From: Desulfuromonadales bacterium
GTDB taxonomy: Bacteria > Desulfobacterota > Desulfuromonadia > Geobacterales > Pseudopelobacteraceae
Reading direction: 5' to 3'
Length of the DNA: 63,248 nt
NCBI GenBank assembly: GCA_013349405.1
Contig: DUZS01000022.1
Location: forward strand, 1 to 63,248
Numbering within the stretch: position 1 is the first letter of the stretch; every line of letters starts with the position of its first letter. A program made the translations under genes and the position numbers. Below the pieces are notes generated by a model. That model saw only the letters and a list, made by a program, of their open reading frames with translations, was not told the origin of the DNA and searched no databases. Shown here piece after piece: positions 1 through 63,248 of the stretch.

Positions 1-98
1 AGGATTCTTTCAATATCTTCCTTGTTATCCATTGAAAGCCCCATCAGCAACAGAGCCGTGCTGATAACGAGCACGACCCCGAATATGCGTGTTCCCAT
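1..98 (-). CDS. Hexaheme c-type cytochrome, first copy (5' end only, cut by window edge)
   Basis: Only the first 32 codons are in the window: a start at 98 behind AGGAG, then a hydrophobic signal peptide. Bases 1-127 are identical to 3731-3857, the start of the complete hexaheme cytochrome gene at 3028-3828, so this is its paralogue. The product should be an exported multiheme cytochrome of the c7-triheme-domain type, but no heme motif is visible in this fragment. It is the last gene of the left cytochrome cassette, 63 bases downstream of the small secreted protein gene. Confidence 0.8.
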   Translation of the reverse strand, partial: MGTRIFGVVLVISTALLLMGLSMDNKEDIERI

Positions 99-161
99 CG
101 TTCTATCTCCTGTCGTCAATCAGACTCCGTGAACAATCGTTGTTAAGACGTCATCAGCAGG

Positions 162-473
162 TTACTGTGCCGGAGGTGGTGTCATGGCTTCTGGCTGCAT
201 CGATTCGACAATATTGCGGTATAGATCAAGGCATTTCTGCACCCTCTTCTGGTAGACTATTCGAACAGCCTCGCGCTCGCTCTCAAGCGCCTTTCTCACC
301 CGCTCACCCTTCGCTATGAGTGTCTGCAGTTCCATGGGGGACATAACGGCTGCTTCCGAAATATTCCCGCAGACATCTTCGAACTCTGGTCGCCAATCCT
401 CCGCCCCGCTGACGATCTCAGAGCTTGCCAGCATCGCTAAAAGCGACAGGAAGGCCACACCGTGACGGAGCAT
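162..473 (-). CDS. Small secreted protein of the cytochrome cassette (copy 1)
   Basis: A 103-residue protein with an N-terminal signal peptide (cleavage near VSG/AED, about residue 21), then a helical, charged region with two cysteines (VCGN and QKCLD) and a Pro-rich end. It has no CXXCH motif, so it binds no c-type heme. The start at 473 is chosen because the paralogue at 4203 starts at the same place; the frame stays open upstream inside the cytochrome gene. It lies 4 bases after the hexaheme cytochrome stop, so the two are co-transcribed. I recognise no family. A periplasmic accessory or assembly partner of the cytochromes is an inference. Confidence 0.75.
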   Translation of the reverse strand: MLRHGVAFLSLLAMLASSEIVSGAEDWRPEFEDVCGNISEAAVMSPMELQTLIAKGERVRKALESEREAVRIVYQKRVQKCLDLYRNIVESMQPEAMTPPPAQ

Positions 474-477
474 CTGA

Positions 478-1275
478 TCAGCCCTCCACCGGTGCAGTGT
501 GACACCGGCGGCAGTCGGGTAAAGGGAAAGCAACTGTGTTGTGGCACGCCCCACAAAATTTTCCTTCGAAAATTTCATCCATACTGTATACCGAACGTCC
601 TTTTTTAATTGAGAAGAGTTCCGGATGACAAAGCTCGCAACCACCCCAGATAGAGTGTTTCGTATGTGAGAAGAGCACATTGGGCATGCCCTCTAACTTT
701 GCCTTCAAGGTTCTGTCGGTTGGTATTTTCATCTTGACCCGCGTCACTGACAGCCCTTCAATATAGTCAATCGTTTTGAAATGCCCTTCTCTCTCAGCCT
801 TTTCCCAGTTGATGCCGTTACCAAATTTTTCCGGCGGCATGCTCTTCGCGAACGAGGCAAATTTTTCTTCCTGGCTGATGTTCCGTTCAAGCTGGTGACA
901 CCGGACGCACGTCTTGTACTCTTCACGGGTGTACTCTTTTGCACAGGCGGGAAAAATAATGCTCCGATTCATCATCATCTTGCCGTTGTGGCAGGTTCCG
1001 CAATAAATACCGCTTATATTGTCGACAGCACGGATCTTTGTGGCGTCGGCTGCCATGGAAAATCCGATATCCACATGGCATAACCGGCAGGTATACTTGC
1101 TGCGATGCGACCAGTGATCAAAGACGACAGGCGGAATGCCTGCCTGTTGCGAGTAGTTATTGATAACCACTCTACCGTATTCGGCCGGAAGCGGCCTCCT
1201 CTTTTTTACACCACCCTGCGCCCAGACTGCCGTTGCTCCCACGAGCAGAAAAAGTGCTATGAGAACTCTGTTCAT
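478..1275 (-). CDS. Secreted hexaheme c-type cytochrome, c7-type triheme domains (copy 1)
   Basis: A 265-residue protein with a signal peptide ending near AWAQ. It has six CXXCH heme-attachment motifs: CRLCH, CGTCH and CVRCH in the N-terminal half, then CELCH, CGACH and CRRCH. Paired distal histidines (FDHWSH, FSHTKH) mark two repeats of the c7-type triheme domain of Geobacter multiheme cytochromes. The expected role is electron transfer in the periplasm or at the outer surface; the partner is unknown. The start at 1275 is supported by GGAG seven bases upstream. It is the first gene of its cassette and has a good promoter at 1365-1393. Confidence 0.9.
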   Translation of the reverse strand: MNRVLIALFLLVGATAVWAQGGVKKRRPLPAEYGRVVINNYSQQAGIPPVVFDHWSHRSKYTCRLCHVDIGFSMAADATKIRAVDNISGIYCGTCHNGKMMMNRSIIFPACAKEYTREEYKTCVRCHQLERNISQEEKFASFAKSMPPEKFGNGINWEKAEREGHFKTIDYIEGLSVTRVKMKIPTDRTLKAKLEGMPNVLFSHTKHSIWGGCELCHPELFSIKKGRSVYSMDEIFEGKFCGACHNTVAFPLPDCRRCHTAPVEG

Positions 1276-1364
1276 AAAGTTTCTCCATACTTCAACTAGC
1301 TGTTATTACATTATAAATAAAATAAAATAGTCGATAACAAAAATATCTATTAATTCAAATTAAA

Positions 1365-1393
1365 TTTATATCAAATAACTTTTGAATTTTCAA
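1365..1393 (-). promoter_or_regulatory. Sigma-70-like promoter of left cytochrome cassette
   Basis: On the minus strand TTGAAA (1393-1388) is followed after 17 bases by TATAAA (1370-1365). Both hexamers are close to consensus with ideal spacing. The predicted leader to the start at 1275 is about 80 bases. Confidence 0.5.
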
Positions 1394-1560
1394 GGGTTTC
1401 GTTTTTATTCTAAATAGCATGCGCTAAAATAAACACCTCCTATCCCTTAGCAGCTGAAACTAAATTCACCGAGAAAGAGTTACCCTTTACATTGGGGTGG
1501 TTATTCTCCCACGAGAGGCAGAACGGAATGATTGCCAGGAGGGATTTATGCCGTGAGTGC

Positions 1561-1590
1561 TTGACATAGTGAATTAATATGGAATAGGTT
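1561..1590 (+). promoter_or_regulatory. Possible promoter of the thioredoxin-like/FGE gene
   Basis: A perfect TTGACA at 1561-1566 is followed after 18 bases by TAGGTT at 1585-1590, a weak -10. It lies 27 bases before the start at 1617, so the leader would be short. Confidence 0.35.
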
Positions 1591-1616
1591 TATTTCATAT
1601 TCGGGGAGAATGGACA

Positions 1617-3014
1617 ATGAGGATAATCACGAAAATATGCATGGCACTGGCGTTCACGATACTGGGGGTGTTCGTATACCCTGAGATAAGCCACAGCCAA
1701 CTGGTCTCTGGGTCACTGGCACCTTTGTTTACTTTGAAGGGCCTCGACAACAAAACGTTTAATCTTGGCGTAATGAAGGATAAACCACTTACTATTCTGT
1801 ATTTTTTTGATATGGGATCACAGTCAAGCGAGAAGGGTCTCAATAGTCTGAATGCGCTGGCACGTAAGCATAAGATGGATATCAGCGTCTGGGCAATTAC
1901 TGCTGCGCCACGTGAAAAGGTCGCCCAGTTTGCGGCAATGCACGGGGTGGCATTCGCCATTCTCCCTGACGATGAAAATGTTAACGCCCTCTATCAGGCG
2001 CGGCAGATCCTCCCGGTCGTTTGCATTATCAGCACGGGCCTGAAGATTGCTTACTACGAGCAGGGATGGCGCCCGACAACGGAAACCAAGCTGACTGAAT
2101 TGATTGAACAGGTATTGAAGACGCAAGCAAAGCTTGATCGTGGAAAAAGTGTTCCGATTATTAAGCCGCCGCCCAAGCCACCTGTATCTGTACCGCCTAA
2201 GCCGCAAGTGCCGGTACCTGTCGGGTCGCCAACCCCGTTGCCGGCACCTGAACCAGTACAATCCGGCTTGACCGATCCGACGACGGGGATGGCATTTATG
2301 CCGGTGAAAGGTGGATGTTTTGAGATGAGAAGTCCCCTTGGAGAAAACATGCCGGGACAAGAGGTCTGCGTGAAGGATTTCAGTATGGGAAAGTATGAAG
2401 TGACCGTCGGTGAATATCGAAAATTCACCAAGGCCACAGGAGGGAATTATCCGCAGTGGGAAGAGGTCGGGAGCAAGTACAATGTGAATACCGGGAGTGA
2501 CAACCATTACCGGAAACTTAAAAACGCCCTGACCGACGATAGGAATCCGGTGGTGGGCATATCGTGGTTTAATGCGGTGGCGTTTGCCGATTGGTTGTCG
2601 CGCCAAAGCGGCGGGCGGGTGTACCGTTTGCCGTCAGAAGCGGAGTGGGAATATTCCTGCCGAAGCGGCGGTAAGGATTTTAAATATTGCGGCGGTGATG
2701 CCGTTGACGCTGTTGCGTGGAATTCCGCAAACTCGGGTGGGACAACACATAGAGTGGGGCAAAAGAGCGCCAACGGCTTAGGCTTGTATGATATGGGCGG
2801 AAATGTATGGGAGTGGATGGACATAGATGGTGCAGGTACAAGCGACCAAAAACAGGATCTGCAGGGGCCGGCAAAAAGTTCTACGCGCGTCATTCGCGGC
2901 GGAGGCTGGGACTCTGACCCTGTAAACGCTTTTTCATATGTGCGTGAATTTGTTACTCCGGGAATTCGCAGCAAAGATCTGGGCTTTCGCCTGATCCTCC
3001 AAGATCCGGATTAG
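1617..3014 (+). CDS. Secreted cysteine-less thioredoxin-fold / FGE-sulfatase (SUMF1-like) fusion
   Basis: A 465-residue protein. Residues 1-27 look like a signal peptide. Residues about 30-160 have an AhpC/TlpA-like thioredoxin fold, but the usual CXXC position reads DMGSQSS, so the domain cannot do dithiol chemistry. A Pro-rich linker (about 180-220) leads to an FGE-sulfatase domain (about 222-462) with typical features: MGKYEVTVGEY, RLPSEAEWEY, GLYDMGGNVWEW, RVIRGGGW and LGFRL at the end. The C-terminal cysteines used for formylglycine formation are not seen, so a binding or sensory role is likelier. In Pseudomonas the FGE-domain protein TagR acts upstream of the T6SS kinase PpkA; a similar role here is inferred from nearby phosphatase, kinase and FHA genes. 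The same thioredoxin-like domain occurs at 11342. Confidence 0.85.
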   Translation: MRIITKICMALAFTILGVFVYPEISHSQLVSGSLAPLFTLKGLDNKTFNLGVMKDKPLTILYFFDMGSQSSEKGLNSLNALARKHKMDISVWAITAAPREKVAQFAAMHGVAFAILPDDENVNALYQARQILPVVCIISTGLKIAYYEQGWRPTTETKLTELIEQVLKTQAKLDRGKSVPIIKPPPKPPVSVPPKPQVPVPVGSPTPLPAPEPVQSGLTDPTTGMAFMPVKGGCFEMRSPLGENMPGQEVCVKDFSMGKYEVTVGEYRKFTKATGGNYPQWEEVGSKYNVNTGSDNHYRKLKNALTDDRNPVVGISWFNAVAFADWLSRQSGGRVYRLPSEAEWEYSCRSGGKDFKYCGGDAVDAVAWNSANSGGTTHRVGQKSANGLGLYDMGGNVWEWMDIDGAGTSDQKQDLQGPAKSSTRVIRGGGWDSDPVNAFSYVREFVTPGIRSKDLGFRLILQDPD

Positions 3015-3027
3015 TAAACTATCCCTT

Positions 3028-3828
3028 TTACTTTGACGCCATGGTTGAATGGCAGCGCCGGCAATCCCTCATGGGGAATGCCACCTTCATGTGACAGGCG
3101 CTACAGAAACTCCCGGAGTGGTTTGCCTCCGTGGTAAACTTCTGAGTTCCCTTGTTTTTGATATTGAAGAGGTCAGGATGGCAACCGGAACAGTCGAGAT
3201 CGGCGGAATGCTGCTCATGGGAAAATTTGACATCGCTCCGATGAGAGGCCGTCCCGAAATAAAAGGGCTGACGCAGTTTCTCCGGGAGGGGCACGATAGT
3301 GTTCTCGCCGCCAAGCGAGTTTTTAGGAGATATTTTTCCGTCTCGCAACGCTTTACCCCAGTCGATACCGTCACCGAACCCAGTCTTGGGGAGGGGGGCG
3401 GCAAATTTGGCAAACGTCTGTTCGAGAACCTTCGGCTCTTCCATGTGGCACTTTGGGCACTCGAACTTGGGACCGCATTTGAGCGTAAAAGAGGCCTTGC
3501 CGTTGTGGCAGGCACCACAGTACTTCTCGGAGTGAAAGCTATCGGTTGAGATTTCCGTGTCGCCAGCCTTCATGCTGAATTCCAGGTTAAGGTGACAGAC
3601 TCGGCAGGTATACTTCGCCCGGTGACTCCAGTGATTGAATACCACCGGCTTCATCTCGGCGTCCGTGCTCAGCCGGTTCATGATGACCGTACCGTACATC
3701 CAGAAGGGACCGGTTGGAGGTGTCGATTTGAGGATTCTTTCAATATCTTCCTTGTTATCCATTGAAAGCCCCATCAGCAACAGAGCCGTGCTGATAACGA
3801 GCACGACCCCGAATATGCGTGTTCCCAT
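3028..3828 (-). CDS. Secreted hexaheme c-type cytochrome (third gene of right cassette)
   Basis: A 266-residue protein with a signal peptide and six CXXCH motifs: CRVCH, CGACH, CPKCH, CSGCH, CSACH and CRRCH, arranged as two c7-type triheme domains like the first cassette gene. The two proteins are homologous but clearly different. The start at 3828 is chosen over an upstream in-frame ATG because AGGAG lies seven bases before it and the left copy shares this start. Its stop lies 13 bases from the convergent FGE gene, with a short AGTAAA/TTTACT inverted repeat at the junction. Expected role: periplasmic electron transfer. Confidence 0.9.
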   Translation of the reverse strand: MGTRIFGVVLVISTALLLMGLSMDNKEDIERILKSTPPTGPFWMYGTVIMNRLSTDAEMKPVVFNHWSHRAKYTCRVCHLNLEFSMKAGDTEISTDSFHSEKYCGACHNGKASFTLKCGPKFECPKCHMEEPKVLEQTFAKFAAPLPKTGFGDGIDWGKALRDGKISPKNSLGGENTIVPLPEKLRQPFYFGTASHRSDVKFSHEQHSADLDCSGCHPDLFNIKNKGTQKFTTEANHSGSFCSACHMKVAFPMRDCRRCHSTMASK

Positions 3829-3891
3829 CGTTCTATCTCCTGTCGTCAATCAGACTCTGTGAACAATCGTTGTTAAGACGTCATCAGCAGG

Positions 3892-4203
3892 TTACTGCGC
3901 CGGAGGTTGTACCTTGCCGTCTGGCTGCATCGTGTCGGCAATATTGCGGTACAGATCCAGGCATTTCTGCACCCTCTTCTGGTAGACTATCCGGACAGCC
4001 TCGCACTCGCTTTCAAGCGCTTTACTCACCCGCTCACCCTTCGCTATGAGTTTCTGCAGTTCCATGTGGGACAGAACTGCTGCTTCCGAAGTATTTCCAC
4101 AGACATCTTCCAACTCCGTCCGCCAATCGTCGGACGCAGAGACAACTTCAGAGCTTGCCAGCATCGCGAGCAGTGACAGCACGGTCACACCGTTACGGAA
4201 CAT
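3892..4203 (-). CDS. Small secreted protein of the cytochrome cassette (copy 2)
   Basis: A 103-residue paralogue of the protein at 162-473 with the same signal peptide, helical core and two cysteines (VCGN, QKCLD), ending in PPAQ. One difference is an extra cysteine in the ESECEAV stretch, where copy 1 has Arg. No heme motif. It lies 4 bases after the preceding cytochrome gene and 63 before the next. Function unknown; conservation of both copies argues that it is needed with the cytochromes. Confidence 0.8.
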   Translation of the reverse strand: MFRNGVTVLSLLAMLASSEVVSASDDWRTELEDVCGNTSEAAVLSHMELQKLIAKGERVSKALESECEAVRIVYQKRVQKCLDLYRNIADTMQPDGKVQPPAQ

Positions 4204-4207
4204 CTGA

Positions 4208-5005
4208 TCAGCCTTCCACCGGTGCTGCGTGACACCGGCGGCAGTCGTTCAAAGGGAAAGCAACGGTTTTGTGGCATGCTCCACAAAATTTTCCTTCAAG
4301 GATTTCATCCATACTGTATACCGAACGGCCTTTATTGATAGAGAAGAGTCCAGGATGACAAAGTTTGCATCCCCCCCAGGCCGCATGTTTCGTATGGGAG
4401 AAGATTACTTTGGGCATCCCCTCCAGGTTCGCCTTCAAGAGCATGTCATTCGGCACTTTCATCTTGGGCCGTGTTGGCGAAACCCCTTCAATATGGTCAA
4501 CCGCTTTGAATTTTCCTTCTCTTTCGGCCTTTTCCCAGTTGATGCCGTTACCAAATTTTTCCACCGGCATGTTCTTCACGAACGAAGTAAATTTTTTCCC
4601 CAGAGTCACGTTTGGCTCAAGCTGGTGGCACCGGACGCACACCTTGTACTCCTCACGGGTATACTCTTTTGCGCAGGCGGGAAAAATAATACTGCCATTC
4701 ATCATCATCTTGCCATTGTGGCAGGTTGCGCAAAAAACGCCGTTTATATTGTCGACAGCACGAATCTTTGTGCTGTTAGCTACCATGGAAAAACCGATAT
4801 CCAAATGGCATAACCGGCAGGAATACTTGCTGCGATGCAACCAGTGATCGAATACGACTGGTGGAAGGCCTGCCTGTTGCGAGTAATTATTGATAATCAC
4901 TCTACCGTATTCGAACGGAGGTAGCCTCCTTTTTATCACACCATCCTGCGCCCAGGTAACCGTTGCTCCCACGAGCAGAATAAGCGATACAAAAACTCTG
5001 TTCAT
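4208..5005 (-). CDS. Secreted hexaheme c-type cytochrome (first gene of right cassette)
   Basis: A 265-residue paralogue of the protein at 478-1275, with signal peptide and six CXXCH motifs (CRLCH, CATCH, CVRCH, CKLCH, CGACH, CRRCH) at the same positions. Substitutions avoid the heme-binding residues, so both copies appear to be under selection. The ribosome site is poorer than in copy 1 (GTGGGT, no GGAG), and no promoter as good as the one at 1365-1393 is seen, so the two copies may be expressed at different levels. Function: exported electron-transfer protein. Confidence 0.9.
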   Translation of the reverse strand: MNRVFVSLILLVGATVTWAQDGVIKRRLPPFEYGRVIINNYSQQAGLPPVVFDHWLHRSKYSCRLCHLDIGFSMVANSTKIRAVDNINGVFCATCHNGKMMMNGSIIFPACAKEYTREEYKVCVRCHQLEPNVTLGKKFTSFVKNMPVEKFGNGINWEKAEREGKFKAVDHIEGVSPTRPKMKVPNDMLLKANLEGMPKVIFSHTKHAAWGGCKLCHPGLFSINKGRSVYSMDEILEGKFCGACHKTVAFPLNDCRRCHAAPVEG

Positions 5006-5179
5006 AAAGTGTACCCACGTCTCAACTAGCTATTTTATAACAATTAATAATCATTTTGAATGGTAACATAAAGAGTCTATAAATTCAATTACGTAAAATA
5101 CTTCAAACAATTATTGAATTATTATCCCCGCTAACTAAATGGTACACATTCTGCCTTATCGCAGCGATTGTTTCCCTGT

Positions 5180-5914
5180 TTACGTTTCGTTAATTTTACA
5201 GAGGACAACAGTGATGTTATCTTTGCCGCCAGCTTTTTTAGCCGCTTCTATAAGCTGTTCAGCCTTGTGATCGAGAGAAAGTGAGGATAATAGAATTGCA
5301 CTTATAATGGTGTCCTCAATCATATCGGTCAAACCATCAGAACAAAGTAGAAACAGGTCGTGCACAAAAGTGTTGCCACGCAGTATGTCGAGTGAAAAAT
5401 CTAGTTCCATGCCAACAACTCTAAGTACGATGTTCCTTTTAGGGTGTACACGTGCCTCTTCTGCCGTTATGGCCCCTCCGTCCAACTGCATTTGCACCAG
5501 TGAGTGGTCTTTGGTCAATTGCCGTAATTCGCCATTTCTGAACAGATATATTCTGCTGTCACCAACGTGACCGATTATGTAACGTCCATCGACAAACGCC
5601 AGCAATTCACCGGTACAGCCCATCCCCGCATTATCAGGGTTTTGAATCACATGTTCAATTATCCGGTTGTTTGCAGCATTGAATGTCTGCTTAACAAGCT
5701 GATAAACAGCATCTTCGGTAGCGAGGCAAGCAGCACCAAAAAAATCTTGAACCGCAGTAACGAATATATTGCTGGCAACTTCACCGGCAGCAGCACCCCC
5801 CATCCCGTCAGCTACAGAGACAACCCGCTTGTCTGCCATGATAACAAAGGCATCTTCATTGTTTGAGCGGCGCAGACCAACATCTGTTGCTCCTGCAGTT
5901 TCAATAATGGGCAT
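5180..5914 (-). CDS. PP2C-family Ser/Thr protein phosphatase
   Basis: A 244-residue stand-alone PP2C (PppA/Stp type), predicted cytoplasmic. Metal-binding motifs are intact: SNNEDAF near the N-terminus, VADGMGG (about residues 34-40), GHVGDSR in the middle, CSDGLTDM and GGKDNITVV at the end. The start at 5914 (ATG behind GAAAGAG) is preferred to an upstream in-frame TTG. It is divergent from the CsgG-like gene and has a strong promoter at 5983-6011. It probably reverses phosphorylation by the kinase at 10106 and so would switch the T6SS, as PppA does in Pseudomonas; the pairing is inferred from proximity. Confidence 0.93.
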   Translation of the reverse strand: MPIIETAGATDVGLRRSNNEDAFVIMADKRVVSVADGMGGAAAGEVASNIFVTAVQDFFGAACLATEDAVYQLVKQTFNAANNRIIEHVIQNPDNAGMGCTGELLAFVDGRYIIGHVGDSRIYLFRNGELRQLTKDHSLVQMQLDGGAITAEEARVHPKRNIVLRVVGMELDFSLDILRGNTFVHDLFLLCSDGLTDMIEDTIISAILLSSLSLDHKAEQLIEAAKKAGGKDNITVVLCKINET

Positions 5915-5982
5915 AGTCTGCTCTTTCAAAGAGTAAATTATTTGCTCGGCTTCATCACCGGAATCAAAAAAACACTGTTGTA

Positions 5983-6011
5983 ACTATAGAATAAAATTTG
6001 TCCGTTGGCAA
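5983..6011 (-). promoter_or_regulatory. Sigma-70-like promoter of the phosphatase gene
   Basis: Minus strand: TTGCCA (6011-6006), 17-base spacer, TATAGT (5988-5983). Each hexamer differs from consensus at one position. The leader would be about 60-65 bases. Confidence 0.6.
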
Positions 6012-6278
6012 GGCAAGGCTTGTCTGATATTGAGATCCTATATTTTTAAAACATATATCACATATCTCGTTACTGTTAAAATATTTTATACAAAACATTA
6101 TTATATGTACTTTCAAAAATCATATTTTTTTGCTAGAGTGATGCTCCTACATCAAAACCATGAAGTTACTAGGTGCTGTCCGCTTAACATTCGGATTCGC
6201 TATTTATGAAACGGCATCTCACTCGGATAACAACGTGCCTGTCCATTTCAGCATACAAATGCTGATTACCTGACTCAA

Positions 6279-6307
6279 TTGACACTTCACTTGCGGCATC
6301 TTTGTAT
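6279..6307 (+). promoter_or_regulatory. Possible promoter of the CsgG/kinase block
   Basis: A perfect TTGACA at 6279-6284 is followed after 17 bases by TTGTAT, a weak -10. The overlapping GACAC...TTGC also resembles a sigma-54 -24/-12 element but lacks the invariant GG, so sigma-70 is preferred. It is the only good -35 in front of the seven-gene block. Confidence 0.35.
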
Positions 6308-6361
6308 TTCGACCCAAACAACAATTATGGCAGTGTTGCCGTATTAAACAAGGGGGACAAC

Positions 6362-7330
6362 ATGATGATGCGACGAACTATGCTGCCGGCTGTACTGATC
6401 CTGCTGGTATGCGGTCTATCAGTCCTCAAAGCGCATGCATCCGGACAGGTCGTTACGCATGAAACGAGGGAATGGGCAAAAAAAACTATTGAGAACGAGC
6501 GATCTGTTGCCGGGACTCCCGCCAATAATGCCCTTGCTGTCCTCTATTTTATCAACCGGACCGGCAGAATTGAACTCGACCCGATGCAAAAAGGGATGAC
6601 TCTGATGCTGCTGACGGATCTGTCGCAGGTGCCCAATCTCCAGCTCGTAGAACGGATTAAACTTCAGGCGCTTGCTGAGGAGCTTGGGCTTGGAAGTTCA
6701 GGCCTGGTGGATCAGAAAACAGCTCCCAGAGTCGGGAGGCTGGTTGGCGCCCGATTCATCTCAGGAGGTGACTTTGTCGGAAGAAACGAAGCTCAATTTG
6801 ATACCCGGTCGCGGCTGCTTGATGTGACCTCCACAGAAATATCGGGGCAGTTTGCCCTGCCCGGCACCCTTAATGAAATTCTTGCAACCGAGAAAGAGCT
6901 CGTTTTCAAAATTGTAAATACTCTGAAAATCAGCCTTAAACCGGAGGAGGAGGCTGCGATTCGCAAACCCTGCTCTACCCGCATGAAAGCTCTGGATTCA
7001 CTGTTCCGTGGCGTTGACGCCAGCGACCGGGGGGAATACCAGCAGGCAGGGGAGCTTTACAGTGAAGCGCTGAAGATCGATCCTGACATCTGTGCTGCTG
7101 CTTCAGCACTACAGGAACTGATACGTATGGGAGGGTATTCCGATAGCTTGAAAGGCAAAGGGGTTACGGCAAAGGCTGATATCTTTGCACCCCGGTCAGC
7201 CTTGGTGGACGCTGCGTTCTCTGTCAGCAGCCAGACATCGCTTACCAACCAGATCGTGCATAAGGAAGTGTTACCTAATTCTGCACCAGCCGCTACAACA
7301 CGGATCGGAATCAACGTCACCTTTCCGTAA
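6362..7330 (+). CDS. Secreted CsgG-like protein with TPR-like tail
   Basis: A 322-residue protein. The start at 6362 is chosen because AAGGGGG precedes it and a clear signal peptide follows (cleavage near AHASG). Residues about 50-180 form a CsgG-type domain: AVLYFINRTG, NLQLVERIKLQAL, then LGLGSSGLVD and VGARFISGG. A TPR-like unit follows (EYQQAGELYSEALKIDPD). CsgG forms the outer-membrane pore of curli secretion, but many CsgG-fold proteins are periplasmic or lipoprotein accessory factors. There is no lipobox cysteine, so this one is probably soluble periplasmic. It starts a seven-gene block with two more CsgG-like domains (12590-12900 and 13281). Confidence 0.8.
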   Translation: MMMRRTMLPAVLILLVCGLSVLKAHASGQVVTHETREWAKKTIENERSVAGTPANNALAVLYFINRTGRIELDPMQKGMTLMLLTDLSQVPNLQLVERIKLQALAEELGLGSSGLVDQKTAPRVGRLVGARFISGGDFVGRNEAQFDTRSRLLDVTSTEISGQFALPGTLNEILATEKELVFKIVNTLKISLKPEEEAAIRKPCSTRMKALDSLFRGVDASDRGEYQQAGELYSEALKIDPDICAAASALQELIRMGGYSDSLKGKGVTAKADIFAPRSALVDAAFSVSSQTSLTNQIVHKEVLPNSAPAATTRIGINVTFP

Positions 7331-7399
7331 TTATTTTTACTGTATCCGGAGCACTCTTCGGATGTCTGCTTCTCATTCCTTGCGTCAGAGGGAAATTTT

Positions 7400-8530
7400 A
7401 TGAAAAACACGAAACAGCGGTTCCTGCTGCAGATAGTAGTGCTGATGCTTTCCTGGTGTCCTGTCAACTCTCTGGCGATGGACCGGCAGCTTCAAGCGGG
7501 CGCCACATTCGACTGGTGGAAGGATAACGACAATGCCAGTGCCAGTCAGCTCACGTTTCCGCTGCTGTTCACGGAAACCATAGACAACCTCTCCGTGCGT
7601 CTGATCACCGCATTTACCAGCACCTCGCTCTCCACCGGATCAAAGGACATCTCGATGAGCGGTATGCTTGACACCAAGATAGGGGCCACATACCGCCTGA
7701 CGGATACGTTCCCTTTTGAACTCCTGTTCGGGCTTGATTTCAACCTGCCAACCGGCACGACAAATCTGTCGAAAGACGAAACCCGTCTGGTCATGGACCC
7801 TGACCTGCTGCCGATCAACAGCTACGGCGAGGGTTTCAACGTCAACCCCACCATCACCATCGCCAAAGGGTGGAACAACTGGACTTTTGCTCTCGGGTTA
7901 GGCTACCTCTGGCGCGGTTCATACGATTTCAGTGCAGATCTCAAGGATTATCAACCCGGCATGGTCTTCAACACCCTCGCCGAAGCACGCTATTACTACC
8001 AGGCCAAAAGTTATGCCCGGATTTTTACCGGTTACACTGTCTATGGCACCGATACCGCAAACGGCAAAAATCTCCTCCAGGAAGGGGATGTCTTCCAGAT
8101 AGGTGGTTCTGTCATTCATGCCGTGAATCCTGATGTTATACTCACCGCCGGACTCAGAGGGATCATGCGCGGAGATACCACAGACTACACGAGAACCGCC
8201 ACAGACCAGAACCAGAACGCCTACAACGGTGACGAAATCATCATTGATCTCGGCGGGAGTTACGCCCTTGACAGCAAAACAACACTCACCATGCCGCTTC
8301 AGCTCCGCTTCATGGCCGATAACGGCAACAGCGGCGACAGACACGTCGGAGCCAAGAAGAAATACTCCCTCGGAGCAGGAATATCGAGGGAAATCACTCC
8401 CATACTTTCCGCTGATTTCACCCTGAAAGGCTATTACAAGCACGATGACCCGACACGTATCCCGGAAGCGTATAACGCGCGAACCTTTACCGGTGCTGGC
8501 ATTGCAGCATCACTCACGGGCAGATTCTGA
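7400..8530 (+). CDS. Outer-membrane beta-barrel protein, unknown role
   Basis: A 376-residue protein with a signal peptide (about residues 1-27), then alternating amphipathic strands rich in Tyr, Trp, Gly, Asn and Thr, with a terminal Gly-Arg-Phe. The C-terminal aromatic residue is the usual outer-membrane assembly signal. It resembles porin or transporter-like barrels in general; I cannot assign a family. It lies 69 bases after the CsgG-like gene and 14 before a lipoprotein gene, suggesting one transcription unit and an envelope complex. The substrate is unknown. Confidence 0.75.
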   Translation: MKNTKQRFLLQIVVLMLSWCPVNSLAMDRQLQAGATFDWWKDNDNASASQLTFPLLFTETIDNLSVRLITAFTSTSLSTGSKDISMSGMLDTKIGATYRLTDTFPFELLFGLDFNLPTGTTNLSKDETRLVMDPDLLPINSYGEGFNVNPTITIAKGWNNWTFALGLGYLWRGSYDFSADLKDYQPGMVFNTLAEARYYYQAKSYARIFTGYTVYGTDTANGKNLLQEGDVFQIGGSVIHAVNPDVILTAGLRGIMRGDTTDYTRTATDQNQNAYNGDEIIIDLGGSYALDSKTTLTMPLQLRFMADNGNSGDRHVGAKKKYSLGAGISREITPILSADFTLKGYYKHDDPTRIPEAYNARTFTGAGIAASLTGRF

Positions 8531-8544
8531 AAGGAGGAGACCCC

Positions 8545-9066
8545 ATGTATACGAGACTGACTACAACTGTGGCATTTACCCTGCTTTACGCGCTCCTTCT
8601 GAGCGGCTGCGGCAGTTCGCCCACAGCATCCACCAGCTCAAAAGGCAGTTCGCTGGTCACGGTATCAATAGACGGCAACGGTAAAACCGCTTCGCTCAAA
8701 GTAAGGCCGGCCACTCTCCTCGCCAGGACAGAGCTGGAACTGAAGCGGGTCTTGCGTGAGAGCCTGGCGTATGCGGCACCGTTCCCGGAGACGGTGCAGA
8801 AAGTAAGGGTCACCGTTACGGGTGCAGATATGCAGGCCAGCATCCTTACCTTGAATCTGCCACCCGGCTTGAACGAGGCGGTAACCGGCAGCCTTGAAGT
8901 TCCCAACGGCGCTGCGCGTATCTTTACGGGCGAACTGCTCAATCTGGATAACATACCGGTCTATCGGAAAATATCCGAACCGTATAACCTTGTTGGTGAA
9001 CCGGTAACCGTATCGTTTTCCGGTTGGGAGACCACGGCACAACTCGGTACCGCTCTGGTCAATTGA
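8545..9066 (+). CDS. Lipoprotein, unknown function
   Basis: A 173-residue protein behind a very strong ribosome site (AAAGGAGGAGA). The signal sequence ends in a lipobox, LLSGC, with Cys at about residue 22, followed by a Ser-rich tether. The rest is predicted beta-rich with no motif I recognise. It is probably anchored in the outer membrane beside the barrel encoded just upstream. Confidence 0.75.
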   Translation: MYTRLTTTVAFTLLYALLLSGCGSSPTASTSSKGSSLVTVSIDGNGKTASLKVRPATLLARTELELKRVLRESLAYAAPFPETVQKVRVTVTGADMQASILTLNLPPGLNEAVTGSLEVPNGAARIFTGELLNLDNIPVYRKISEPYNLVGEPVTVSFSGWETTAQLGTALVN

Positions 9067-9176
9067 ATGAGATCTGACAGAGTCGCAGCTTTGAAATCAG
9101 GGGGGGCCGCTTTATGAAAGATTGCCATCAGTGAATTTTCTCGTTCTCATTCAGATTTGCTCAAGGAAGACCAACC

Positions 9177-10106
9177 ATGAAGCTGCTTCTTTCCGTATTA
9201 ACACTCCTGATGCTGCACTGTTCCATTGGCACCAGCCTCGGGAGTGGCGCGGGCAGCTTCGGTAATTACCCCCTTCCTCTTATCGAGGTGGAGATACTTC
9301 TTACTAAATGGCTGAAACAGGAGAAATATTCGGTCTCTTCCAATGCGCTCTCAAACGGTGAAATCGTTCTGAGCGCCACAGCCACCGGGAAAGTAATCAG
9401 AATTTTAATGAGGTCTCATTCGCCACTGGCCACGGATATTGAGCTGCTGGAAGCTGCCGGAATCGAGGATGTGGCCGCAGTCAGGTCCTCCTGGGAATTA
9501 TCCCTGTCACGAGTGGGAAAAGCTGAAAGCGCGGCAACAATCCCCGAACGGATCAGGTCATTGGCCGATGCCGTTGTCTGTATCAACTCTCCCCCTACAG
9601 ACGAAAGAAAACTCAATTTCACCGGCTTTCTCATTGACAAGAGTGGCACCATTGTAACGATCGCCCATGATTTAGAAAAATTCAGTAATTTCAAACTAAC
9701 ATTTTCATGGGGCGATGTTACTGAAGGGCATGTGCTGAAAAGAAGCAGAGACAAAGACCTCTCGGTTATCACGTCATACCAGAGGGGATACAGTGCCTTT
9801 TTTCCCTTGAAAGAGGGACGATCAAAGTTGCATTTCGGAGAGCGCATCTATATGCTTCACTGTAACAGTAGCGGTGACATTCAGATTCAGGCAGGCGAGG
9901 TGGACAAACCGAGGGCGAAGGTTAACTCTCAGGCTCTGTTGCAGGTAACGCTTGAAAACGTTTTCCTTGGCAGTAGCGGCAGCCCGGTCGTTGATGAGAG
10001 CGGCAGATTTGTCGGTGTGGTCAAGGGTCGATTCAGGGGCATGGAGACCCGGGGGTTCCTGATACCGTTTGACACGGTGAGTCCCTTCGTCGGAACGGGA
10101 AGATAA
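9177..10106 (+). CDS. Secreted trypsin-like serine protease
   Basis: A 309-residue protein with a signal peptide (about 1-21). Residues about 25-115 form an N-terminal region of unknown fold. The protease domain has a recognisable triad: His164 in TIAHD, Asp194 in DKDLSVI and Ser267 in GSSGSP. There is no PDZ domain, unlike DegP/HtrA. It should act in the periplasm, perhaps cleaving a component of the neighbouring envelope proteins; the substrate is unknown. The stop overlaps the start of the kinase gene (TAATG), so the two are translationally coupled. Confidence 0.82.
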   Translation: MKLLLSVLTLLMLHCSIGTSLGSGAGSFGNYPLPLIEVEILLTKWLKQEKYSVSSNALSNGEIVLSATATGKVIRILMRSHSPLATDIELLEAAGIEDVAAVRSSWELSLSRVGKAESAATIPERIRSLADAVVCINSPPTDERKLNFTGFLIDKSGTIVTIAHDLEKFSNFKLTFSWGDVTEGHVLKRSRDKDLSVITSYQRGYSAFFPLKEGRSKLHFGERIYMLHCNSSGDIQIQAGEVDKPRAKVNSQALLQVTLENVFLGSSGSPVVDESGRFVGVVKGRFRGMETRGFLIPFDTVSPFVGTGR

Positions 10107-11326
10107 TGAACATCGGAAGATACCGGATTATTGATGAAATCGGCAGGGGAGCAATGGGAGTCGTATTCAAGGCCCACGATCCGAACCTCGATATCATCCT
10201 GGCGCTTAAGGTGCTGAGAAAGGAACGGCTTACAAATGAACCTTTCGTGCGCAGGTTCATGGCCGAGGCGCGGGCACTTGGTCGACTCGACCACCCTGAG
10301 ATCGTCAGAGTCTATAATGTTGATCAAGATGGTGATGAGGTCTATATCGCCATGGAATTCATCCAGGGTGAACCAATTTCTGCGCTGATGAAAAAACAGC
10401 TGTTTACTCCCGATGCAATCGCCGAATTTGGTTCGAGAATGGCAGAAGCACTTGACTATGCACATAAGAAGGGCATCATCCACCGCGATGTCAAGCCGAG
10501 CAATATTCTCTGCACTCAGGAAGGCAGGCTCAAGATCACCGATTTCGGGATTGCCCGTATCGAGGACCCCTCCAAGGCAGAGGAAACCCAGGCAGGTGAG
10601 ATACTGGGCACTCCGGCCTACATGTCACCGGAGCAGGTACTTGGACTACCGGTTGATGGGAGATCGGACCTGTTTTCCCTCGGGATTATCCTGTACGAAA
10701 TGGCAACCGGTTCGCGCCCGTTTCAGGGGCAGGGAATGAATGCCATCTTCAATGCCATCACCAACGATGATCCACACTCGATTCACACCATCAGCCAGAC
10801 AATACCCAGGCAACTCTCCGATGTTATTATGAAATGCCTCCGTAAATCCCCGGAAGCTCGTCACGCCGACGGCCGGGAACTTGCCACTGCGTTGCGTTCA
10901 TCTATAACAGCATCTGCACCGGTTGCTGCTGTTGCAACTGTTCAAAAAGAAAAATCCGGAAAGCACACTGCGGTGCTGGCCGTCGCCGGAGTGCTTGTTG
11001 CGGTCGCTATTACTGTATTTCTACTGATGGGGCGCACTTCTCCCCCGCCCGCAGCACCTGCAGTAGCAGGAACACCGTCACCGACACCGCCGAGTGCTGT
11101 CGCACAGAAGTCAGCCCGCTTGAAAGCGGAGAGCACGCCCGCCGGTGCTACGCTCTATGTGGACGGCGTTCAGGCTGGATTTACACCCAATACCGTATCA
11201 CTTGTACCGGGCAAACATGAATTGATTATCAGTCTCCCCAATTATGACAAGTGGGAAGCGCAGGTTGAATTTGAAAAGGGAACAGAAACCCCGGTTTCAG
11301 TGACACTTTCTCCATCAGGAAAATAA
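10106..11326 (+). CDS. Transmembrane Ser/Thr protein kinase with periplasmic PEGA domain
   Basis: A 406-residue PknB-type kinase. The kinase domain (about 6-265) is complete: glycine loop GRGAMG, Lys35, catalytic HRDVKPSN with Asp128, DFG at 146-148 and MSPEQ at 173-177. One membrane helix (about 290-312), a Pro/Ala-rich linker and a PEGA domain (about 338-400; STPAGATLYVDG) follow, so kinase and PEGA lie on opposite sides of the inner membrane. PEGA domains often bind cell-wall or surface ligands. Likely targets are FHA-linked proteins of the T6SS, as with PpkA. It is coupled to the upstream protease gene, which suggests that proteolysis or an envelope signal feeds the kinase; this is an inference. 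Confidence 0.95.
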   Translation: MNIGRYRIIDEIGRGAMGVVFKAHDPNLDIILALKVLRKERLTNEPFVRRFMAEARALGRLDHPEIVRVYNVDQDGDEVYIAMEFIQGEPISALMKKQLFTPDAIAEFGSRMAEALDYAHKKGIIHRDVKPSNILCTQEGRLKITDFGIARIEDPSKAEETQAGEILGTPAYMSPEQVLGLPVDGRSDLFSLGIILYEMATGSRPFQGQGMNAIFNAITNDDPHSIHTISQTIPRQLSDVIMKCLRKSPEARHADGRELATALRSSITASAPVAAVATVQKEKSGKHTAVLAVAGVLVAVAITVFLLMGRTSPPPAAPAVAGTPSPTPPSAVAQKSARLKAESTPAGATLYVDGVQAGFTPNTVSLVPGKHELIISLPNYDKWEAQVEFEKGTETPVSVTLSPSGK

Positions 11327-11341
11327 CATGGGGGCTTAGTT

Positions 11342-13279
11342 ATGAGAATAAACATCGGTTTTCTGATAGCGGCATTGACCATCCGCCTGTTTGCGCCTTC
11401 AACCGGATGTGCCGAGGTGACCATTGGAGCGGTTGCGCCGGGATTTAATCTTAAAGACGTAAACGGCACGTCGTACTCCCTTACTCAGATGAAAGATTCG
11501 CCTCTGACAGTGATCTACTTCTTCGATGTGGAATCACGATCGAGCCAGGAAGGACTCCTCAGCATCAACCAGCTTGTTACTTCAAGCAGGTCCGACCTCA
11601 AAGTTCTTGCGATAACCGGATCTCCACGGGAAAAGGTTGCCCAGTTCGTAAAGATCAACAAGCTTGTTTTTCCCGCGCTGCTTGACTCCGGTCAGGTCAG
11701 GAGTGAGTACAAAGCCAGGCAGATTCTGCCGGTCATCTGCACCCTGGGACCCCGGTTGAAGGTGATTGACCTTTTCCAGGGGGGGGGTAAGACAACCGAA
11801 AAAATGCTTTCGAGACTTGCTGAGCGAGAGCTGCAACGAAAAAACAGTAGCATGGCCAAGGCCATCAGCAGGGAAGTAACACGAAAGAATCCGAAGAACC
11901 TTGATGCTCGCAAGGTCACAGCAGCTGCCTCTACACGGGATGGCGACCTGAAAGCTGCTGAAGCCGAGTGCCGGAGTATCATGAGTGATGGTGCGGAGGG
12001 AGAGGTACAGGGCAAGGAGTGCCTGGCGCAGGTCTACCTGAAAAAAGGGAAGTTTGACGATGCGCTGAAACTGGCACAGGAGGTAGAGAAGGCCGATCCG
12101 GAACGTTCATTTGCGCATGTTATCAAGGGTGATGCTCTGTATGCCAAGAACAGAAAGAGTGAGGCCAGGGCAGAGTATGAGAAGGCAACGAAAAAAAAGT
12201 CATCCGCCCCGTATGAGGATGCTGTTCCCTACAACCGCCTTGGCAGACTTAATGATGCCGCCGGAAACAGGAAAGAGGCCAGGGAGATGTTTGACAAGGC
12301 GGTAACCATCGACCCGTATTATGTTGAAGTCACTACCAATAAGGGCTTGAGCTTCGAATCGGAGGGGAAGTGGGACCTTGCCCTGAAGGCATACCGCCAG
12401 GCACTGGAAATTGATAAGAACGATATTTATGCGGTTGCGCTGGCACGAAGGGCAGAGGATATGCTCAACTTGCAAAAGGATACGGACCGCTCGAAAAGAG
12501 TGGACCAACTGGTAAAGGACCTCGCCGCTCGCTTCAGGAACCAGAAAATTGATTCCAGACAGGAAGATGAGTGGACCTCGCGCCCGATGGTCATGACAGT
12601 CATTGACTTTGAGGAAAAGGGAGGTATGACGGAACGGAGTGGTATGTCTGCTGTATTCTCAACCGAACTTACCAGGTACCTTAATGCGTCCGGAAGGGTT
12701 AAGGTTGTGGAGCGCGCACTTATGGACCGCCTGCTTGGCGAGCTGAACATCGGAAGCTCGGAACTTGCAGACCCTGCCACGGCATTGAGGCTGGGAAAGA
12801 TTCTGGCCGCAAAGCTGATCGTTACCGGCTCGATGATCCATCAGGCGCAATCTACAGCAATTTCGTTCCGGCTGATCGATACCGAGACGTCGGATATCCC
12901 CCAGACGACCATCAGGCAGCTTGGCCCCACATCGTTTTTTGACCAGGAACTATTCCAGTTCAACCGGGACATCCTGAAAACGGTGATTAACAAATATCCG
13001 CTGCGCGGCTATATCGTTAAGAGTGCCGGCAATGAAGCGGTCATAAATATTGGTGCCAGCCAGGGGGTTGTGCCCGGGACTTCTTTCGATCTGCTGGAAG
13101 AGACGAAGCCGATCGAATTCAAGGGGAAAACGCTCCACTCAGCACCAAAGGTCATCGGCCAGTTGGAGGTGGTACGGGTAGAGACAGATCTGGCGTACGT
13201 CAAGCCGGTCAGCAAAGAAATGAACCTCCCTCCTGAGGCCAAAATCCAGGAACGTCGTGCCGAAACAGCCGGGCAATAA
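11342..13279 (+). CDS. Secreted thioredoxin-fold / TPR / CsgG-like fusion
   Basis: A 645-residue protein with a signal peptide (about 1-22). A thioredoxin-like domain (about 25-165) lacks the CXXC pair (DVESRSS), exactly like the one in the protein at 1617. TPR repeats run from about 175 to 385. A CsgG-type domain (about 415-530) contains VKVVERALMDRLL, LNIGSSELAD and AKLIVTGSM. A C-terminal beta domain (about 560-640; GASQGVVPGT) follows. It is predicted periplasmic. A run of nine G at 11779-11787 lies in the coding sequence. It is separated from the kinase gene by 15 bases and from the next gene by 1 base. I know of no characterised protein with this order of domains. Confidence 0.8.
   Translation: MRINIGFLIAALTIRLFAPSTGCAEVTIGAVAPGFNLKDVNGTSYSLTQMKDSPLTVIYFFDVESRSSQEGLLSINQLVTSSRSDLKVLAITGSPREKVAQFVKINKLVFPALLDSGQVRSEYKARQILPVICTLGPRLKVIDLFQGGGKTTEKMLSRLAERELQRKNSSMAKAISREVTRKNPKNLDARKVTAAASTRDGDLKAAEAECRSIMSDGAEGEVQGKECLAQVYLKKGKFDDALKLAQEVEKADPERSFAHVIKGDALYAKNRKSEARAEYEKATKKKSSAPYEDAVPYNRLGRLNDAAGNRKEAREMFDKAVTIDPYYVEVTTNKGLSFESEGKWDLALKAYRQALEIDKNDIYAVALARRAEDMLNLQKDTDRSKRVDQLVKDLAARFRNQKIDSRQEDEWTSRPMVMTVIDFEEKGGMTERSGMSAVFSTELTRYLNASGRVKVVERALMDRLLGELNIGSSELADPATALRLGKILAAKLIVTGSMIHQAQSTAISFRLIDTETSDIPQTTIRQLGPTSFFDQELFQFNRDILKTVINKYPLRGYIVKSAGNEAVINIGASQGVVPGTSFDLLEETKPIEFKGKTLHSAPKVIGQLEVVRVETDLAYVKPVSKEMNLPPEAKIQERRAETAGQ
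11779..11787 (+). repeat. Homopolymer tract of nine G inside a coding sequence
   Basis: Nine consecutive G encode the Gly-rich turn after LFQ in the thioredoxin-like domain. Loss or gain of one base would truncate the protein at about residue 150, before the TPR and CsgG-like parts. Such tracts are prone to slippage. Confidence 0.85.
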
Positions 13280-13280
13280 T

Positions 13281-13763
13281 ATGCGGTCGCTCCAACAGAT
13301 ACTGCTCCTCGCCATCGTTCTGCTGCTTGCAGGGTGTTCCGGGATAACGCCCCGCAACGGCGGGCCGCCCGGAGTTGCTGTCTGGGAGCTGGAGGATCTT
13401 TCTGCAGATGGGCGGCTTGCCCATGCAGGAGAGCTTCTGGCGACGCAGATAACTGATACTCTCGGCAAGCAGGGCAAATACGTCGTTGTGGAGCGCTCAA
13501 GGCTCATCAGAATACTTGAAGAGCAGCAGCTGTCAGCTTCATCCCTTGCTGACCGCCAGACACAGCTGAGGCTGGGTGCATTGACAGGTGCCCGGTATAT
13601 GGTATTTGGAGGCTATCAGATCTTTGGCGACATTGTGAGGATTGACATTCGCCTTGTCGATGTTGAAACAGGAACCATCCGCAAGGCTGTCAAGAAGGTC
13701 GTTACCTCCACAGACCTGCAGACTCTTCTTGATGCGGCACAAGCTGCGGCCGCAGAGCTGTAA
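13281..13763 (+). CDS. CsgG-like lipoprotein
   Basis: A 160-residue protein with a signal sequence ending in the lipobox LLAGC (Cys at about residue 16). The body is a minimal CsgG-type domain: YVVVERSRLIRILEEQ, LSASSLADRQ, LGALTGARYMVFGG and IRLVDVETG. The start at 13281 is preferred to an in-frame ATG 24 bases upstream, which would add a hydrophilic extension before the signal. It ends the seven-gene block and is convergent with the FHA-transglycosylase gene. Confidence 0.82.
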   Translation: MRSLQQILLLAIVLLLAGCSGITPRNGGPPGVAVWELEDLSADGRLAHAGELLATQITDTLGKQGKYVVVERSRLIRILEEQQLSASSLADRQTQLRLGALTGARYMVFGGYQIFGDIVRIDIRLVDVETGTIRKAVKKVVTSTDLQTLLDAAQAAAAEL

Positions 13764-13859
13764 CCCCCTCCTCTTCCATGCGGAAACTGTACATATTTAT
13801 TCCTGCGGCACTCGCTCTGGTTATCGCACCTATTTACTGACGTAGCAATGGCAGTTTGG

Positions 13860-15410
13860 CTAATTATTAACCATGCCGGATGACACAGGCTGTACCTGTC
13901 CGGTTGGCAGGGGAAAATTTGGGCAGACAACATCTGCGCCGAACAGTTTGGGATTTTCGCAAATCACCGCTGCAGAAAAAATAAGAAACACGTAGTCATA
14001 CGTCTCTTTCGGGATGTTTTTCTGGGCAAGCAGTTTCCAGAAATTACGCTCCCGGGGATTTTCCGGCATTCTACCAATCATCTTGCGGACATTGCCATCA
14101 CCCCAGTTGTAGGACGCCATGGCCAGAAGTCCCGACGCCTGAGCGTCGCTGTTATTAAGATCCTTCAGGTATCTGGCAGCCGCCACAGTGGCCTTCCGAT
14201 AGTCAAATCGCTCATCAAAGGGGTCGTACACGGGCTTTTCAAACATTGGTCCGATGCGGAGTCCGTAATCGTTAGCGGTCAGAGAGATGAACTGCCACAT
14301 TCCCTTTGCGTGACCGTATCTGGTGAGTGGCCCCACAGCCCGGTCATCAAAATTACTTTCCTGCATGGCAAGGAAGAAGTACTGATAGGGCAGGTTATTG
14401 TCCTTCAACAGCTGAATTATCAGCGGCGTATAGCCCTTCTCCTCTGCCCTCTTGAGCGCTGTCTGCAGCCTGTCGGTAGACTTCCAGATAGCAATATAGC
14501 GCTTGACCTCCGCCACAAAGTCTTTTGGCATGCTCAGCTCGCACTCCCCGAATACCCTGGCAATCCGCATGATAATGCGATCCTCGTCAGAAAGTTTGGC
14601 GTAAATGCCCAGCTCCTTAACAAAGGAGTCGTACTCCTTTTCCATCCCTTTTGATTTGTTCCTTTTCGCCTTCAGTTCCGCCATCTGGGCAGGGTTGGTA
14701 GTTAAGAGAGCAATTTCTTCCAGTTTGCCAATCTGGACTTCCTGCTCCTTCATCATATAGAAGATGTTTTGGGCAGTGGCCCGCATCGCATCCAGTTTGT
14801 TCTGCTGAAACAGAATAACGCCACCAGAAACAGCAAGCAGCAGCACCGCTACGCCGATCAGCCAGAGATACTTTTTCGATTTCTTCTTGTGGGCCTGTTT
14901 GAAGGCCTGCCGGAACATCATTGTCTGTTCACTGGCATCTTCAGGTGCGTTATCAGAAAAATAGCGGTGCAGTTTTTGGGAATCGGTCTTCTGTGGAGGT
15001 TGGGGTCCCGTAACTTCAGAAATCTTTTCCGGAGCGGAGCTATGTAAAACGCGAACGGTCTCCCGCACCGGTTCCTCAAACTTCTCGATACGCAGAGAAA
15101 TTACCGGCCCTCCAATTCCCAGTTCAATTGAACACCGATCGGTCAACAGCATCTCAGTGATTCGCACTCCATCAAGAAAGGTGCAATTGCCGCTCCCCAG
15201 ATCTTTCAGCAGCCAGCCATCAACAGTAGGTTCAAGCGAGGCATGGCGGCGGCTCACTGAAGTTTCACTGATCTGCAGTTCGCACCCGTCTGCTCTCCCT
15301 ATGGTGAAGGGTGCAGAGAGACGCTTCTCCTCCGGAGAAGCATTCCCCTTCAGGACTGCGGCCACAATGGTGCTGCCAATGAAATCAGGATGTGAGTTAG
15401 AGGCGGTCAT
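13860..15410 (-). CDS. FHA domain / transmembrane / lytic transglycosylase fusion
   Basis: A 516-residue protein. An N-terminal FHA domain (about 15-105) keeps the phosphothreonine-binding residues GRA (38-40) and SRRHA (53-57). A basic stretch and one membrane helix (about 181-203) follow, then a coiled coil (about 205-265). The C-terminal part is a soluble lytic transglycosylase (SLT) domain with catalytic Glu351 in AMQESNFD, GHAKGMWQF and MASYNWGDGN. The order puts FHA in the cytoplasm and the enzyme in the periplasm. It could open peptidoglycan locally for the T6SS baseplate, since TssL here has no peptidoglycan-binding domain, with the FHA part reading the kinase signal. It is the last gene of the T6SS-oriented run. 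Confidence 0.9.
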   Translation of the reverse strand: MTASNSHPDFIGSTIVAAVLKGNASPEEKRLSAPFTIGRADGCELQISETSVSRRHASLEPTVDGWLLKDLGSGNCTFLDGVRITEMLLTDRCSIELGIGGPVISLRIEKFEEPVRETVRVLHSSAPEKISEVTGPQPPQKTDSQKLHRYFSDNAPEDASEQTMMFRQAFKQAHKKKSKKYLWLIGVAVLLLAVSGGVILFQQNKLDAMRATAQNIFYMMKEQEVQIGKLEEIALLTTNPAQMAELKAKRNKSKGMEKEYDSFVKELGIYAKLSDEDRIIMRIARVFGECELSMPKDFVAEVKRYIAIWKSTDRLQTALKRAEEKGYTPLIIQLLKDNNLPYQYFFLAMQESNFDDRAVGPLTRYGHAKGMWQFISLTANDYGLRIGPMFEKPVYDPFDERFDYRKATVAAARYLKDLNNSDAQASGLLAMASYNWGDGNVRKMIGRMPENPRERNFWKLLAQKNIPKETYDYVFLIFSAAVICENPKLFGADVVCPNFPLPTGQVQPVSSGMVNN

Positions 15411-15481
15411 AAATTAGTGAGGTCGATAGATGAGTATGGCTTGTGTTCCACATGAGAAAAGCTCGCTTGTAGAATTTGGTA

Positions 15482-15523
15482 TCAGTTCTTGAGCATGGCA
15501 CCTGAAACTACCTGGAATGCCAT
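15482..15523 (-). pseudogene. Relic start of a DUF4280 PAAR-like gene
   Basis: Thirteen codons read MAFQVVSGAMLKN and then stop. They lie behind an excellent ribosome site (AGGAAGGAAA, seven bases before the ATG). The wording matches the usual N-terminus of DUF4280 PAAR-like T6SS tip proteins (QVV-GAMLKC-FG), which is recalled from the family. The expected Cys and the rest of the domain are missing, so this is probably the surviving 5' end after a deletion. It lies in the 208-base gap between the HEAT protein gene and the FHA-transglycosylase gene. Confidence 0.5.
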
Positions 15524-15618
15524 AGTGATTTCCTTCCTAAAATTTGTTTCCTGATTCGTTCTGTGTTTCTGCTAAAAGGTCCGGGATATAGTTGATCTGA
15601 CATGCGGGGAACACTTGA

Positions 15619-16953
15619 TTAAGTGATCTGCTGCCCCGCAAAATACCAGTCACCGCACTGGAAGCGACTGCCATTGGCTGTAACCCACTGGGTCATGTCT
15701 TGCAGAACTCGAAGCTGATCAATAACAAACAGATCAGCCTCAAAGGGGAAATTGATATCATAGCGAATTACCAACTCTTCATAGGCAAGTTGACGAATCC
15801 GGTGCGGTGTTTTTTCATACTGCAGAGTATCCAGAAGTGTTGCGGGGGAAAAGGGGAGGCCGTTGCGATACCGGGTTCCCGGTTTAAGCAGGTTGCTGTT
15901 TTGTCCCCACCATTCCGACCATTCCCGGGGATTCTGTGAAAGCCGGTGAACCCATTCGCCGTAGGGAGTCCCGTCAGGTTTCGTGGGGAGTTTCCCTTCT
16001 TTCTGATACGCTTCAAGCTCGTCAGGGAACAGTTCATCCTCGTTCACCTCGTCGGGAATAAAAACCTGCTCGTACAGCTCTGCTCCGGTCAGGAGGTTCA
16101 ACGCCTGGGCTGTTGTTTCAGCATGCTCACCGTCGAGCTTTTCAAGCAGGATCGGCACAGCAGAAGAGTCCCCCAGAATTCCCAGCGCCAGCAGCGCATC
16201 CGGTGACGCCTCATCCGACCGGGCTATCGCAAGCAGCAGCGGCAGTGCCGATTTCCCGCCGCCAAGCGCCAGAGGGATAATTGCCCACGCTTTTCCCTGA
16301 GCGATTTCGCGGCACTGGTCGACTGCCTGCCGCTCACCAAGGCGGAGCAGTGCCAGCGCCGCCGCAGAACAGGTCGCCTCATCTTCATGTCGGAGTGCAG
16401 GCATCAGGATGCTTGCAGCGCCCCGCTCCCGTAATCGTCCAACAGCCCGTATCAGCGGTGCCGATTGAAATCTCCGGAGCGCCTGAATCAGAGCAGTTCC
16501 CGGGTTTATTCGACGATATCCGACTACGGATGCAATCAGTGCACAGAGTTGTTCGTCGTCCGTCTGCAGCAGATTGACAAAATCATCCTGCCAGTCAGCA
16601 GGTAATTCGAATTTCAAGGCATTAACAAGTGCCTGCAGTTTCTCAGTATCTGCCGGGTCCAAATGCTCCATGATCTCGATGAGCAAATCCCTTCGCCCAA
16701 GCCGACAGAAGGCCAGAACAGCTGCAAATAGTTCACCGGCATCGCCCTCTTTAGCCTGTTGGCAGCAGGCCTCAAGCGCCTGTTCATCGTTTGTCAGCGC
16801 ATCAAGATGTGCCTCCAGCCGCTCTTCGAATTTCTGAATGGTTTTCCAGGAAACTTCCGGGTTAGAGAGCAAAGCGCGTTGCTGGCCATACAGGAAGGAT
16901 ATGGATTGGAGGTGGTCGGAATATAATGATTGGTGGAAGATGGTATTTGGCAT
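15619..16953 (-). CDS. TIGR02270-like HEAT-repeat protein, T6SS-associated
   Basis: A 444-residue protein. The central part (about 80-290) contains HEAT-like helical pairs rich in Ala and Leu (ACCQQAKEGDAGELFAAVL, ALRHEDEATCSAAALALLRLG). The C-terminal part is conserved-looking (LPTKPDGTPYGEWVHRLS, GTRYRNGLPFSP). This arrangement fits the TIGR02270 family found beside T6SS effector genes; its role is not established. The start at 16953 (ATG, with GAG five bases upstream) and a GTG two codons earlier are both possible. It follows the immunity gene in the same direction. Confidence 0.75.
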   Translation of the reverse strand: MPNTIFHQSLYSDHLQSISFLYGQQRALLSNPEVSWKTIQKFEERLEAHLDALTNDEQALEACCQQAKEGDAGELFAAVLAFCRLGRRDLLIEIMEHLDPADTEKLQALVNALKFELPADWQDDFVNLLQTDDEQLCALIASVVGYRRINPGTALIQALRRFQSAPLIRAVGRLRERGAASILMPALRHEDEATCSAAALALLRLGERQAVDQCREIAQGKAWAIIPLALGGGKSALPLLLAIARSDEASPDALLALGILGDSSAVPILLEKLDGEHAETTAQALNLLTGAELYEQVFIPDEVNEDELFPDELEAYQKEGKLPTKPDGTPYGEWVHRLSQNPREWSEWWGQNSNLLKPGTRYRNGLPFSPATLLDTLQYEKTPHRIRQLAYEELVIRYDINFPFEADLFVIDQLRVLQDMTQWVTANGSRFQCGDWYFAGQQIT

Positions 16954-17038
16954 GTTCACTCTGTGACTATGGCTACCTGAATGGTATTTCTTCTCCGTTT
17001 AAATGAACTGATAAAATAATGTGTAGAATGTTGACCTG

Positions 17039-17067
17039 CCCCCCTATGGTGTGCCCCCCGATGGTGT
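17039..17067. repeat. Two tandem 14-base direct repeats
   Basis: CCCCCCTATGGTGT and CCCCCCGATGGTGT differ at one position and are separated by one base. They lie between the immunity gene and the HEAT gene, at the edge of the AT-rich effector module. They could be the remains of an insertion-sequence end or recombination site; no transposase is nearby. Confidence 0.7.
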
Positions 17068-17076
17068 TTTGCTTCA

Positions 17077-17637
17077 TCAACTCCACCCATCATACTCCTC
17101 TGTTGGATACATCCAGACTCCAGAAGGGTCAATAGATGAGATCAATTCATCCTTAAGGGCTTCGTCGACAATAATAAGGTTTGGGGCTCCAACGACTCGG
17201 AATATTCTAAAATTTCTTGTTTTTTCAGGATCTATTTTAAAGGAGTATAACGTTTCTATGCTTCCGTCATCGACAAATTTAATTGTACTAGCGGTCCTAT
17301 CTACTGCATCTAACAACCCTATGATATTAACTAGGGAATAACCTATTTCAATTTCACCAAATTGGTTCTCTAGTTCAACTGGGAAATATTGAACATTGTC
17401 CACACCAAGCTTAACAAGCCCGTCCCTTAGACAATCGTGAAACAAGGTCAAAATTCCATCAATTATATCTCCACGGAAATCACTACTTCTTGGTGAAAGC
17501 TTGAGCAGAATGGGTACCTTTGGGTCATTCACGACCTTGCCTTCATACCATTCAATAGGATCAATATCTTGTGGGCTATCGAGTATTGAAGGTTGTTCAA
17601 GAATTCTAGGATCCTGTTGCATAATAAAATACTTCAT
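17077..17637 (-). CDS. Imm11-family immunity protein (MXAN_0049-like)
   Basis: A 186-residue soluble protein without signal peptide. The start MKYFIM, the IDPIEWYEGKVV-type segment, the central VDNVQYFPVELE and the C-terminal FRIFRVVG...LIIVDE resemble the Imm11/DUF1629 family, which guards against polymorphic toxins, often AHH nucleases. It lies 14 bases downstream of the AHH-type nuclease gene, as expected for a toxin-immunity pair. GGAG is eight bases before the start. Codon use is AT-rich, unlike the neighbouring T6SS genes, so the pair was probably acquired together. Confidence 0.75.
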   Translation of the reverse strand: MKYFIMQQDPRILEQPSILDSPQDIDPIEWYEGKVVNDPKVPILLKLSPRSSDFRGDIIDGILTLFHDCLRDGLVKLGVDNVQYFPVELENQFGEIEIGYSLVNIIGLLDAVDRTASTIKFVDDGSIETLYSFKIDPEKTRNFRIFRVVGAPNLIIVDEALKDELISSIDPSGVWMYPTEEYDGWS

Positions 17638-17651
17638 AACTATGTCTCCAT

Positions 17652-18527
17652 TTATTTAATTTGTGTCCTGCGAGGTATACTATTTGAATGCGAAATTTTC
17701 TTGCCGAGAGGAAGCTTTTCCGCAATTTTCGAGTACTCATAAGCTCGCATTGAAACAAAAAACGGGCTACTTTGGTGCGGGTTTTTTCCCTTGAACTCTT
17801 CAAGCTTTCCTTTTATCTCACCGCTAAGGGCGTCCATTTGTTCTTTCAAATTTGATGATGTATCTTCTTTTTCACATAAGTTACGCAAAGGACCTAAACA
17901 CATGGCAACAAGACGACCGATGATAATTTTGTCATATCCTGTTTCGTGGGGGTAGTCTTCTTTATTCTTCTCATCTGCACCGCCATTTTGCCAATTTTCA
18001 ACATCCTTTTTGGATAATACAACCTTAAAACCATGATGGCCCACATGCCATTGGGCACCTAGTTCTTCCATAAGTGCAAACGATACTTTCCTTCTATTTG
18101 TTAATTCGCTTTTGGGCTTATCAAGGTCGCCATATTTCTCTCTGACTCCGTTAATCGGATAGGTCAGTGAAGGATGTGTCGTCGGCAACCCTATTCCGTT
18201 TTTTGTATTATTGATATCGTATCCAACCATATTGCCCATACGGACAAGTCGCCTTACCTTTACATAACATTGCATCGCAGAAATCAAGTGATGTTGTGCT
18301 ATTGTATATGGCAATTCATGAGTATTGCCGCGTCCTTCACTATTTCCAGACTTCCAGGAATTGACATTTTTGCAATGTAGATTATCTGGTATGGTTTCTA
18401 CTTCATAATTGGCTTTTTTAGGATCACCGGAATTATTGTGGCCAAGTTTTTTCTGTTGGCAAAAAGGGCACTTACTTTTATCGTCAGAAGGTATTTCGAT
18501 ACTTATACATTCTCCTATATTTGACAT
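17652..18527 (-). CDS. AHH-type HNH nuclease, probable T6SS effector
   Basis: A 291-residue protein. A CPFC pair (Cys20, Cys23) near the N-terminus may bind zinc. The AHH nuclease signature is visible: IAQHHLI (His79-His80), GYDINNTKNGIGLP (103-115) and QWHVGHHGF (about 159-167). The fold cuts nucleic acid in polymorphic toxins. There is no signal peptide, as expected for cytoplasmic delivery by T6SS. Upstream, 113 bases away, is the DUF4150 PAAR-like gene, probably the carrier; downstream is Imm11. AT-rich composition marks recent transfer. The AHH assignment is by motif only; the C-terminal third is unassigned. Confidence 0.75.
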   Translation of the reverse strand: MSNIGECISIEIPSDDKSKCPFCQQKKLGHNNSGDPKKANYEVETIPDNLHCKNVNSWKSGNSEGRGNTHELPYTIAQHHLISAMQCYVKVRRLVRMGNMVGYDINNTKNGIGLPTTHPSLTYPINGVREKYGDLDKPKSELTNRRKVSFALMEELGAQWHVGHHGFKVVLSKKDVENWQNGGADEKNKEDYPHETGYDKIIIGRLVAMCLGPLRNLCEKEDTSSNLKEQMDALSGEIKGKLEEFKGKNPHQSSPFFVSMRAYEYSKIAEKLPLGKKISHSNSIPRRTQIK

Positions 18528-18640
18528 TTTTAAGACCTCACTTACTTGTAAAGTGCAAGGGAATGAGTAGCGTTAGGGTAACGTAGTTGATTTGTTGTGT
18601 GAATAACCCGATAAAAAGTATAGCGATCCTAGACCTATTA

Positions 18641-19021
18641 TTACCCCATAATATTCTTCTTGTTATGAAACATCGGGTCACCCAACCTGCAGACATTATT
18701 CCCCTCAAACTTCACATCAAACGAATACATCATGAACTCAGCCGGTCCCTTAGTAGAACTGCTCATCACCCCTCCGGCAGAACCGGGCTCATCACCGGTA
18801 GTCATCGAATACTGAGCCCCTTTGACCATCGGCATTTCTCCATCGGACTTCACCGTTGAAGGGCCTTTTGACGTATCCGCAGACTTGCCGATATTGGGAT
18901 AGGGGATGGGAATCGGCCCTGCCGGAGACGGTGTCTTGCAGACATCGGGGAACACTATGCTCATCCCGCCGCTCCCCTTGTGGGCAATGCCCCGGCAGTT
19001 GCAAAACGTTGACTGACTCAT
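18641..19021 (-). CDS. DUF4150 PAAR-like spike tip protein
   Basis: A 126-residue protein with the DUF4150 pattern: FCNCRGIAHKGSGGMSIVFPDVCKTPSP at the N-terminus in two short motifs, then PIPYPNIGKS, a central VKGAQYSMTTGDEPGSAGG and CRLGDPM near the end. PAAR-like proteins cap VgrG and carry effectors. The start at 19021 has GGAGG six bases upstream; an ATG four bases earlier is out of frame. It lies 17 bases after the ketosynthase-like gene, in the typical DUF2169 / ketosynthase-like / PAAR-like order. Confidence 0.85.
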   Translation of the reverse strand: MSQSTFCNCRGIAHKGSGGMSIVFPDVCKTPSPAGPIPIPYPNIGKSADTSKGPSTVKSDGEMPMVKGAQYSMTTGDEPGSAGGVMSSSTKGPAEFMMYSFDVKFEGNNVCRLGDPMFHNKKNIMG

Positions 19022-19038
19022 TCATATCCTCCCGTTCA

Positions 19039-20106
19039 TTATGCCGCCGTAACCGCCACTGCCCCGCAGACGCCGCGGTCAGAAGAGCAGGTTACCAGTG
19101 CCGGGCTGCGACGATATCCTTTGCGGATGCCGATTGCAGCCAGGGCAGCCAGGATGATGCCGCTGGCGGCGCCGGTGTCTCCGATGCAGTCGGCAGGGTG
19201 ATGTGTGCCATATGACGGATCAAAAGCGGCATTGTTCCGCATAAAAGCTACTCCCATCTCTTTTGCCCAGTGGTTCTCACCATTCATTGATGAATACAGT
19301 TCCCTGATCGGCTCCGTCACACTGCCGGCGCTGAAGAGTCCCGTAAACGCTCCGGCCAGACCGTCACCCCGATAAGGTATTTCACTGTTATAAAGATGTC
19401 CTGCCTCAAATCCGATTGACACCGGGGAGAGAGCACCAAGAGGAGTCATACCTTTTGAATTTGCCCGATTATGAGCGGTCAGAAGCAGAAACGCGGCTCC
19501 TTCGCCGGGAATAAACCCGTCCATGATCCCCGGCCCGATGATTCTCTCCTCCATATCCAGCGTACCAAGGAGATACAGATCGAGGAAGGTGTCCACCCCT
19601 CCCACCAGAACCGACTCCGCCGTGCCCGCTGCAAGATGATCAATGGCCTCTTTTAGTGCCACCAGACCGGCACCCCTCCCGACCGGGAAGACACGACTTG
19701 CGGCCAGATCAAAATCAACTTCGGCCTGAGTGGCAAGCTGTTGAAGAAAATGCTCGGAGATCGGAGCAGGGCGATTCTCAAGCGGTTCGGCACCGGCAAG
19801 ATAGAGCGGAATTCGCTTCAGCCCTGGAACTCCTTCTATCGCCTCCTGCAACGCCGGGGTCGCCAAACGCAGCATCCGGATCTGCCGCGACGTGAGCCCC
19901 GAAACCTTCTCCAGTTCAGGTGACAGGGGAGGAAGGACATCGTCGGGGAGAATTGACATGGTAAAGGGTTGAAACCGACGGTCATAGATAGAGGTTTCAC
20001 CGAAGCGGTCAACTCCTGCCCGCACTGAAGCAGCCGTTTGCGGGGCGTTGAGCCCCACGGCGGTAATCATCCCCATCCGTATGATGATTGCGCCAGGATC
20101 CGCCAT
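19039..20106 (-). CDS. Ketosynthase-like (thiolase-fold) protein without catalytic Cys, T6SS-associated
   Basis: A 355-residue protein with beta-ketoacyl-synthase fold features: an N-terminal GMITAVGLNAPQTAA, VLVGGVDTF, GEGAAFLLL, and C-terminal GDTGAASG where ketosynthases have GHTLGAAG. The active-site Cys of normal enzymes is replaced (FPVGRGAGLVAL), so fatty-acid condensation is unlikely. Such proteins often occur beside DUF2169 and PAAR-like genes in T6SS loci; their role is unknown. The start at 20106 overlaps the DUF2169 stop (TGATG). Confidence 0.8.
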   Translation of the reverse strand: MADPGAIIIRMGMITAVGLNAPQTAASVRAGVDRFGETSIYDRRFQPFTMSILPDDVLPPLSPELEKVSGLTSRQIRMLRLATPALQEAIEGVPGLKRIPLYLAGAEPLENRPAPISEHFLQQLATQAEVDFDLAASRVFPVGRGAGLVALKEAIDHLAAGTAESVLVGGVDTFLDLYLLGTLDMEERIIGPGIMDGFIPGEGAAFLLLTAHNRANSKGMTPLGALSPVSIGFEAGHLYNSEIPYRGDGLAGAFTGLFSAGSVTEPIRELYSSMNGENHWAKEMGVAFMRNNAAFDPSYGTHHPADCIGDTGAASGIILAALAAIGIRKGYRRSPALVTCSSDRGVCGAVAVTAA

Positions 20107-21131
20107 CAGATCTTCTCCCCATTTACTATGAAATTTTTCAGTGCCACATCGATCTGACTGACCTTCAGTGTCTTTTTGTCGCACTCCACACCGGTTCGCC
20201 AGAACACGGAAATCCGCTCCTCGTCCGGCACGATCAGGACGGTATCCATGTTCATCTGCGCAGCGACTTTCGACCCGGCCATATAAACAACCGTGTCGAA
20301 CTCAACGAGTGGCATGGTAAAACGTATTGAACCGGCTGGAGATAGATTCTGGAGATACACCGGCTCCCCACCTTTCAGGAATCCTTTACAGATCAGTTCA
20401 GGATGGGCCGTGTTGAAAAAGCGCGGGTTGAAATCTTCCGGCAGGTACGGTGCACGTTGCTTTGTCCATGCTGCGTCGTAGGTCCCGGTAAGGGATTTCC
20501 GGGGTTCCCAGGTTGGTGAGATGTACCCTAACCCCACCGGCATCGGCCTGTCTCCGGGAAGACGAATCAAGTGTGCCGGATCTTCAAAATTGGGAAGCGG
20601 CCGACCGGCCATCTCCTGCAACGTCCGTTTCCCGGAGAAACCTTTTCCCACCGGATTACGCTCCTCAAACAGCACCGGATCTGTTTCATGCATACCCCCG
20701 AAGGCGCGCTCATACTCAAGGGGCATTTTCGAGAACGGGATCGGCGGAGATATCTTCAGCTCCTGATTATTGCCGATCCACTGCCGGTCACCGAACACCT
20801 TTATCACCCTGTTAACCGGCCCCACCTGGAGCGTTACATCGAGCTGGGGGACGGGCCTTCCTCCGGGAGCATGAACTGACCCGACCAGCACAATATCGGT
20901 GAACGGTTTGGTCGGCAGGGTTTCATTGGCAAATGCAAGGCTTGAATTCTCCGGTTCTCCCCGGAACTGATCAGCCATCAGCAGTGGCAGCTGCTTCTCA
21001 GCAAGGGCAAGGCCCTGACTTTTTATCGCAAAGGTAGCCTTTGCGGTCACATATATGGTGTCAATTCCCTTTTCGTTGGGGAAGAGTGCGATGCCGACAA
21101 TGAACGGTGTGCTGTTTTTCAACTGCAGCAT
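20106..21131 (-). CDS. DUF2169 protein, probable T6SS effector adaptor
   Basis: A 341-residue protein that begins with the DUF2169 signature (NSTPFIVGIALFPNEKGID, then VTAKATF) and contains VLVGSVHAPGG, FSKMPLEYERAFGG and GLGYISPTW. DUF2169 proteins act as adaptors or chaperones for PAAR-linked cargo in characterised T6SSs. Here it lies between VgrG/DUF6484 and the ketosynthase-like, PAAR-like and nuclease genes, so loading of the AHH nuclease onto the spike is the obvious inferred role. No signal peptide. Confidence 0.88.
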   Translation of the reverse strand: MLQLKNSTPFIVGIALFPNEKGIDTIYVTAKATFAIKSQGLALAEKQLPLLMADQFRGEPENSSLAFANETLPTKPFTDIVLVGSVHAPGGRPVPQLDVTLQVGPVNRVIKVFGDRQWIGNNQELKISPPIPFSKMPLEYERAFGGMHETDPVLFEERNPVGKGFSGKRTLQEMAGRPLPNFEDPAHLIRLPGDRPMPVGLGYISPTWEPRKSLTGTYDAAWTKQRAPYLPEDFNPRFFNTAHPELICKGFLKGGEPVYLQNLSPAGSIRFTMPLVEFDTVVYMAGSKVAAQMNMDTVLIVPDEERISVFWRTGVECDKKTLKVSQIDVALKNFIVNGEKI

Positions 21132-21156
21132 AAGACAATCCTACCCATGGCAGTTA

Positions 21157-21657
21157 CTAATTGATGTTGACACTTGCTCCACGAATCCTCTGGCGCCCTG
21201 ACGACCGTGACAGAATATCCGTGCCTTTCACAATGATACGACCGTCACTGCGGATCTCAATGCTCCCCTTGCCGCATTTCAGAATGACCTCCTGCTCTCC
21301 TTCGATTGTCACGCGTTTTCCGTCGATGACCGCCTCAGCTGGTCTGCCCTTTACCTTTTCATCATCACCGAAGTAGATCAGACTCTCAAGACGGTTCTCC
21401 ATAAGGGCAATGATTATCGGTCGCTGCGGGTCACCCTGTTCGAACAGAAGCAACACTTCACGCCCCTGTTGGTCATGATCTCCCAATGTTTTGCGGTCCA
21501 GTCCTGCCACCAGCTTTGCCGGAGTCGCGCCCAGAGCATTGTATGTAACAAGAATATCACCCTGACTGTTTGTTCCCGCAAGTTGACCGATCTCCGGAGA
21601 TGCACCGGCAACAGTGGTCAGGATTTCCGTCGAGCTATCTGTTTTGTGTCGAGTCAT
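21157..21657 (-). CDS. DUF6484 protein, T6SS-associated
   Basis: A 166-residue beta-rich protein resembling the DUF6484 family found next to vgrG. The core contains TYNALGATPAKLVAGL, then GREVLLLFEQGDPQRPIII, like the OB-fold part of VgrG. The C-terminus ends in short beta repeats (EVILKCGKGSIEIRSDGRI). It may pack against the spike or carry cargo; the role is not established. The start at 21657 is preferred to one two codons earlier, which would sit right on the AGG. Confidence 0.75.
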   Translation of the reverse strand: MTRHKTDSSTEILTTVAGASPEIGQLAGTNSQGDILVTYNALGATPAKLVAGLDRKTLGDHDQQGREVLLLFEQGDPQRPIIIALMENRLESLIYFGDDEKVKGRPAEAVIDGKRVTIEGEQEVILKCGKGSIEIRSDGRIIVKGTDILSRSSGRQRIRGASVNIN

Positions 21658-21677
21658 CTGCATCCTGTTCCAGTCTG

Positions 21678-23741
21678 TCAGTTGCTCATTATTTTAGAAC
21701 CTTTGACAACCACATTTCCATCTGCCTTGATATTGATCTTCCCGGAACCATTGAGGGTTATATCTTTGCCACTGATGATGATTGCCCCATTTTTCTTCAT
21801 GGTGATACTTGCATCTCCGGTCATGATCGTAACGGAATCTGCAGCTTGTATTACGAGATTTTTTCCCACATCGACAGTCATGTTCTCTCCGACCTGAGTA
21901 GAACTGTTCTTACCCACGGAAATGGACATATCCTTCCCAATCGTGGAGTTCGATTTTTCCCCGATATCTTCCGTAAAATTTTTGCCGATGGTTACGCTCG
22001 TATTTTCGCCTACCGAAACGGTTTCATTCTTACCAATATCGACGCTGGCATTCTCGGTAATTGATTCGGTGTGATTCTTTCCTACCGTTATCGACTTGTT
22101 CACCCCGATTGATTCACTTTGATTGTTCTTGACGTTTTTGGTCCGATCATTCCCCACATCAAGCGTCTCATTGTGGCCAATGGTTTGATTCTTGTCATTC
22201 AGTATCTGAATGGTCCAATCTTTCTGACCATGAAGGAAAATTTCTTCGTTCCCTTTCTTATCCTCAAACCGGAACTCATTAAACCCGCCGCCTCCAAGAC
22301 TGGAATTCGATTTAATGGTGCTTTTGGTCTTCTCCGCGGGCAGATTATACGGCGGCATATTGGTGCCGTGGTACACACGACCGGTAATAATCGGGCAATC
22401 GGGATCACCCTCAAGGAAATCGACAATCACCTCCTGCCCGATGCGCGGGATATACATAGCGCCCCACCCGGTACCAGCCCAGAGTTGGCTTACCCGAATC
22501 CAGCAGGAGCTGCTTTCATCCCGTTTCCCTTCACGATCCCAGTGGAACTGCACCTTCACCCGTCCGAACTTGTCGGTATAAATCTCCTCGCCGGATGGAC
22601 CGACCACAATCGCCGTCTGCGCCCCCTGAACAAACGGCTTCGGAGTTAATCGAGGCGGGCGGAACGGGACATCGGCAGGGATGCAGGTGAAACTGTTGTG
22701 GTAGGTGAATGCTCCACCTTCCTGCACTGATTGCGAAACCGTATGGGCGATGGAGGTAAGGATAAACTCCTTGTCGTTCATATCTTTGCGATCAGCATTG
22801 AGCAGGGTAAAGCGATACCCGGCTGTGAACGACCGGCAGCAGCCGCTTCCGCGCACAGTGGTGACCTGTGTTTCCTCTTCTTCCATGCGCACCCGCACGA
22901 GTTTGTCGCCAGGCGCTTTGGTCATATAGCCGCCGGGATAATCATAAATTTCCCGATCGCCGGGGCCGATTTTGTATTTACCGGGAATGGTGACATTGAG
23001 GGAATTGTTCGGGGTTTCAAAGTTGAAGTCGCTCAACATGTACTTCCCCGGCAGAATGGATTGCATCTTTTCCAGTGAGGAGATCGTGTCGTCGTCCGGA
23101 GTGCTTCCCTGGATCTGGTAGCTCGCGCTACTCTGACCGGGACAGGGCGCGTTTGCCTGGGGAGAATCGGCAATTACCAGGCGGTGATTGGTGGCATTGT
23201 GTGCGAAAAAGAAGAAAATTCCCTCCTCTTCCAGCAGGCGGGAGATAAAGTTGAAATGAGACTCGCGGTACTGAACGCAATATTCCCGTTTGTCATAACT
23301 CCCCTGCAGCTTGAGGTCAAAATCGGTAATACCGAACTGTTTCAGGACTTTTTCCACAATTTCCGGAACGGTCATGTTCTGGAAGATCCGCAATTCAGCA
23401 CTACGGGTCAGGAGCCAGAACTTCGGCACGAGCGTAGCCCTGTAGTGTGCCACCCGGGTCGAATCGTCACTGCTTGCACCTTCACCCGATACCTGGGAAA
23501 ATGAAGAGATGATACCATTTACATAGCGATCCCCACCAGAAGGCAACTCGACGGCAACGGTTACCCCCTTACCGATGATATCGGCAAACGGTATCCCCTG
23601 GTCTTCTGAAAACAGGGACAACTCAAAATTGAACAGTTGTGAAATTGCTTCACTCCCGTTCATTGCGGAAACCAACAGCTTATCAGTCCCTAACGGAGTC
23701 GTTATCTTGACATGCCTGTTTTCCTGAGTGAATTTCGCCAT
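21678..23741 (-). CDS. vgrG: T6SS spike protein VgrG (TssI)
   Basis: A 687-residue VgrG. The gp27-like part (about 1-370) includes CVQYRESHFNFISRLLEEEG. The gp5 OB-fold (about 385-470) has GRVKVQFHWDREGK, SQLWAGTGWGAMYIPRIGQE and DFLEGDPDCPIITG. The C-terminal beta-helix (about 510-640) has repeated VGKN/IGKN/VGEN units, and ends in DUF2345-like strands. There is no extra effector domain, so cargo must be attached through the PAAR-like protein. AGGTGA precedes the start. It heads the effector module. Confidence 0.97.
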   Translation of the reverse strand: MAKFTQENRHVKITTPLGTDKLLVSAMNGSEAISQLFNFELSLFSEDQGIPFADIIGKGVTVAVELPSGGDRYVNGIISSFSQVSGEGASSDDSTRVAHYRATLVPKFWLLTRSAELRIFQNMTVPEIVEKVLKQFGITDFDLKLQGSYDKREYCVQYRESHFNFISRLLEEEGIFFFFAHNATNHRLVIADSPQANAPCPGQSSASYQIQGSTPDDDTISSLEKMQSILPGKYMLSDFNFETPNNSLNVTIPGKYKIGPGDREIYDYPGGYMTKAPGDKLVRVRMEEEETQVTTVRGSGCCRSFTAGYRFTLLNADRKDMNDKEFILTSIAHTVSQSVQEGGAFTYHNSFTCIPADVPFRPPRLTPKPFVQGAQTAIVVGPSGEEIYTDKFGRVKVQFHWDREGKRDESSSCWIRVSQLWAGTGWGAMYIPRIGQEVIVDFLEGDPDCPIITGRVYHGTNMPPYNLPAEKTKSTIKSNSSLGGGGFNEFRFEDKKGNEEIFLHGQKDWTIQILNDKNQTIGHNETLDVGNDRTKNVKNNQSESIGVNKSITVGKNHTESITENASVDIGKNETVSVGENTSVTIGKNFTEDIGEKSNSTIGKDMSISVGKNSSTQVGENMTVDVGKNLVIQAADSVTIMTGDASITMKKNGAIIISGKDITLNGSGKINIKADGNVVVKGSKIMSN

Positions 23742-23808
23742 GGTGTCACCTGTGTTGATGGCTGAACCATCAAAGTCTTTACATTACGTTGGCAATTCGC
23801 ACCGATCG

Positions 23809-25134
23809 TTACGCCGGTTTTCGGGCTACCACCAGATGCCCGACCACCGGTTCTCCCGCTTCATTTCGCAAAATTACCGATGAAAACAGCTCAACACGCA
23901 GGCCGGCTGCATCAAGACAACTCTCCACGTATCCCTTGGCATGACTGTATCGCCCGTGGGTATTGAGGACCATTCCGGCCGCGCCATCCTTGCAATCCTC
24001 CAGGGTAAAGGCAAACAGGCCGTCAGGCCGAAGCGCCCCGCACGCCGACTTGAAGGCAGCCCCCAGTTCGCCGAAATAGCAAAGCGTATCTGCTGAGGCA
24101 ATGGCATCAAAACGCGTCTGATTGCGGATCATAAAACTTTCCAACTCCGCCATCACCAGAGAATCATAGACCTTTCTGAAAGCAGCTTTCTCAAGCATAC
24201 CGGTTGACAGATCAACTCCCGTAAGGTTAGCGGCGTACGGCTTTAAATAAGGACCACACAAGCCGGTGCCGCACCCTGCATCCAGAATCTCCAGTGAGGC
24301 AGCAGCAGGAGGCAGATGGGCAGCCAATGCATCACATAACAGTTGCGGAGCATGGTAGCCAAGCCCTTCCAGATGGGAGTCAAACCGGTCTGCCATATTA
24401 TCAAACACCAGCTGAATGTATGATTCCGGGGCACGAGCCGGTGTGTTGTCACCTTTGCAGGCATTCAGCATATAGATGATTGACTGGTCACCGGGAAACA
24501 GGTGCAACCATTCCTCGTACACGGTCGCGGCAAGATCACGCCGGTCCGCCAGCAGGTAGCAGCGTGCCAACCCCTGCCAGGAACCGTTATGCTGCGGATC
24601 AACAGCTATTGCCTCCCGATAGATGGTCACCGCTTCATCATGTCTATCCAGTTTCCGCAGGGCATTGCCGAGGTTGTAATGGAAATCGGCTGATCCGGGT
24701 GCCAGTTCAACCGCCTTGCGATGTTCAATCAGAGACTCGTCACATCTGCGGCTCCAGAAGAGCAGCACCCCGAGGTTATTGTGGGCAGAGGCATGGCTCG
24801 GATTAATGGCAATGGCCCGCCGATAACACGCTTCAGCTTCGTCACGCTTATTCAACCCCTCCATTACGTTGCCCAGATTATTATGGGCATCGGCAATGTC
24901 CGGCGCCAGTTGAATAATTGTGCCGATCAACTCAGCCGCCTCGTCATAGCGTTTCTGCTGATGGCAGAGTAGGCCAAGGAAATGCAGCGCATCCAGGGTG
25001 TCGGGAGCGGTATCCAGAATCTTCCGGTAGAACGCCTCCGCCACGTCCAGCTCACCGGCCTGATGGAGTTTGATGGCGAGGGACTGGATTTCCGGGATAG
25101 TGAAGACTACCTTATTGGTGCTGTTGTCTGTCAT
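23809..25134 (-). CDS. TPR-repeat protein with C-terminal SAM-dependent methyltransferase domain
   Basis: A 441-residue protein. Five to six TPR units fill residues about 10-215 (for example AHNNLGNVMEGLNKRDEAEACYRRAI). The C-terminal part (about 240-438) is a class I methyltransferase with motif I LDAGCGTGLCG, then LTGVDLSTGML and FDAIASADTLCYF. It is predicted cytoplasmic. TPR-methyltransferase fusions occur in many bacteria, mostly with unknown substrates. Placement between ClpV and VgrG suggests a T6SS protein is modified, but this is only inferred from position. Confidence 0.85.
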   Translation of the reverse strand: MTDNSTNKVVFTIPEIQSLAIKLHQAGELDVAEAFYRKILDTAPDTLDALHFLGLLCHQQKRYDEAAELIGTIIQLAPDIADAHNNLGNVMEGLNKRDEAEACYRRAIAINPSHASAHNNLGVLLFWSRRCDESLIEHRKAVELAPGSADFHYNLGNALRKLDRHDEAVTIYREAIAVDPQHNGSWQGLARCYLLADRRDLAATVYEEWLHLFPGDQSIIYMLNACKGDNTPARAPESYIQLVFDNMADRFDSHLEGLGYHAPQLLCDALAAHLPPAAASLEILDAGCGTGLCGPYLKPYAANLTGVDLSTGMLEKAAFRKVYDSLVMAELESFMIRNQTRFDAIASADTLCYFGELGAAFKSACGALRPDGLFAFTLEDCKDGAAGMVLNTHGRYSHAKGYVESCLDAAGLRVELFSSVILRNEAGEPVVGHLVVARKPA

Positions 25135-25344
25135 TCGTTCCCCAGCCTGATAATATTTGGAATTAGCTCGGCTACTTTTTCATGGTTGTCCCAACGGGAT
25201 TTCGTTGAACCAACACCTGTCTTAATGATCGAAATCTCTATAATTTTATTTTAATTAATTAACGCATATAAAGCCATTAACTAAGCCAATAAACTTACCC
25301 GGTAAATATACTGAATTGAGACCAGACCCTATCAAGCTCTTTGG

Positions 25345-25854
25345 TTAGGCAATTTTCTGAGTCCAACTTTGAAGTTTATCCATTCTTACACCCTCATTAC
25401 GCACTTCCAGAAGGACAGTGTTCGCTGCCGATTTGATAAAAGTTAGCAGTTTTTTTAGTGCCTCTTTGTTCGCTGGAACAATGCAGCCATCACTGCCCTT
25501 TGGCCCACAACCATGAATCAAAAACTTATCTCGCTTAGTAACCTTAATACCAATTGGTGATTTTAAATCAACTTGAATGAGAGAGGTTATTGTCTGTTCT
25601 AGTCGAGCACACTCGCCGAAATTCTTGTAATTTCCAATGTACTTCACTACATAAAAACCTACCGGGATCGGGCCACCACGATTTGAAAAATCAAAACTCT
25701 CTGGAGCCTTTTTGTCTGTATCCCAATGCGCTAAGTCATTGCGCTGGGCACCCGCTGTACTTCCTCTGCCTCCTCCAGAGAAGGCCTGTGTTGAAAAGCT
25801 AAAGCCTTTAGTAGTGCTATAGAGCATTTCATCAGTTATGGAATATATAAGCAT
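25345..25854 (-). CDS. L,D-transpeptidase-like protein (Tlde1/DUF2778-like), probable T6SS effector
   Basis: A 169-residue protein without signal peptide. The catalytic pattern FLIHGCGPKGSDGCIVP has His114, Ser121 and Cys124. The ten-residue spacing from His to Cys resembles the T6SS effector Tlde1 (DUF2778) rather than classic YkuD enzymes. The upstream GGPIPVGFYVVKYIG also fits L,D-transpeptidase folds. Target: peptidoglycan of rival cells. It lies inside the T6SS locus next to clpV, behind a good ribosome site (GGAG). I see no immunity gene beside it, which is odd; the flanking gap at 25135-25344 has no ORF with a start site. Confidence 0.7.
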   Translation of the reverse strand: MLIYSITDEMLYSTTKGFSFSTQAFSGGGRGSTAGAQRNDLAHWDTDKKAPESFDFSNRGGPIPVGFYVVKYIGNYKNFGECARLEQTITSLIQVDLKSPIGIKVTKRDKFLIHGCGPKGSDGCIVPANKEALKKLLTFIKSAANTVLLEVRNEGVRMDKLQSWTQKIA

Positions 25855-25916
25855 GTTATTACTCCTTTCAGTTTCTCCGGCAGAGATTACACCGGTAATT
25901 GATAGATGGAGCTAAA

Positions 25917-28559
25917 TTACACAACCTCAAACCCAAACCCCTCCCCACTCACCGTCACCTTAATCTCCTTAAACTGCTCACCGGTTGTCATCCTTGACAA
26001 AATTTCCCGCGACATCTGCGGCATAAGGGTATTGGTGAGGATGTGGTCGGCGTTCCTCGCGCCGCTGTCTACTTCTGTGCAGCGACAGGCAATGTATTCA
26101 ATGAGCGAGTCGTCGTAGATGAAGGCAACATTGCGGTTTTCACGGAGACGCTTGCCGATCTTATTCAGCTTCAGTTTGATGATCAGGCGCATGATGCTGT
26201 CGGAAATCGGATAGTACGGTACTACTTTCATACGCCCGAGAAATGCGGGTTTGAAGCGCTTGGTCAGTTCGGGGCGCAGCATCTCAGCCAGTCCCTGCCA
26301 GGTCGGCTTGGTCTCTTCGTCGGCACACGACTTCATGATCAGGTCGGTACCCAAGTTGGTTGTCAGGATGATCAGGGTGTTCTTGAAGTCGATCCTGCGC
26401 CCTTCACCATCCTCCAGCGTTCCCTTATCAAACACCTGGAAGAACAGCTCCATCACATCGGGGTGCGCCTTTTCAACTTCATCAAGCAGCACGACGCTGT
26501 ACGGACGCTTGCGCACCGCTTCAGTCAGTACGCCACCTTCACCATAGCCGACATAACCGGGAGGTGAGCCCTTGAGTGACGACACCGTATGAGCTTCCTG
26601 ATATTCCGACATGTTAATGGTAATGAGGTTATCTTCACCGCCGTACATCAGTTCGGAAAGAGCCAGCGCGGTCTCGGTCTTGCCGACGCCGCTGGGGCCG
26701 GCAAACATGAGTACCGCCGTCGGCTTGGACGGATCTTCGATGCCGGCATGCGCTGTCTGCACCATCTGGGCAATAGCAGCCAGAGCGTGATTCTGGCCGA
26801 TAATCCGTTCGCCCAGCAGTTTTTCCATGTTGAGCACTGTCTGAATTTCGTCCACCAGCATTCGCCCGGTCGGGATACCGGTCCAGCCGGAGATGACTTC
26901 GGAGATAGTCTGGGCATCAACTTCAGTCTGCACCAGCGGATTGTTCCCCTGAATCCCTTTCAGTTCGGTTTCCAGCGTCTTCAACTCCACCTGTTTGGCA
27001 GGAATGGTCTCGTCGGCAGGATTTACGCCATGCAGTTCACGAATCAGCAGTTGCAGAGCAGTGATCTTCTCTGCGATTCCCTTTTCTGTCTGCCAGGCGG
27101 CATTCATTTCCTCGAGTTTTGCCAGTGATGTTTCCTTTTCACTTGCCAGCTTGGCAAGGCGTTCAGCATGATCGCGCCCGATCAACGATTCACGCTCAAG
27201 GATATTCACTTCCCGGTCGATCTGAACCATCCGCCGGTTGAGGTCATCAATAGCCGGCGGAATAGTGCTCAGACCGATGGCAACCCTGGCACAGGCGGTA
27301 TCAAGCACGCTGACCGACTTGTCAGGGAGCTGCCGGGCCGGAATGTATCGGTGTGACAGGCGGACTGAATCGATCAGGGCATCGTCGGAAATCATCACAT
27401 TGTGATGTTTTTCAAGGAACGGTGCCACAGCGCGCATCATCATGACCGCCTTCTCCTCATCCGGTTCCTCAACCTTGACCACCTGGAAGCGGCGCGTGAG
27501 GGCGGCATCTTTCTCGAAATACTTCTTGTACTCCGCCCAGGTGGTTGCCGCAATGGTGCGCAACTCGCCACGTGCCAGCGCAGGCTTCAGCATATTGGCG
27601 GCATCGCCGGTGCCTGCTCCGCCCCCTGCCCCGATGAGAGTGTGTGCTTCGTCGATAAAGATAATGATCGGTACCGGCGATGCTTTGACTTCGGATATGA
27701 CCGATTTGAGCCGGTTTTCGAACTCACCTTTGATGCCGGCTCCGGCCTGCAGGAGACCGAGGTCCAGACTGCGAATTTCTACCCCGCGCAACGGCGGCGG
27801 CACATCCCCCTCAATAATCTTGAGCGCAAACCCTTCGACCACAGCAGTCTTGCCGACACCGGCCTCTCCGGTCAAAATCGGATTGTTCTGACGACGCCGG
27901 ATCAGGATATCGGCCATCTGTCTGATCTCGAAATCGCGGCCAAGCACCGGATCAATCTCACCCTTACGGGCTTTTTCGGTCAAGTTTATGGTGTACAGAT
28001 CCAGTGCCTTGGTACCAGCCGGAGGGGCTGCGCCTGGCTGTTCGCTTCCGCCGGCAGCCTGACGGGAAGAGGTCTCCTTGTCTTCGGCCGATCCGGCGGT
28101 CAAATCGCGCAGGCTCTGGGCAAGCGTTTCCTGGGATATCTTCTTGAAGGTGGTGGAACTGTTGTTCATCATCCGTGCCATCTCGTCATTAGAGAGGATT
28201 CCCAGCACAATATGACCGGAACGGACTGCGGTCGCCTGGTAATCTACCGAGGCAATCATCCAGGCGTCCTGAATCATCTTGGGAATCCGGGGTGAAAGCG
28301 CCGGGTTGCGTGAGTTCCCGGTTTTGAAGCTCTCCATTGCCTGTGTGAGATCACTCCTCAAACGTGACTCATTAATTTCAAAGTGCCTGAGAATTTTATG
28401 GAGGTCGGTATCAGGAGAATCGAGCAGCTTCAGAAAGAAGTGCTCTACGTCAACTTCATAATGGGTTTGAGACAGACAGAGTCCGGCTGCCTGTTCCAGG
28501 CTGATGCGGCAGGTGTCATTGAGTTTGCCGATGAGCGACTTCAGATTGAGTTTTGGCAT
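25917..28559 (-). CDS. clpV: T6SS AAA+ ATPase ClpV (TssH)
   Basis: An 880-residue ClpB-family protein that disassembles contracted sheath. An N-terminal Clp domain (about 1-150) is followed by the first AAA+ domain with Walker A GEAGVGKT (231-238) and IFIDEAH. A coiled-coil middle region, a second AAA+ domain with GPSGVGKTE and VVLLDEVEKAH, and a C-terminal D2-small region complete it. It follows tssG by 30 bases, which is a usual position. Confidence 0.97.
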   Translation of the reverse strand: MPKLNLKSLIGKLNDTCRISLEQAAGLCLSQTHYEVDVEHFFLKLLDSPDTDLHKILRHFEINESRLRSDLTQAMESFKTGNSRNPALSPRIPKMIQDAWMIASVDYQATAVRSGHIVLGILSNDEMARMMNNSSTTFKKISQETLAQSLRDLTAGSAEDKETSSRQAAGGSEQPGAAPPAGTKALDLYTINLTEKARKGEIDPVLGRDFEIRQMADILIRRRQNNPILTGEAGVGKTAVVEGFALKIIEGDVPPPLRGVEIRSLDLGLLQAGAGIKGEFENRLKSVISEVKASPVPIIIFIDEAHTLIGAGGGAGTGDAANMLKPALARGELRTIAATTWAEYKKYFEKDAALTRRFQVVKVEEPDEEKAVMMMRAVAPFLEKHHNVMISDDALIDSVRLSHRYIPARQLPDKSVSVLDTACARVAIGLSTIPPAIDDLNRRMVQIDREVNILERESLIGRDHAERLAKLASEKETSLAKLEEMNAAWQTEKGIAEKITALQLLIRELHGVNPADETIPAKQVELKTLETELKGIQGNNPLVQTEVDAQTISEVISGWTGIPTGRMLVDEIQTVLNMEKLLGERIIGQNHALAAIAQMVQTAHAGIEDPSKPTAVLMFAGPSGVGKTETALALSELMYGGEDNLITINMSEYQEAHTVSSLKGSPPGYVGYGEGGVLTEAVRKRPYSVVLLDEVEKAHPDVMELFFQVFDKGTLEDGEGRRIDFKNTLIILTTNLGTDLIMKSCADEETKPTWQGLAEMLRPELTKRFKPAFLGRMKVVPYYPISDSIMRLIIKLKLNKIGKRLRENRNVAFIYDDSLIEYIACRCTEVDSGARNADHILTNTLMPQMSREILSRMTTGEQFKEIKVTVSGEGFGFEVV

Positions 28560-28589
28560 CGATCTCTCCCGTGCGTGAATAAATTTTTC

Positions 28590-29636
28590 TCAGGCAGCCG
28601 TTACGGCACCCGTATCAAAGTCTTGAAATGTAACACTTGGATCTTCCTCGAGAACGGCATCCGGTGCCTTTATCCAGGAGGACCACCCCAACATCGGTGA
28701 AAAACCGGATCCGCCACCCCCCAGACGACAGGGAGTAACCTGGTCCCGCTTCAGAATAATCCGGATTTCAAATTCGTACTCGATCCCCACCATAAATCTG
28801 ACCAGCGAAAACATTGACCGGAGCATCCCTCCACCGGGAAGAAACCGGCTAAAGGAGACAGTATCCATAGGCCCCAGATCAATTCTGAATTTCGACATAT
28901 TTTCCCATACCTGCGCACCGCATAGTGCCGACACACCCAACTCGGAGTTTGCCATGCCGATTTTGGTAAGATCTTCAGGCGGGAGTGCAATAACACGCTC
29001 AATGAACTGCTGCACAACCGCTTTTTGACCTGAATAGTGCGAGAGTGCCGACTCAATTGCAGCCGATGATGGTATCTGCCGGGAAAGAAGCCCCGAAAAG
29101 CCGAGCAGAGACTCGATACCAAGGTCTGCCGGTGAACTCCCTTTATCTGCACCGAGCCCCACGAAACTACTGAAATACCGTGAAAAGCGGTCAACCACGC
29201 CAGGCCGATAGTGTGCGGTAAGGTGCGACTTTTTCCAGGCCAGGTAGAACAGGGTATTGAGCCGGTGGTGAAAAAGATCCAGAAATTCTGTCAGGGAAAA
29301 ATCTTTGCTTCTGTTGCGCTCCTGAGCAAGCTCATTGTACCAGCGGGGTAGAATTCCTGACGGCCCTATAAGACCCATGAAGGCAACATTCAGATAGAAG
29401 CGTGATTCTTCCTCATCGAAGCGTATACCGGCAATATCACTTGGCGGGAAAGAAAATCCGGGGCTCACCTGAAACCGCACCGGTTCCTCAAGCGGTCGCA
29501 GTGCTTCTCCAAGCGGCTTTTTCCCTTCACAATGACGTTCGATGATGGCAATCGCCTGGAAAAAAGTGAAGCGGTAGAATTCTTTTTTCAGACGCTGCTC
29601 TATAAAAGAACTCTGTCCCCATTCCTCGGCGGCCAT
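28590..29636 (-). CDS. tssG: T6SS baseplate subunit TssG
   Basis: A 348-residue TssG/ImpH protein. Characteristic parts are FTFFQAIAIIERH near the start, RFQVSPGFSFPPSDI, NVAFMGLIGPSGILPRWYNEL, and FSRFLPGGGML in the C-terminal half. It forms the baseplate wedge with TssE, TssF and TssK. The reading frame overlaps the end of tssF by 37 bases, so translation of the two is coupled. Confidence 0.95.
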   Translation of the reverse strand: MAAEEWGQSSFIEQRLKKEFYRFTFFQAIAIIERHCEGKKPLGEALRPLEEPVRFQVSPGFSFPPSDIAGIRFDEEESRFYLNVAFMGLIGPSGILPRWYNELAQERNRSKDFSLTEFLDLFHHRLNTLFYLAWKKSHLTAHYRPGVVDRFSRYFSSFVGLGADKGSSPADLGIESLLGFSGLLSRQIPSSAAIESALSHYSGQKAVVQQFIERVIALPPEDLTKIGMANSELGVSALCGAQVWENMSKFRIDLGPMDTVSFSRFLPGGGMLRSMFSLVRFMVGIEYEFEIRIILKRDQVTPCRLGGGGSGFSPMLGWSSWIKAPDAVLEEDPSVTFQDFDTGAVTAA

Positions 29637-31402
29637 ATTCTAAAGGTTTCCTTCCTCTGTAGTGTCTTCACCACAAGTTGTGAAAACGAATTAACTGATA
29701 CGTACTGGCCGATGAATCGTTCGATAATTCCGGAAAACAGGTAGAGGGCAGACCCGACAAACTTTTCTTCATCGAGGGTCATCTCAACCTGGACGCCCCG
29801 GCAGAATGAACGTCCAATTCTTTTCGTAACATAGCTTGTTTTCAGCGAAGTGATACCGCTTATCTGCTGGCGCGTAGATGGAGAATTATCAAAATCATAC
29901 ATTTTGAGAATTTCTTTCAAGGCATCCTCACCGCCCGAAACAATTGACGTATAGTTGAGTGCCAGATGTGAGATGAGCCGCCACTGTAGTGAACCGTCAA
30001 GAGCCGGTCTGCGCGTTCTTGTTGGTTTAACCAGACATCTGATGGAGGTTACCGGAGCAGCTATTTCGGTTTCGAAATCACCGGTAGAATCACCAAAACG
30101 CATCCTCCCCGGCAGATCGCGGTTTGTACAGGTTGTCTGCACCATCAAGATCTCCGCTTCAGGAAATGCGGTACTGAAATCAAGTCCGGCAAAGGACATG
30201 GTCAGATCGGTGCCTTCGTCACCGTATCTGCCAGACGGCAACCGCCTCATGTGCCAGTAGACATTCCCTTCAGTGTCCTCTGTTCCGGCACGGTGGTGAC
30301 TCAGAGAATAGTATGGCCGGTACTCTTTCTCCCCCCCCTTCGCCATGGGGAGTGAACTGACACGATCAATGCTGAAAATCTCTGTTGCATCCTGTCTCCG
30401 CACATCCGGAATCACCGGGTACGCGGTTTTTTCATGGGAGATCTGCACCGGTTCTGCTGTGCGAGAAAAAAGATTGACGATTGGAGCAGCATTCAGGGCA
30501 AATATTTCACCACTGACGGTTAACCCCAATTTTGCCGGGCAGTCGAAATTGATCCAGATTTCCAGCGTATCCTGCAGATCCAGGGTAGATAGTTTCTCAA
30601 GACCGGCAACATCAAAAAATAAAAATTTCTCCGGAAAACAAAAATACTCCGTCAGTAAAAGATAGCCCGGAAATGACTTGCCGGTTGTCGGCAGCATCGC
30701 CTCTTCGGGAGAGAATCCGACCGGTCTGATTGCATCGCCACTCTGTTTCAATTCAACCGGAGCGCCCTTCTGATTCTGACCCACAAACTCCACAGATGTT
30801 GCGTTATTAAAGATCAGTTCATACATAGGCAGAACATGCTGACTCTGACCGTTCAAAAAGAAGCGCAGGGAGTGCCATTCGAGTTGTGACATACCGACGC
30901 CGCCGGTTGTTTTGATCGTGATGACCAGTGACTGTTGAGCATTTGGAAGTGTTCTTCTCGGATCCTTGAGCGATGCGGAGATAACTTCCACAGGCCAGAG
31001 AGTCACCGGATAGCGGGTTTTGAACTGACATTGCATCCCGTTGACCTGCCGGGAATAAAGAGGGGTTTCTGTCGGTATGCAATAGCCGGATGGCGGGATT
31101 GCCGTCTTGACGGGGTCAAAGGTCACGACTGACATTGACGGTATCGGACAGGTATAGTGAGGGTAGAGTATCTGGAAAAATGATTCCGTGACCTCAGGAA
31201 AATCATCATCAATCTTTTTGTGCACCCGTCCGCAGAGAAGTGCAAATGCTTCGATCAGCCTTTCAGTGTGGGGATCGTCGCACTTTTCACCATCCAGCAG
31301 CAATCTACCGGCAATTTTTGGATACTTCCGGGCAAACTCCCCCCCCATCTCCCTGATGAATGAGAGTTCTCGCTCGTAGTAGTGAAGGATGTCGTCGCCC
31401 AT
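29600..31402 (-). CDS. tssF: T6SS baseplate subunit TssF
   Basis: A 600-residue TssF/ImpG protein starting with YYERELSFIREMGGEFARK, followed by LIEAFALLCGRVHKKIDDDFPE and ILYPHYTCPIPSMSVV, all typical of the family. C-terminal features include SSLPMAKGGEKEYRPYYS and the ending near FIGQYVSVNSFSQL. The N-terminal MGGE is encoded by a run of eight G, a possible slippage site. It lies between tssE and tssG. Confidence 0.95.
   Translation of the reverse strand: MGDDILHYYERELSFIREMGGEFARKYPKIAGRLLLDGEKCDDPHTERLIEAFALLCGRVHKKIDDDFPEVTESFFQILYPHYTCPIPSMSVVTFDPVKTAIPPSGYCIPTETPLYSRQVNGMQCQFKTRYPVTLWPVEVISASLKDPRRTLPNAQQSLVITIKTTGGVGMSQLEWHSLRFFLNGQSQHVLPMYELIFNNATSVEFVGQNQKGAPVELKQSGDAIRPVGFSPEEAMLPTTGKSFPGYLLLTEYFCFPEKFLFFDVAGLEKLSTLDLQDTLEIWINFDCPAKLGLTVSGEIFALNAAPIVNLFSRTAEPVQISHEKTAYPVIPDVRRQDATEIFSIDRVSSLPMAKGGEKEYRPYYSLSHHRAGTEDTEGNVYWHMRRLPSGRYGDEGTDLTMSFAGLDFSTAFPEAEILMVQTTCTNRDLPGRMRFGDSTGDFETEIAAPVTSIRCLVKPTRTRRPALDGSLQWRLISHLALNYTSIVSGGEDALKEILKMYDFDNSPSTRQQISGITSLKTSYVTKRIGRSFCRGVQVEMTLDEEKFVGSALYLFSGIIERFIGQYVSVNSFSQLVVKTLQRKETFRIWPPRNGDRVLL
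31339..31346 (-). repeat. Run of eight G near the start of tssF
   Basis: Eight G on the coding strand (C on the plus strand) span the codons for Met19-Gly20-Gly21-Glu22 of TssF. Slippage by one base would stop TssF early. Confidence 0.85.
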
Positions 31403-31425
31403 AATCTGCCGCCCACCTGATACTG

Positions 31426-31890
31426 TTATCTCTGCCTGCTGATACTGTACTCACCGCGGTTGCTGTCATAATACGTGTCAAAACTGACCGGCTCGGAAAT
31501 TTCATCATCAATCTGGAGCAATGCGGAGATTTTAAACATCAAGCGCCGCTCACCACTTGTCGGGCTTTCAATCCGAACCATTACGTTCCGGAGCCTCGGC
31601 TCGAAAAGGGTGATCGCTTGTTCGATTTCCTGGCGTAACTCTGTCCGCACGAGTGGCAATGATGGATTTTTAGACGTAAAGTCCGTCAGGCCATACATCA
31701 GAAGCGATTTTTTTACCTCTCTGCACGATGCCGGTATCCCCGAGGGGAAACAGCGGGTGTTCAGCAGATTATCAAGATCCTGCTCAACAGCGTCCCGCAG
31801 TTCTCTGAATGTTATCCCGCGCGTCAGGACAGGCCCCTCACTGACATCCGGTCCTGTATCAAGGAGCCTGTCCAGTATTGATGGTTTCAT
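31426..31890 (-). CDS. tssE: T6SS baseplate subunit TssE (gp25-like)
   Basis: A 154-residue gp25-like protein. It starts with SILDRLLD, contains LRDAVEQDLDNLLNTRC and the family motif region SLLMYGLTDFTS, then RQEIEQAITLFEPRLRNVMV. TssE links sheath and baseplate. It lies between hcp and tssF with short gaps. Confidence 0.95.
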   Translation of the reverse strand: MKPSILDRLLDTGPDVSEGPVLTRGITFRELRDAVEQDLDNLLNTRCFPSGIPASCREVKKSLLMYGLTDFTSKNPSLPLVRTELRQEIEQAITLFEPRLRNVMVRIESPTSGERRLMFKISALLQIDDEISEPVSFDTYYDSNRGEYSISRQR

Positions 31891-31911
31891 ACGTGCGTCA
31901 ATTCCAAATTG

Positions 31912-32394
31912 TTATGCTTTTGTGTTTTGCTTGATGTCATACCCGGATGCAACTACGCCGCCTAATGTCCCGTCAGCTTTCTGTGGCCAGTATTCAAATT
32001 TGTACTTGGCAAAATTAAGCGAAATATTCTCCGTCAGGGTATCCTGCCCCCCTGAGCCGCCGGTTGATATCGACGAGACAAGGCAATCCGAGAGGGTCAG
32101 TTTAATATACTCCTGTTGATCCGTACCGGCCTTTCTCACGGTAAGTAATGCCTCTTTGATATGCTCTCCCTGCGCACAGCGCGCTGCAAGCAGAGGAGAA
32201 GCAGAATCCACTCGTTTCGTCAGGGAAATGTCTTGTACATTTACCTTCCCGGAGCCACCGCCGCCACCCACATGAGTGCTGCCCGACTGGGACATCCCCC
32301 AGCTCCAGGCAAGTACATCAATTGTATCTTTGTGTTTTTTGTCCATGGACTCGCCTTTGATACCATCCATCTTGATAAACATGTCGACTGCCAT
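31912..32394 (-). CDS. hcp: T6SS inner tube protein Hcp (TssD)
   Basis: A 160-residue Hcp. It starts MAVDMFIKMDGIKGES, then IDVLAWSWGMSQSGSTHV, VQDISLTKRVDSASP and a C-terminal NFAKYKFEYWPQKADG. A Gly-rich loop (residues about 43-48) is usual. A strong ribosome site (GGGAGGTG) and a 114-base upstream gap after tssC may let this tube subunit be made in excess. Confidence 0.97.
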   Translation of the reverse strand: MAVDMFIKMDGIKGESMDKKHKDTIDVLAWSWGMSQSGSTHVGGGGGSGKVNVQDISLTKRVDSASPLLAARCAQGEHIKEALLTVRKAGTDQQEYIKLTLSDCLVSSISTGGSGGQDTLTENISLNFAKYKFEYWPQKADGTLGGVVASGYDIKQNTKA

Positions 32395-32508
32395 TTTACA
32401 CCTCCCGAATTTTGTTAGTTAGTAATCAACTGATCTGCACTGTGGATGTTAACCTACAATACAATGTCTAAGTTTAATGATGTAACCACCTCCCTTTTTT
32501 TGCCGATG

Positions 32509-33993
32509 CTATGACGATGCTGGTGGCGGCAGATTGGCCACAAGTCGCAATGAAACGGTAAGTTCGTCGAGCTGAAAATGCGGCTTCAGGAACGCAACAG
32601 CCCGGTAGCAACCAGGTTTTCCGGCAATTTCAGTAACATCTACCCGTGCTTCACTCAGAGGATAGCGGGCTTTATCTTCCTGACTGGCATCCTCGTTGAG
32701 AATAACAAATTTGTTAATCCAATTATTCAAAAAGGTTTGCGCATCCTTGCGGGTCATGAAGCTGCCGATTTTGTCCCGCATCATCGACTTCAGGTAGTGG
32801 GCAAACCGTGACGTTGCCATTATGTACTGCAGCTGAGAAGAGAGTTTTGCGTTGGCGTTGGCCGCATCGGTCGCATATGTTTTTTGCTTGTTTGCAGTCT
32901 GGGTGCTGAAAAACGCAGCATAATCAGTATTCTTGCAGTGAACCAACGGGATAAAGCCCAGGTCGGCCAGCTCTTTTTCACGACGGTCGGTGATGGCAAT
33001 TTCAGTCGGGCATTTAAGTGCCACATCACCTTCGTCGGTCTTGAAGGTATGCACCGGCAGTCCCTGCACCAGTCCGCCCCCCTCGACACCGCGAATTGCG
33101 GCACACCAGTGGTACTTGGCAAAAGCATCGGTCAGTCGACTTCCCAAAGCGTACGCGGCGTTTCCCCACAGGTACTTGCCGTGGTCAGTGCCGTCCACAT
33201 CCTCTTCGTAATTGAAGGATTCTACCGGTACATTTGCCTGTCCATACGGCAGACGCATCAGGATATGCGGCAGAGCAAGGGCCACATAGCGTGAATCCTC
33301 GGAATCCCTGAACGATTTCCACTTGGCGTACTCCACGCTCTGGAACCCCTTGGCAAGGTCTCGTGGGCCGCTCAATTCGGTAAAACTGTCCCAGTTGAAC
33401 ATGGTCGGCGCGGCAGCCGATATGAACGGAGCATGGGCGGCAGCAGCAACTTCGGAGATTTTTTCAAGAAGTGTCAGGTCCTGCGGGCTGTTCCCGAATT
33501 CATAATCACCAATCAGGGCACCATATGAAGCGCCGCCGAACATGCCGAACTCCTCTTCATAAATTTTCTTGAACAGGGTTGACTGGTCAAATTCGCTCGC
33601 TTTCTCCATATCCTTCAGCAGATCTTTCTTGCTCACGTTCATCACCCGGATTTTCATTGTTTCGCCGGTTTCGCTCTGCTGCACCAGATAATTCAGACCG
33701 CGCCACGCCCCCTCCAGTTTCTGAAATTCGGCATTGTGCAGAATTTCGTTGAGCTGCGACGAAATGATCCGGTCAATCTGGGCAATACGGGCGTTAATCA
33801 TCAACTCCGTATCTTTTGAAATCGTGACCGTACCTTCCATAATCTGTTTTGCAAACTCGCCAAGGACATCGCGCGCCCACCCTTTCTGACTGTCGTCGCG
33901 CGCCATCCTGCCCTCGTGGATGATCTGATCCAGAATTGACTGCTCCTCTACCTCGGTTACGGCACCAAGTTGTTCTTTTTCCTGTTCCGCCAT
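32509..33993 (-). CDS. tssC: T6SS sheath large subunit TssC
   Basis: A 494-residue TssC/VipB protein. Family features are KLEGAWRGLNYLVQQSET, SKKDLLKDMEKASEFDQS, GMFGGASYGALIGDYEF, LPHILMRLPYG and ATSRFAHYLKSMMRDKIGS. With TssB it forms the contractile sheath. The start follows GAGGAGGG. Confidence 0.97.
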   Translation of the reverse strand: MAEQEKEQLGAVTEVEEQSILDQIIHEGRMARDDSQKGWARDVLGEFAKQIMEGTVTISKDTELMINARIAQIDRIISSQLNEILHNAEFQKLEGAWRGLNYLVQQSETGETMKIRVMNVSKKDLLKDMEKASEFDQSTLFKKIYEEEFGMFGGASYGALIGDYEFGNSPQDLTLLEKISEVAAAAHAPFISAAAPTMFNWDSFTELSGPRDLAKGFQSVEYAKWKSFRDSEDSRYVALALPHILMRLPYGQANVPVESFNYEEDVDGTDHGKYLWGNAAYALGSRLTDAFAKYHWCAAIRGVEGGGLVQGLPVHTFKTDEGDVALKCPTEIAITDRREKELADLGFIPLVHCKNTDYAAFFSTQTANKQKTYATDAANANAKLSSQLQYIMATSRFAHYLKSMMRDKIGSFMTRKDAQTFLNNWINKFVILNEDASQEDKARYPLSEARVDVTEIAGKPGCYRAVAFLKPHFQLDELTVSLRLVANLPPPASS

Positions 33994-34017
33994 ATATATT
34001 CCCTCCTCTATAGATAT

Positions 34018-34539
34018 TTATTCTTTGTTGCCGTCAGTTTCCACGCCTGCCTGTTTGCCAAGTTTCTGAAGAGATTCGGAATCGTTGACGACCTGCTGCA
34101 GCAGTTCATCAAGACGATCATTGCCATCAAGTTTATTCAGCAGTTCCGAGAGTTTCTGCCGGGCATCGACCAGTTTTTTGAGTGGTGCGACCTGCTGAAC
34201 AACCTGTTCGGGGTGAAAATCATCCATTGATTTAAAGCGGAGTTCGACAGCAATTTTTGAATCGTCGTTGGTAATCTTGTTGTCAACTTTAAACGCCAGT
34301 CTCGGCTTCATACCGGCCAGGACATTGTTAAAGTTATCGCGATCGATCTCCACAAACTTACGATCCTTAAGTTTCGGGAGTGGTTCGTCCGGTTTGCCGG
34401 ATAGATCGGACAGGACGCCGACTACGAAGGGAATTTCCTTCATTTCAATGGCATCACCCACCTCCACATCATAGGTAATCTGAACCCGCGGTGCCCTGAC
34501 TCTGTCGATCTTGTGCTGAAGACTCTGTTTTCCTGCCAT
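34018..34539 (-). CDS. tssB: T6SS sheath small subunit TssB
   Basis: A 173-residue TssB/VipA protein, with QHKIDRVRAPRVQITYDVE at the start, then PFVVGVLSDLSGKP, LKDRKFVEIDRDNFN and SMDDFHPEQVVQQV, all typical. GGGGAGG precedes the start. It is 24 bases upstream of tssC. Confidence 0.97.
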   Translation of the reverse strand: MAGKQSLQHKIDRVRAPRVQITYDVEVGDAIEMKEIPFVVGVLSDLSGKPDEPLPKLKDRKFVEIDRDNFNNVLAGMKPRLAFKVDNKITNDDSKIAVELRFKSMDDFHPEQVVQQVAPLKKLVDARQKLSELLNKLDGNDRLDELLQQVVNDSESLQKLGKQAGVETDGNKE

Positions 34540-34564
34540 GATCTACCTCCCCTTTTCGTGTATT

Positions 34565-35863
34565 TTACTTCCCAAGCGCCTTGGTTACATCGATCGTACA
34601 TATTTTGCGGAACAACTCCTGAGCTCTGGCCGGGTCCTCATCTGCATACTCGGCACTGGTGAGACACTGGTAAAGAGATTCAATAACTTCTGCAATCCAG
34701 GCGGGAGATTCCCAGCTTTCCAGGTGGAATTCAGAAATCATCGTATAGAGCTGTTCAACAAGCGGTTTCGCTAAATCCGGTCTTCCCGCCCTGAGACAGA
34801 GCTTGGCCACAAGGAAGCGGTAACGGCTTCGACCACGCTCGGAGGGCTGGCTCCGTGCAGCCAAAAGGAGCAGGTTGAGCGACTCCTTGAGAGAGCCGGC
34901 CTGCATGATTCTGAGCGCCTCATCCCAGAGAGCGGCTTCCTGCGTGGCTTCACTTCCCCCCAGCGTCGCTACGGGAAATGCCGCTCCCGGTGCTGCCTGT
35001 CCGCTCTGATCAGTCGAGCTGTAGCCGGGAGATGAATTATCAGATGTCATCCCTCCTTGTATTACTTCAGGCGTTGCTTCAAATGCGTCCTTCAACCCTT
35101 TCTGCTCCCGGCAGATTTTAACAACGATACGATTACACTCTTCGAGAATCTGGCCAATTTCGGATACTCGCGGGGCATGGTTGCCGAACTTCCCGTCAAT
35201 AGCAGCGTCCAATTCGGCAAAAGCGGCACTACAGTTGGCAATAGTATCCGCCAGCGACTTATAGAAGGCAGCTGAAGATTTTGAAACGGCCAAATCAAAC
35301 TCCTCTGCAGGCAGTTTCCCCTCGGCGATCATCTCCGCACGGCGGTCACCCCGTGCGTCCGCTTCATAGCCAACATCGCGCGACTCTTTCCATTTAGAAA
35401 AAGAGTACCCGAGGCTCGTGCGCGGGTCGGTCAGTGGCACCATGCGAATGGCGGTGGTCAACCTCTCATTGAGAAATTCGAAGGGAGCAATCCGGTAGTC
35501 GAAGTCGTCATCCTCAACCAGAGGATATGCAGTGTCCCAGAATTGCGACAAAAGTGAGGTCAATATCCGAAGACCGGTCTCAACCCCCTCCGCCCCTTCC
35601 TCTATGGCAAGTGCTTCCGTAAGCCAGGCGGCAATCTGAAAATCTTTTGTCTTATTTGTCAGGGCATCAAGCGCCACACGGATAACCTTGTCCATATCCG
35701 CATTCTTATTTTCCCGCTGCCAGTCACCCTGAGGAATGTCATCATCGGCACGCCGGGCCTCCTTAATTTCGTCATACACTTTCGTGTAACGAAGATCTTC
35801 ACCGGCAGGTGATTCTTCTGAAATGGGGGCTGCAATGGCATTGAGGTTGATATGATCTAACAT
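34565..35863 (-). CDS. tssA: T6SS cap/baseplate protein TssA
   Basis: A 432-residue TssA. The N-terminal ImpA domain has PISEESPAGEDLRYTKVYDEIKEARR (in parts) and DFQIAAWLTEALAIEEG. The C-terminal half resembles the VasJ-like type, with a Gln/Ser-rich linker and LFRKICTIDVTKALGK at the end. It overlaps the tagJ stop by one base (TGATG). Confidence 0.93.
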   Translation of the reverse strand: MLDHINLNAIAAPISEESPAGEDLRYTKVYDEIKEARRADDDIPQGDWQRENKNADMDKVIRVALDALTNKTKDFQIAAWLTEALAIEEGAEGVETGLRILTSLLSQFWDTAYPLVEDDDFDYRIAPFEFLNERLTTAIRMVPLTDPRTSLGYSFSKWKESRDVGYEADARGDRRAEMIAEGKLPAEEFDLAVSKSSAAFYKSLADTIANCSAAFAELDAAIDGKFGNHAPRVSEIGQILEECNRIVVKICREQKGLKDAFEATPEVIQGGMTSDNSSPGYSSTDQSGQAAPGAAFPVATLGGSEATQEAALWDEALRIMQAGSLKESLNLLLLAARSQPSERGRSRYRFLVAKLCLRAGRPDLAKPLVEQLYTMISEFHLESWESPAWIAEVIESLYQCLTSAEYADEDPARAQELFRKICTIDVTKALGK

Positions 35864-36669
35864 CAGTCGGCCTCCGCTACGGGGGGATTGAATGTGATTT
35901 CTCCGAGTTCAAGCAGACTTTTTTCCTGATTTCCGACCATAAAAAGATGCTGCCCAACACCTTGGTAGTTTTGATTGCCGAGATCGATCCAATCGGTCAT
36001 CCTCCCCATTCGAATCTGGTCACCTGCAAAAGTTGAAGTACCGGGATACAGCACAGGGAGAAAACATTCAATTGTCAGTCCATCCCATGTCACAATCCTT
36101 CCGGGGGCCCAAATAGTTTCCAGCAGGGTTTTCGGTTTTTGAACTGACAACTCCCTGATTGAAGCGATCGGAAACCAGATGTATCGATCATGGACAAACA
36201 CCTCCATGATACCGGTCAAAGTCGCATCACACTCACTAAAACCGTAAAATGCCTCGATATTTGTCCGGCCGGAAGCTTCCTGAGTCTGTTCCGCAACCAT
36301 GTCCAGCAGTGAAGATGCGGCGCTCGTATCCCCGTCGGCAAGCAATCTTCTTGCTTCAAGCAGAGAGCTCAAAAAAGATGGTGGATCCGTCATGAAATCG
36401 GGCATTTGACGTCCTGCCGCAACTTCCTGCCGGGTTTTCTCAGCAGCAGCGAGATTCCTGTATACGAGCACACCGGTAGCTGTCTCCGGTAGCTGGCTGA
36501 TGAGAAGATCGAGATGCCGCACCACCTTATCCCATTCGCCGTAAAACGCAAGCACCTGAAATAAAAGTGTTCTTGCTTTTGTATCGCCGGGAGAAGCTTT
36601 GATTCTAGAGACCAGGCTCTCTCGGGCTTCTGAAAGCTTCCCTTCCTGTATCAGCTCTACGCTGTTCAT
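35863..36669 (-). CDS. tagJ: T6SS accessory protein TagJ (ImpE family)
   Basis: A 268-residue ImpE/SciE-like protein. The N-terminal TPR-like part reads LIQEGKLSEARESLVSRIKASPGD, then TLLFQVLAFYGEWDKVVRHLDLL. The C-terminal part has WFPIASIRELSVQKPKTLLE and WAPGRIVTWDG. TagJ binds the TssB sheath subunit and modulates ClpV recycling in other systems. The start at 36669 is used because GGAGG lies five bases before it; a start four codons upstream lies within that ribosome site. Confidence 0.9.
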   Translation of the reverse strand: MNSVELIQEGKLSEARESLVSRIKASPGDTKARTLLFQVLAFYGEWDKVVRHLDLLISQLPETATGVLVYRNLAAAEKTRQEVAAGRQMPDFMTDPPSFLSSLLEARRLLADGDTSAASSLLDMVAEQTQEASGRTNIEAFYGFSECDATLTGIMEVFVHDRYIWFPIASIRELSVQKPKTLLETIWAPGRIVTWDGLTIECFLPVLYPGTSTFAGDQIRMGRMTDWIDLGNQNYQGVGQHLFMVGNQEKSLLELGEITFNPPVAEAD

Positions 36670-36689
36670 CACATCCTCCATTCAACGCT

Positions 36690-37379
36690 CTACTGCAGGT
36701 TCCAGAGTGTCACGAAATCCAGAGATTTCAGGGGGCGCCTCATAACTGCCATATATGCGGTTTTGCCCCCACCGATAAAAACGGCAACAGGAGGGGCGGC
36801 ATTTCTTTTTTTTAACAACAGGCTCAGTCGCATCGCAGCAGCCACCTCAATACCGCTGCCGTTATCAGTTTCAAGGGAATACAAACAAAACTCCGATTCC
36901 ATATCTCCGCTCAGAGGTTTAAGAGGAAGAGCCGGGGGCAGGGTGTCGTCCAGCAGAATGTCATCCGGGGAGGGGAGCATGCCCAGGCCCATTTCTAATT
37001 CCGGGATGGTTGTCAATTTGTTTGAAAAGAGCACCATTGCACTGTTCCAGGTCGTTTCGCATGCCAACGGCAGATTTTCCCAGCACTTCCCCCATTGCCG
37101 GTAAGTCCCGCTTCCCATGAGCAACAGGGGATACGGCCTGCCAATGGCGTCACCACTTTCCAATAGCACACCGCACGCAAGCCGGTCATGCATAGTACCG
37201 TTAAGCCAAAATTTCCATGAAACCTGAAATCTGCCAGACATGTCATGGCGCACTTTATCATAGCCCTGCTCTACCCACGAAAACAGGCTCGTTCCAAGAG
37301 TGAACTGGTCCCCGATACGGATATAATCTTTTGCAGCCGGGTGTTTGCCGCACGCCACCCATTGCCAGTGCGTCAACAT
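36690..37379 (-). CDS. tagF: T6SS post-translational regulator TagF
   Basis: A 229-residue TagF/ImpM (DUF2094) protein: GKHPAAKDYIRIGDQFTLGTSLFSWVEQGY split over two short motifs, VSWKFWLNGTM, and GDAIGRPYPLLLMG. In Pseudomonas TagF represses the T6SS by binding Fha, and the threonine phosphorylation pathway can relieve this. Both FHA proteins here make this relevant. It follows tssM by 8 bases. Confidence 0.92.
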   Translation of the reverse strand: MLTHWQWVACGKHPAAKDYIRIGDQFTLGTSLFSWVEQGYDKVRHDMSGRFQVSWKFWLNGTMHDRLACGVLLESGDAIGRPYPLLLMGSGTYRQWGKCWENLPLACETTWNSAMVLFSNKLTTIPELEMGLGMLPSPDDILLDDTLPPALPLKPLSGDMESEFCLYSLETDNGSGIEVAAAMRLSLLLKKRNAAPPVAVFIGGGKTAYMAVMRRPLKSLDFVTLWNLQ

Positions 37380-37387
37380 GGATAAAA

Positions 37388-40300
37388 TTAATCCCAGCAG
37401 TTTGCTACTGCGTGCGGTATCATCCCCTGGGAAGCGCCACTGCCACCACCAGCCATCTTCATGATCTCGTGGGTGCCGCTGAACTGGTAATTAACCCTTA
37501 TAAACTGGACCTTCATCCGGTCAAGTGCAGTCTTCTCCCTCGGAAAATCCTGAGCATAGAACGTGTGCCTCCCCCCTTCGAATGCCTTGAGGAACTCGGG
37601 GAAGCTTACATATTTATGTGCAAGAACCAGATCTCCTATTTCGATCTGAAATACGACTTCTCCACAGGCATCCGGAGACCAGACAAGGTTCTTACTGACC
37701 GGGAAGTTCAGGTTTTCAATTACCAAGGCGCCAGATGCACACTGCATTTCCAGACGAGTGCCCTGCGGTTTGGTGGTCGCTTCAGCATTGACATCAGTAG
37801 GAAGTCCCTTAATGGTTACGTTGTTCCCCTGCTTTACCGAAGGCCCGGCAGCAATTTTTGCTTTAATCCCCTTCTTGAGGAAAACAAAGAATGACGGATT
37901 GAAATCAACACTCCCGCCAAGGGCTGACTTGGTGTAATATCCCTGTTGGGGCGTCCAGCCCATAAATGGTCCTGCCGGATCCTTGGCATATTTCCAGACC
38001 GGCCCTTCAGGCCCCATTATCACCTGCATTGTCTGCGGGTCTGTTGCAGCCTGGGCATCCTGAAGCACTTTTTCTTCCCACTGTTTCTGCAGTACGCACG
38101 CGGCTTCTTTCCTGACAAAACTCCAGAGGAATGTAGATGGTCCTGTCACCAGTTTGAACATGGTGTCGTCGATACCGCCTGGATAGCTCGCCCTGAGTCG
38201 ATGTGAAGCATCAGATGCAAGGTAAAACGGTGACTTGCTCGACACCGCATCTTCAGTAAAGACCTGTTTAGTCATCTCGAAAGCCTGGGGCCTTGATTTG
38301 GTGGCAGAGGACATGGCTGATATCGCAGCGAAGTACTCCTGGTACGGCTTGATTGCTGCTAACTGCGCCCCGCTTTCAACCTTTTTACCGACGAGATCAC
38401 CGACCTTTTCCGCAAGCTTTTTCCCTTCATCGATTGTTTTAACCGCCACTCCCGGCGTCTTGAGAATCTGGTACTGAAACACCTGCTGCACCCAGGCGGG
38501 TGTCGCATCACCTGTGCCGAATGCCAGCAGTTCGCTCGCCATGGCCGTCAGGAAAGCCTGATACGCTCCCTGGTCAGTCGTCATGGCTGCAGCGGCGGTC
38601 TGCCACTCTTTGGCACTGGCAAGACGCTCTTCACCGCGGGGAAACAGTCCGGCAAATCGCTGCCACGCTGCAAAGGCATTACTGCGATACCACCCTTCAA
38701 ACCGTGTCGATTCTCGCTCCACGATGCCCAGTTCCGGGTAAGCGCCCTTGATCTCCTCCATAAGTGCGACAACTTCATTCTTGCCCTTTTTAGTAAATGC
38801 TGACGGAACAAAGATATCTTCATGTACCTTTCGGGAACCGGGCCAGAAGGAGGCGAGGGTGACCGGTTGTGCCGTTCCGGATCTGTTCGCCCATGCCACC
38901 ATCCATCGGAGGTCGCCCCCTCTGACCGACAGCAGGTGCTTCAACCAGGATTGAAGCTGAGCGATCTCCTTGTTGATTTCAGGTTTATCAAGACGCCACG
39001 CAAGGTAATATAGATAGAGGTTGCCGAACTTTTTGGTGATCTCCGGATCCTGGGTATCCTTTATTGACAAGGCGACATAGTCAGGTAGCGGCTTTCCTTT
39101 CAGGGAATCTACTCCCGATGCATCCAGAGATGCCCGCAGCAGGTTAATCCGTCTGACAAGGTGCACGGCATACTGCCCGGCAGTATCCTCCGGCGTACCC
39201 ATTGATACGCCACCAATGACTCCGGACATTCCCCGGTCAAATTCGGCGAGGAATCGATCCTGAAACTGTTTCGCGTATTTCTTCTTGAGCTCGATTTCCA
39301 CCTCCCGGCTTTTGTTCAGCCAGAGGCGAGGGATCCACCAGTTCCTGTTTTTCTGCTCGACCCTCAGTACCATCAGCCTGAACTGATCCATTGAATCAAG
39401 ATCTGCAAAGAAATTACCTTTAAGCTGGGGGCTCTTGGCGATCACTCCGGTAGCGTCGCGAATGATGGCCATGTTCTTGACAAAAGAGTAACTTAAAATT
39501 CCGCAAAGAGAGATCCAAATGAGTACCCAGGATGCGAGGCCAAGGTTTCTGGTGATAATGTGCCACTCGCGGGAACGGGATGTCGGTGCAAATATGGAGC
39601 GATCCATGGGCAGTATTTTATCAAAAAAATCATGCAGAAATATTCCTCTGCTGGTGCCTGGAAGCATCTCCTGATCCGAAATGAGCCCCAATCCTCCGAG
39701 CAATTTAGAAAAGGGTGTACCTTCCTGCTTACCGCTTGAAAAGAACACCCCCCGGAAAAGCGGTGTCTCCTGGTAGCTATTCTCCTGAAATGCCGTCTTT
39801 ACAAAAACCTCAAGCCCGGGTTTCAGGCACTGGAACTCATCGGGAAAAATCACTATTCCTGAATTTTTACGACCGGATTCACTTTGGTTGAGCAGGTAAA
39901 GGCGGAGGTTTTTGAGTCTTTCAGTGACCGCTGTGAATGCAGTTTCGAAAAAGCCGGAAACGTCTTTGGATAGATCCTGGTTAATGAAGCCCATAGGGTT
40001 TGCGTGTGACTGTTCCGGCAGAGCCTCGCAAAACTGGGTCATTCCCTGGATCAGGTCACATTTTGTCACAAGCAGATACACAGGAAATGTAACACCGAGT
40101 GACAGCATCAGTTCATCAATACGGCTGCGCAGTTGTTTCCCGTCAGCTTCAAGGGTCTCCGGATATCCTCCCAGCAGCTTGTCGGCGGCAACCGTGATTA
40201 TCAAACCGTTTATCGGCTCTTTTTTCCGGTACTTTCCAAGCAGGGACAGGAACTTCTGCCACTCATCCCTGTCACTTTTCTGATCCACAGTAATGGCGTA

Positions 40301-40831
40301 GCGACCGGCAGTGTCGATAATGATCGACTTATCGAAGAACCACCAGTCACAGTTCCGTGTTCCGGAAACTCCGGACGTATGATGCGCTTCCGAGAAAGGC
40401 GAAGAAAGACGGGCACTGCTGATGGCAGTGGTCTTGCCGGAGCCGCTCTCACCCATGATCATATACCAGGGAAGAACGTAGAGCGGGTTCCCCTGTTTCT
40501 TCAGGTGCGACTTTTTGAGGGTCTCAATCGCTTCTTTCCACCGGGTCTGAATCTCCAGCATCTGACCCTGCTCGGCAGATGACATTGCCGTGACCTGGTT
40601 GTTGTCCTGCTCAATAACCTGCTGGACAAAATTCTGTTCCCTGCGCCTCTGCAATAGTTTCCTGACAAACAGGAAGCCGCTATAAAAGCCCGTGAGGCAG
40701 ATGGCAATGAATAGACCTATCCACCATGGCCAGGCCATGATGTAGACTGCACCGATAATGGTAAGAAGCACCAGTGCGACGAGAGCGACAATGAGGAGAT
40801 ATTTGAGAATAGTGAGAAGTGTATTTTTCAA
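37388..40831 (-). CDS. tssM: T6SS membrane complex protein TssM (IcmF)
   Basis: A 1147-residue IcmF protein. Two N-terminal membrane helices (about 8-30 and 37-57) and a cytoplasmic Walker A GESGSGKT (127-134) are visible, with a third helix near residue 440 (WVLIWISLCGILSYSF). The long periplasmic part ends in the C-terminal domain with FSHE-like GTHEIMKMAGG. An intact Walker A motif suggests NTP binding. It forms the trans-envelope core with TssL and TssJ. Confidence 0.97.
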   Translation of the reverse strand: MKNTLLTILKYLLIVALVALVLLTIIGAVYIMAWPWWIGLFIAICLTGFYSGFLFVRKLLQRRREQNFVQQVIEQDNNQVTAMSSAEQGQMLEIQTRWKEAIETLKKSHLKKQGNPLYVLPWYMIMGESGSGKTTAISSARLSSPFSEAHHTSGVSGTRNCDWWFFDKSIIIDTAGRYAITVDQKSDRDEWQKFLSLLGKYRKKEPINGLIITVAADKLLGGYPETLEADGKQLRSRIDELMLSLGVTFPVYLLVTKCDLIQGMTQFCEALPEQSHANPMGFINQDLSKDVSGFFETAFTAVTERLKNLRLYLLNQSESGRKNSGIVIFPDEFQCLKPGLEVFVKTAFQENSYQETPLFRGVFFSSGKQEGTPFSKLLGGLGLISDQEMLPGTSRGIFLHDFFDKILPMDRSIFAPTSRSREWHIITRNLGLASWVLIWISLCGILSYSFVKNMAIIRDATGVIAKSPQLKGNFFADLDSMDQFRLMVLRVEQKNRNWWIPRLWLNKSREVEIELKKKYAKQFQDRFLAEFDRGMSGVIGGVSMGTPEDTAGQYAVHLVRRINLLRASLDASGVDSLKGKPLPDYVALSIKDTQDPEITKKFGNLYLYYLAWRLDKPEINKEIAQLQSWLKHLLSVRGGDLRWMVAWANRSGTAQPVTLASFWPGSRKVHEDIFVPSAFTKKGKNEVVALMEEIKGAYPELGIVERESTRFEGWYRSNAFAAWQRFAGLFPRGEERLASAKEWQTAAAAMTTDQGAYQAFLTAMASELLAFGTGDATPAWVQQVFQYQILKTPGVAVKTIDEGKKLAEKVGDLVGKKVESGAQLAAIKPYQEYFAAISAMSSATKSRPQAFEMTKQVFTEDAVSSKSPFYLASDASHRLRASYPGGIDDTMFKLVTGPSTFLWSFVRKEAACVLQKQWEEKVLQDAQAATDPQTMQVIMGPEGPVWKYAKDPAGPFMGWTPQQGYYTKSALGGSVDFNPSFFVFLKKGIKAKIAAGPSVKQGNNVTIKGLPTDVNAEATTKPQGTRLEMQCASGALVIENLNFPVSKNLVWSPDACGEVVFQIEIGDLVLAHKYVSFPEFLKAFEGGRHTFYAQDFPREKTALDRMKVQFIRVNYQFSGTHEIMKMAGGGSGASQGMIPHAVANCWD

Positions 40832-40845
40832 GGCATCACCACACC

Positions 40846-41505
40846 CTAGGAGATTTTTTCAACCACGCCTGCAAGAGTGAATCGGAACATCAGGTAAAGT
40901 ATACCGAAAAGCACAAACGGTGCGACAATGGCGATAACTGTACCAAGTGAATATCTTGACGATTTTATCTGTACCTCTGCTCCGCGCAGCGGCACACCTT
41001 CCGGAAAGAGGTCAGCGCGGTCCGGTGGGTTCATCCCGGGAGTGCTCCCCGAAATGACTTTAAGATTTGATCCGCGCAACTGATTTAACAGGAAATCATC
41101 GCCCTGATTGATAAAGCGACCTTTAAAGCCAAGGGAGAGACAGCAATAGTACACTTCGCGGAGCTCTTTCTGATGAAGCGCCAGGTTATTGAGCCGGTCG
41201 AACACTTCAACGCCGGCATCAGTCGTATTGTAAAAAAGCCTCTGCAGCTGTTCTCTCTGCCAGGCTCCTCTGTATTGCCAGTTCGACGCAAGCAGTGCCT
41301 CGTCAATCCAGGCACAGACAGCAAATTTAGCCTGATCATATTCGTCCTGAGGTATCGACCCATTTTTTGCCGGAGTCTCGCTTGCCTTGAGAAGGCGGAT
41401 AACATCCTCTCTGACCTGCTCGTATGAAGATGTATTCCGGTTCATATTTTCCCGCATCAGCTCCACATAACCAATAAGCTGAACAAAACAATCAATAAGG
41501 CGCAT
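40846..41505 (-). CDS. tssL: T6SS membrane complex protein TssL (DotU)
   Basis: A 219-residue DotU-type TssL. Typical parts are KFAVCAWIDEALLAS, the Leu/Phe-rich YCCLSLGFKGRF and one C-terminal membrane helix (about 188-210). It has no OmpA-like peptidoglycan-binding extension. The start at 41505 (GGGGGA upstream) is chosen because 19 residues from an earlier ATG are hydrophilic and atypical. Confidence 0.95.
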   Translation of the reverse strand: MRLIDCFVQLIGYVELMRENMNRNTSSYEQVREDVIRLLKASETPAKNGSIPQDEYDQAKFAVCAWIDEALLASNWQYRGAWQREQLQRLFYNTTDAGVEVFDRLNNLALHQKELREVYYCCLSLGFKGRFINQGDDFLLNQLRGSNLKVISGSTPGMNPPDRADLFPEGVPLRGAEVQIKSSRYSLGTVIAIVAPFVLFGILYLMFRFTLAGVVEKIS

Positions 41506-41563
41506 GTCAGATCCCCCGTTTCCGTAACTGCATGGTTTTCTGTGTTCCTCCATGGTCGGCATC

Positions 41564-42961
41564 CTACACCCGCGTCACGATCATTAATTCGGCCTCAAGG
41601 TCTTCAGGTGCGTTGTCCCAATAAAGTGCGATATTGCGCCCCTTTTCCACCTGAGCCCAATGTTCACCGTTACTGTCTACGGCAAAATAATACGTATCAG
41701 CCCTCCTTGGGAGCTCCTGAGGCGGATTCTGCAGATATTCAAGGGCGGTTCCGGGAAGGGCGCGGGCGATCAGGAGTGGCATGCGCTCGCGCGAAGAAAG
41801 CTTAACAACGGCGGACACAGACTGCAGAAAAGAGCGGGACTCGTCCCCGGACTTAAGGGCAAGGAAATAGCGGTACTTCTGCTCAAAATTTGCTGGTTTC
41901 ATCTCAGAAGTGAAATATGTACCATCATACAGAAGTGGTAACACATATTCCGGGCCGGCTGTTATTTCGTCAAGAAGCTTGATTATCAACAGATGAGCCG
42001 AAAAGAAACATTCCCCAAGATTCTGGTGGTCGTATTCCGGAAGGAGCTTCATTCCATCCTGCATCGACTCGCCCTGAGCATTGATCGTTTCGGAAAATGT
42101 TGACAGCTCCCCGATCAGTTGGCGTAGAACTCCATACGCGTGCCAGGGATGGAGCTGCCTGCTGGTCTCACAGTAGTGAAAAAGCAGTGGCAGAAATCTG
42201 TTGAGCGATCGAAGCGCCAACAGATAGACCATATCCCTGGTACCGAAGTCAGAGGTTTGAATACCACGTTGCCTTTTGTAACCCTCAAGTTGACGGCTCC
42301 GTGAGGAGAGCTGATCCCTTATCTCCTTCACGTTTTCGAAAAGGAGCTGCGAACTGCCTATTGAGAGACATGGCGGGATAAATTTCTGTGAAAATTCGAT
42401 TCCCTCTCTGGTTCGCTCAAGTTGCGCTACGGGAATAAGCAGGTAGTCACCAATCAGGTTAACTTCAGATTCCCAAAAAATCTTCATGACGAAGCTCATG
42501 CGCCTGACGTCGCCCGATGGTCCGCTGGAATGAATGTCAACAACACTTTCCGGGTCGTTTGTAACAGCATACCGGGTTGAAACTTTTGAGATATTGTCCA
42601 TGGAATCAATTGCGGTGACATTCTCGCCCGACTCGTTCCACTTCTTTAGTCCGATATAAATTGTGAACGGTTTGCCACCGGCGACCCAGTCTTCTTCAAA
42701 GGTCCGGGACTCGATAACGGCATTGCCCGGAGTGACCAGGTGGGAGCCATCAGGAAAGACGAATTCCCCCTTGGAGAGCTGAAAGGATCTGGTTCCCAGA
42801 GCGGCTTTATGGACTCCGATGGAGTACACGCCCCAGAAATGCGGGTTCATATATTCCAGTTGGGGGATGTGCAGGGATTGATTGACCCGGTCCGCAAGCT
42901 GAAAGTGTTGCGGTTGAAGAAACAAGCCCTGGTGCCAATAGAGAGGTCGCTGTAGTTCCAT
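41564..42961 (-). CDS. tssK: T6SS baseplate protein TssK
   Basis: A 465-residue TssK. The N-terminus YWHQGLFLQPQHFQLADR is diagnostic, followed by NPHFWGVYSIGVHKAAL. The middle has CLSIGSSQLLFENVKEIRDQL and the C-terminus has TYYFAVDSNGEHWAQVEKG with the usual receptor-binding-like region. It links baseplate to membrane complex. It begins one base after the tssJ stop. Confidence 0.96.
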   Translation of the reverse strand: MELQRPLYWHQGLFLQPQHFQLADRVNQSLHIPQLEYMNPHFWGVYSIGVHKAALGTRSFQLSKGEFVFPDGSHLVTPGNAVIESRTFEEDWVAGGKPFTIYIGLKKWNESGENVTAIDSMDNISKVSTRYAVTNDPESVVDIHSSGPSGDVRRMSFVMKIFWESEVNLIGDYLLIPVAQLERTREGIEFSQKFIPPCLSIGSSQLLFENVKEIRDQLSSRSRQLEGYKRQRGIQTSDFGTRDMVYLLALRSLNRFLPLLFHYCETSRQLHPWHAYGVLRQLIGELSTFSETINAQGESMQDGMKLLPEYDHQNLGECFFSAHLLIIKLLDEITAGPEYVLPLLYDGTYFTSEMKPANFEQKYRYFLALKSGDESRSFLQSVSAVVKLSSRERMPLLIARALPGTALEYLQNPPQELPRRADTYYFAVDSNGEHWAQVEKGRNIALYWDNAPEDLEAELMIVTRV

Positions 42962-42962
42962 G

Positions 42963-43511
42963 TTATTTCACCGTAACGTGCGATATTTCATTTGGTCCCA
43001 GTTCAATGTTTACACTCATCGTTGAGCTACTCAAGCCGGTTGCAATGGGAGCCAGATGGGTTGTTTTTTCAGTGCCTTGACTGTAGTATCCGGCAGCAAG
43101 GCCGAAAAACCGCGTCCCCTCAGCCAAATCTCTTTGCTCTGATAATGTCTGGCCCGGCTGGACAATAAACCTTTTTGTGTAGGTAACGGATGCGTCAAAT
43201 TTGCCGCATTCCATGAGTTTCGCGAGCGAATTCTGGTCATCGGCAAGCTGATTGAAGGCATTCGGATCCTTTAGCTGGTAAAAGCATATCAGAAGGGTAT
43301 GAGGACTATTCTTGTACCTGTTGAGCTGAGGATCAGCAGCAATGTTTAAGGTAATCCCTCCCTTTTTATATTCAACAGGAGGAGGAGAGACAGCAATGTG
43401 GGGAGGTCTGGCAGGAACTGATCCATCAACCTTGGGGCTTGAGGAGAACATCGAGCAGGAGCACAGCAATAAAAGTGGTACAACTGCCAGTTTACGTCGA
43501 GCGGGCTTCAT
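42963..43511 (-). CDS. tssJ: T6SS outer-membrane lipoprotein TssJ
   Basis: A 182-residue lipoprotein with signal sequence and lipobox LLCSC. The mature part is the TssJ transthyretin-like sandwich: GITLNIAADPQLN, LLICFYQLKDPNAFNQLADD, RFFGLAAGYYS. The start at 43511 is preferred because GGGGGA precedes it and the signal follows directly; an earlier ATG adds 13 residues before the signal. Confidence 0.93.
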   Translation of the reverse strand: MKPARRKLAVVPLLLLCSCSMFSSSPKVDGSVPARPPHIAVSPPPVEYKKGGITLNIAADPQLNRYKNSPHTLLICFYQLKDPNAFNQLADDQNSLAKLMECGKFDASVTYTKRFIVQPGQTLSEQRDLAEGTRFFGLAAGYYSQGTEKTTHLAPIATGLSSSTMSVNIELGPNEISHVTVK

Positions 43512-43588
43512 CACGGCATTCCCCCATAATAAAACAGTGCATTGTTTCAATTACTATATTGTTTACTAATATTATATTGTAACAATTA

Positions 43589-44320
43589 TTACAACTTATT
43601 TATTTCTTGTTGGCAGCGCTTTTCAAAATCTCGCAAAAGCCGTTCCATGTACTGTCCACATTCATGCCAACGCTTTATTTTTGTATATTTTTCTTCATAT
43701 AGATCATAAAGTTCAGCTTTGCGAAGTGCTCCAAACTTGAATCCGGAAGAGAGTGTTTTAGACAGAGTATCCGGAGCAAGTTCGTCAAGTATTTGACTGA
43801 AAAGTGTAGATGATGCGTGCTGAAAAGATGTATGTGCAACCAGGAATGACTTCTGTATTCGCTCCAGGTAGTCACCAATTAAAACAACATTTCCTTCGCC
43901 GTCAATATTTGAACCAATAATTTTCCGTATGGTGGCAAGCTCAGGATTCTCACCGAGAAGTGTCTCATTAATAACTGCCATAATCCGGTTTATGGAATCA
44001 AAAAGCGTATTGAGTGCCGTAGAAAACTTGCTGAAAATTTCTTCCTGACTCAGTCCTTCCACCGCAAAATTTTGCCCCAAAAAGCGCGACATCAGCTTCG
44101 ATGTTTCGTCAGATACGGTACCATTATCAACATTGACAGAATCCCCGTTGGCAACTCTTTCCATAAGGGCTGCCAATATCTGCAATCTCTCCTCAGCAGG
44201 GTAGACTGATAACTCAGTTTCAAGAAATTCCTTGAGTTCATTGCCAGGCTCTGCAATAGAGGAGGAGCGTCGTGCAAGTTCTCCTGCTATTTCGTCTACC
44301 CGATTCCGTGTATCCGGCAT
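43589..44320 (-). CDS. TagH C-terminal-like protein without FHA domain
   Basis: A 243-residue soluble helical protein. A Leu-rich part with ALNTLFDSINRIMAVINETLL, LIGDYLERIQKSFLVAHTSFQHASSTL (in parts) and LYDLYEEKYTKIKR resembles the C-terminal domain of T6SS TagH/Fha proteins. The usual N-terminal FHA domain is absent; the separate FHA gene at 46438 may complete it. The assignment is by pattern, so moderate. A good ribosome site (GAGGTG) precedes the start. It is upstream of tssJ, where tagH often lies. Confidence 0.65.
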   Translation of the reverse strand: MPDTRNRVDEIAGELARRSSSIAEPGNELKEFLETELSVYPAEERLQILAALMERVANGDSVNVDNGTVSDETSKLMSRFLGQNFAVEGLSQEEIFSKFSTALNTLFDSINRIMAVINETLLGENPELATIRKIIGSNIDGEGNVVLIGDYLERIQKSFLVAHTSFQHASSTLFSQILDELAPDTLSKTLSSGFKFGALRKAELYDLYEEKYTKIKRWHECGQYMERLLRDFEKRCQQEINKL

Positions 44321-44372
44321 CTACTTCACCTCACTTGTCAAAAATTCTGCGGGGACACGATAGCCACGCCGG

Positions 44373-46400
44373 TCATCTGGCCCCGTCAGGTCGCTGTCTG
44401 CCCCTTGGTGAACTGATCATAACGGTAGCACAAAGATCCTCTTGCTCTTGACCCGGTTTTGAAAAATCTGGTCGTTCTGCTGTTGGTTGTTCTGAAAAAG
44501 GGTCCAGGTGGCCAGGCTTCTCATGGTGTTGCTGTGCAAGGCATCGGGGCGGCAGAACAACCGTCTCCATGAGCTCTTCCTCCCCAGAAGATAGCTCTAA
44601 AGTATTCGCTTGAGCCGCTCTTGTAGCAGGCAGGATAACTGTTTCGTCGGGATCTATGGATATCTTCGGCGTAAGTAATAATTCAGGTGGGGCGGGAGAT
44701 CGTAAAATGACAGTTTCAAAAACTTCATCAAATCGTTTATCAGGTGGTGAAGATATCTTTTGTTGAATCTCCGCTCGGCTGCTGTCAATCATTTCCGAAA
44801 CAATCCGGCGAATCATCACCCGTTTTTCCTGCTCAGCGGCCCCGTCTGTTACGGTTGGTGCACATTTTAACTGGTCAGTGCTGAATAGTAATTGACGGGT
44901 CTCTTCCAAGATGTTGAGCATGGAGTGATGAATATCTCTGCAGCAGGATAAGCTCTTGCCTCGCGCCACATCCAGAAGCTCTAAACCTGCTGCACATGCC
45001 TTATCCCAAACGGTCTCATACAGCCGGTTTATCTTAAACCCGTCGGAGTTCTGGAAAGTATTTGCCGGAACACACAGCGATTTGAGGTTAGAGGTTCCAG
45101 TTTCTCCACCTGAATCTGATTTCTCGGAAAGATACTGTCTGACAGCCTCGACAATGCTGCTTTCCCCGATTTTTCTGCCGCTCAATAATATCTGAAAAAA
45201 GAACAGGCCGGTTTGAGCCAGAGCCATCGGCCAATTGCGCTCTATCTCGTGTACAGAAGCTTCGGGAGTGAGATCATCAATGAAGAGGAGCTTGAAGTTC
45301 CACCCTGCAGGTAGATTCCTGCCAACTTTCGGCACATACACCCAGACTCGCTCTCCCCGCAGCGAGGCATTCATATGTGCCTCAACTCTCCCCACGACTT
45401 CCTCAAGCAGTGACAGCTTCAGCAAAAGGAGCTCGGGGAAGACTCTCTCGTCCCCTTGGGCAAAAAGAGTCCAGTTAACTGTTTTGGTATTGTCAATAGA
45501 ATTAAGTGAGAAGACCCTGCCCGGGAACGCATGACAGTCGAGCTGTTCTGCGAGCAATGCGGGCGTCGCTCCCGATAAAAGGGCAATGAAATCAATGGCA
45601 TTTAGTGCCGGGGCATCGACAATCAGCATATGAAACGGGAAGAAGGAGAGTGGCGTTAATCTGGTGCGGACGCTGTTAGTCGAGCCGAAACAAGTGCCCC
45701 GTTCGGCGCAGGAAACACAGGGAAATCTGTCTGTGTCAACCCCATGTTCTTCGAGGAGTTGCAGGCGTCGGACTAAATCCATGCAATCGGAGAGGAAAAG
45801 CGGATCGGTGTCTTCTCTTTCCCGGACAAAAAATTCGCTCTGCTCGGTACTGCTGCACGATGGGCAGTACAAATATCTCCGAACCGACCGCGAATAGGGG
45901 TGGAGGCCTTTCTGCACCAGCAGCTCATCGTCATGACAGAGTTCCAGCTCCCTGGCGCAAGACGGGCAGAGAAGCGGCATAAAGAGTTTTTTCTCCCTGC
46001 AGAAGAGCAGAGGCGCAAATATGCCTATTTTTTTGTTGTCGCACGAACATTCTGCCGTAAGTGAAATTAAGTCTTCACCACTATCTGAAGTCATTGCGAG
46101 TAAAAGCATTTCGACCCAGCCAGCCTCAATGGTAAGATTAGTCACCGCACTGAATGTGGTGTCCTTCAAACGATACATATCGCGCTGTAGAACCAGAAAA
46201 ACATTCTTCAGGCTGCTGCTGGCATCGGTAAGGAACGAACCTCTGATAACACGCGAAAATGGAGCGGAGTCATCCATTATGGCAAATGGATACGATGCGT
46301 CTGAGGAACCTTCTGTCAGGGCAAGTCTGGGTGATTGATCGGTTGGCTGGAGAAAAGGCAGGAGTGATATAGTGCGTTGAGATGTCTCAAATCTGGCCAT
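44373..46400 (-). CDS. Unknown T6SS-locus protein with zinc-ribbon-like cysteines and four ETVIL-like repeats
   Basis: A 675-residue protein I do not recognise. Residues about 115-240 contain cysteine pairs (ECSCD, CPSC twice, CVSC, GTC) that may bind zinc. The middle (about 240-440) is globular (VWVYVPKVGRNLPAGW). The tail after residue 560 is disordered and repeats a short motif at Thr563 (FETVIL), Thr587 (DETVIL), Thr613 (METVVL) and Thr659 (CATVMI). Such acidic-Thr-hydrophobic motifs suit Ser/Thr kinase phosphorylation and FHA binding. Neighbours are the two-FHA protein and the TagH-like protein, so it may be a phospho-scaffold for T6SS activation; inference only. GAGAGG precedes the start. 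Confidence 0.6.
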   Translation of the reverse strand: MARFETSQRTISLLPFLQPTDQSPRLALTEGSSDASYPFAIMDDSAPFSRVIRGSFLTDASSSLKNVFLVLQRDMYRLKDTTFSAVTNLTIEAGWVEMLLLAMTSDSGEDLISLTAECSCDNKKIGIFAPLLFCREKKLFMPLLCPSCARELELCHDDELLVQKGLHPYSRSVRRYLYCPSCSSTEQSEFFVREREDTDPLFLSDCMDLVRRLQLLEEHGVDTDRFPCVSCAERGTCFGSTNSVRTRLTPLSFFPFHMLIVDAPALNAIDFIALLSGATPALLAEQLDCHAFPGRVFSLNSIDNTKTVNWTLFAQGDERVFPELLLLKLSLLEEVVGRVEAHMNASLRGERVWVYVPKVGRNLPAGWNFKLLFIDDLTPEASVHEIERNWPMALAQTGLFFFQILLSGRKIGESSIVEAVRQYLSEKSDSGGETGTSNLKSLCVPANTFQNSDGFKINRLYETVWDKACAAGLELLDVARGKSLSCCRDIHHSMLNILEETRQLLFSTDQLKCAPTVTDGAAEQEKRVMIRRIVSEMIDSSRAEIQQKISSPPDKRFDEVFETVILRSPAPPELLLTPKISIDPDETVILPATRAAQANTLELSSGEEELMETVVLPPRCLAQQHHEKPGHLDPFSEQPTAERPDFSKPGQEQEDLCATVMISSPRGRQRPDGAR

Positions 46401-46437
46401 GAATTCCTCTCAGTATGGGCGGGAAAATTAATATAAG

Positions 46438-47403
46438 CTACTTTTTAAACCCCTTCACAAATTTAGAAAAAAATCCCCCCTCTTCCATTTTTGGTAACGG
46501 GTTATCTTGAAATGCGGATGAGTGAGCTTCCTGAGCAGGCCATGAGGAAGACGGATTCTGTTCAACTTCTACGAGACGTCCCTCACCAATATATCTGAAA
46601 GTCGGCCCGCCGGGGCAGCACTCTATTTCGTCAAACGGCTTTAATTGGACCTCTGAATCCATTTTTTTTTGATTAACTGCAACGATGCAGGCGCCGGCAA
46701 GGTTCTTAACCCAATACTCACCGCAGGAATAGAATAACTGCAGATGACGTGTGCTTATGCCAGGATACTGGAGTACGAAATCCGCACCGGCATCCGATCC
46801 AATTACCACTGGCAGTTCGTTATAGGATTTAATAATTGGACCAAATTGAATGACCAGGGGCGCTTTTGTTTTCTCAACCGGCAAGACCGCTCTTGCTTGA
46901 ATTGGTGTTGTCGGTTGAATCGGCTGTGGCTGTCGTTGTGGAGGGGTTTCGGTCGCAGGATCCCTCAAAGGCTCGTCATGAACAGTTCGGGCAGAAACTT
47001 GCGGACGAACCGGATCTGCTTGTGGAACCAATGCTGGGGGCTTGTTGGCATTTGCCGAAGTCTCTTCTGTAATTTCGGCGTGGAAGCTTACTTTTGGGCC
47101 ACCAGGCCCTATTTCGAGGACATCGCCGCTTCGCAGAAACGTGGCTTCGCCCGCACGCTTTCCGTTGACAAACGTCCCATACGTACTGGTGTCTATTAGT
47201 CTAAACTGATTGCCTTCCCGTTGAATAGTAGCGTGATTCCTGGAGACCCCTTCTTCTGCAGGGGGAAATTTCACCGAGCAGTTCTGTTGCCTGCCGATAG
47301 TTACCTGATCCGTCACAAAGGTGCTGATTTCCCCTTTGAGGGAGCCTTGAATGTGAATCAGCTGTATTTCATAACGGGGAGCCTCTCGCAAAATCGAAGA
47401 CAT
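46438..47403 (-). CDS. Protein with two FHA domains, T6SS-associated
   Basis: A 321-residue protein. The first FHA domain (about 20-110) is complete with IGRQQ and SRNHAT and the TYGTFVNGK turn. A Pro/Gln-rich linker (about 120-180) follows. The second FHA (about 190-280) has VVIGSDAGAD in place of the GR motif but keeps STRHLQL, so phosphothreonine binding may be lost. The C-terminus is basic (FSKFVKGFKK). It is the first gene of the T6SS locus and probably a reader of the kinase at 10106. AGAGG is five bases before the start. Confidence 0.88.
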   Translation of the reverse strand: MSSILREAPRYEIQLIHIQGSLKGEISTFVTDQVTIGRQQNCSVKFPPAEEGVSRNHATIQREGNQFRLIDTSTYGTFVNGKRAGEATFLRSGDVLEIGPGGPKVSFHAEITEETSANANKPPALVPQADPVRPQVSARTVHDEPLRDPATETPPQRQPQPIQPTTPIQARAVLPVEKTKAPLVIQFGPIIKSYNELPVVIGSDAGADFVLQYPGISTRHLQLFYSCGEYWVKNLAGACIVAVNQKKMDSEVQLKPFDEIECCPGGPTFRYIGEGRLVEVEQNPSSSWPAQEAHSSAFQDNPLPKMEEGGFFSKFVKGFKK

Positions 47404-47493
47404 TTGAGCCTCTTATCAAATTGTATGGAGCATAAGTAGGAAAAAATTATGTGTATCAGGGAGTAAATTAATACTAATTAAGTCTGATGTAAA

Positions 47494-47676
47494 TTAAAGA
47501 AATATTCTGGTAAATCCTGAAGTTTTTTGTTCACTTTCTATCATATATTCCTTTGCCTGCGTGCGTTCAGGATAGATCTCAAAGACGGATTTGCGTTCAG
47601 TAGCGGCGTCTTTATAATTGTTTTTTTGATAAAATATCAAGCCGTTTTTAAATTTTTTTTCAAGTCTGACGGTAAA
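47494..47676 (-). pseudogene. Remnant of a TPR-protein C-terminus
   Basis: An open minus-strand stretch of about 60 codons, closed upstream by TGA and without a usable start, reads FKNGLIFYQKNNYKDAA then VFEIYPERTQAKEY and EQK. This fits the last TPR unit and tail of TPR proteins (IAYQKGDYKEAI..WKKVLEIDP). The rest of the gene is not visible in the AT-rich region upstream. It ends about 90 bases before the T6SS FHA gene start. Confidence 0.4.
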
Positions 47677-47814
47677 TCATAATAATCTTTTTTATCCCAC
47701 ATATAACATAACATACATTGATTTGCATAAGTATCAGATATTAATCGTATTTAAAATAAATTATACAACCCGGTCATCGAAAATACACATGGTCATAAAT
47801 GCCGCATTTTCCTC

Positions 47815-47843
47815 CACCATAATAAAATGGTGCCTATTTTTTT
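47815..47843 (+). terminator. Hairpin with T-run, orphan terminator-like
   Basis: CACCAT and ATGGTG form a six-pair stem around the loop AATAAA, and CCTATTTTTTT follows. The orientation is plus, but no plus-strand gene lies upstream, so it would end an unannotated transcript or is a relic. Confidence 0.4.
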
Positions 47844-48038
47844 AATATCCACGGCAATCGTCAAGCGGTGGATGTAATGGTTACTCTTTTTGTGGAGTGC
47901 CACTATCTTATTACCAACTCCGGAGACAATTTTTTCAGCAGGAACCTGCTATCTATTGAAATTGTGGTATATTTCTGGCATTGTGCATTTTCGTACAGTT
48001 CGGCACGTCTTCCAAGTTCATGCACCGGGGCATAGAGA

Positions 48039-48323
48039 GTGGCAGATAAACGGGACATCAGACGGATCAAGCAGCGCATTACCATCTACTTTGGCCTCTT
48101 TGATGTTTCCAGGGTGGCTGTTACTGAAGACATTTCAACGTCCGGCATGTTCATCAAAACACCCACTATCACTCCCGTCAATTCAATAATCAAAATACAA
48201 TTCTCGCTCCCTGATGACTCGTTTGCCGGAGTTGAAGGTCGGGTCACATGGGCGCGAAAAGTGCCTCAAAACCTCTTTCATCTTTTTAAAAAAAACGGAA
48301 TGGGATTTCGTTGTCCTCATTAG
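48039..48323 (+). CDS. PilZ-domain protein
   Basis: A 94-residue protein starting at GTG. The PilZ pattern is RRIKQR near the N-terminus, then TEDISTSGMFIKTP, and a C-terminal GRVTWARK...KNGMGFR. The RxxxR and D-x-S-x-x-G residues that bind cyclic di-GMP are present. The protein ends soon after GMGF, shorter than most PilZ domains. Start choice is uncertain because the ribosome site is weak. It lies 75 bases upstream of the dethiobiotin-synthetase-like gene in a cluster that contains motility genes. Confidence 0.7.
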   Translation: MADKRDIRRIKQRITIYFGLFDVSRVAVTEDISTSGMFIKTPTITPVNSIIKIQFSLPDDSFAGVEGRVTWARKVPQNLFHLFKKNGMGFRCPH

Positions 48324-48398
48324 ATTTCCGGCGGGGAAACATTTGATTTGTTCTTCAAAAAAATCGCAACAAACTGTTAATAGCGGGAGGAGATACGC

Positions 48399-49490
48399 GT
48401 GTGTAAAAAAATCTTTATAGGAGCAACCGGCCAGCATTGTGGTAAAACGACCATCAGTTTATCGTTGATGCATCTGGCACGGCAAAAATATAAGCGCGTT
48501 GGCTTTATGAAGCCGCTTGGCCCCAAGTGGATCGTATTTAACGGCACTATTGTTGACAAAGATGCCGCAATGTTCTCCAGTGTCTTCGGAGTCGAAGAGG
48601 ATGTTACACTCATGTCTCCGGTAACGTTGTCTCCAGGGACAACCCGCCGTTTTCTTGACGGGGAGATAGATGCCGCGGCACCTCTCAAGGCGATCCGTGA
48701 TGCATGTGCAGAGCTGGAAAAAAAATATGATTACCTGATCATCGAAGGGGCCGGCCATGGCGGCGTCGGTTCGGTAGTTGGTATGAACAATGCCCGGATT
48801 GCCGCGGAGCTGAACGCGCCGGTTCTGCTGGTCACCGGTGGCGGCATCGGCAATGTTATCGATGCTGTCGAGCTCAACCTGGCACTGTATCAGCGCGAAG
48901 GGGCTGACGTACGCATCATAATGGCCAATAAGCTGGTGAAAGAAAAAAGAGCCAATACGCTCTCCTATTTGCAGAAAGCCTTTTCAGGCAGCGGCATCAT
49001 GGTTACAAGCGCTTTTGATTATCTCCCCACTCTTGCCGATCCAACCCTGCACCATGTTTCCGAACTTCTCGGCCTGGAGCTTCATGGTGACGCCGCCGAA
49101 CAAAGACGCTTGTGTCATACCATCCAGCTTGGTGCAGCCTCTTCACAGATTGTTATTGATCATCTCGAGGAATCCACTCTTCTGATTGTGACCAGTTCGC
49201 GCGATGAGCTGCTCGTTACCGCTTCGGCACTGCATCATATTCCTGAATACAAGGTGCGCCTGGCAGGGCTTATTATTGCCGGCCACGTACCGGTCTCCAG
49301 CATAACCCAGAGAATTCTCGACGACAGCAAAATCCCGTACATTCGTATCAAAGAGACTTCTTCAGAAATTTTTTACCGTTTACGTGAGCATGTTTCAAAA
49401 ATCGGCCCTGAGGATCTCGAAAAGATCAATCTTATAAATTCAATTGCGGAACGGTACATTGACTTTGGTGCAATCGACGCGCGGATCTAA
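48399..49490 (+). CDS. P-loop dethiobiotin-synthetase-like protein with DRTGG domain
   Basis: A 363-residue protein starting at GTG behind GGGAGGAG. The N-terminal part (about 1-215) is a P-loop BioD/CobQ-like domain with GATGQHCGKTT, IIEGAGHGGVG and MANKLVKEKR. The C-terminal part (about 215-330) is a DRTGG domain, as in the N-terminal regulatory part of some phosphotransacetylases. The function of stand-alone members is not established; a nucleotide-sensing regulator of central metabolism is a plausible inference. Confidence 0.82.
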   Translation: MCKKIFIGATGQHCGKTTISLSLMHLARQKYKRVGFMKPLGPKWIVFNGTIVDKDAAMFSSVFGVEEDVTLMSPVTLSPGTTRRFLDGEIDAAAPLKAIRDACAELEKKYDYLIIEGAGHGGVGSVVGMNNARIAAELNAPVLLVTGGGIGNVIDAVELNLALYQREGADVRIIMANKLVKEKRANTLSYLQKAFSGSGIMVTSAFDYLPTLADPTLHHVSELLGLELHGDAAEQRRLCHTIQLGAASSQIVIDHLEESTLLIVTSSRDELLVTASALHHIPEYKVRLAGLIIAGHVPVSSITQRILDDSKIPYIRIKETSSEIFYRLREHVSKIGPEDLEKINLINSIAERYIDFGAIDARI

Positions 49491-49531
49491 GCCGCCAACG
49501 GCATTCCAGGGGCCGAATAAGCAGAAAGTGC

Positions 49532-49560
49532 TTGACCTTGTACGGCTTTTGATATTTATA
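49532..49560 (+). promoter_or_regulatory. Possible promoter of flbD-motAB
   Basis: TTGACC (49532-49537), 17 bases, then TTTATA (49555-49560). The -35 is good, the -10 is weak. Confidence 0.3.
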
Positions 49561-49591
49561 GGGAGTTAATCACGAATCCATCGGGGTCTAC

Positions 49592-49918
49592 ATGGTAGCA
49601 GTCACGCGCCTGGATAAACAGCTGATGTATCTCAACCCGGATCACATTATCTGTATTGAGGAAACTCCGGACACAGTTATTACCCTTTTTAACGGCAATC
49701 GCTATATTGTTATTGACCGTGCCAGCGCTATTATCAGCAGGATAGTCGCCTTCCGTGCGAAGATTTCACGGCGGGCGGCAAGCCACGCTGCCAAAAAATA
49801 TCTGGGGCGAACCAGAGCCGGTCAGTTTCATCGGGACAGTCCCCCGCTTCTTGATGAGCCGTTTCCCGACAATCAGGGCAGGCAGAATCACATTCCATTA
49901 CACAGCAGGGATTATTAG
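49592..49918 (+). CDS. flbD: FlbD-family flagellar protein
   Basis: A 108-residue protein whose first 50 residues match FlbD: VTRLDKQLMYLNPDHIICIE, then TPDTVITLFNGNRYIV. The C-terminal half is basic and low-complexity and longer than usual FlbD (about 60-80 residues). FlbD commonly precedes motA, as here; the molecular role is poorly known. The stop is 2 bases before motA. Confidence 0.85.
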   Translation: MVAVTRLDKQLMYLNPDHIICIEETPDTVITLFNGNRYIVIDRASAIISRIVAFRAKISRRAASHAAKKYLGRTRAGQFHRDSPPLLDEPFPDNQGRQNHIPLHSRDY

Positions 49919-49920
49919 GT

Positions 49921-50667
49921 ATGGATTTAGCGACTATTATAGGGCTGGTGATGGCCTTCGGGTGCATTGTCGGTGGTGCCGTAATTGAGGGTGTTCACAT
50001 AAGCGCTTTGATTCAGCCGACTGCTGCTATGATCGTCGGGGGAGGAACATTCGGCGCCGTGTTTGTGTCCATGCCGCTGCCGGCAATCATCGGTGCCATG
50101 AAGGCGATTAAAACCGTTTTTCTGCCGCAAAAAGTCGACCATGAGCAGGTGGTAAAGGATATTATCAATTATGCCACCAAGGCCCGGCGCAACGGTTTGA
50201 TTTCACTGGAACAGGAAGCCCAGTCGGTTCGTGATCCCTTCATAAAAAAAGGCATATCGTTGGTTGTTGACGGTATCGATCCGCAGAAACTGCGCGAAAC
50301 ACTGGAAGCGGATATTACCGCGTTCGAGGATCACACCAAGCACGGCATTGAGTTCTACGAATTAGCCGGCGGCTTTGCACCGACCATCGGTATCATCGGT
50401 GCTGTTCTCGGGCTTATTCATGTTATGGGTAACCTCTCCGATACCTCAAAGCTGGGGGGAGGTATTGCGGTCGCCTTCGTTGCCACCATCTACGGTCTGC
50501 TGATCGCCAATGTTATCTGCCTTCCCATAGGCACCAAGCTGAAAATCCGCATGAAAGAGGAAGTGCTGCGACGGGTGATGGTCCTTGAAGGGCTCATTGC
50601 CATACAAAACGGTGAAAACCCGCATTTTATTGAACAGAAATTAATGGCCTTCGTTGGCGGACACTAG
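49921..50667 (+). CDS. motA: Flagellar motor stator protein MotA
   Basis: A 248-residue MotA/ExbB-type protein with four predicted membrane helices: two at about 1-50 and two at about 145-200. Family features are GGTFGAVFVSMPL, ELAGGFAPTIGIIGAVLGLIHVM and the terminal EGLIAIQNGENPHFIEQKL. It forms the proton channel of the flagellar motor with MotB, encoded 6 bases downstream. Confidence 0.95.
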   Translation: MDLATIIGLVMAFGCIVGGAVIEGVHISALIQPTAAMIVGGGTFGAVFVSMPLPAIIGAMKAIKTVFLPQKVDHEQVVKDIINYATKARRNGLISLEQEAQSVRDPFIKKGISLVVDGIDPQKLRETLEADITAFEDHTKHGIEFYELAGGFAPTIGIIGAVLGLIHVMGNLSDTSKLGGGIAVAFVATIYGLLIANVICLPIGTKLKIRMKEEVLRRVMVLEGLIAIQNGENPHFIEQKLMAFVGGH

Positions 50668-50673
50668 GTAGCC

Positions 50674-51459
50674 ATGGCGCGAAAAAAAGAACCGGAACCG
50701 CATGTAAACCACGAGCGCTGGCTCGTTTCCTACGCAGATTTCATTACGCTTCTTTTTGCTGTTTTTGTCGTACTCTATGCCATGGGTCAAAGCGACAAGA
50801 AAAAAGTTGAAGAGGTTATGAAGTCTATTCAGGAGTCATTCGGCATGGCAAATGCCGGCGCAACAGCCCCCAAAATTAATGTAATCGCCTCGCAGCAGAT
50901 TACGGTCATTCCATCGCTTAAACCGGAGATAAAGACTAATCCGATTGAGCGCCCACATAGCGGGCAGGGAAAAACGCGGGCCGATGATAAGGATTTCCGC
51001 CAGATCAAAGCAGCAATTGAGGCATATCTTGTCAAACAGGGCGCCCAACACAAGGTTTCTTTGGAAATTTCCCGGCGGGGATTGATCGTCAGCCTCAAGG
51101 AGGTTGGTTTTTTTGCCTCCGGTCAGGCTGATATAAAGCCTGAGGCATATGAACTGATTAACACGATTGCTGAAGTGGTGACCCAGTTCAATAACCCGTT
51201 GCGCCTCGAAGGCCATACCGATAACATTCCGATCAGCACGGCTCAGTTTCCTTCCAACTGGGAGCTGTCAACGACCCGCGCAACACATGCCCTGAAATAC
51301 CTGATGAAAAACTTTGATATTGAAGCCGGCAAAATATCGGCTACCGGATATGCAGAATTCCGCCCCTTGACTGATAATGCAACACCGGAAGGGCGCGCTA
51401 AAAATCGACGGGTTGATCTCGTCATGTTATCGGGAGAAGGGGAGCGCGGCGAGCCTTGA
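50674..51459 (+). CDS. motB: Flagellar motor stator protein MotB
   Basis: A 261-residue MotB. The N-terminal membrane helix carries the essential Asp (Asp22 in SYADFITLL). The OmpA-like C-terminal domain (about 130-255) has LEGHTDNIP, SNWELSTTRA and GRAKNRRVDL for peptidoglycan anchoring. It pairs with MotA; no flagellar structural genes are in the window. Confidence 0.95.
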   Translation: MARKKEPEPHVNHERWLVSYADFITLLFAVFVVLYAMGQSDKKKVEEVMKSIQESFGMANAGATAPKINVIASQQITVIPSLKPEIKTNPIERPHSGQGKTRADDKDFRQIKAAIEAYLVKQGAQHKVSLEISRRGLIVSLKEVGFFASGQADIKPEAYELINTIAEVVTQFNNPLRLEGHTDNIPISTAQFPSNWELSTTRATHALKYLMKNFDIEAGKISATGYAEFRPLTDNATPEGRAKNRRVDLVMLSGEGERGEP

Positions 51460-51490
51460 TATCAAGATATTCCTGTTTTAGGAGAAACTG

Positions 51491-52405
51491 ATGAGCATAG
51501 TTGTTGTCGGCACTGTCGCGTTTGATACCGTTGAGACCCCTTTCGGCAGAGGGGAAAATGTCCTTGGCGGCTCGGCTACCTATTTTTCCACCTCTGCCAG
51601 CTTTTTTACCAATGTTTCCCTGGTTGCAGTTGTCGGTGATGATTTTCCGCAAGAGCACATTACTTTTCTTCACAGCCGGGATATTGATACTACCGGCTTA
51701 CAGCGTGCCGCCGGCAAAACCTTCCACTGGAGCGGGCGCTATGGTTTCGATTTGAACGAAGCCCAGACACTTGACACCCAGCTTAATGTACTGATGGATT
51801 TCCAGCCGAACCTGCCTGAATCCTACCGTGACGCGGAGTATCTCTTTCTTGCCAATATTGATCCTGATCTGCAGATGAATGTACTTCAACAGGTCAGAAA
51901 GCCGAAACTGGTGGCGTGTGACACCATGAACTTCTGGATTTCCTCAAAACCGGAAGCGTTGCGGAAGGTTCTTCAGAACGTTGATATTATTGTCATTAAC
52001 GAGGGGGAGGCGCGCCAGTTCACCGGAGAGGCGAATCTGGTGAAAGCCGCCCGTCAGATCATTGCCCTTGGCTGCAAGAGACTGGTCATCAAGCGGGGGG
52101 AGTATGGTGTTTTAATGTTTACTGCCGAAACGGTTTTTGCTGCGCCGGCGTATCCCCTGGAGGAGGTGTTTGATCCGACCGGAGCAGGGGACACCTTTGC
52201 CGGAGGTTTTATGGGGTATCTGGCTAATAGCGGTGATCTGTCAGAGGAAGGACTTCGTCAGGCGATCATATTCGGCAGTGTCATGGCCTCTTTCAACGTC
52301 GAGGATTTCAGCCTCAACCGGATGAAACGGCTTGAATACAGTGAAATCCAGACGCGCTTCCGCAGTTTCAAAGGCTTGACACATTTCGAGGGTATTTCGT
52401 ACTGA
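51491..52405 (+). CDS. PfkB-family carbohydrate kinase
   Basis: A 304-residue sugar/nucleoside kinase of the PfkB family. The N-terminal LGGSATYFSTSAS is the substrate-side motif. The C-terminal DPTGAGDTFAGGF is the ATP-binding, catalytic-Asp signature. The sugar cannot be told from sequence. It sits alone between motB and a TPR lipoprotein. AGGAG lies just before the start. Confidence 0.9.
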   Translation: MSIVVVGTVAFDTVETPFGRGENVLGGSATYFSTSASFFTNVSLVAVVGDDFPQEHITFLHSRDIDTTGLQRAAGKTFHWSGRYGFDLNEAQTLDTQLNVLMDFQPNLPESYRDAEYLFLANIDPDLQMNVLQQVRKPKLVACDTMNFWISSKPEALRKVLQNVDIIVINEGEARQFTGEANLVKAARQIIALGCKRLVIKRGEYGVLMFTAETVFAAPAYPLEEVFDPTGAGDTFAGGFMGYLANSGDLSEEGLRQAIIFGSVMASFNVEDFSLNRMKRLEYSEIQTRFRSFKGLTHFEGISY

Positions 52406-52442
52406 ACCTTGTTGTCTACGATGCTGATTGATTGAGCGATTT

Positions 52443-53204
52443 ATGAAAAAATGGTTTTATGCTACAACTGTGTTGCTGCTCTGTCTGGTCGTCTCCGGGT
52501 GTGTGTCCGGGCGGGGGAAGGACGACCCGAAACCAAATCCTGCTTTATACCACTATCAGATGGGGCTTTCCTATCTTGGCGAGCGCAATTATTCCTCTGC
52601 CCTGTTTGATCTTACCGAGGCTGAAAAGCTTGATCCTGAAAACTCTGATATCCTCTACAATCTTGGTTTGGCGTATGTCGGCAAAAAGCGCCCTGATCTT
52701 GCCGAGGCAAAGTTTCTCAAAGCAATCCTTCTGAAACCAGCCTTCTCTGCCGCCCGTAACGATCTGGGCGTCGCCTACCTTGATTTGAAACGCTGGGACA
52801 GCGCCATCCAACAGTTCAAAATTGTTAAAGACGATCTTTTCTATGACAACAACGAAAATGCGGCCATTAATCTGGGCCTGGCGTATCTGGGAAAAGGCGA
52901 TTATACGAAAGCCAGGGAAGAGTTGCAGGCTGTTGCCGCCATAAACCCCCGGAACCCGGTGGCACGGCTTTCTCTCGGCAGGGTCTGGTTTGCCATGGAC
53001 AAGAGTGAACAGGCGATAATCGAATATAACAAGGCGCTCTCCATTTATCGTGACTATGGCGCAGCATTCTATTACCTAGGACAGGCACAGCTTAAACTGA
53101 ACCAGATCAATGACGCACGTGCCTCTTTTAAGGAATCAGTGCGCCTCATTCCTGAGAGTGAACTGGGACGGGCTGCCCTTGGCTATCTGGAACTGATCAA
53201 GTGA
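52443..53204 (+). CDS. TPR-repeat lipoprotein
   Basis: A 253-residue protein with signal sequence and lipobox VVSGC (Cys at about residue 20). Six TPR-like units follow (MGLSYLGERNYSSALFDLTEA, LGLAYVGKKRPDLAE). It resembles PilF/PilW-type lipoproteins that help pilin secretin assembly, but this specific role is only inferred. The start at 52443 (ATG) is preferred to an in-frame TTG five codons upstream. It overlaps the RodZ-like gene start by four bases. Confidence 0.85.
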   Translation: MKKWFYATTVLLLCLVVSGCVSGRGKDDPKPNPALYHYQMGLSYLGERNYSSALFDLTEAEKLDPENSDILYNLGLAYVGKKRPDLAEAKFLKAILLKPAFSAARNDLGVAYLDLKRWDSAIQQFKIVKDDLFYDNNENAAINLGLAYLGKGDYTKAREELQAVAAINPRNPVARLSLGRVWFAMDKSEQAIIEYNKALSIYRDYGAAFYYLGQAQLKLNQINDARASFKESVRLIPESELGRAALGYLELIK

Positions 53205-54073
53205 GTACCATCAAGGAGACAGAAACGCTTTCATCTGTACCGGAAACGGGGAGCGGCTCGCCCGGGCTCATACTTCGCCGTTGCCGCGAATTCCACAATA
53301 TTTCGCTTGAAGAAGCTTCTGAGACGACAAAAATCGGTATATCCCATCTGAAGGCTTTGGAAGATGACCAGATCAGCGAATTCGCCAATCAGGCATATTT
53401 GAAAGGCTTTCTGCGCATCTACGCCACCTATCTCGGTCTGAACTCAGAAGACATTGCACGGATGTATGCAAAGCTTTTCGGAATCCAGAGTGACAAAAGT
53501 GACCCTGCCGGCATATCCCCCCCCGGGCGTCGTCGCAAACGACGTCTGATATCACTGAAAAAATTGATGTTCCCGGCACTATTGCTGGCGCTTATTTTGC
53601 TTACAGCTACTTTTTTTAAACACGCGCCTCCGCCTTTGGTACGCCAACCCCGGTCAGCAGTTGCTCCTCCGGTGCAGAATACTGCCGTCCAGAGCCTGCA
53701 AAGCACCGCCCGCTCTGTAATAAGAGGACAGAATAGTTCTGTTCCCAAGGTTGAAAAAACGCTGCTTGAGAAAACAGCCGCTGAAAAGAGTGTACCGGCA
53801 GAGCGGCCTGCAGCTGCGGTAAAAAGCTTAATTCTTAAAATAAAAGTGACACAGAATGGGACCTTAATGGTTACGGTCGATGACTCTGCGGTACAACCGT
53901 ACGAACTTACAACCGGTGATGTCATCGAGTGGAAAGCAGAAAAAAAAGTTGCGCTAGAATTAAGCAACTCCGGCAGGATTGATGTGGAACTGAATGGCAA
54001 ACCGTATAAGTCGCTCGGGGCCTTGGGCAAACCTGTCTATATTGAAATTGATACTAACTCTATTGTGCAATAA
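53201..54073 (+). CDS. RodZ-like protein (HTH / membrane helix / DUF4115)
   Basis: A 290-residue protein starting at GTG, overlapping the preceding stop. The N-terminal helix-turn-helix (about 20-90; LRRCREFHNISLEEASETTK) is followed by a basic stretch, one membrane helix (about 122-143), a low-complexity linker and a C-terminal DUF4115 beta domain (about 205-285). This is the RodZ cytoskeletal adaptor layout. Its probable role is to link MreB to cell-wall synthesis. Confidence 0.85.
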   Translation: MSTIKETETLSSVPETGSGSPGLILRRCREFHNISLEEASETTKIGISHLKALEDDQISEFANQAYLKGFLRIYATYLGLNSEDIARMYAKLFGIQSDKSDPAGISPPGRRRKRRLISLKKLMFPALLLALILLTATFFKHAPPPLVRQPRSAVAPPVQNTAVQSLQSTARSVIRGQNSSVPKVEKTLLEKTAAEKSVPAERPAAAVKSLILKIKVTQNGTLMVTVDDSAVQPYELTTGDVIEWKAEKKVALELSNSGRIDVELNGKPYKSLGALGKPVYIEIDTNSIVQ

Positions 54074-54139
54074 TATCGGGTGGTTATTAATTTTCAAAAT
54101 AGTTGTATTGTAAATTGAGTAAAATAATTCCTCAAGGTC

Positions 54140-54167
54140 TTGACACTCCACTACTCCATGTTAGACT
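54140..54167 (+). promoter_or_regulatory. Sigma-70-like promoter of the response regulator
   Basis: A perfect TTGACA (54140-54145), 16 bases, TAGACT (54162-54167). The leader would be about 25 bases before the GTG start at 54200. Confidence 0.5.
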
Positions 54168-54199
54168 TCCTGTACTTCGAAGCGTGCAGGAGAATAACC

Positions 54200-54574
54200 G
54201 TGCCACAGGAATACAAAAGGATACTGGTTGTTGATGATGAGGAGAATGCCCGGGAGGCGCTCTCCAAGATTCTTGCTCATGATGGATTTCAGGTGGCGTC
54301 AGCAGGTAACGGCTTGGAGGCTCTTAATTTTTTACGCAGTAACGATGTTGAACTGATCATTACCGATCTCAATATGCCGGAAATGAATGGACTGATGTTT
54401 CTGCGCGAACTTAACCGCACCTACCCGACCAGTAAGGTTATTATGATTACCGCCTACGGAGAGGTCGAGTCGTATGTCGAGGCGATAACGCTTGGAGCGT
54501 TTGAATATATCAACAAGCCGGTCAAATATGACGACCTTAAAAAGGTTATCGACAAAATTTCCAAAGCGGCCTGA
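54200..54574 (+). CDS. Single-domain response regulator
   Basis: A 124-residue receiver domain only: DDEE at 12-15, phospho-acceptor Asp56 in IITDLNMP, Thr in MITAYG and Lys in NKPVKYDD. The GTG start is chosen because AGGAG lies seven bases before it and the promoter lies just upstream; extending to an earlier ATG would add 20 residues across the promoter. No output domain, so it works through a partner, possibly the hybrid kinase at 55071. Confidence 0.88.
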   Translation: MPQEYKRILVVDDEENAREALSKILAHDGFQVASAGNGLEALNFLRSNDVELIITDLNMPEMNGLMFLRELNRTYPTSKVIMITAYGEVESYVEAITLGAFEYINKPVKYDDLKKVIDKISKAA

Positions 54575-54598
54575 ACTTACGGCCAGAAGGATAGTGCC

Positions 54599-55051
54599 AT
54601 GAACCCTTTTGCAAAAATTCTGACAGCCATCGATTTTTCTGAAAATTCTGAATGCGCTTTTGACTATGCTTTGATTATGGCTACTCAGTTTGATGCCGAA
54701 CTGACAATAATACATGTTATTAATGAGCCGGTCGATTTACGCGGCTTCTATGTGCCGCACATATCATTTGAACAGCTTGAAAAAGAGATCGAAGAGAGCG
54801 CAGTCAAAATGATGGCAGAGTTTTGCGCAGCACGGCTTGGTACTTTTACTAACTACAAAACAGAAATCATTACCGGCATCCCGCATGACGAAATTACCGG
54901 GACCGCGGCTAAAATTGATGCTTCACTGATTGTAATCGGCACTCATGGCAGAACCGGTCTGGACCGTATCCTTTTTGGAAGTACGGCAGAACGGGTTGTC
55001 CGCTCAGCAGCGTGCCCGGTACTGACGGTCAGACTCCCGACTGTGTACTAA
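54599..55051 (+). CDS. Universal stress protein, UspA family
   Basis: A 150-residue UspA domain: KILTAIDFSENSECA at the start and the ATP-binding signature GTHGRTGLDRILFGSTAE near the end, then SAACPVLTV. Cytoplasmic. It lies between regulator genes in one orientation. Confidence 0.92.
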   Translation: MNPFAKILTAIDFSENSECAFDYALIMATQFDAELTIIHVINEPVDLRGFYVPHISFEQLEKEIEESAVKMMAEFCAARLGTFTNYKTEIITGIPHDEITGTAAKIDASLIVIGTHGRTGLDRILFGSTAERVVRSAACPVLTVRLPTVY

Positions 55052-55070
55052 AAGAGAGAACTGGCCGTTC

Positions 55071-56261
55071 ATGCTCACAAAATCGGACTCACCTGAAAAA
55101 AAAACCTCTGTTGTCATCATAGATGATGATCGTAACATCCTCGACCTGACCTCCCTGATACTTGCAAAGCACGGTTTTCAAACATATACGGCAGACTGCG
55201 CCTGTGACGGATTTGAACTGATTTCGCGTCATACTCCTGATCTGGTTCTTCTCGACTATATCATGCCGGAGACGGACGGTCTTTCTGTGCTTCGACAGGT
55301 AAAATCGGGGTTTCCGGATACATACGTCGTCATGCTTACCGGCAAAGGGAATGAAGAGGTTGCCGTAGAGTTAATGAAAAACGGCGCTTCAGAGTATATT
55401 GTCAAGCCATTTAATAATCGGAATTTGATCGAACGGCTTGAAAATGTCCTGAAAATTCGGAAGATAGAGCTTCATAATCGGGAATTACAAAAACAGAAGG
55501 AACATCTTCTCTTCGAAATAGAGCAGTGGAATCTTGACCTCAAAAAGAGGGTTCGTGAAAAATCTGCTGCGCTCCAGAATGCATTGGAAGAAATCGCCCG
55601 ATCTGAAAAACTTGCAGCAATGGGCTATCTTTCTGCCGGTGTGGCACACGAGATACGCAACCCCCTTAACTCCATCGCTCTCTTTATACAACTTATGCGT
55701 CAAACTGCAACGGAACCGGACCAGCTTGAATACCAGGCAAAAATTCTGAAGGAAGTCGACCGAATAGACGCCATTATAAGAAAATTGCTCGATGCGTCCC
55801 GGAGAACCCGTACCATTACTTCTGACATACAGATAAACCAGATTATTGACACCGCCATTGAAGCTTTCTCACCCCAGACAGATGCGCGAAAAATTCAGGT
55901 CAAAAGGCACTATCATTGTGTACCACCGCCTATAACGGCCGATCCAGCTGAATTGGAACAGATTTTTACGAATCTTTTTTTAAATGCTCTCGATGCAATG
56001 AGCTATGGGGGGTGCCTTGCTATTGAAGTTTTTGAAAATAATAACAGGGTGATTATCAGAGTCAGCGATAGCGGCAGTGGCATTACAGAGGATGTTCTTC
56101 CCAGTATTTTTGAGCCATTTTTCAGCACAAAAAACCGCGGCACCGGCATGGGACTTCCAGTTGCCCAACGTATTGCCAGAATGTATGAAGGGAGTATGGA
56201 GGTTGAATGCACGTCTCCGGAAGGCACAACATTCCGTCTCGAATTTCCGGCCTTTACGTGA
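55071..56261 (+). CDS. Hybrid sensor: N-terminal receiver plus histidine kinase
   Basis: A 396-residue soluble protein. An N-terminal receiver (about 12-125) has Asp62 in LLDYIMP. A coiled coil (about 135-180), a HisKA domain with His193 in GVAHEIRNPLN and an HATPase domain with NLFLNALDAM, DSGSGI and GTGMGLPVAQ follow. It has no membrane helix, so it responds to phospho-input through its receiver rather than to an external signal directly. Confidence 0.92.
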   Translation: MLTKSDSPEKKTSVVIIDDDRNILDLTSLILAKHGFQTYTADCACDGFELISRHTPDLVLLDYIMPETDGLSVLRQVKSGFPDTYVVMLTGKGNEEVAVELMKNGASEYIVKPFNNRNLIERLENVLKIRKIELHNRELQKQKEHLLFEIEQWNLDLKKRVREKSAALQNALEEIARSEKLAAMGYLSAGVAHEIRNPLNSIALFIQLMRQTATEPDQLEYQAKILKEVDRIDAIIRKLLDASRRTRTITSDIQINQIIDTAIEAFSPQTDARKIQVKRHYHCVPPPITADPAELEQIFTNLFLNALDAMSYGGCLAIEVFENNNRVIIRVSDSGSGITEDVLPSIFEPFFSTKNRGTGMGLPVAQRIARMYEGSMEVECTSPEGTTFRLEFPAFT

Positions 56262-56340
56262 ATTTTCACCCTTTCTTTTTCCTGCTGAGATAGTGTACTA
56301 TGCATCACCTTTTGTCATTCATTCCTGGTAGCGTGCCGCG

Positions 56341-56739
56341 ATGACCCAAGCCCTCAAAAAAATCCTGCTTATTGATGATGATCCCTTCTTTCTGAAAATA
56401 TTGACTGATAATTTCAGAGAGAGCGGCTTCATCGTGTTTAATGCGAATGACGGTATTGAGGGGGTAAAAAACTATCTTGAGGAACTGCCTGACGTCGTAA
56501 TCTCTGATCTCGTCATGCCGCGTATGGGAGGGGTCAGCACGTGCATGGAAATCGGCCGTTTGGCCGGTGACCATCCCCCTGTTATCATACTGCTGACAAC
56601 AATGGTTCATGGAGCACCACGTGAGCATGAGGTTCCGGAAATGGGTGCAAAGATACATATCCCTAAGTCAACCAGCCCTGTAGATATTGTCATCATTGTC
56701 GAGCAGTTGTTGGAGCGTAGAAAGTATCAACAGAGCTGA
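56341..56739 (+). CDS. Response regulator receiver protein
   Basis: A 132-residue receiver domain: IDDDPFF, Asp56 in VISDLVMP, Thr-Thr in LLTTMVHG and Lys in IPKSTSP. No output domain. It follows the hybrid kinase gene by 79 bases and is a likely partner. Confidence 0.88.
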   Translation: MTQALKKILLIDDDPFFLKILTDNFRESGFIVFNANDGIEGVKNYLEELPDVVISDLVMPRMGGVSTCMEIGRLAGDHPPVIILLTTMVHGAPREHEVPEMGAKIHIPKSTSPVDIVIIVEQLLERRKYQQS

Positions 56740-56743
56740 CGGC

Positions 56744-58369
56744 ATGCCTTTTATTTATCGTAACCTTTTCCTTACACCGCATGACAGTGAAGAATCCCTG
56801 CCCGCTTTCCTGGCGGCGAAGCTTTCCGTCCCGCTTTCAGCCATCAAGAATGTCGTAATTATCCGAAAGGGTATTGATGCCCGTAAAAAACCACACATCA
56901 AGATCGTCTATACGCTCTCTTTTTCTGCGGATACATCTGTACAGGCGCGCCTGGCCACAGATCCTTCGCTTGAGTGGCTTGATGAAATAGTGCCCCAATC
57001 CCCCCAGCGACTGCAGTCGTTGCAACGTATCGTTATTGTCGGAAGCGGTCCGGCCGGACTGTTTGCCGCTCTGCGACTTGCAGAGTACGGGCTTGCCGCA
57101 ACAATCGTGGAGCGCGGGGAACCGGTTGAGCAGCGGGCACTCTCGGTACAGCGCTTTTGGAAGGATGGCACGCTTGACCCGGAATCAAATGTTCAATTCG
57201 GGGAAGGTGGGGCAGGAACGTTTTCCGACGGTAAGCTGACCTGCCGCTCAAAAGATCTGACCGTGCCCTGGGTACTCGATAAGTTGGCAGCGTTCGGGGC
57301 CCAGCCTGAGATACGCTATCTCGCCAAGCCACACATCGGCACCGACCGGTTGAGAACAGTAATCAGTGCTATCAGACGTGAACTTCAGAATAAAGGTTTT
57401 TTATTCCGCTTTAGTAGTCGCATGACAAACATGAGTATCACTCATGGAAATATTTCCGCAGTTATTGTGAATGATGCAGAAGAAATCCCGTGCGATCACC
57501 TGATTCTGGCCAGCGGTCACAGCGCACGCGACACATTTGAGCTGTTGGAAAGGCTGAATATACTTCTGCAGCGTAAGCCCTTTGCCATGGGTCTCAGGGT
57601 GGAACATCCGCAGGAGCTGATAAATGCCACACAGTATGGCAGGCAGAGACCGCCAAACCTTCCTGCTGCAGATTATGCTCTGGCCTGGAACAGCAGTTCC
57701 AGCGGGCGCAGCGCGTATTCCTTCTGCATGTGCCCCGGCGGGGTTGTCGTCGGCGGGTCTTCAGAAGCCGGTGGGGTCGTTACCAACGGCATGAGCGGCC
57801 AAATGCGCAACTCGCCATATGCGAACAGTGCTCTGGTGGTCAATGTTCGGGAAGATGATTTCGACGGACCGGGGCCGCTGGCGGGCGTTCGCCTGCAGCA
57901 GAGGTGGGAGCGGCAGGCGTTTGCATCGGGTGGTGGGGGCTATCGGGCTCCAGCACAAAACCTGCTCGGTTTTTTAGGACTACCCGGAAAAGGAGCCGTC
58001 AAAACAAGTTATCGTCCCGGAATCCGTGAAACAGAACTGGAAACGGTGCTGCCGCCATTCATCATCGATACGTTACGGGAGGGCATCGCTGATTTTGGCC
58101 GCAAATTACGGGGGTTCGTTACGGTCGAAGCCACCCTGATCGGTATTGAATCCCGCACCTCCTCTCCGGTACGGATTCTGCGCGACAGCAGTTTCGAGTC
58201 TGTCAGTGTTAAAGGCCTGTACCCGGCCGGTGAAGGAGCCGGCTATGCCGGCGGTATCATGAGTGCCGCGCTGGATGGTATAAAAGTTGCCGACAGTATT
58301 GCAGGGCGGCTGGGCAATGACGCTCCCGGAAAAACATTTGAACATGGAGTAACAGAAAAAAAGGCGTAG
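56744..58369 (+). CDS. FAD-dependent oxidoreductase (COG2509-type)
   Basis: A 541-residue protein. A small N-terminal domain (about 1-90) is followed by a Rossmann FAD site VGSGPAGLFAALRLAEYG and ERGEPVEQRA. Further motifs are NVQFGEGGAGTFSDGKLT, CPGGVVVGGSSEAGG and the C-terminal GLYPAGEGAGYAGGIMSAALDG. It belongs to the uncharacterised dehydrogenase family COG2509. The start at 56744 is chosen because the upstream extension overlaps the regulator gene. Confidence 0.85.
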   Translation: MPFIYRNLFLTPHDSEESLPAFLAAKLSVPLSAIKNVVIIRKGIDARKKPHIKIVYTLSFSADTSVQARLATDPSLEWLDEIVPQSPQRLQSLQRIVIVGSGPAGLFAALRLAEYGLAATIVERGEPVEQRALSVQRFWKDGTLDPESNVQFGEGGAGTFSDGKLTCRSKDLTVPWVLDKLAAFGAQPEIRYLAKPHIGTDRLRTVISAIRRELQNKGFLFRFSSRMTNMSITHGNISAVIVNDAEEIPCDHLILASGHSARDTFELLERLNILLQRKPFAMGLRVEHPQELINATQYGRQRPPNLPAADYALAWNSSSSGRSAYSFCMCPGGVVVGGSSEAGGVVTNGMSGQMRNSPYANSALVVNVREDDFDGPGPLAGVRLQQRWERQAFASGGGGYRAPAQNLLGFLGLPGKGAVKTSYRPGIRETELETVLPPFIIDTLREGIADFGRKLRGFVTVEATLIGIESRTSSPVRILRDSSFESVSVKGLYPAGEGAGYAGGIMSAALDGIKVADSIAGRLGNDAPGKTFEHGVTEKKA

Positions 58370-58440
58370 TCGATGATACTCGCAACCGTCACCTGAAGGA
58401 GATCCCGTCATAATCGTAAGCCAACCACACGATTGACGCC

Positions 58441-59325
58441 CTACCGATTACCCAGGTATTCAGCAATTCCTTCCCGCAGACCGCGTGGCGCAAAGCCGAA
58501 CACCTGCTGCCATTCATTGCCGCCGATACTCTCCTCCAACAGCATCTGCAGCTGATCGGATGTGATCGGAAACGGGGGGGCTTTCTGCAAAATCGGTATT
58601 ACCAGCTTCATTAATCCGAGCGGGAGATGCGGCTTGAGTGGTCGCGATTTCCCCAGTGTGTCGGCAATCATGTCGAGAAGCGCTTCGTAGCTCAGCCGGT
58701 CATTGCCGCAGAGTTCATACGTCTGTCCGATCGTTTCCGGCAACTCCAATGCGCGGGTAAAGCAGCGTGCAACATCATCGGCATGAATCGGCTGCAGCCG
58801 GTAGCTGCCGCTGCCGATGACCGGCATGACCGAGGCAAGGCGCAACTGAGCAGCCAGCATGTTGATAAAGGCGTCGTGCGGGCCGTAGATCAGCGACGGC
58901 TGGAAGACCGTCCAGTCGAGAGCGCTCCCCCGCACCAGTTGCTCAGCCTGCCATTTGGTGCGGTGATAGGCGGAAATTGCCGACGGCCGGGTTCCGAGCG
59001 CCGACATCTGCAGATAGCGGCTGATGCCGTTGGCTGTCGTTGCTGCCAGCATGTGTGTCGTTGCCGTGACGTGCATGTTCTCAAAGGTTATGCCCCGGGA
59101 AGGGAATTCGCGAATAATACCGACAAGATTAATAACGGCATCACATCCGGCAAGACTCTCAGAAAAACTTTCCAGCCGGGTAACGTCTCCGGCAACCTGC
59201 TCCACATTTCCCGTCAGTGTGTTACGGCTGTGCACCAGCAGCCGCACACTATGGCCGCACTTGTGCAGTTCCGTAATCAGATGTTCCCCGACAAAGCCGG
59301 TGCCACCGGCGATAAAAATCTTCAT
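58441..59325 (-). CDS. NAD(P)-binding atypical SDR (NDUFA9-like)
   Basis: A 294-residue atypical short-chain dehydrogenase. The N-terminal GGTGFVGEHLI binds NAD(P); AINLVG-like VINLVGIIRE, YHRTKWQAEQLV and PSLIYGPHDAF place it near NDUFA9/complex-I-assembly type proteins. It ends the cytochrome oxidase operon, 27 bases after ctaB. Substrate unknown. Confidence 0.85.
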   Translation of the reverse strand: MKIFIAGGTGFVGEHLITELHKCGHSVRLLVHSRNTLTGNVEQVAGDVTRLESFSESLAGCDAVINLVGIIREFPSRGITFENMHVTATTHMLAATTANGISRYLQMSALGTRPSAISAYHRTKWQAEQLVRGSALDWTVFQPSLIYGPHDAFINMLAAQLRLASVMPVIGSGSYRLQPIHADDVARCFTRALELPETIGQTYELCGNDRLSYEALLDMIADTLGKSRPLKPHLPLGLMKLVIPILQKAPPFPITSDQLQMLLEESIGGNEWQQVFGFAPRGLREGIAEYLGNR

Positions 59326-59352
59326 GACGACTCCTTTGCGGCGAGCGTTCCG

Positions 59353-60180
59353 TCAGGACTGTTTCTGGATCACCAGCAGCAGTGTGACCAGCAGCGGAAA
59401 ACAGTTAATACAGGGGAAGAGCAGCTGTCCCGAGCGAAACAGAGAGAAAAAAATGAGCGGCACAGGAAAGAGGGCATACCAAAGTGCGCCGGGCCGGATT
59501 ATGAGTCCAAAGGCCGGCAGCAGCATCGCCCCGGCGCAGAGTGCCGCTATCCAGAGCCAGAAGAAGGGGGAGTTGCCGGCGATGGCGCCCTCTGTGGGGA
59601 ACAGCGGGATTCCGGCCCGGCGATAATCTTCGGCATGGCGGCGCTGAAACAGCCAGAAATGGGGAACCTGCCAAAGGAAGAGCAGGCCTGCCAGGGTGAT
59701 GACCCGATAATCACCCGGATGGCCGCCGGCCAGACTCCAGCCGATCAGTGGGGGAAACGCGCCGCAGAGTGCACCGATCGGTAACGCCAGCACCGTTCTG
59801 ATTTTCAGGGGGGTGTAGACAGCCAGATACCATACCAGAGCGGCGACTCCAAGCAGTGCCGTCACAGCAGAGCCGACATAACCGAGCAGTGTGAAGCCGA
59901 GCAGTAAGGTGGAGACGCCAGCTGCGAAGGCACCTGACCGTGTCAGCACCCGTTGCGGAACCGGGCGCAGCCGGGTGCGCAGCATCCGGGCATCAAGGTC
60001 TCGCTCCTGCACCTGATTCAGAGCCGATCCTCCGGCGGCAAGCAGAGATACGCCGACAAATGCGGCCAAGGCGGACAGAAAGTCACCGTAACCAGGAAAC
60101 AGAAGATATCCGGCCAGGGCAGAGATGCCGTTCAAGAGTGACAGCTTCAGCCGGAATAATGTGGCAGAAGCGCGGATCAT
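59353..60180 (-). CDS. ctaB: Protoheme IX farnesyltransferase (heme O synthase)
   Basis: A 275-residue UbiA-family membrane protein with about eight hydrophobic helices. The prenyl-diphosphate site NQVQERDLDARMLRTRLRP is intact and typical of CtaB/CyoE. It makes heme O, precursor of heme A for the oxidase. The ATG overlaps the coxB stop (ATGA). Confidence 0.93.
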   Translation of the reverse strand: MIRASATLFRLKLSLLNGISALAGYLLFPGYGDFLSALAAFVGVSLLAAGGSALNQVQERDLDARMLRTRLRPVPQRVLTRSGAFAAGVSTLLLGFTLLGYVGSAVTALLGVAALVWYLAVYTPLKIRTVLALPIGALCGAFPPLIGWSLAGGHPGDYRVITLAGLLFLWQVPHFWLFQRRHAEDYRRAGIPLFPTEGAIAGNSPFFWLWIAALCAGAMLLPAFGLIIRPGALWYALFPVPLIFFSLFRSGQLLFPCINCFPLLVTLLLVIQKQS

Positions 60181-61094
60181 TTGACACTCTTGATAAACTC
60201 GATCAGCGCCGCTACCTGTTCATCAGAGAGGTCAGGTACCGGCATGATCGGCGGGAAACCTTCCACAATCGTCGCGGCAGGGAGGAGGATTGACTCTTTC
60301 AGGAACGCATCGTCGGCAGTAACGACCAGCAGCTTGCCATCTTTCATAACGTGCACCTTGCCGGCAAAGAGTCCTTTAAAGGTCGGCCCGACACCCTTGC
60401 TGCCATCCAGAGAATGGCAGGCAAGACACCCTTTCTCTGTCGCCAACTTCCTACCATCAAGGTGTGCTTCTTTTTCCTCACCGCCAGCGCCATGTTCGAG
60501 CCATTCGGCAAATTCCTTCTCCGGCAGCGCCTCCACCGTAGAGACCATCGCCGCATGCTGGGTGCCGCAGAACTGGGAACAGAACAGATCGTAACTACCC
60601 GGCTTTGTTGCCACGAACCAGGCGTAATTGCTCATGCCCGGCACGACATCGCGCTTGACCCGGAAGGCGGGGAGGAAAAACCCGTGGATGACATCTTTTG
60701 AGACCAACTCCACACGTACCGGTTTACCAACCGGCACATACAGTTTGGGAGCGGTTTTGCCCCCTTCATAACTGAACTCCCAGGACCACATCCGTGCCGT
60801 GGCGGTCACCGGAAGCGCCCCCTTCGGCACCGTCCGCAGAACCAGATACTCTTTCCAGCCAGACCAGAACATCGCCAGCACCAGCAGAGTCGGCAGCACG
60901 ATCCAGATAATTTCCAACCAGAGGTTGCCATCTGCCTGAGAGGTCGGCTGCGGTGCCCGGGAACGGTGATAGCGCAGGACGAAAAAGAGCATGACCAGCG
61001 TGATGCCGAGCAGCAGCACCAGGCTGGCGCCGAAGATGAACATGAAGACCGGATCGATGGCCTCAGTCGTGGTTATGAGCGGTAGTTGGTTCAT
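60177..61094 (-). CDS. coxB: Cytochrome c oxidase subunit II with fused cytochrome c domain
   Basis: A 305-residue protein. Two N-terminal membrane helices (about 15-40 and 68-88), a CuA domain with its ligands in VIHGFFLP and CSQFCGTQHAAM, and a C-terminal cytochrome c domain with CLACH and a Met ligand in PIMPVPDLSD. The fused heme is found in caa3-type oxidases. The start at 61094 is chosen because a 10-residue extension is hydrophilic. Confidence 0.95.
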   Translation of the reverse strand: MNQLPLITTTEAIDPVFMFIFGASLVLLLGITLVMLFFVLRYHRSRAPQPTSQADGNLWLEIIWIVLPTLLVLAMFWSGWKEYLVLRTVPKGALPVTATARMWSWEFSYEGGKTAPKLYVPVGKPVRVELVSKDVIHGFFLPAFRVKRDVVPGMSNYAWFVATKPGSYDLFCSQFCGTQHAAMVSTVEALPEKEFAEWLEHGAGGEEKEAHLDGRKLATEKGCLACHSLDGSKGVGPTFKGLFAGKVHVMKDGKLLVVTADDAFLKESILLPAATIVEGFPPIMPVPDLSDEQVAALIEFIKSVK

Positions 61095-61104
61095 AGATAT
61101 TCCG

Positions 61105-61386
61105 TCACCGGTAGAGTACGTCAAAAAAAGTAAGGCCGATAAAGATGGCCAGCGTCACCAGCGCCAGGAATAGCAGCCAGCGCAGCAGTCGTCCTTCGTA
61201 TTTCATATGCATGAATACCGCAATGACGAGGCCTGACTTGACGCAGGCGATGGTCAGTGCGCCGAGAACCTTGTAGCCGCCGAGGTCCACACGGGTGATT
61301 GCCACAGTCAGGGCGGTCAGGGCAAGAAGAGCCAGCCAGATGCCGGTCAGTTTGCCGTAACTTACAATGTGATGGTGTTCGTTCAT
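61105..61386 (-). CDS. coxD: Cytochrome c oxidase subunit IV family protein
   Basis: A 93-residue membrane protein with three hydrophobic helices; the ACVKSGLVIAVFMHMKYEG motif is typical of bacterial subunit IV (CtaF/CoxD). It lies 10 bases upstream of coxB. Upstream it is separated from coxC by the toxin-antitoxin pair. Confidence 0.9.
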   Translation of the reverse strand: MNEHHHIVSYGKLTGIWLALLALTALTVAITRVDLGGYKVLGALTIACVKSGLVIAVFMHMKYEGRLLRWLLFLALVTLAIFIGLTFFDVLYR

Positions 61387-61510
61387 ACTGTTCCGTTCCT
61401 TCTACACAGAAGTAGTATCCAAATTTTTTTGCGTTTCCAACAACTGATTTCTCAATTGTCGCACAGCCAGGATTGTGATATCTCTATAACCATTTTAAAA
61501 GGAGATTGCC

Positions 61511-61714
61511 ATGTTACAACAATCGCAAACAACATCAGTTCGTAAACAAACAAAAAAGCTTATTCCACTTGAGCCTGATCGCGCTTCCTTCATGCGCTTG
61601 ACGCTGACGGAGCGCCGCCGTATTCTGCGTGAACAGGCTCTGAAGCTAGTTGATTGCTATACTCGCAATACCGAAGTAACTGGCATGGGCGGCGGAGACT
61701 TCATTGGCTGCTAA
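61511..61714 (+). CDS. Antitoxin of a MazEF-type pair
   Basis: A 67-residue protein behind AAAAGGAG. It has a basic N-terminal part, then RASFMRLTLTERRRILREQA, which resembles antitoxins paired with MazF-like toxins, and GGGDFIGC at the end. It overlaps the toxin start by 11 bases. Role: neutralises and probably represses. Confidence 0.75.
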   Translation: MLQQSQTTSVRKQTKKLIPLEPDRASFMRLTLTERRRILREQALKLVDCYTRNTEVTGMGGGDFIGC

Positions 61715-62054
61715 ACCAAAGCGTGGCGAAATTTGGTTGGTCAATCTTGATCCTACCATCGGAGCAGAAATCAAGAAGACCCGACCGGCAGTCATTATCA
61801 GTTCCGATTCTGTCGGTATTCTTCCCGTTCGCTTGATTGCCCCCATCACCGGTTGGGATGATCGTTATTCCGGCAATATTTGGCATGTCCTCATCACCCC
61901 TGACGCAACGAATAACCTTTCAAAGCCTTCTGCAATAGATGTTCTGCAAGTGCGCGGAATTGACACAGCCCGGCTTGTTCATCGCATTGGAAAAATTGGT
62001 CACAAAATCATGCGAGAGATTACCGAGGCACTTACTGCTGTGGTAGAAGGTTAG
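61704..62054 (+). CDS. MazF/PemK-type mRNA interferase toxin
   Basis: A 116-residue protein starting at TTG behind GGAG, inside the end of the antitoxin gene. Features: KRGEIWLVNLDPTIGAEIKKTRPAVIIS, seen as two short motifs, and PVRLIAPIT, then LSKPSAIDVLQVRGID, which are typical of MazF/PemK. It cuts RNA when free. It lies on the strand opposite to the cox genes. Confidence 0.93.
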   Translation: MAAKPKRGEIWLVNLDPTIGAEIKKTRPAVIISSDSVGILPVRLIAPITGWDDRYSGNIWHVLITPDATNNLSKPSAIDVLQVRGIDTARLVHRIGKIGHKIMREITEALTAVVEG

Positions 62055-62133
62055 CGTCAATACGCAGCCTGTCCCCTTTTGGCCTCCTGAAAAAATACAC
62101 TTCCCGCTCTTTCTTTGTTCTCTTTCGAACCCA

Positions 62134-62736
62134 TCACAGAACCAGGTAATACAGCGGAAAGATAAAAATCCAGATCAGGTCAACCAGATGCCAGTAGAGC
62201 GCGCCGTTCTCCAGCAGGATAAAATTGTCGGCATGGACTTCACCGGAGTGGACTTTCAGTCCGATCCAAGTCAGCAGCGCGGCGCCGATCATAACGTGCA
62301 GCCCGTGAATACCGGTGGAAAGGTAGTAGAGGCTGAAGAACACCGATTCCCCCGGTGCTCCGGCTTTCAGATGCTCAGAACCGGGGTAGATGCCATGGCC
62401 GATCTTGGCACTCCACTCAAAATATTTTATCACCATGAAGCAGGCGGCACAGAGTATCGTTCCTCCGAGCAGTGCCATGGTGCGCCGGCGCTCCCCCTGT
62501 TGCACGGCGGTAACCGCCATGGCGGCAGTGAGGCTGCTGGTAAGCAGGATGGCCGTGTTCGCGGCACCCATGATCCAGTTGAGCTGGGTCCCCCCTGCCG
62601 CAAATTCGTGCGGATAGCGCTTGAGATACACTGCGTAGAGCAGAAACAGCCCGCCGAACAAAAGAAGTTCGGTAAACAGGAACAGCCACATGCCGAGCTT
62701 GGCGGCGAAGTCATCCTTATGCGGGTGGCCGGTCAT
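62134..62736 (-). CDS. coxC: Cytochrome c oxidase subunit III
   Basis: A 200-residue membrane protein with five hydrophobic helices. The SLYYLSTGIHGLHVMIGAALLTW region and C-terminal WHLVDLIWIFIFPLYYLV are typical of short bacterial subunit III. The start overlaps the coxA stop (ATGA). Confidence 0.95.
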   Translation of the reverse strand: MTGHPHKDDFAAKLGMWLFLFTELLLFGGLFLLYAVYLKRYPHEFAAGGTQLNWIMGAANTAILLTSSLTAAMAVTAVQQGERRRTMALLGGTILCAACFMVIKYFEWSAKIGHGIYPGSEHLKAGAPGESVFFSLYYLSTGIHGLHVMIGAALLTWIGLKVHSGEVHADNFILLENGALYWHLVDLIWIFIFPLYYLVL

Positions 62737-63248
62737 TTGTCCACCCCGCTGAAATCATACGGCCCGTGAGTTACGACCGGCTCTTCGAGAAAGTTCTCGG
62801 TTGGCGGCGGCGTCGGCACACTCCACTCAAGGGAGGCTCCTCCCCAGGGGTTGCCTGCAAACGGCACCCCCCACCAGAGTCCCCGGAAAAGGTTGACCAG
62901 CATAATGACGAGACCGAAGGCAAGAATCCAGCTGCCGACCGTCGCAACCAGGTTGAGAGTGGCAAATTCCGGCAGGTAATCGTAATAGCGACGCGGCATC
63001 CCCTGCATGCCGAGCACCTGCATGGTGAAGTAGAGGATATTGAAGCCGGTGAACATCAGCGCCCAGGCAACGATGGCCGGTTTTTCCGCATAGTGGCGCC
63101 CGTAGAATTTTGGCAGCCAGTAGTGCATGGCGGCAAAAAAAGCAAATGCGGTGCCACCGAACATGACGTAGTGAAAGTGGCCGACGACGAAATGGGTATC
63201 GTGGACGTGGATATCAGTTGCGGCTGCGCCAAGGATCAGCCCGCTTAA
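62733..63248 (-). CDS. coxA: Cytochrome c oxidase subunit I, C-terminal part (cut by window edge)
   Basis: About 171 codons, open to the right edge. The heme ligands are in DTHFVVGHFHYVM, encoded at about 63170-63205, and are intact. Further helices follow: GTAFAFFAAMHYWLPKFYG and FNILYFTMQVLGMQGMPRR. The C-terminus carries WSVPTPPPTENF. Subunit I holds heme a, heme a3 and CuB; the N-terminal part with other ligands lies outside the window. Confidence 0.97.
   Translation of the reverse strand, partial: LSGLILGAAATDIHVHDTHFVVGHFHYVMFGGTAFAFFAAMHYWLPKFYGRHYAEKPAIVAWALMFTGFNILYFTMQVLGMQGMPRRYYDYLPEFATLNLVATVGSWILAFGLVIMLVNLFRGLWWGVPFAGNPWGGASLEWSVPTPPPTENFLEEPVVTHGPYDFSGVDK

Follow-up and report, generated by a model that had tools for sequence, protein, structure and literature searches.

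A conserved kinase and CsgG/FlgT-type envelope gene block as a likely accessory module of the neighbouring type VI secretion system in a Desulfuromonadales bacterium

Gene content of the locus

The window, by which we mean the whole 63,248-nucleotide stretch of DNA analysed here, belongs to a 3.43 Mb genome in 60 contigs (96% complete) and carries a block of seven co-oriented genes (g1 to g7) close to a type VI secretion system (T6SS) cluster. The genes on which the analysis turns are as follows.

1617..3014, plus strand: exported fusion of a thioredoxin-like (Trx) and an FGE-sulfatase domain (Pfam)
5180..5929, minus strand: PP2C phosphatase, divergent upstream neighbour of the block; Stp1/IreP family over cut-off
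6362..7330, plus strand: g1, exported protein with a CsgG/LpoB-superfamily domain and TPR; Pfam CsgG 25.9 bits
7400..8530, plus strand: g2, predicted outer-membrane beta-barrel of about 16 strands (AlphaFold2 and Foldseek)
8545..9066, plus strand: g3, small lipoprotein; no Pfam family over cut-off
9177..10106, plus strand: g4, probably periplasmic trypsin-like (HtrA-type) protease; Trypsin_2 49.8 bits
10106..11326, plus strand: g5, Ser/Thr (Hanks) kinase with one transmembrane helix and a periplasmic PEGA domain; Pkinase 191.4 bits, PEGA 58.5 bits
11342..13279, plus strand: g6, signal-like start, redox-dead thioredoxin-like domain, TPRs and predicted FlgT-like middle and C-terminal domains
13281..13763, plus strand: g7, CsgG/LpoB-like outer-membrane lipoprotein; Pfam CsgG 48.7 bits
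13860..15410, minus strand: FHA and lytic transglycosylase (SLT) protein, first gene of the T6SS side (Pfam FHA, SLT)
46438..47403, minus strand: FHA2, a two-FHA protein at the distal end of the T6SS cluster; Pfam FHA 97 bits

All seven genes of the original prediction were recovered with the identities it had given them, and the start of g7 was moved from the GTG at 13257, which opens its longest reading frame, to the ATG at 13281, which bears the lipobox. The TAATG overlap it had described between protease and kinase lies at 10104-10108. Its claim that every product except the kinase is exported agrees with hydrophobic N-termini in g1, g2, g4 and g7, and inspection by eye showed lipobox-like motifs in g3 and g7; the start of g6 is signal-like and weaker, and g5 has a single internal hydrophobic helix at about position 290. 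The bounds of the block were drawn too narrowly, omitting the divergent PP2C gene (5180-5929) and the farther, related Trx-FGE gene (1617-3014).

Downstream, on the minus strand, the T6SS cluster comprises TssA, B, C, E, F, G, H/ClpV, J, K, L and M, Hcp, VgrG, TagF and the two FHA proteins, with TssM and TagF scoring slightly under the NCBIfam cut-offs. Behind VgrG lies a 3-oxoacyl-ACP-synthase-like gene with its neighbour (19039-21131, minus strand), and the same pair was found behind VgrG in the T6SS loci of two close relatives (G030 and G052).

Across the Desulfuromonadaceae-like genome of the window, g5 was the sole kinase over the cut-off, a second match falling below it, and the PP2C protein was the sole match to PF13672. 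All three FHA matches, which fall in two genes, lie inside the window, as do the only TssK and all three CsgG matches. With its only Hanks kinase over the cut-off, its only PF13672 phosphatase and all of its FHA matches at one locus, this genome offers a clean test case: should FHA partners be what the kinase and phosphatase act on, they too are encoded here.

Conservation and synteny of the block

A protein search scoring the best 7998 candidates returned at least 683 relatives of g6 at E ≤ 0.001, and the 120 matches listed had 51-90% identity to it, with at least 78% of the query covered. Scanning genome contigs yielded 78 g6 loci, mostly in records titled as Deltaproteobacteria, Desulfo- taxa and Nitrospirota-type taxa, the closest block relative among the named loci being a MAG titled Desulfuromonadaceae bacterium (JAQTZV010000012.1; g6 88% identical).

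The co-occurrence check that the original prediction had proposed was run, and g7, g5, g4, PP2C, FHA and g1/g2 genes were found to recur around the g6 fusion. By single-sequence phmmer, which undercounts, in main-family loci (L004-L076) with enough flank, g7 adjoined g6 on its downstream side in 58/59, a kinase lay within 2.2 kb before g6 in 43/56 (an adjacent kinase was missing in 13) and g4 lay within 3.5 kb before it in 40/50. PP2C was found within 4.5 kb upstream of g6 in 22/48 loci and FHA2 within 6 kb upstream in 17/45, while the 8 kb downstream of g6 contained g1 or g2 in 21/32. The 4-base overlap of g4 and g5 recurred in 15 of the 38 loci measured, with start codons set mechanically. 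These counts delineate a core, g4-g5-g6-g7, often joined by PP2C and FHA2, and a second unit of g1, a lipoprotein and g2. We counted 35 loci showing g1 or g2, and in 30 of them the second unit is encoded on the strand opposite the core; in the window it is co-oriented with the core and upstream of it. A chance grouping was rejected, since block neighbours recur across loci and families.

At the distant loci L077-L081, g7 was found in 0/5, and neither g4 nor PP2C in the four with enough flank. Trypsin-TPR fusions stand beside the kinase in the distant loci L068 (7861-8727) and L078 (6848-8218, by Pfam). A second kinase, absent from the window, was seen close to the block and near another conserved lipoprotein in L004 (12669-15322), L009 (2851-7074) and L013 (2-2547).

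Protein features of the block

CsgG matches in the genome of the window fall in three places only, g1, g6 and g7, each over the Pfam PF03783 cut-off of 20.8 bits (g6 at 30.6 bits), and the best-matching stretches cover about positions 36-100 of the 210-position model. Comparison of profiles paired g7 with g6 at 99.6%, g1 with g6 at 97.7% and g1 with g7 at 98.6%, relating the three domains to one another. In g7, the lipobox Cys19 is invariant across a 38-row alignment, FlgO and FlgT_M gave weak Pfam matches below cut-off, and the profile matched CsgG chains weakly (E 0.001).

Protein g6 runs from a thioredoxin/AhpC-like domain through TPRs to two C-terminal domains. SxxS replaces CxxC in its thioredoxin-like domain, S65 being present in 65/68 and S68 in 61/68 non-gap rows, and a Cys occurs anywhere at positions 56-75 in just 4/77 aligned rows; an active thioredoxin or peroxiredoxin was therefore rejected. 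FlgT is a protein of the Vibrio flagellar H ring, and in the predicted model of the C-terminal half of g6 the fold is nearest FlgT, with domains resembling its middle and C-terminal domains in the same order. The model matched FlgT and TolB better than CsgG, and PelC dodecamers were among its fold matches. The label of three CsgG-like proteins thus holds at the level of Pfam, and the alpha/beta domain is that shared by CsgG (curli), LpoB, PelC and the TolB N-domain superfamily, but the label needs refining for g6, whose predicted C-terminus folds most like FlgT. As in the Vibrio H ring with its FlgT and FlgO, an FlgT-like fold is accompanied by an outer-membrane lipoprotein with a related domain, g7. 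Unlike FlgT, g6 has no called FlgT N-terminal domain and carries the thioredoxin-like domain and TPRs instead, and unlike FlgT and FlgO the block has T6SS, kinase and phosphatase genes as its recurrent neighbours in place of a flagellar neighbourhood.

The similarity of the three proteins to CsgG raised the question of a curli-type secretion channel built of CsgG pores, which the original prediction had already judged a poor fit. Pfam CsgG matches over cut-off in three proteins and the weak g7 profile match favour such a channel. However, the g6 C-terminal model, the one folded among the three proteins, has loops of 4 to 7 residues between strands at 93-128 and shows no long insertion for CsgG pore hairpins, g7 is 160 aa long against 262-285 aa for CsgG chains, and the conserved partners are a kinase and a phosphatase. 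Pfam results for ten window proteins included no CsgA, CsgE or CsgF. We reject a curli channel as highly improbable.

The catalytic residues of the kinase and the protease are intact. In g5, K35, D128 and D146 are kept in 57 of 58 aligned rows, drawn from 53 loci and including some second kinases, and the remaining row has a gap; the protein thus reads, from its sequence, as a Hanks kinase with conserved catalytic residues, a transmembrane helix and a periplasmic domain. In g4, which is related to HtrA/Deg proteases, the triad His164-Asp194-Ser267 (Ser267 assigned by motif) falls in H, D and S columns in 49/49 relatives. Elsewhere PP2C often directly precedes g4, FHA2 is divergent from PP2C in many loci, and the FHA-SLT protein recurs near the block in six (L004, L009, L024, L033, L039 and L053). 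A defence system was also considered and rejected: PADLOC gave single-component matches (kinase models including PD-T4-6 and mad6; RT-Protease_XI; TPR; PDC-M21C for PP2C) and no system.

Of the second unit, g2 yielded a confident AlphaFold2 model (mean pLDDT 91.0) with about 16 long strands by our own count, in line with the outer-membrane barrel originally proposed. Foldseek matched it to FadL, AlgE and CymA at E of about 1e-8 to 1e-9 with TM-scores near 0.4-0.5, and 57 homologues, g2 itself included, were among the matches listed, several carrying PF13557. Homologues of g3 are lipoproteins of variable length next to g1/g2: a profile built from L004 and L009 matched proteins of 250-1520 aa in 8 loci, those two among them, and in L009, L010 and L063 the g3-type lipoprotein lies between g1 and g2. 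In the closest relative (L004:3836-7791), two exported-looking proteins that share a motif, presumably DUF1566, stand with a lipoprotein between g3 and g4.

Association with the T6SS and its exceptions

In a phylum sample of 395 genomes, 44 of which encoded TssK, g6 gave 29 matches; 23 were counted as true g6 (at least 44% identity), in carriers from 9 families, and six distant g6-like proteins (31-34% identity) were counted apart, among the 372 other genomes. TssK was present in 21/23 true carriers (91%) against 23/372 others (6%; Fisher p 1.2e-20, ignoring kinship), and in 21/29 when the distant proteins, themselves at 0/6, are included as carriers. For g1, 32 genomes matched at 1e-25; the 21 with strong matches (E ≤1e-99) had g6 in 20 cases and TssK in 20, and the weaker matches had TssK in 0/11. 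Both the true/distant and the strong/weak splits were made after the lists had been seen. From the 78 g6 loci available, 42 genomes were reached, a set overlapping the phylum sample, and 34 of these encoded TssK.

TssK and g6 share a contig in 8/21 carriers, 5.7 to 59 kb apart, and five of these eight were examined further. In G388 the order g7 g6 g5 g4 PP2C | FHA2 is followed directly by VgrG and T6SS genes. VgrG lies about 8 kb from the block in G228 and 5-10 kb in G427, with T6SS-associated genes between, and T6SS genes begin about 16 kb away in G143 and 51 kb in G106. The block is directly beside T6SS structural genes in L008, L044 and L058, about 30 kb from TssK in Desulfopila sp. IMCC35008 (L053), and far from TssK in both of two complete genomes of Desulfosarcina. 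In two loci (L005:4149-5714 and L034:4188-5759, both minus strand) a protein of 520 aa next to FHA2 combines the sheath signatures of VipA (small) and VipB (large), and weak TssC matches occur at the equivalent place in L006, L033, L043 and L059.

The association has exceptions in both directions. TssK was found in 9 of 58 close relatives (one a fragment) and full g6 in 2 (G000 and G031), both with TssK, while close relatives without TssK encode proteins with a similar C-terminal domain (41% in G002, 29-33% in others). Six close relatives with full-length TssK are without g6, and for five of them (G006 excepted, its contig being too short) gene lists reaching about 9 kb beyond the outermost Tss genes contain neither a g4-g7 block nor PP2C; the module is thus optional. 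FHA genes are retained in G030 and G052 despite the missing block. Conversely, four genomes (G059, G065, G066 and G069) have a full-family g6 but no TssK; G059 has a VipB-like ORF, and VipB is absent from the other three. As G066 is a chromosome-level record, either a T6SS-free use exists or the T6SS was lost. Kinase and g6 also occur without TssK in four distant Hydrogenedentota-type genomes. A chromosome-level Nitrospiraceae MAG (L018; CP070632.1) encodes g5-g6-g7, PP2C and several FHA proteins, with g2 about 8 kb further, and no TssK or VipB, possibly a T6SS-free use of the module.

Interpretation and alternatives

In the threonine-phosphorylation pathway of the T6SS, the kinase PpkA, the phosphatase PppA and Fha act together. 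Like that pathway, the locus combines a putative transmembrane Ser/Thr kinase with a periplasmic domain, a PP2C phosphatase and FHA proteins beside a T6SS, along with envelope partners; the kinase differs in having a PEGA domain. Known inputs are described as differently built: TagQRST in Pseudomonas aeruginosa and RtkS in Serratia feed PpkA (PMC10482370), and TssW, an Acidovorax citrulli outer-membrane protein, binds PpkA and TssM (PMC12607579). Set against these descriptions, the envelope partners in the block are three CsgG/FlgT-type proteins, a protease of the trypsin type, a barrel and a lipoprotein that varies between loci. Because the examined gene-content features of the pathway are present and the envelope partners are others, we place the block as a variant of it. 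We consider it likely, with a probability of roughly 0.6, that the block serves the neighbouring T6SS as an accessory module, working like the threonine-phosphorylation pathway with an envelope arm of its own, and that it probably tells the T6SS when or where to assemble. The open-licence literature, including the available portions of PMC2660368, PMC10553843 and PMC10482370, yielded no prior description of it.

Two other readings of the same genes were weighed. The block could be an outer-membrane export or display unit in which g1 with its TPR, the PelC/CsgG-like lipoprotein g7 and the barrel g2 move or display a variable lipoprotein or polymer, the kinase regulates export and the T6SS is a mere frequent neighbour. 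The resemblance of the barrel to FadL, AlgE and CymA, the PelC dodecamers among the fold matches of g6, the very different sizes of g3-related lipoproteins beside g1/g2 and the extra exported-looking proteins of L004 all fit this, but the barrel matches are generic, no polysaccharide synthase appeared among the ten window proteins scanned by Pfam, and g1 itself tracks TssK in 20/21 strong-g1 genomes, which makes such a unit unlikely. A little less probable still is a general envelope-stress sensor built on a Hanks kinase that happens to persist in T6SS-rich lineages. It would account for an HtrA-like protease with an intact triad, for the four TssK-free genomes at full family similarity (three without VipB) and for the distant Hydrogenedentota-type relatives; the contrast in TssK between carriers and non-carriers, the closeness of the block to T6SS loci in several families and the FHA partners in the same locus speak against it.

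The original prediction had proposed an envelope-sensing device feeding the T6SS switch, and the co-occurrence with TssK supports its T6SS half; sensing, complex formation, the direction of the signal, the kinase targets and the role of the protease are what we infer. As an accessory T6SS module, the block might operate as follows. Through their related CsgG/FlgT-type domains, g7, g6 and g1 would form a periplasmic scaffold or ring close to the outer membrane, and g1 and the barrel g2 may together display the variable lipoprotein g3 on the cell surface. The kinase g5 would sense a change in this assembly, perhaps via the protease g4, with its periplasmic PEGA part and would phosphorylate T6SS partners that the FHA proteins read, and the PP2C phosphatase would reset them. 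The FlgT-like fold, together with an outer-membrane lipoprotein bearing a related domain, suggests a ring or collar, and the envelope arm is possibly an outer-membrane collar. We put forward only tentatively, as doubtful in its full form, that the T6SS of Thermodesulfobacteriota, Nitrospirota and their relatives has an outer-membrane-side collar of three CsgG/FlgT-type proteins with a redox-dead thioredoxin head and a barrel-displayed variable lipoprotein, its state coupled to assembly by a dedicated protease-kinase-phosphatase circuit.

It has been worked out for few bacteria how T6SS kinases receive activating input from outside the cytoplasm, and those described have different envelope partners. 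If the module acts as we suggest, it would give phyla that are largely anaerobic and often uncultured an alternative, widely distributed input, and would point to recruitment of a flagellar-type ring protein to another envelope machine.

The exported Trx-FGE fusion upstream of the block (1617-3014) presumably resembles TagR, which has an FGE-type domain. No paper joining TagR, formylglycine and type VI secretion was found in the open-licence literature. The Trx domain of the fusion is 42.9% identical to g6 over 147 aa (BLASTP) and likewise has SxxS in place of CxxC, and a gene matching the fusion directly precedes g4 in L044.
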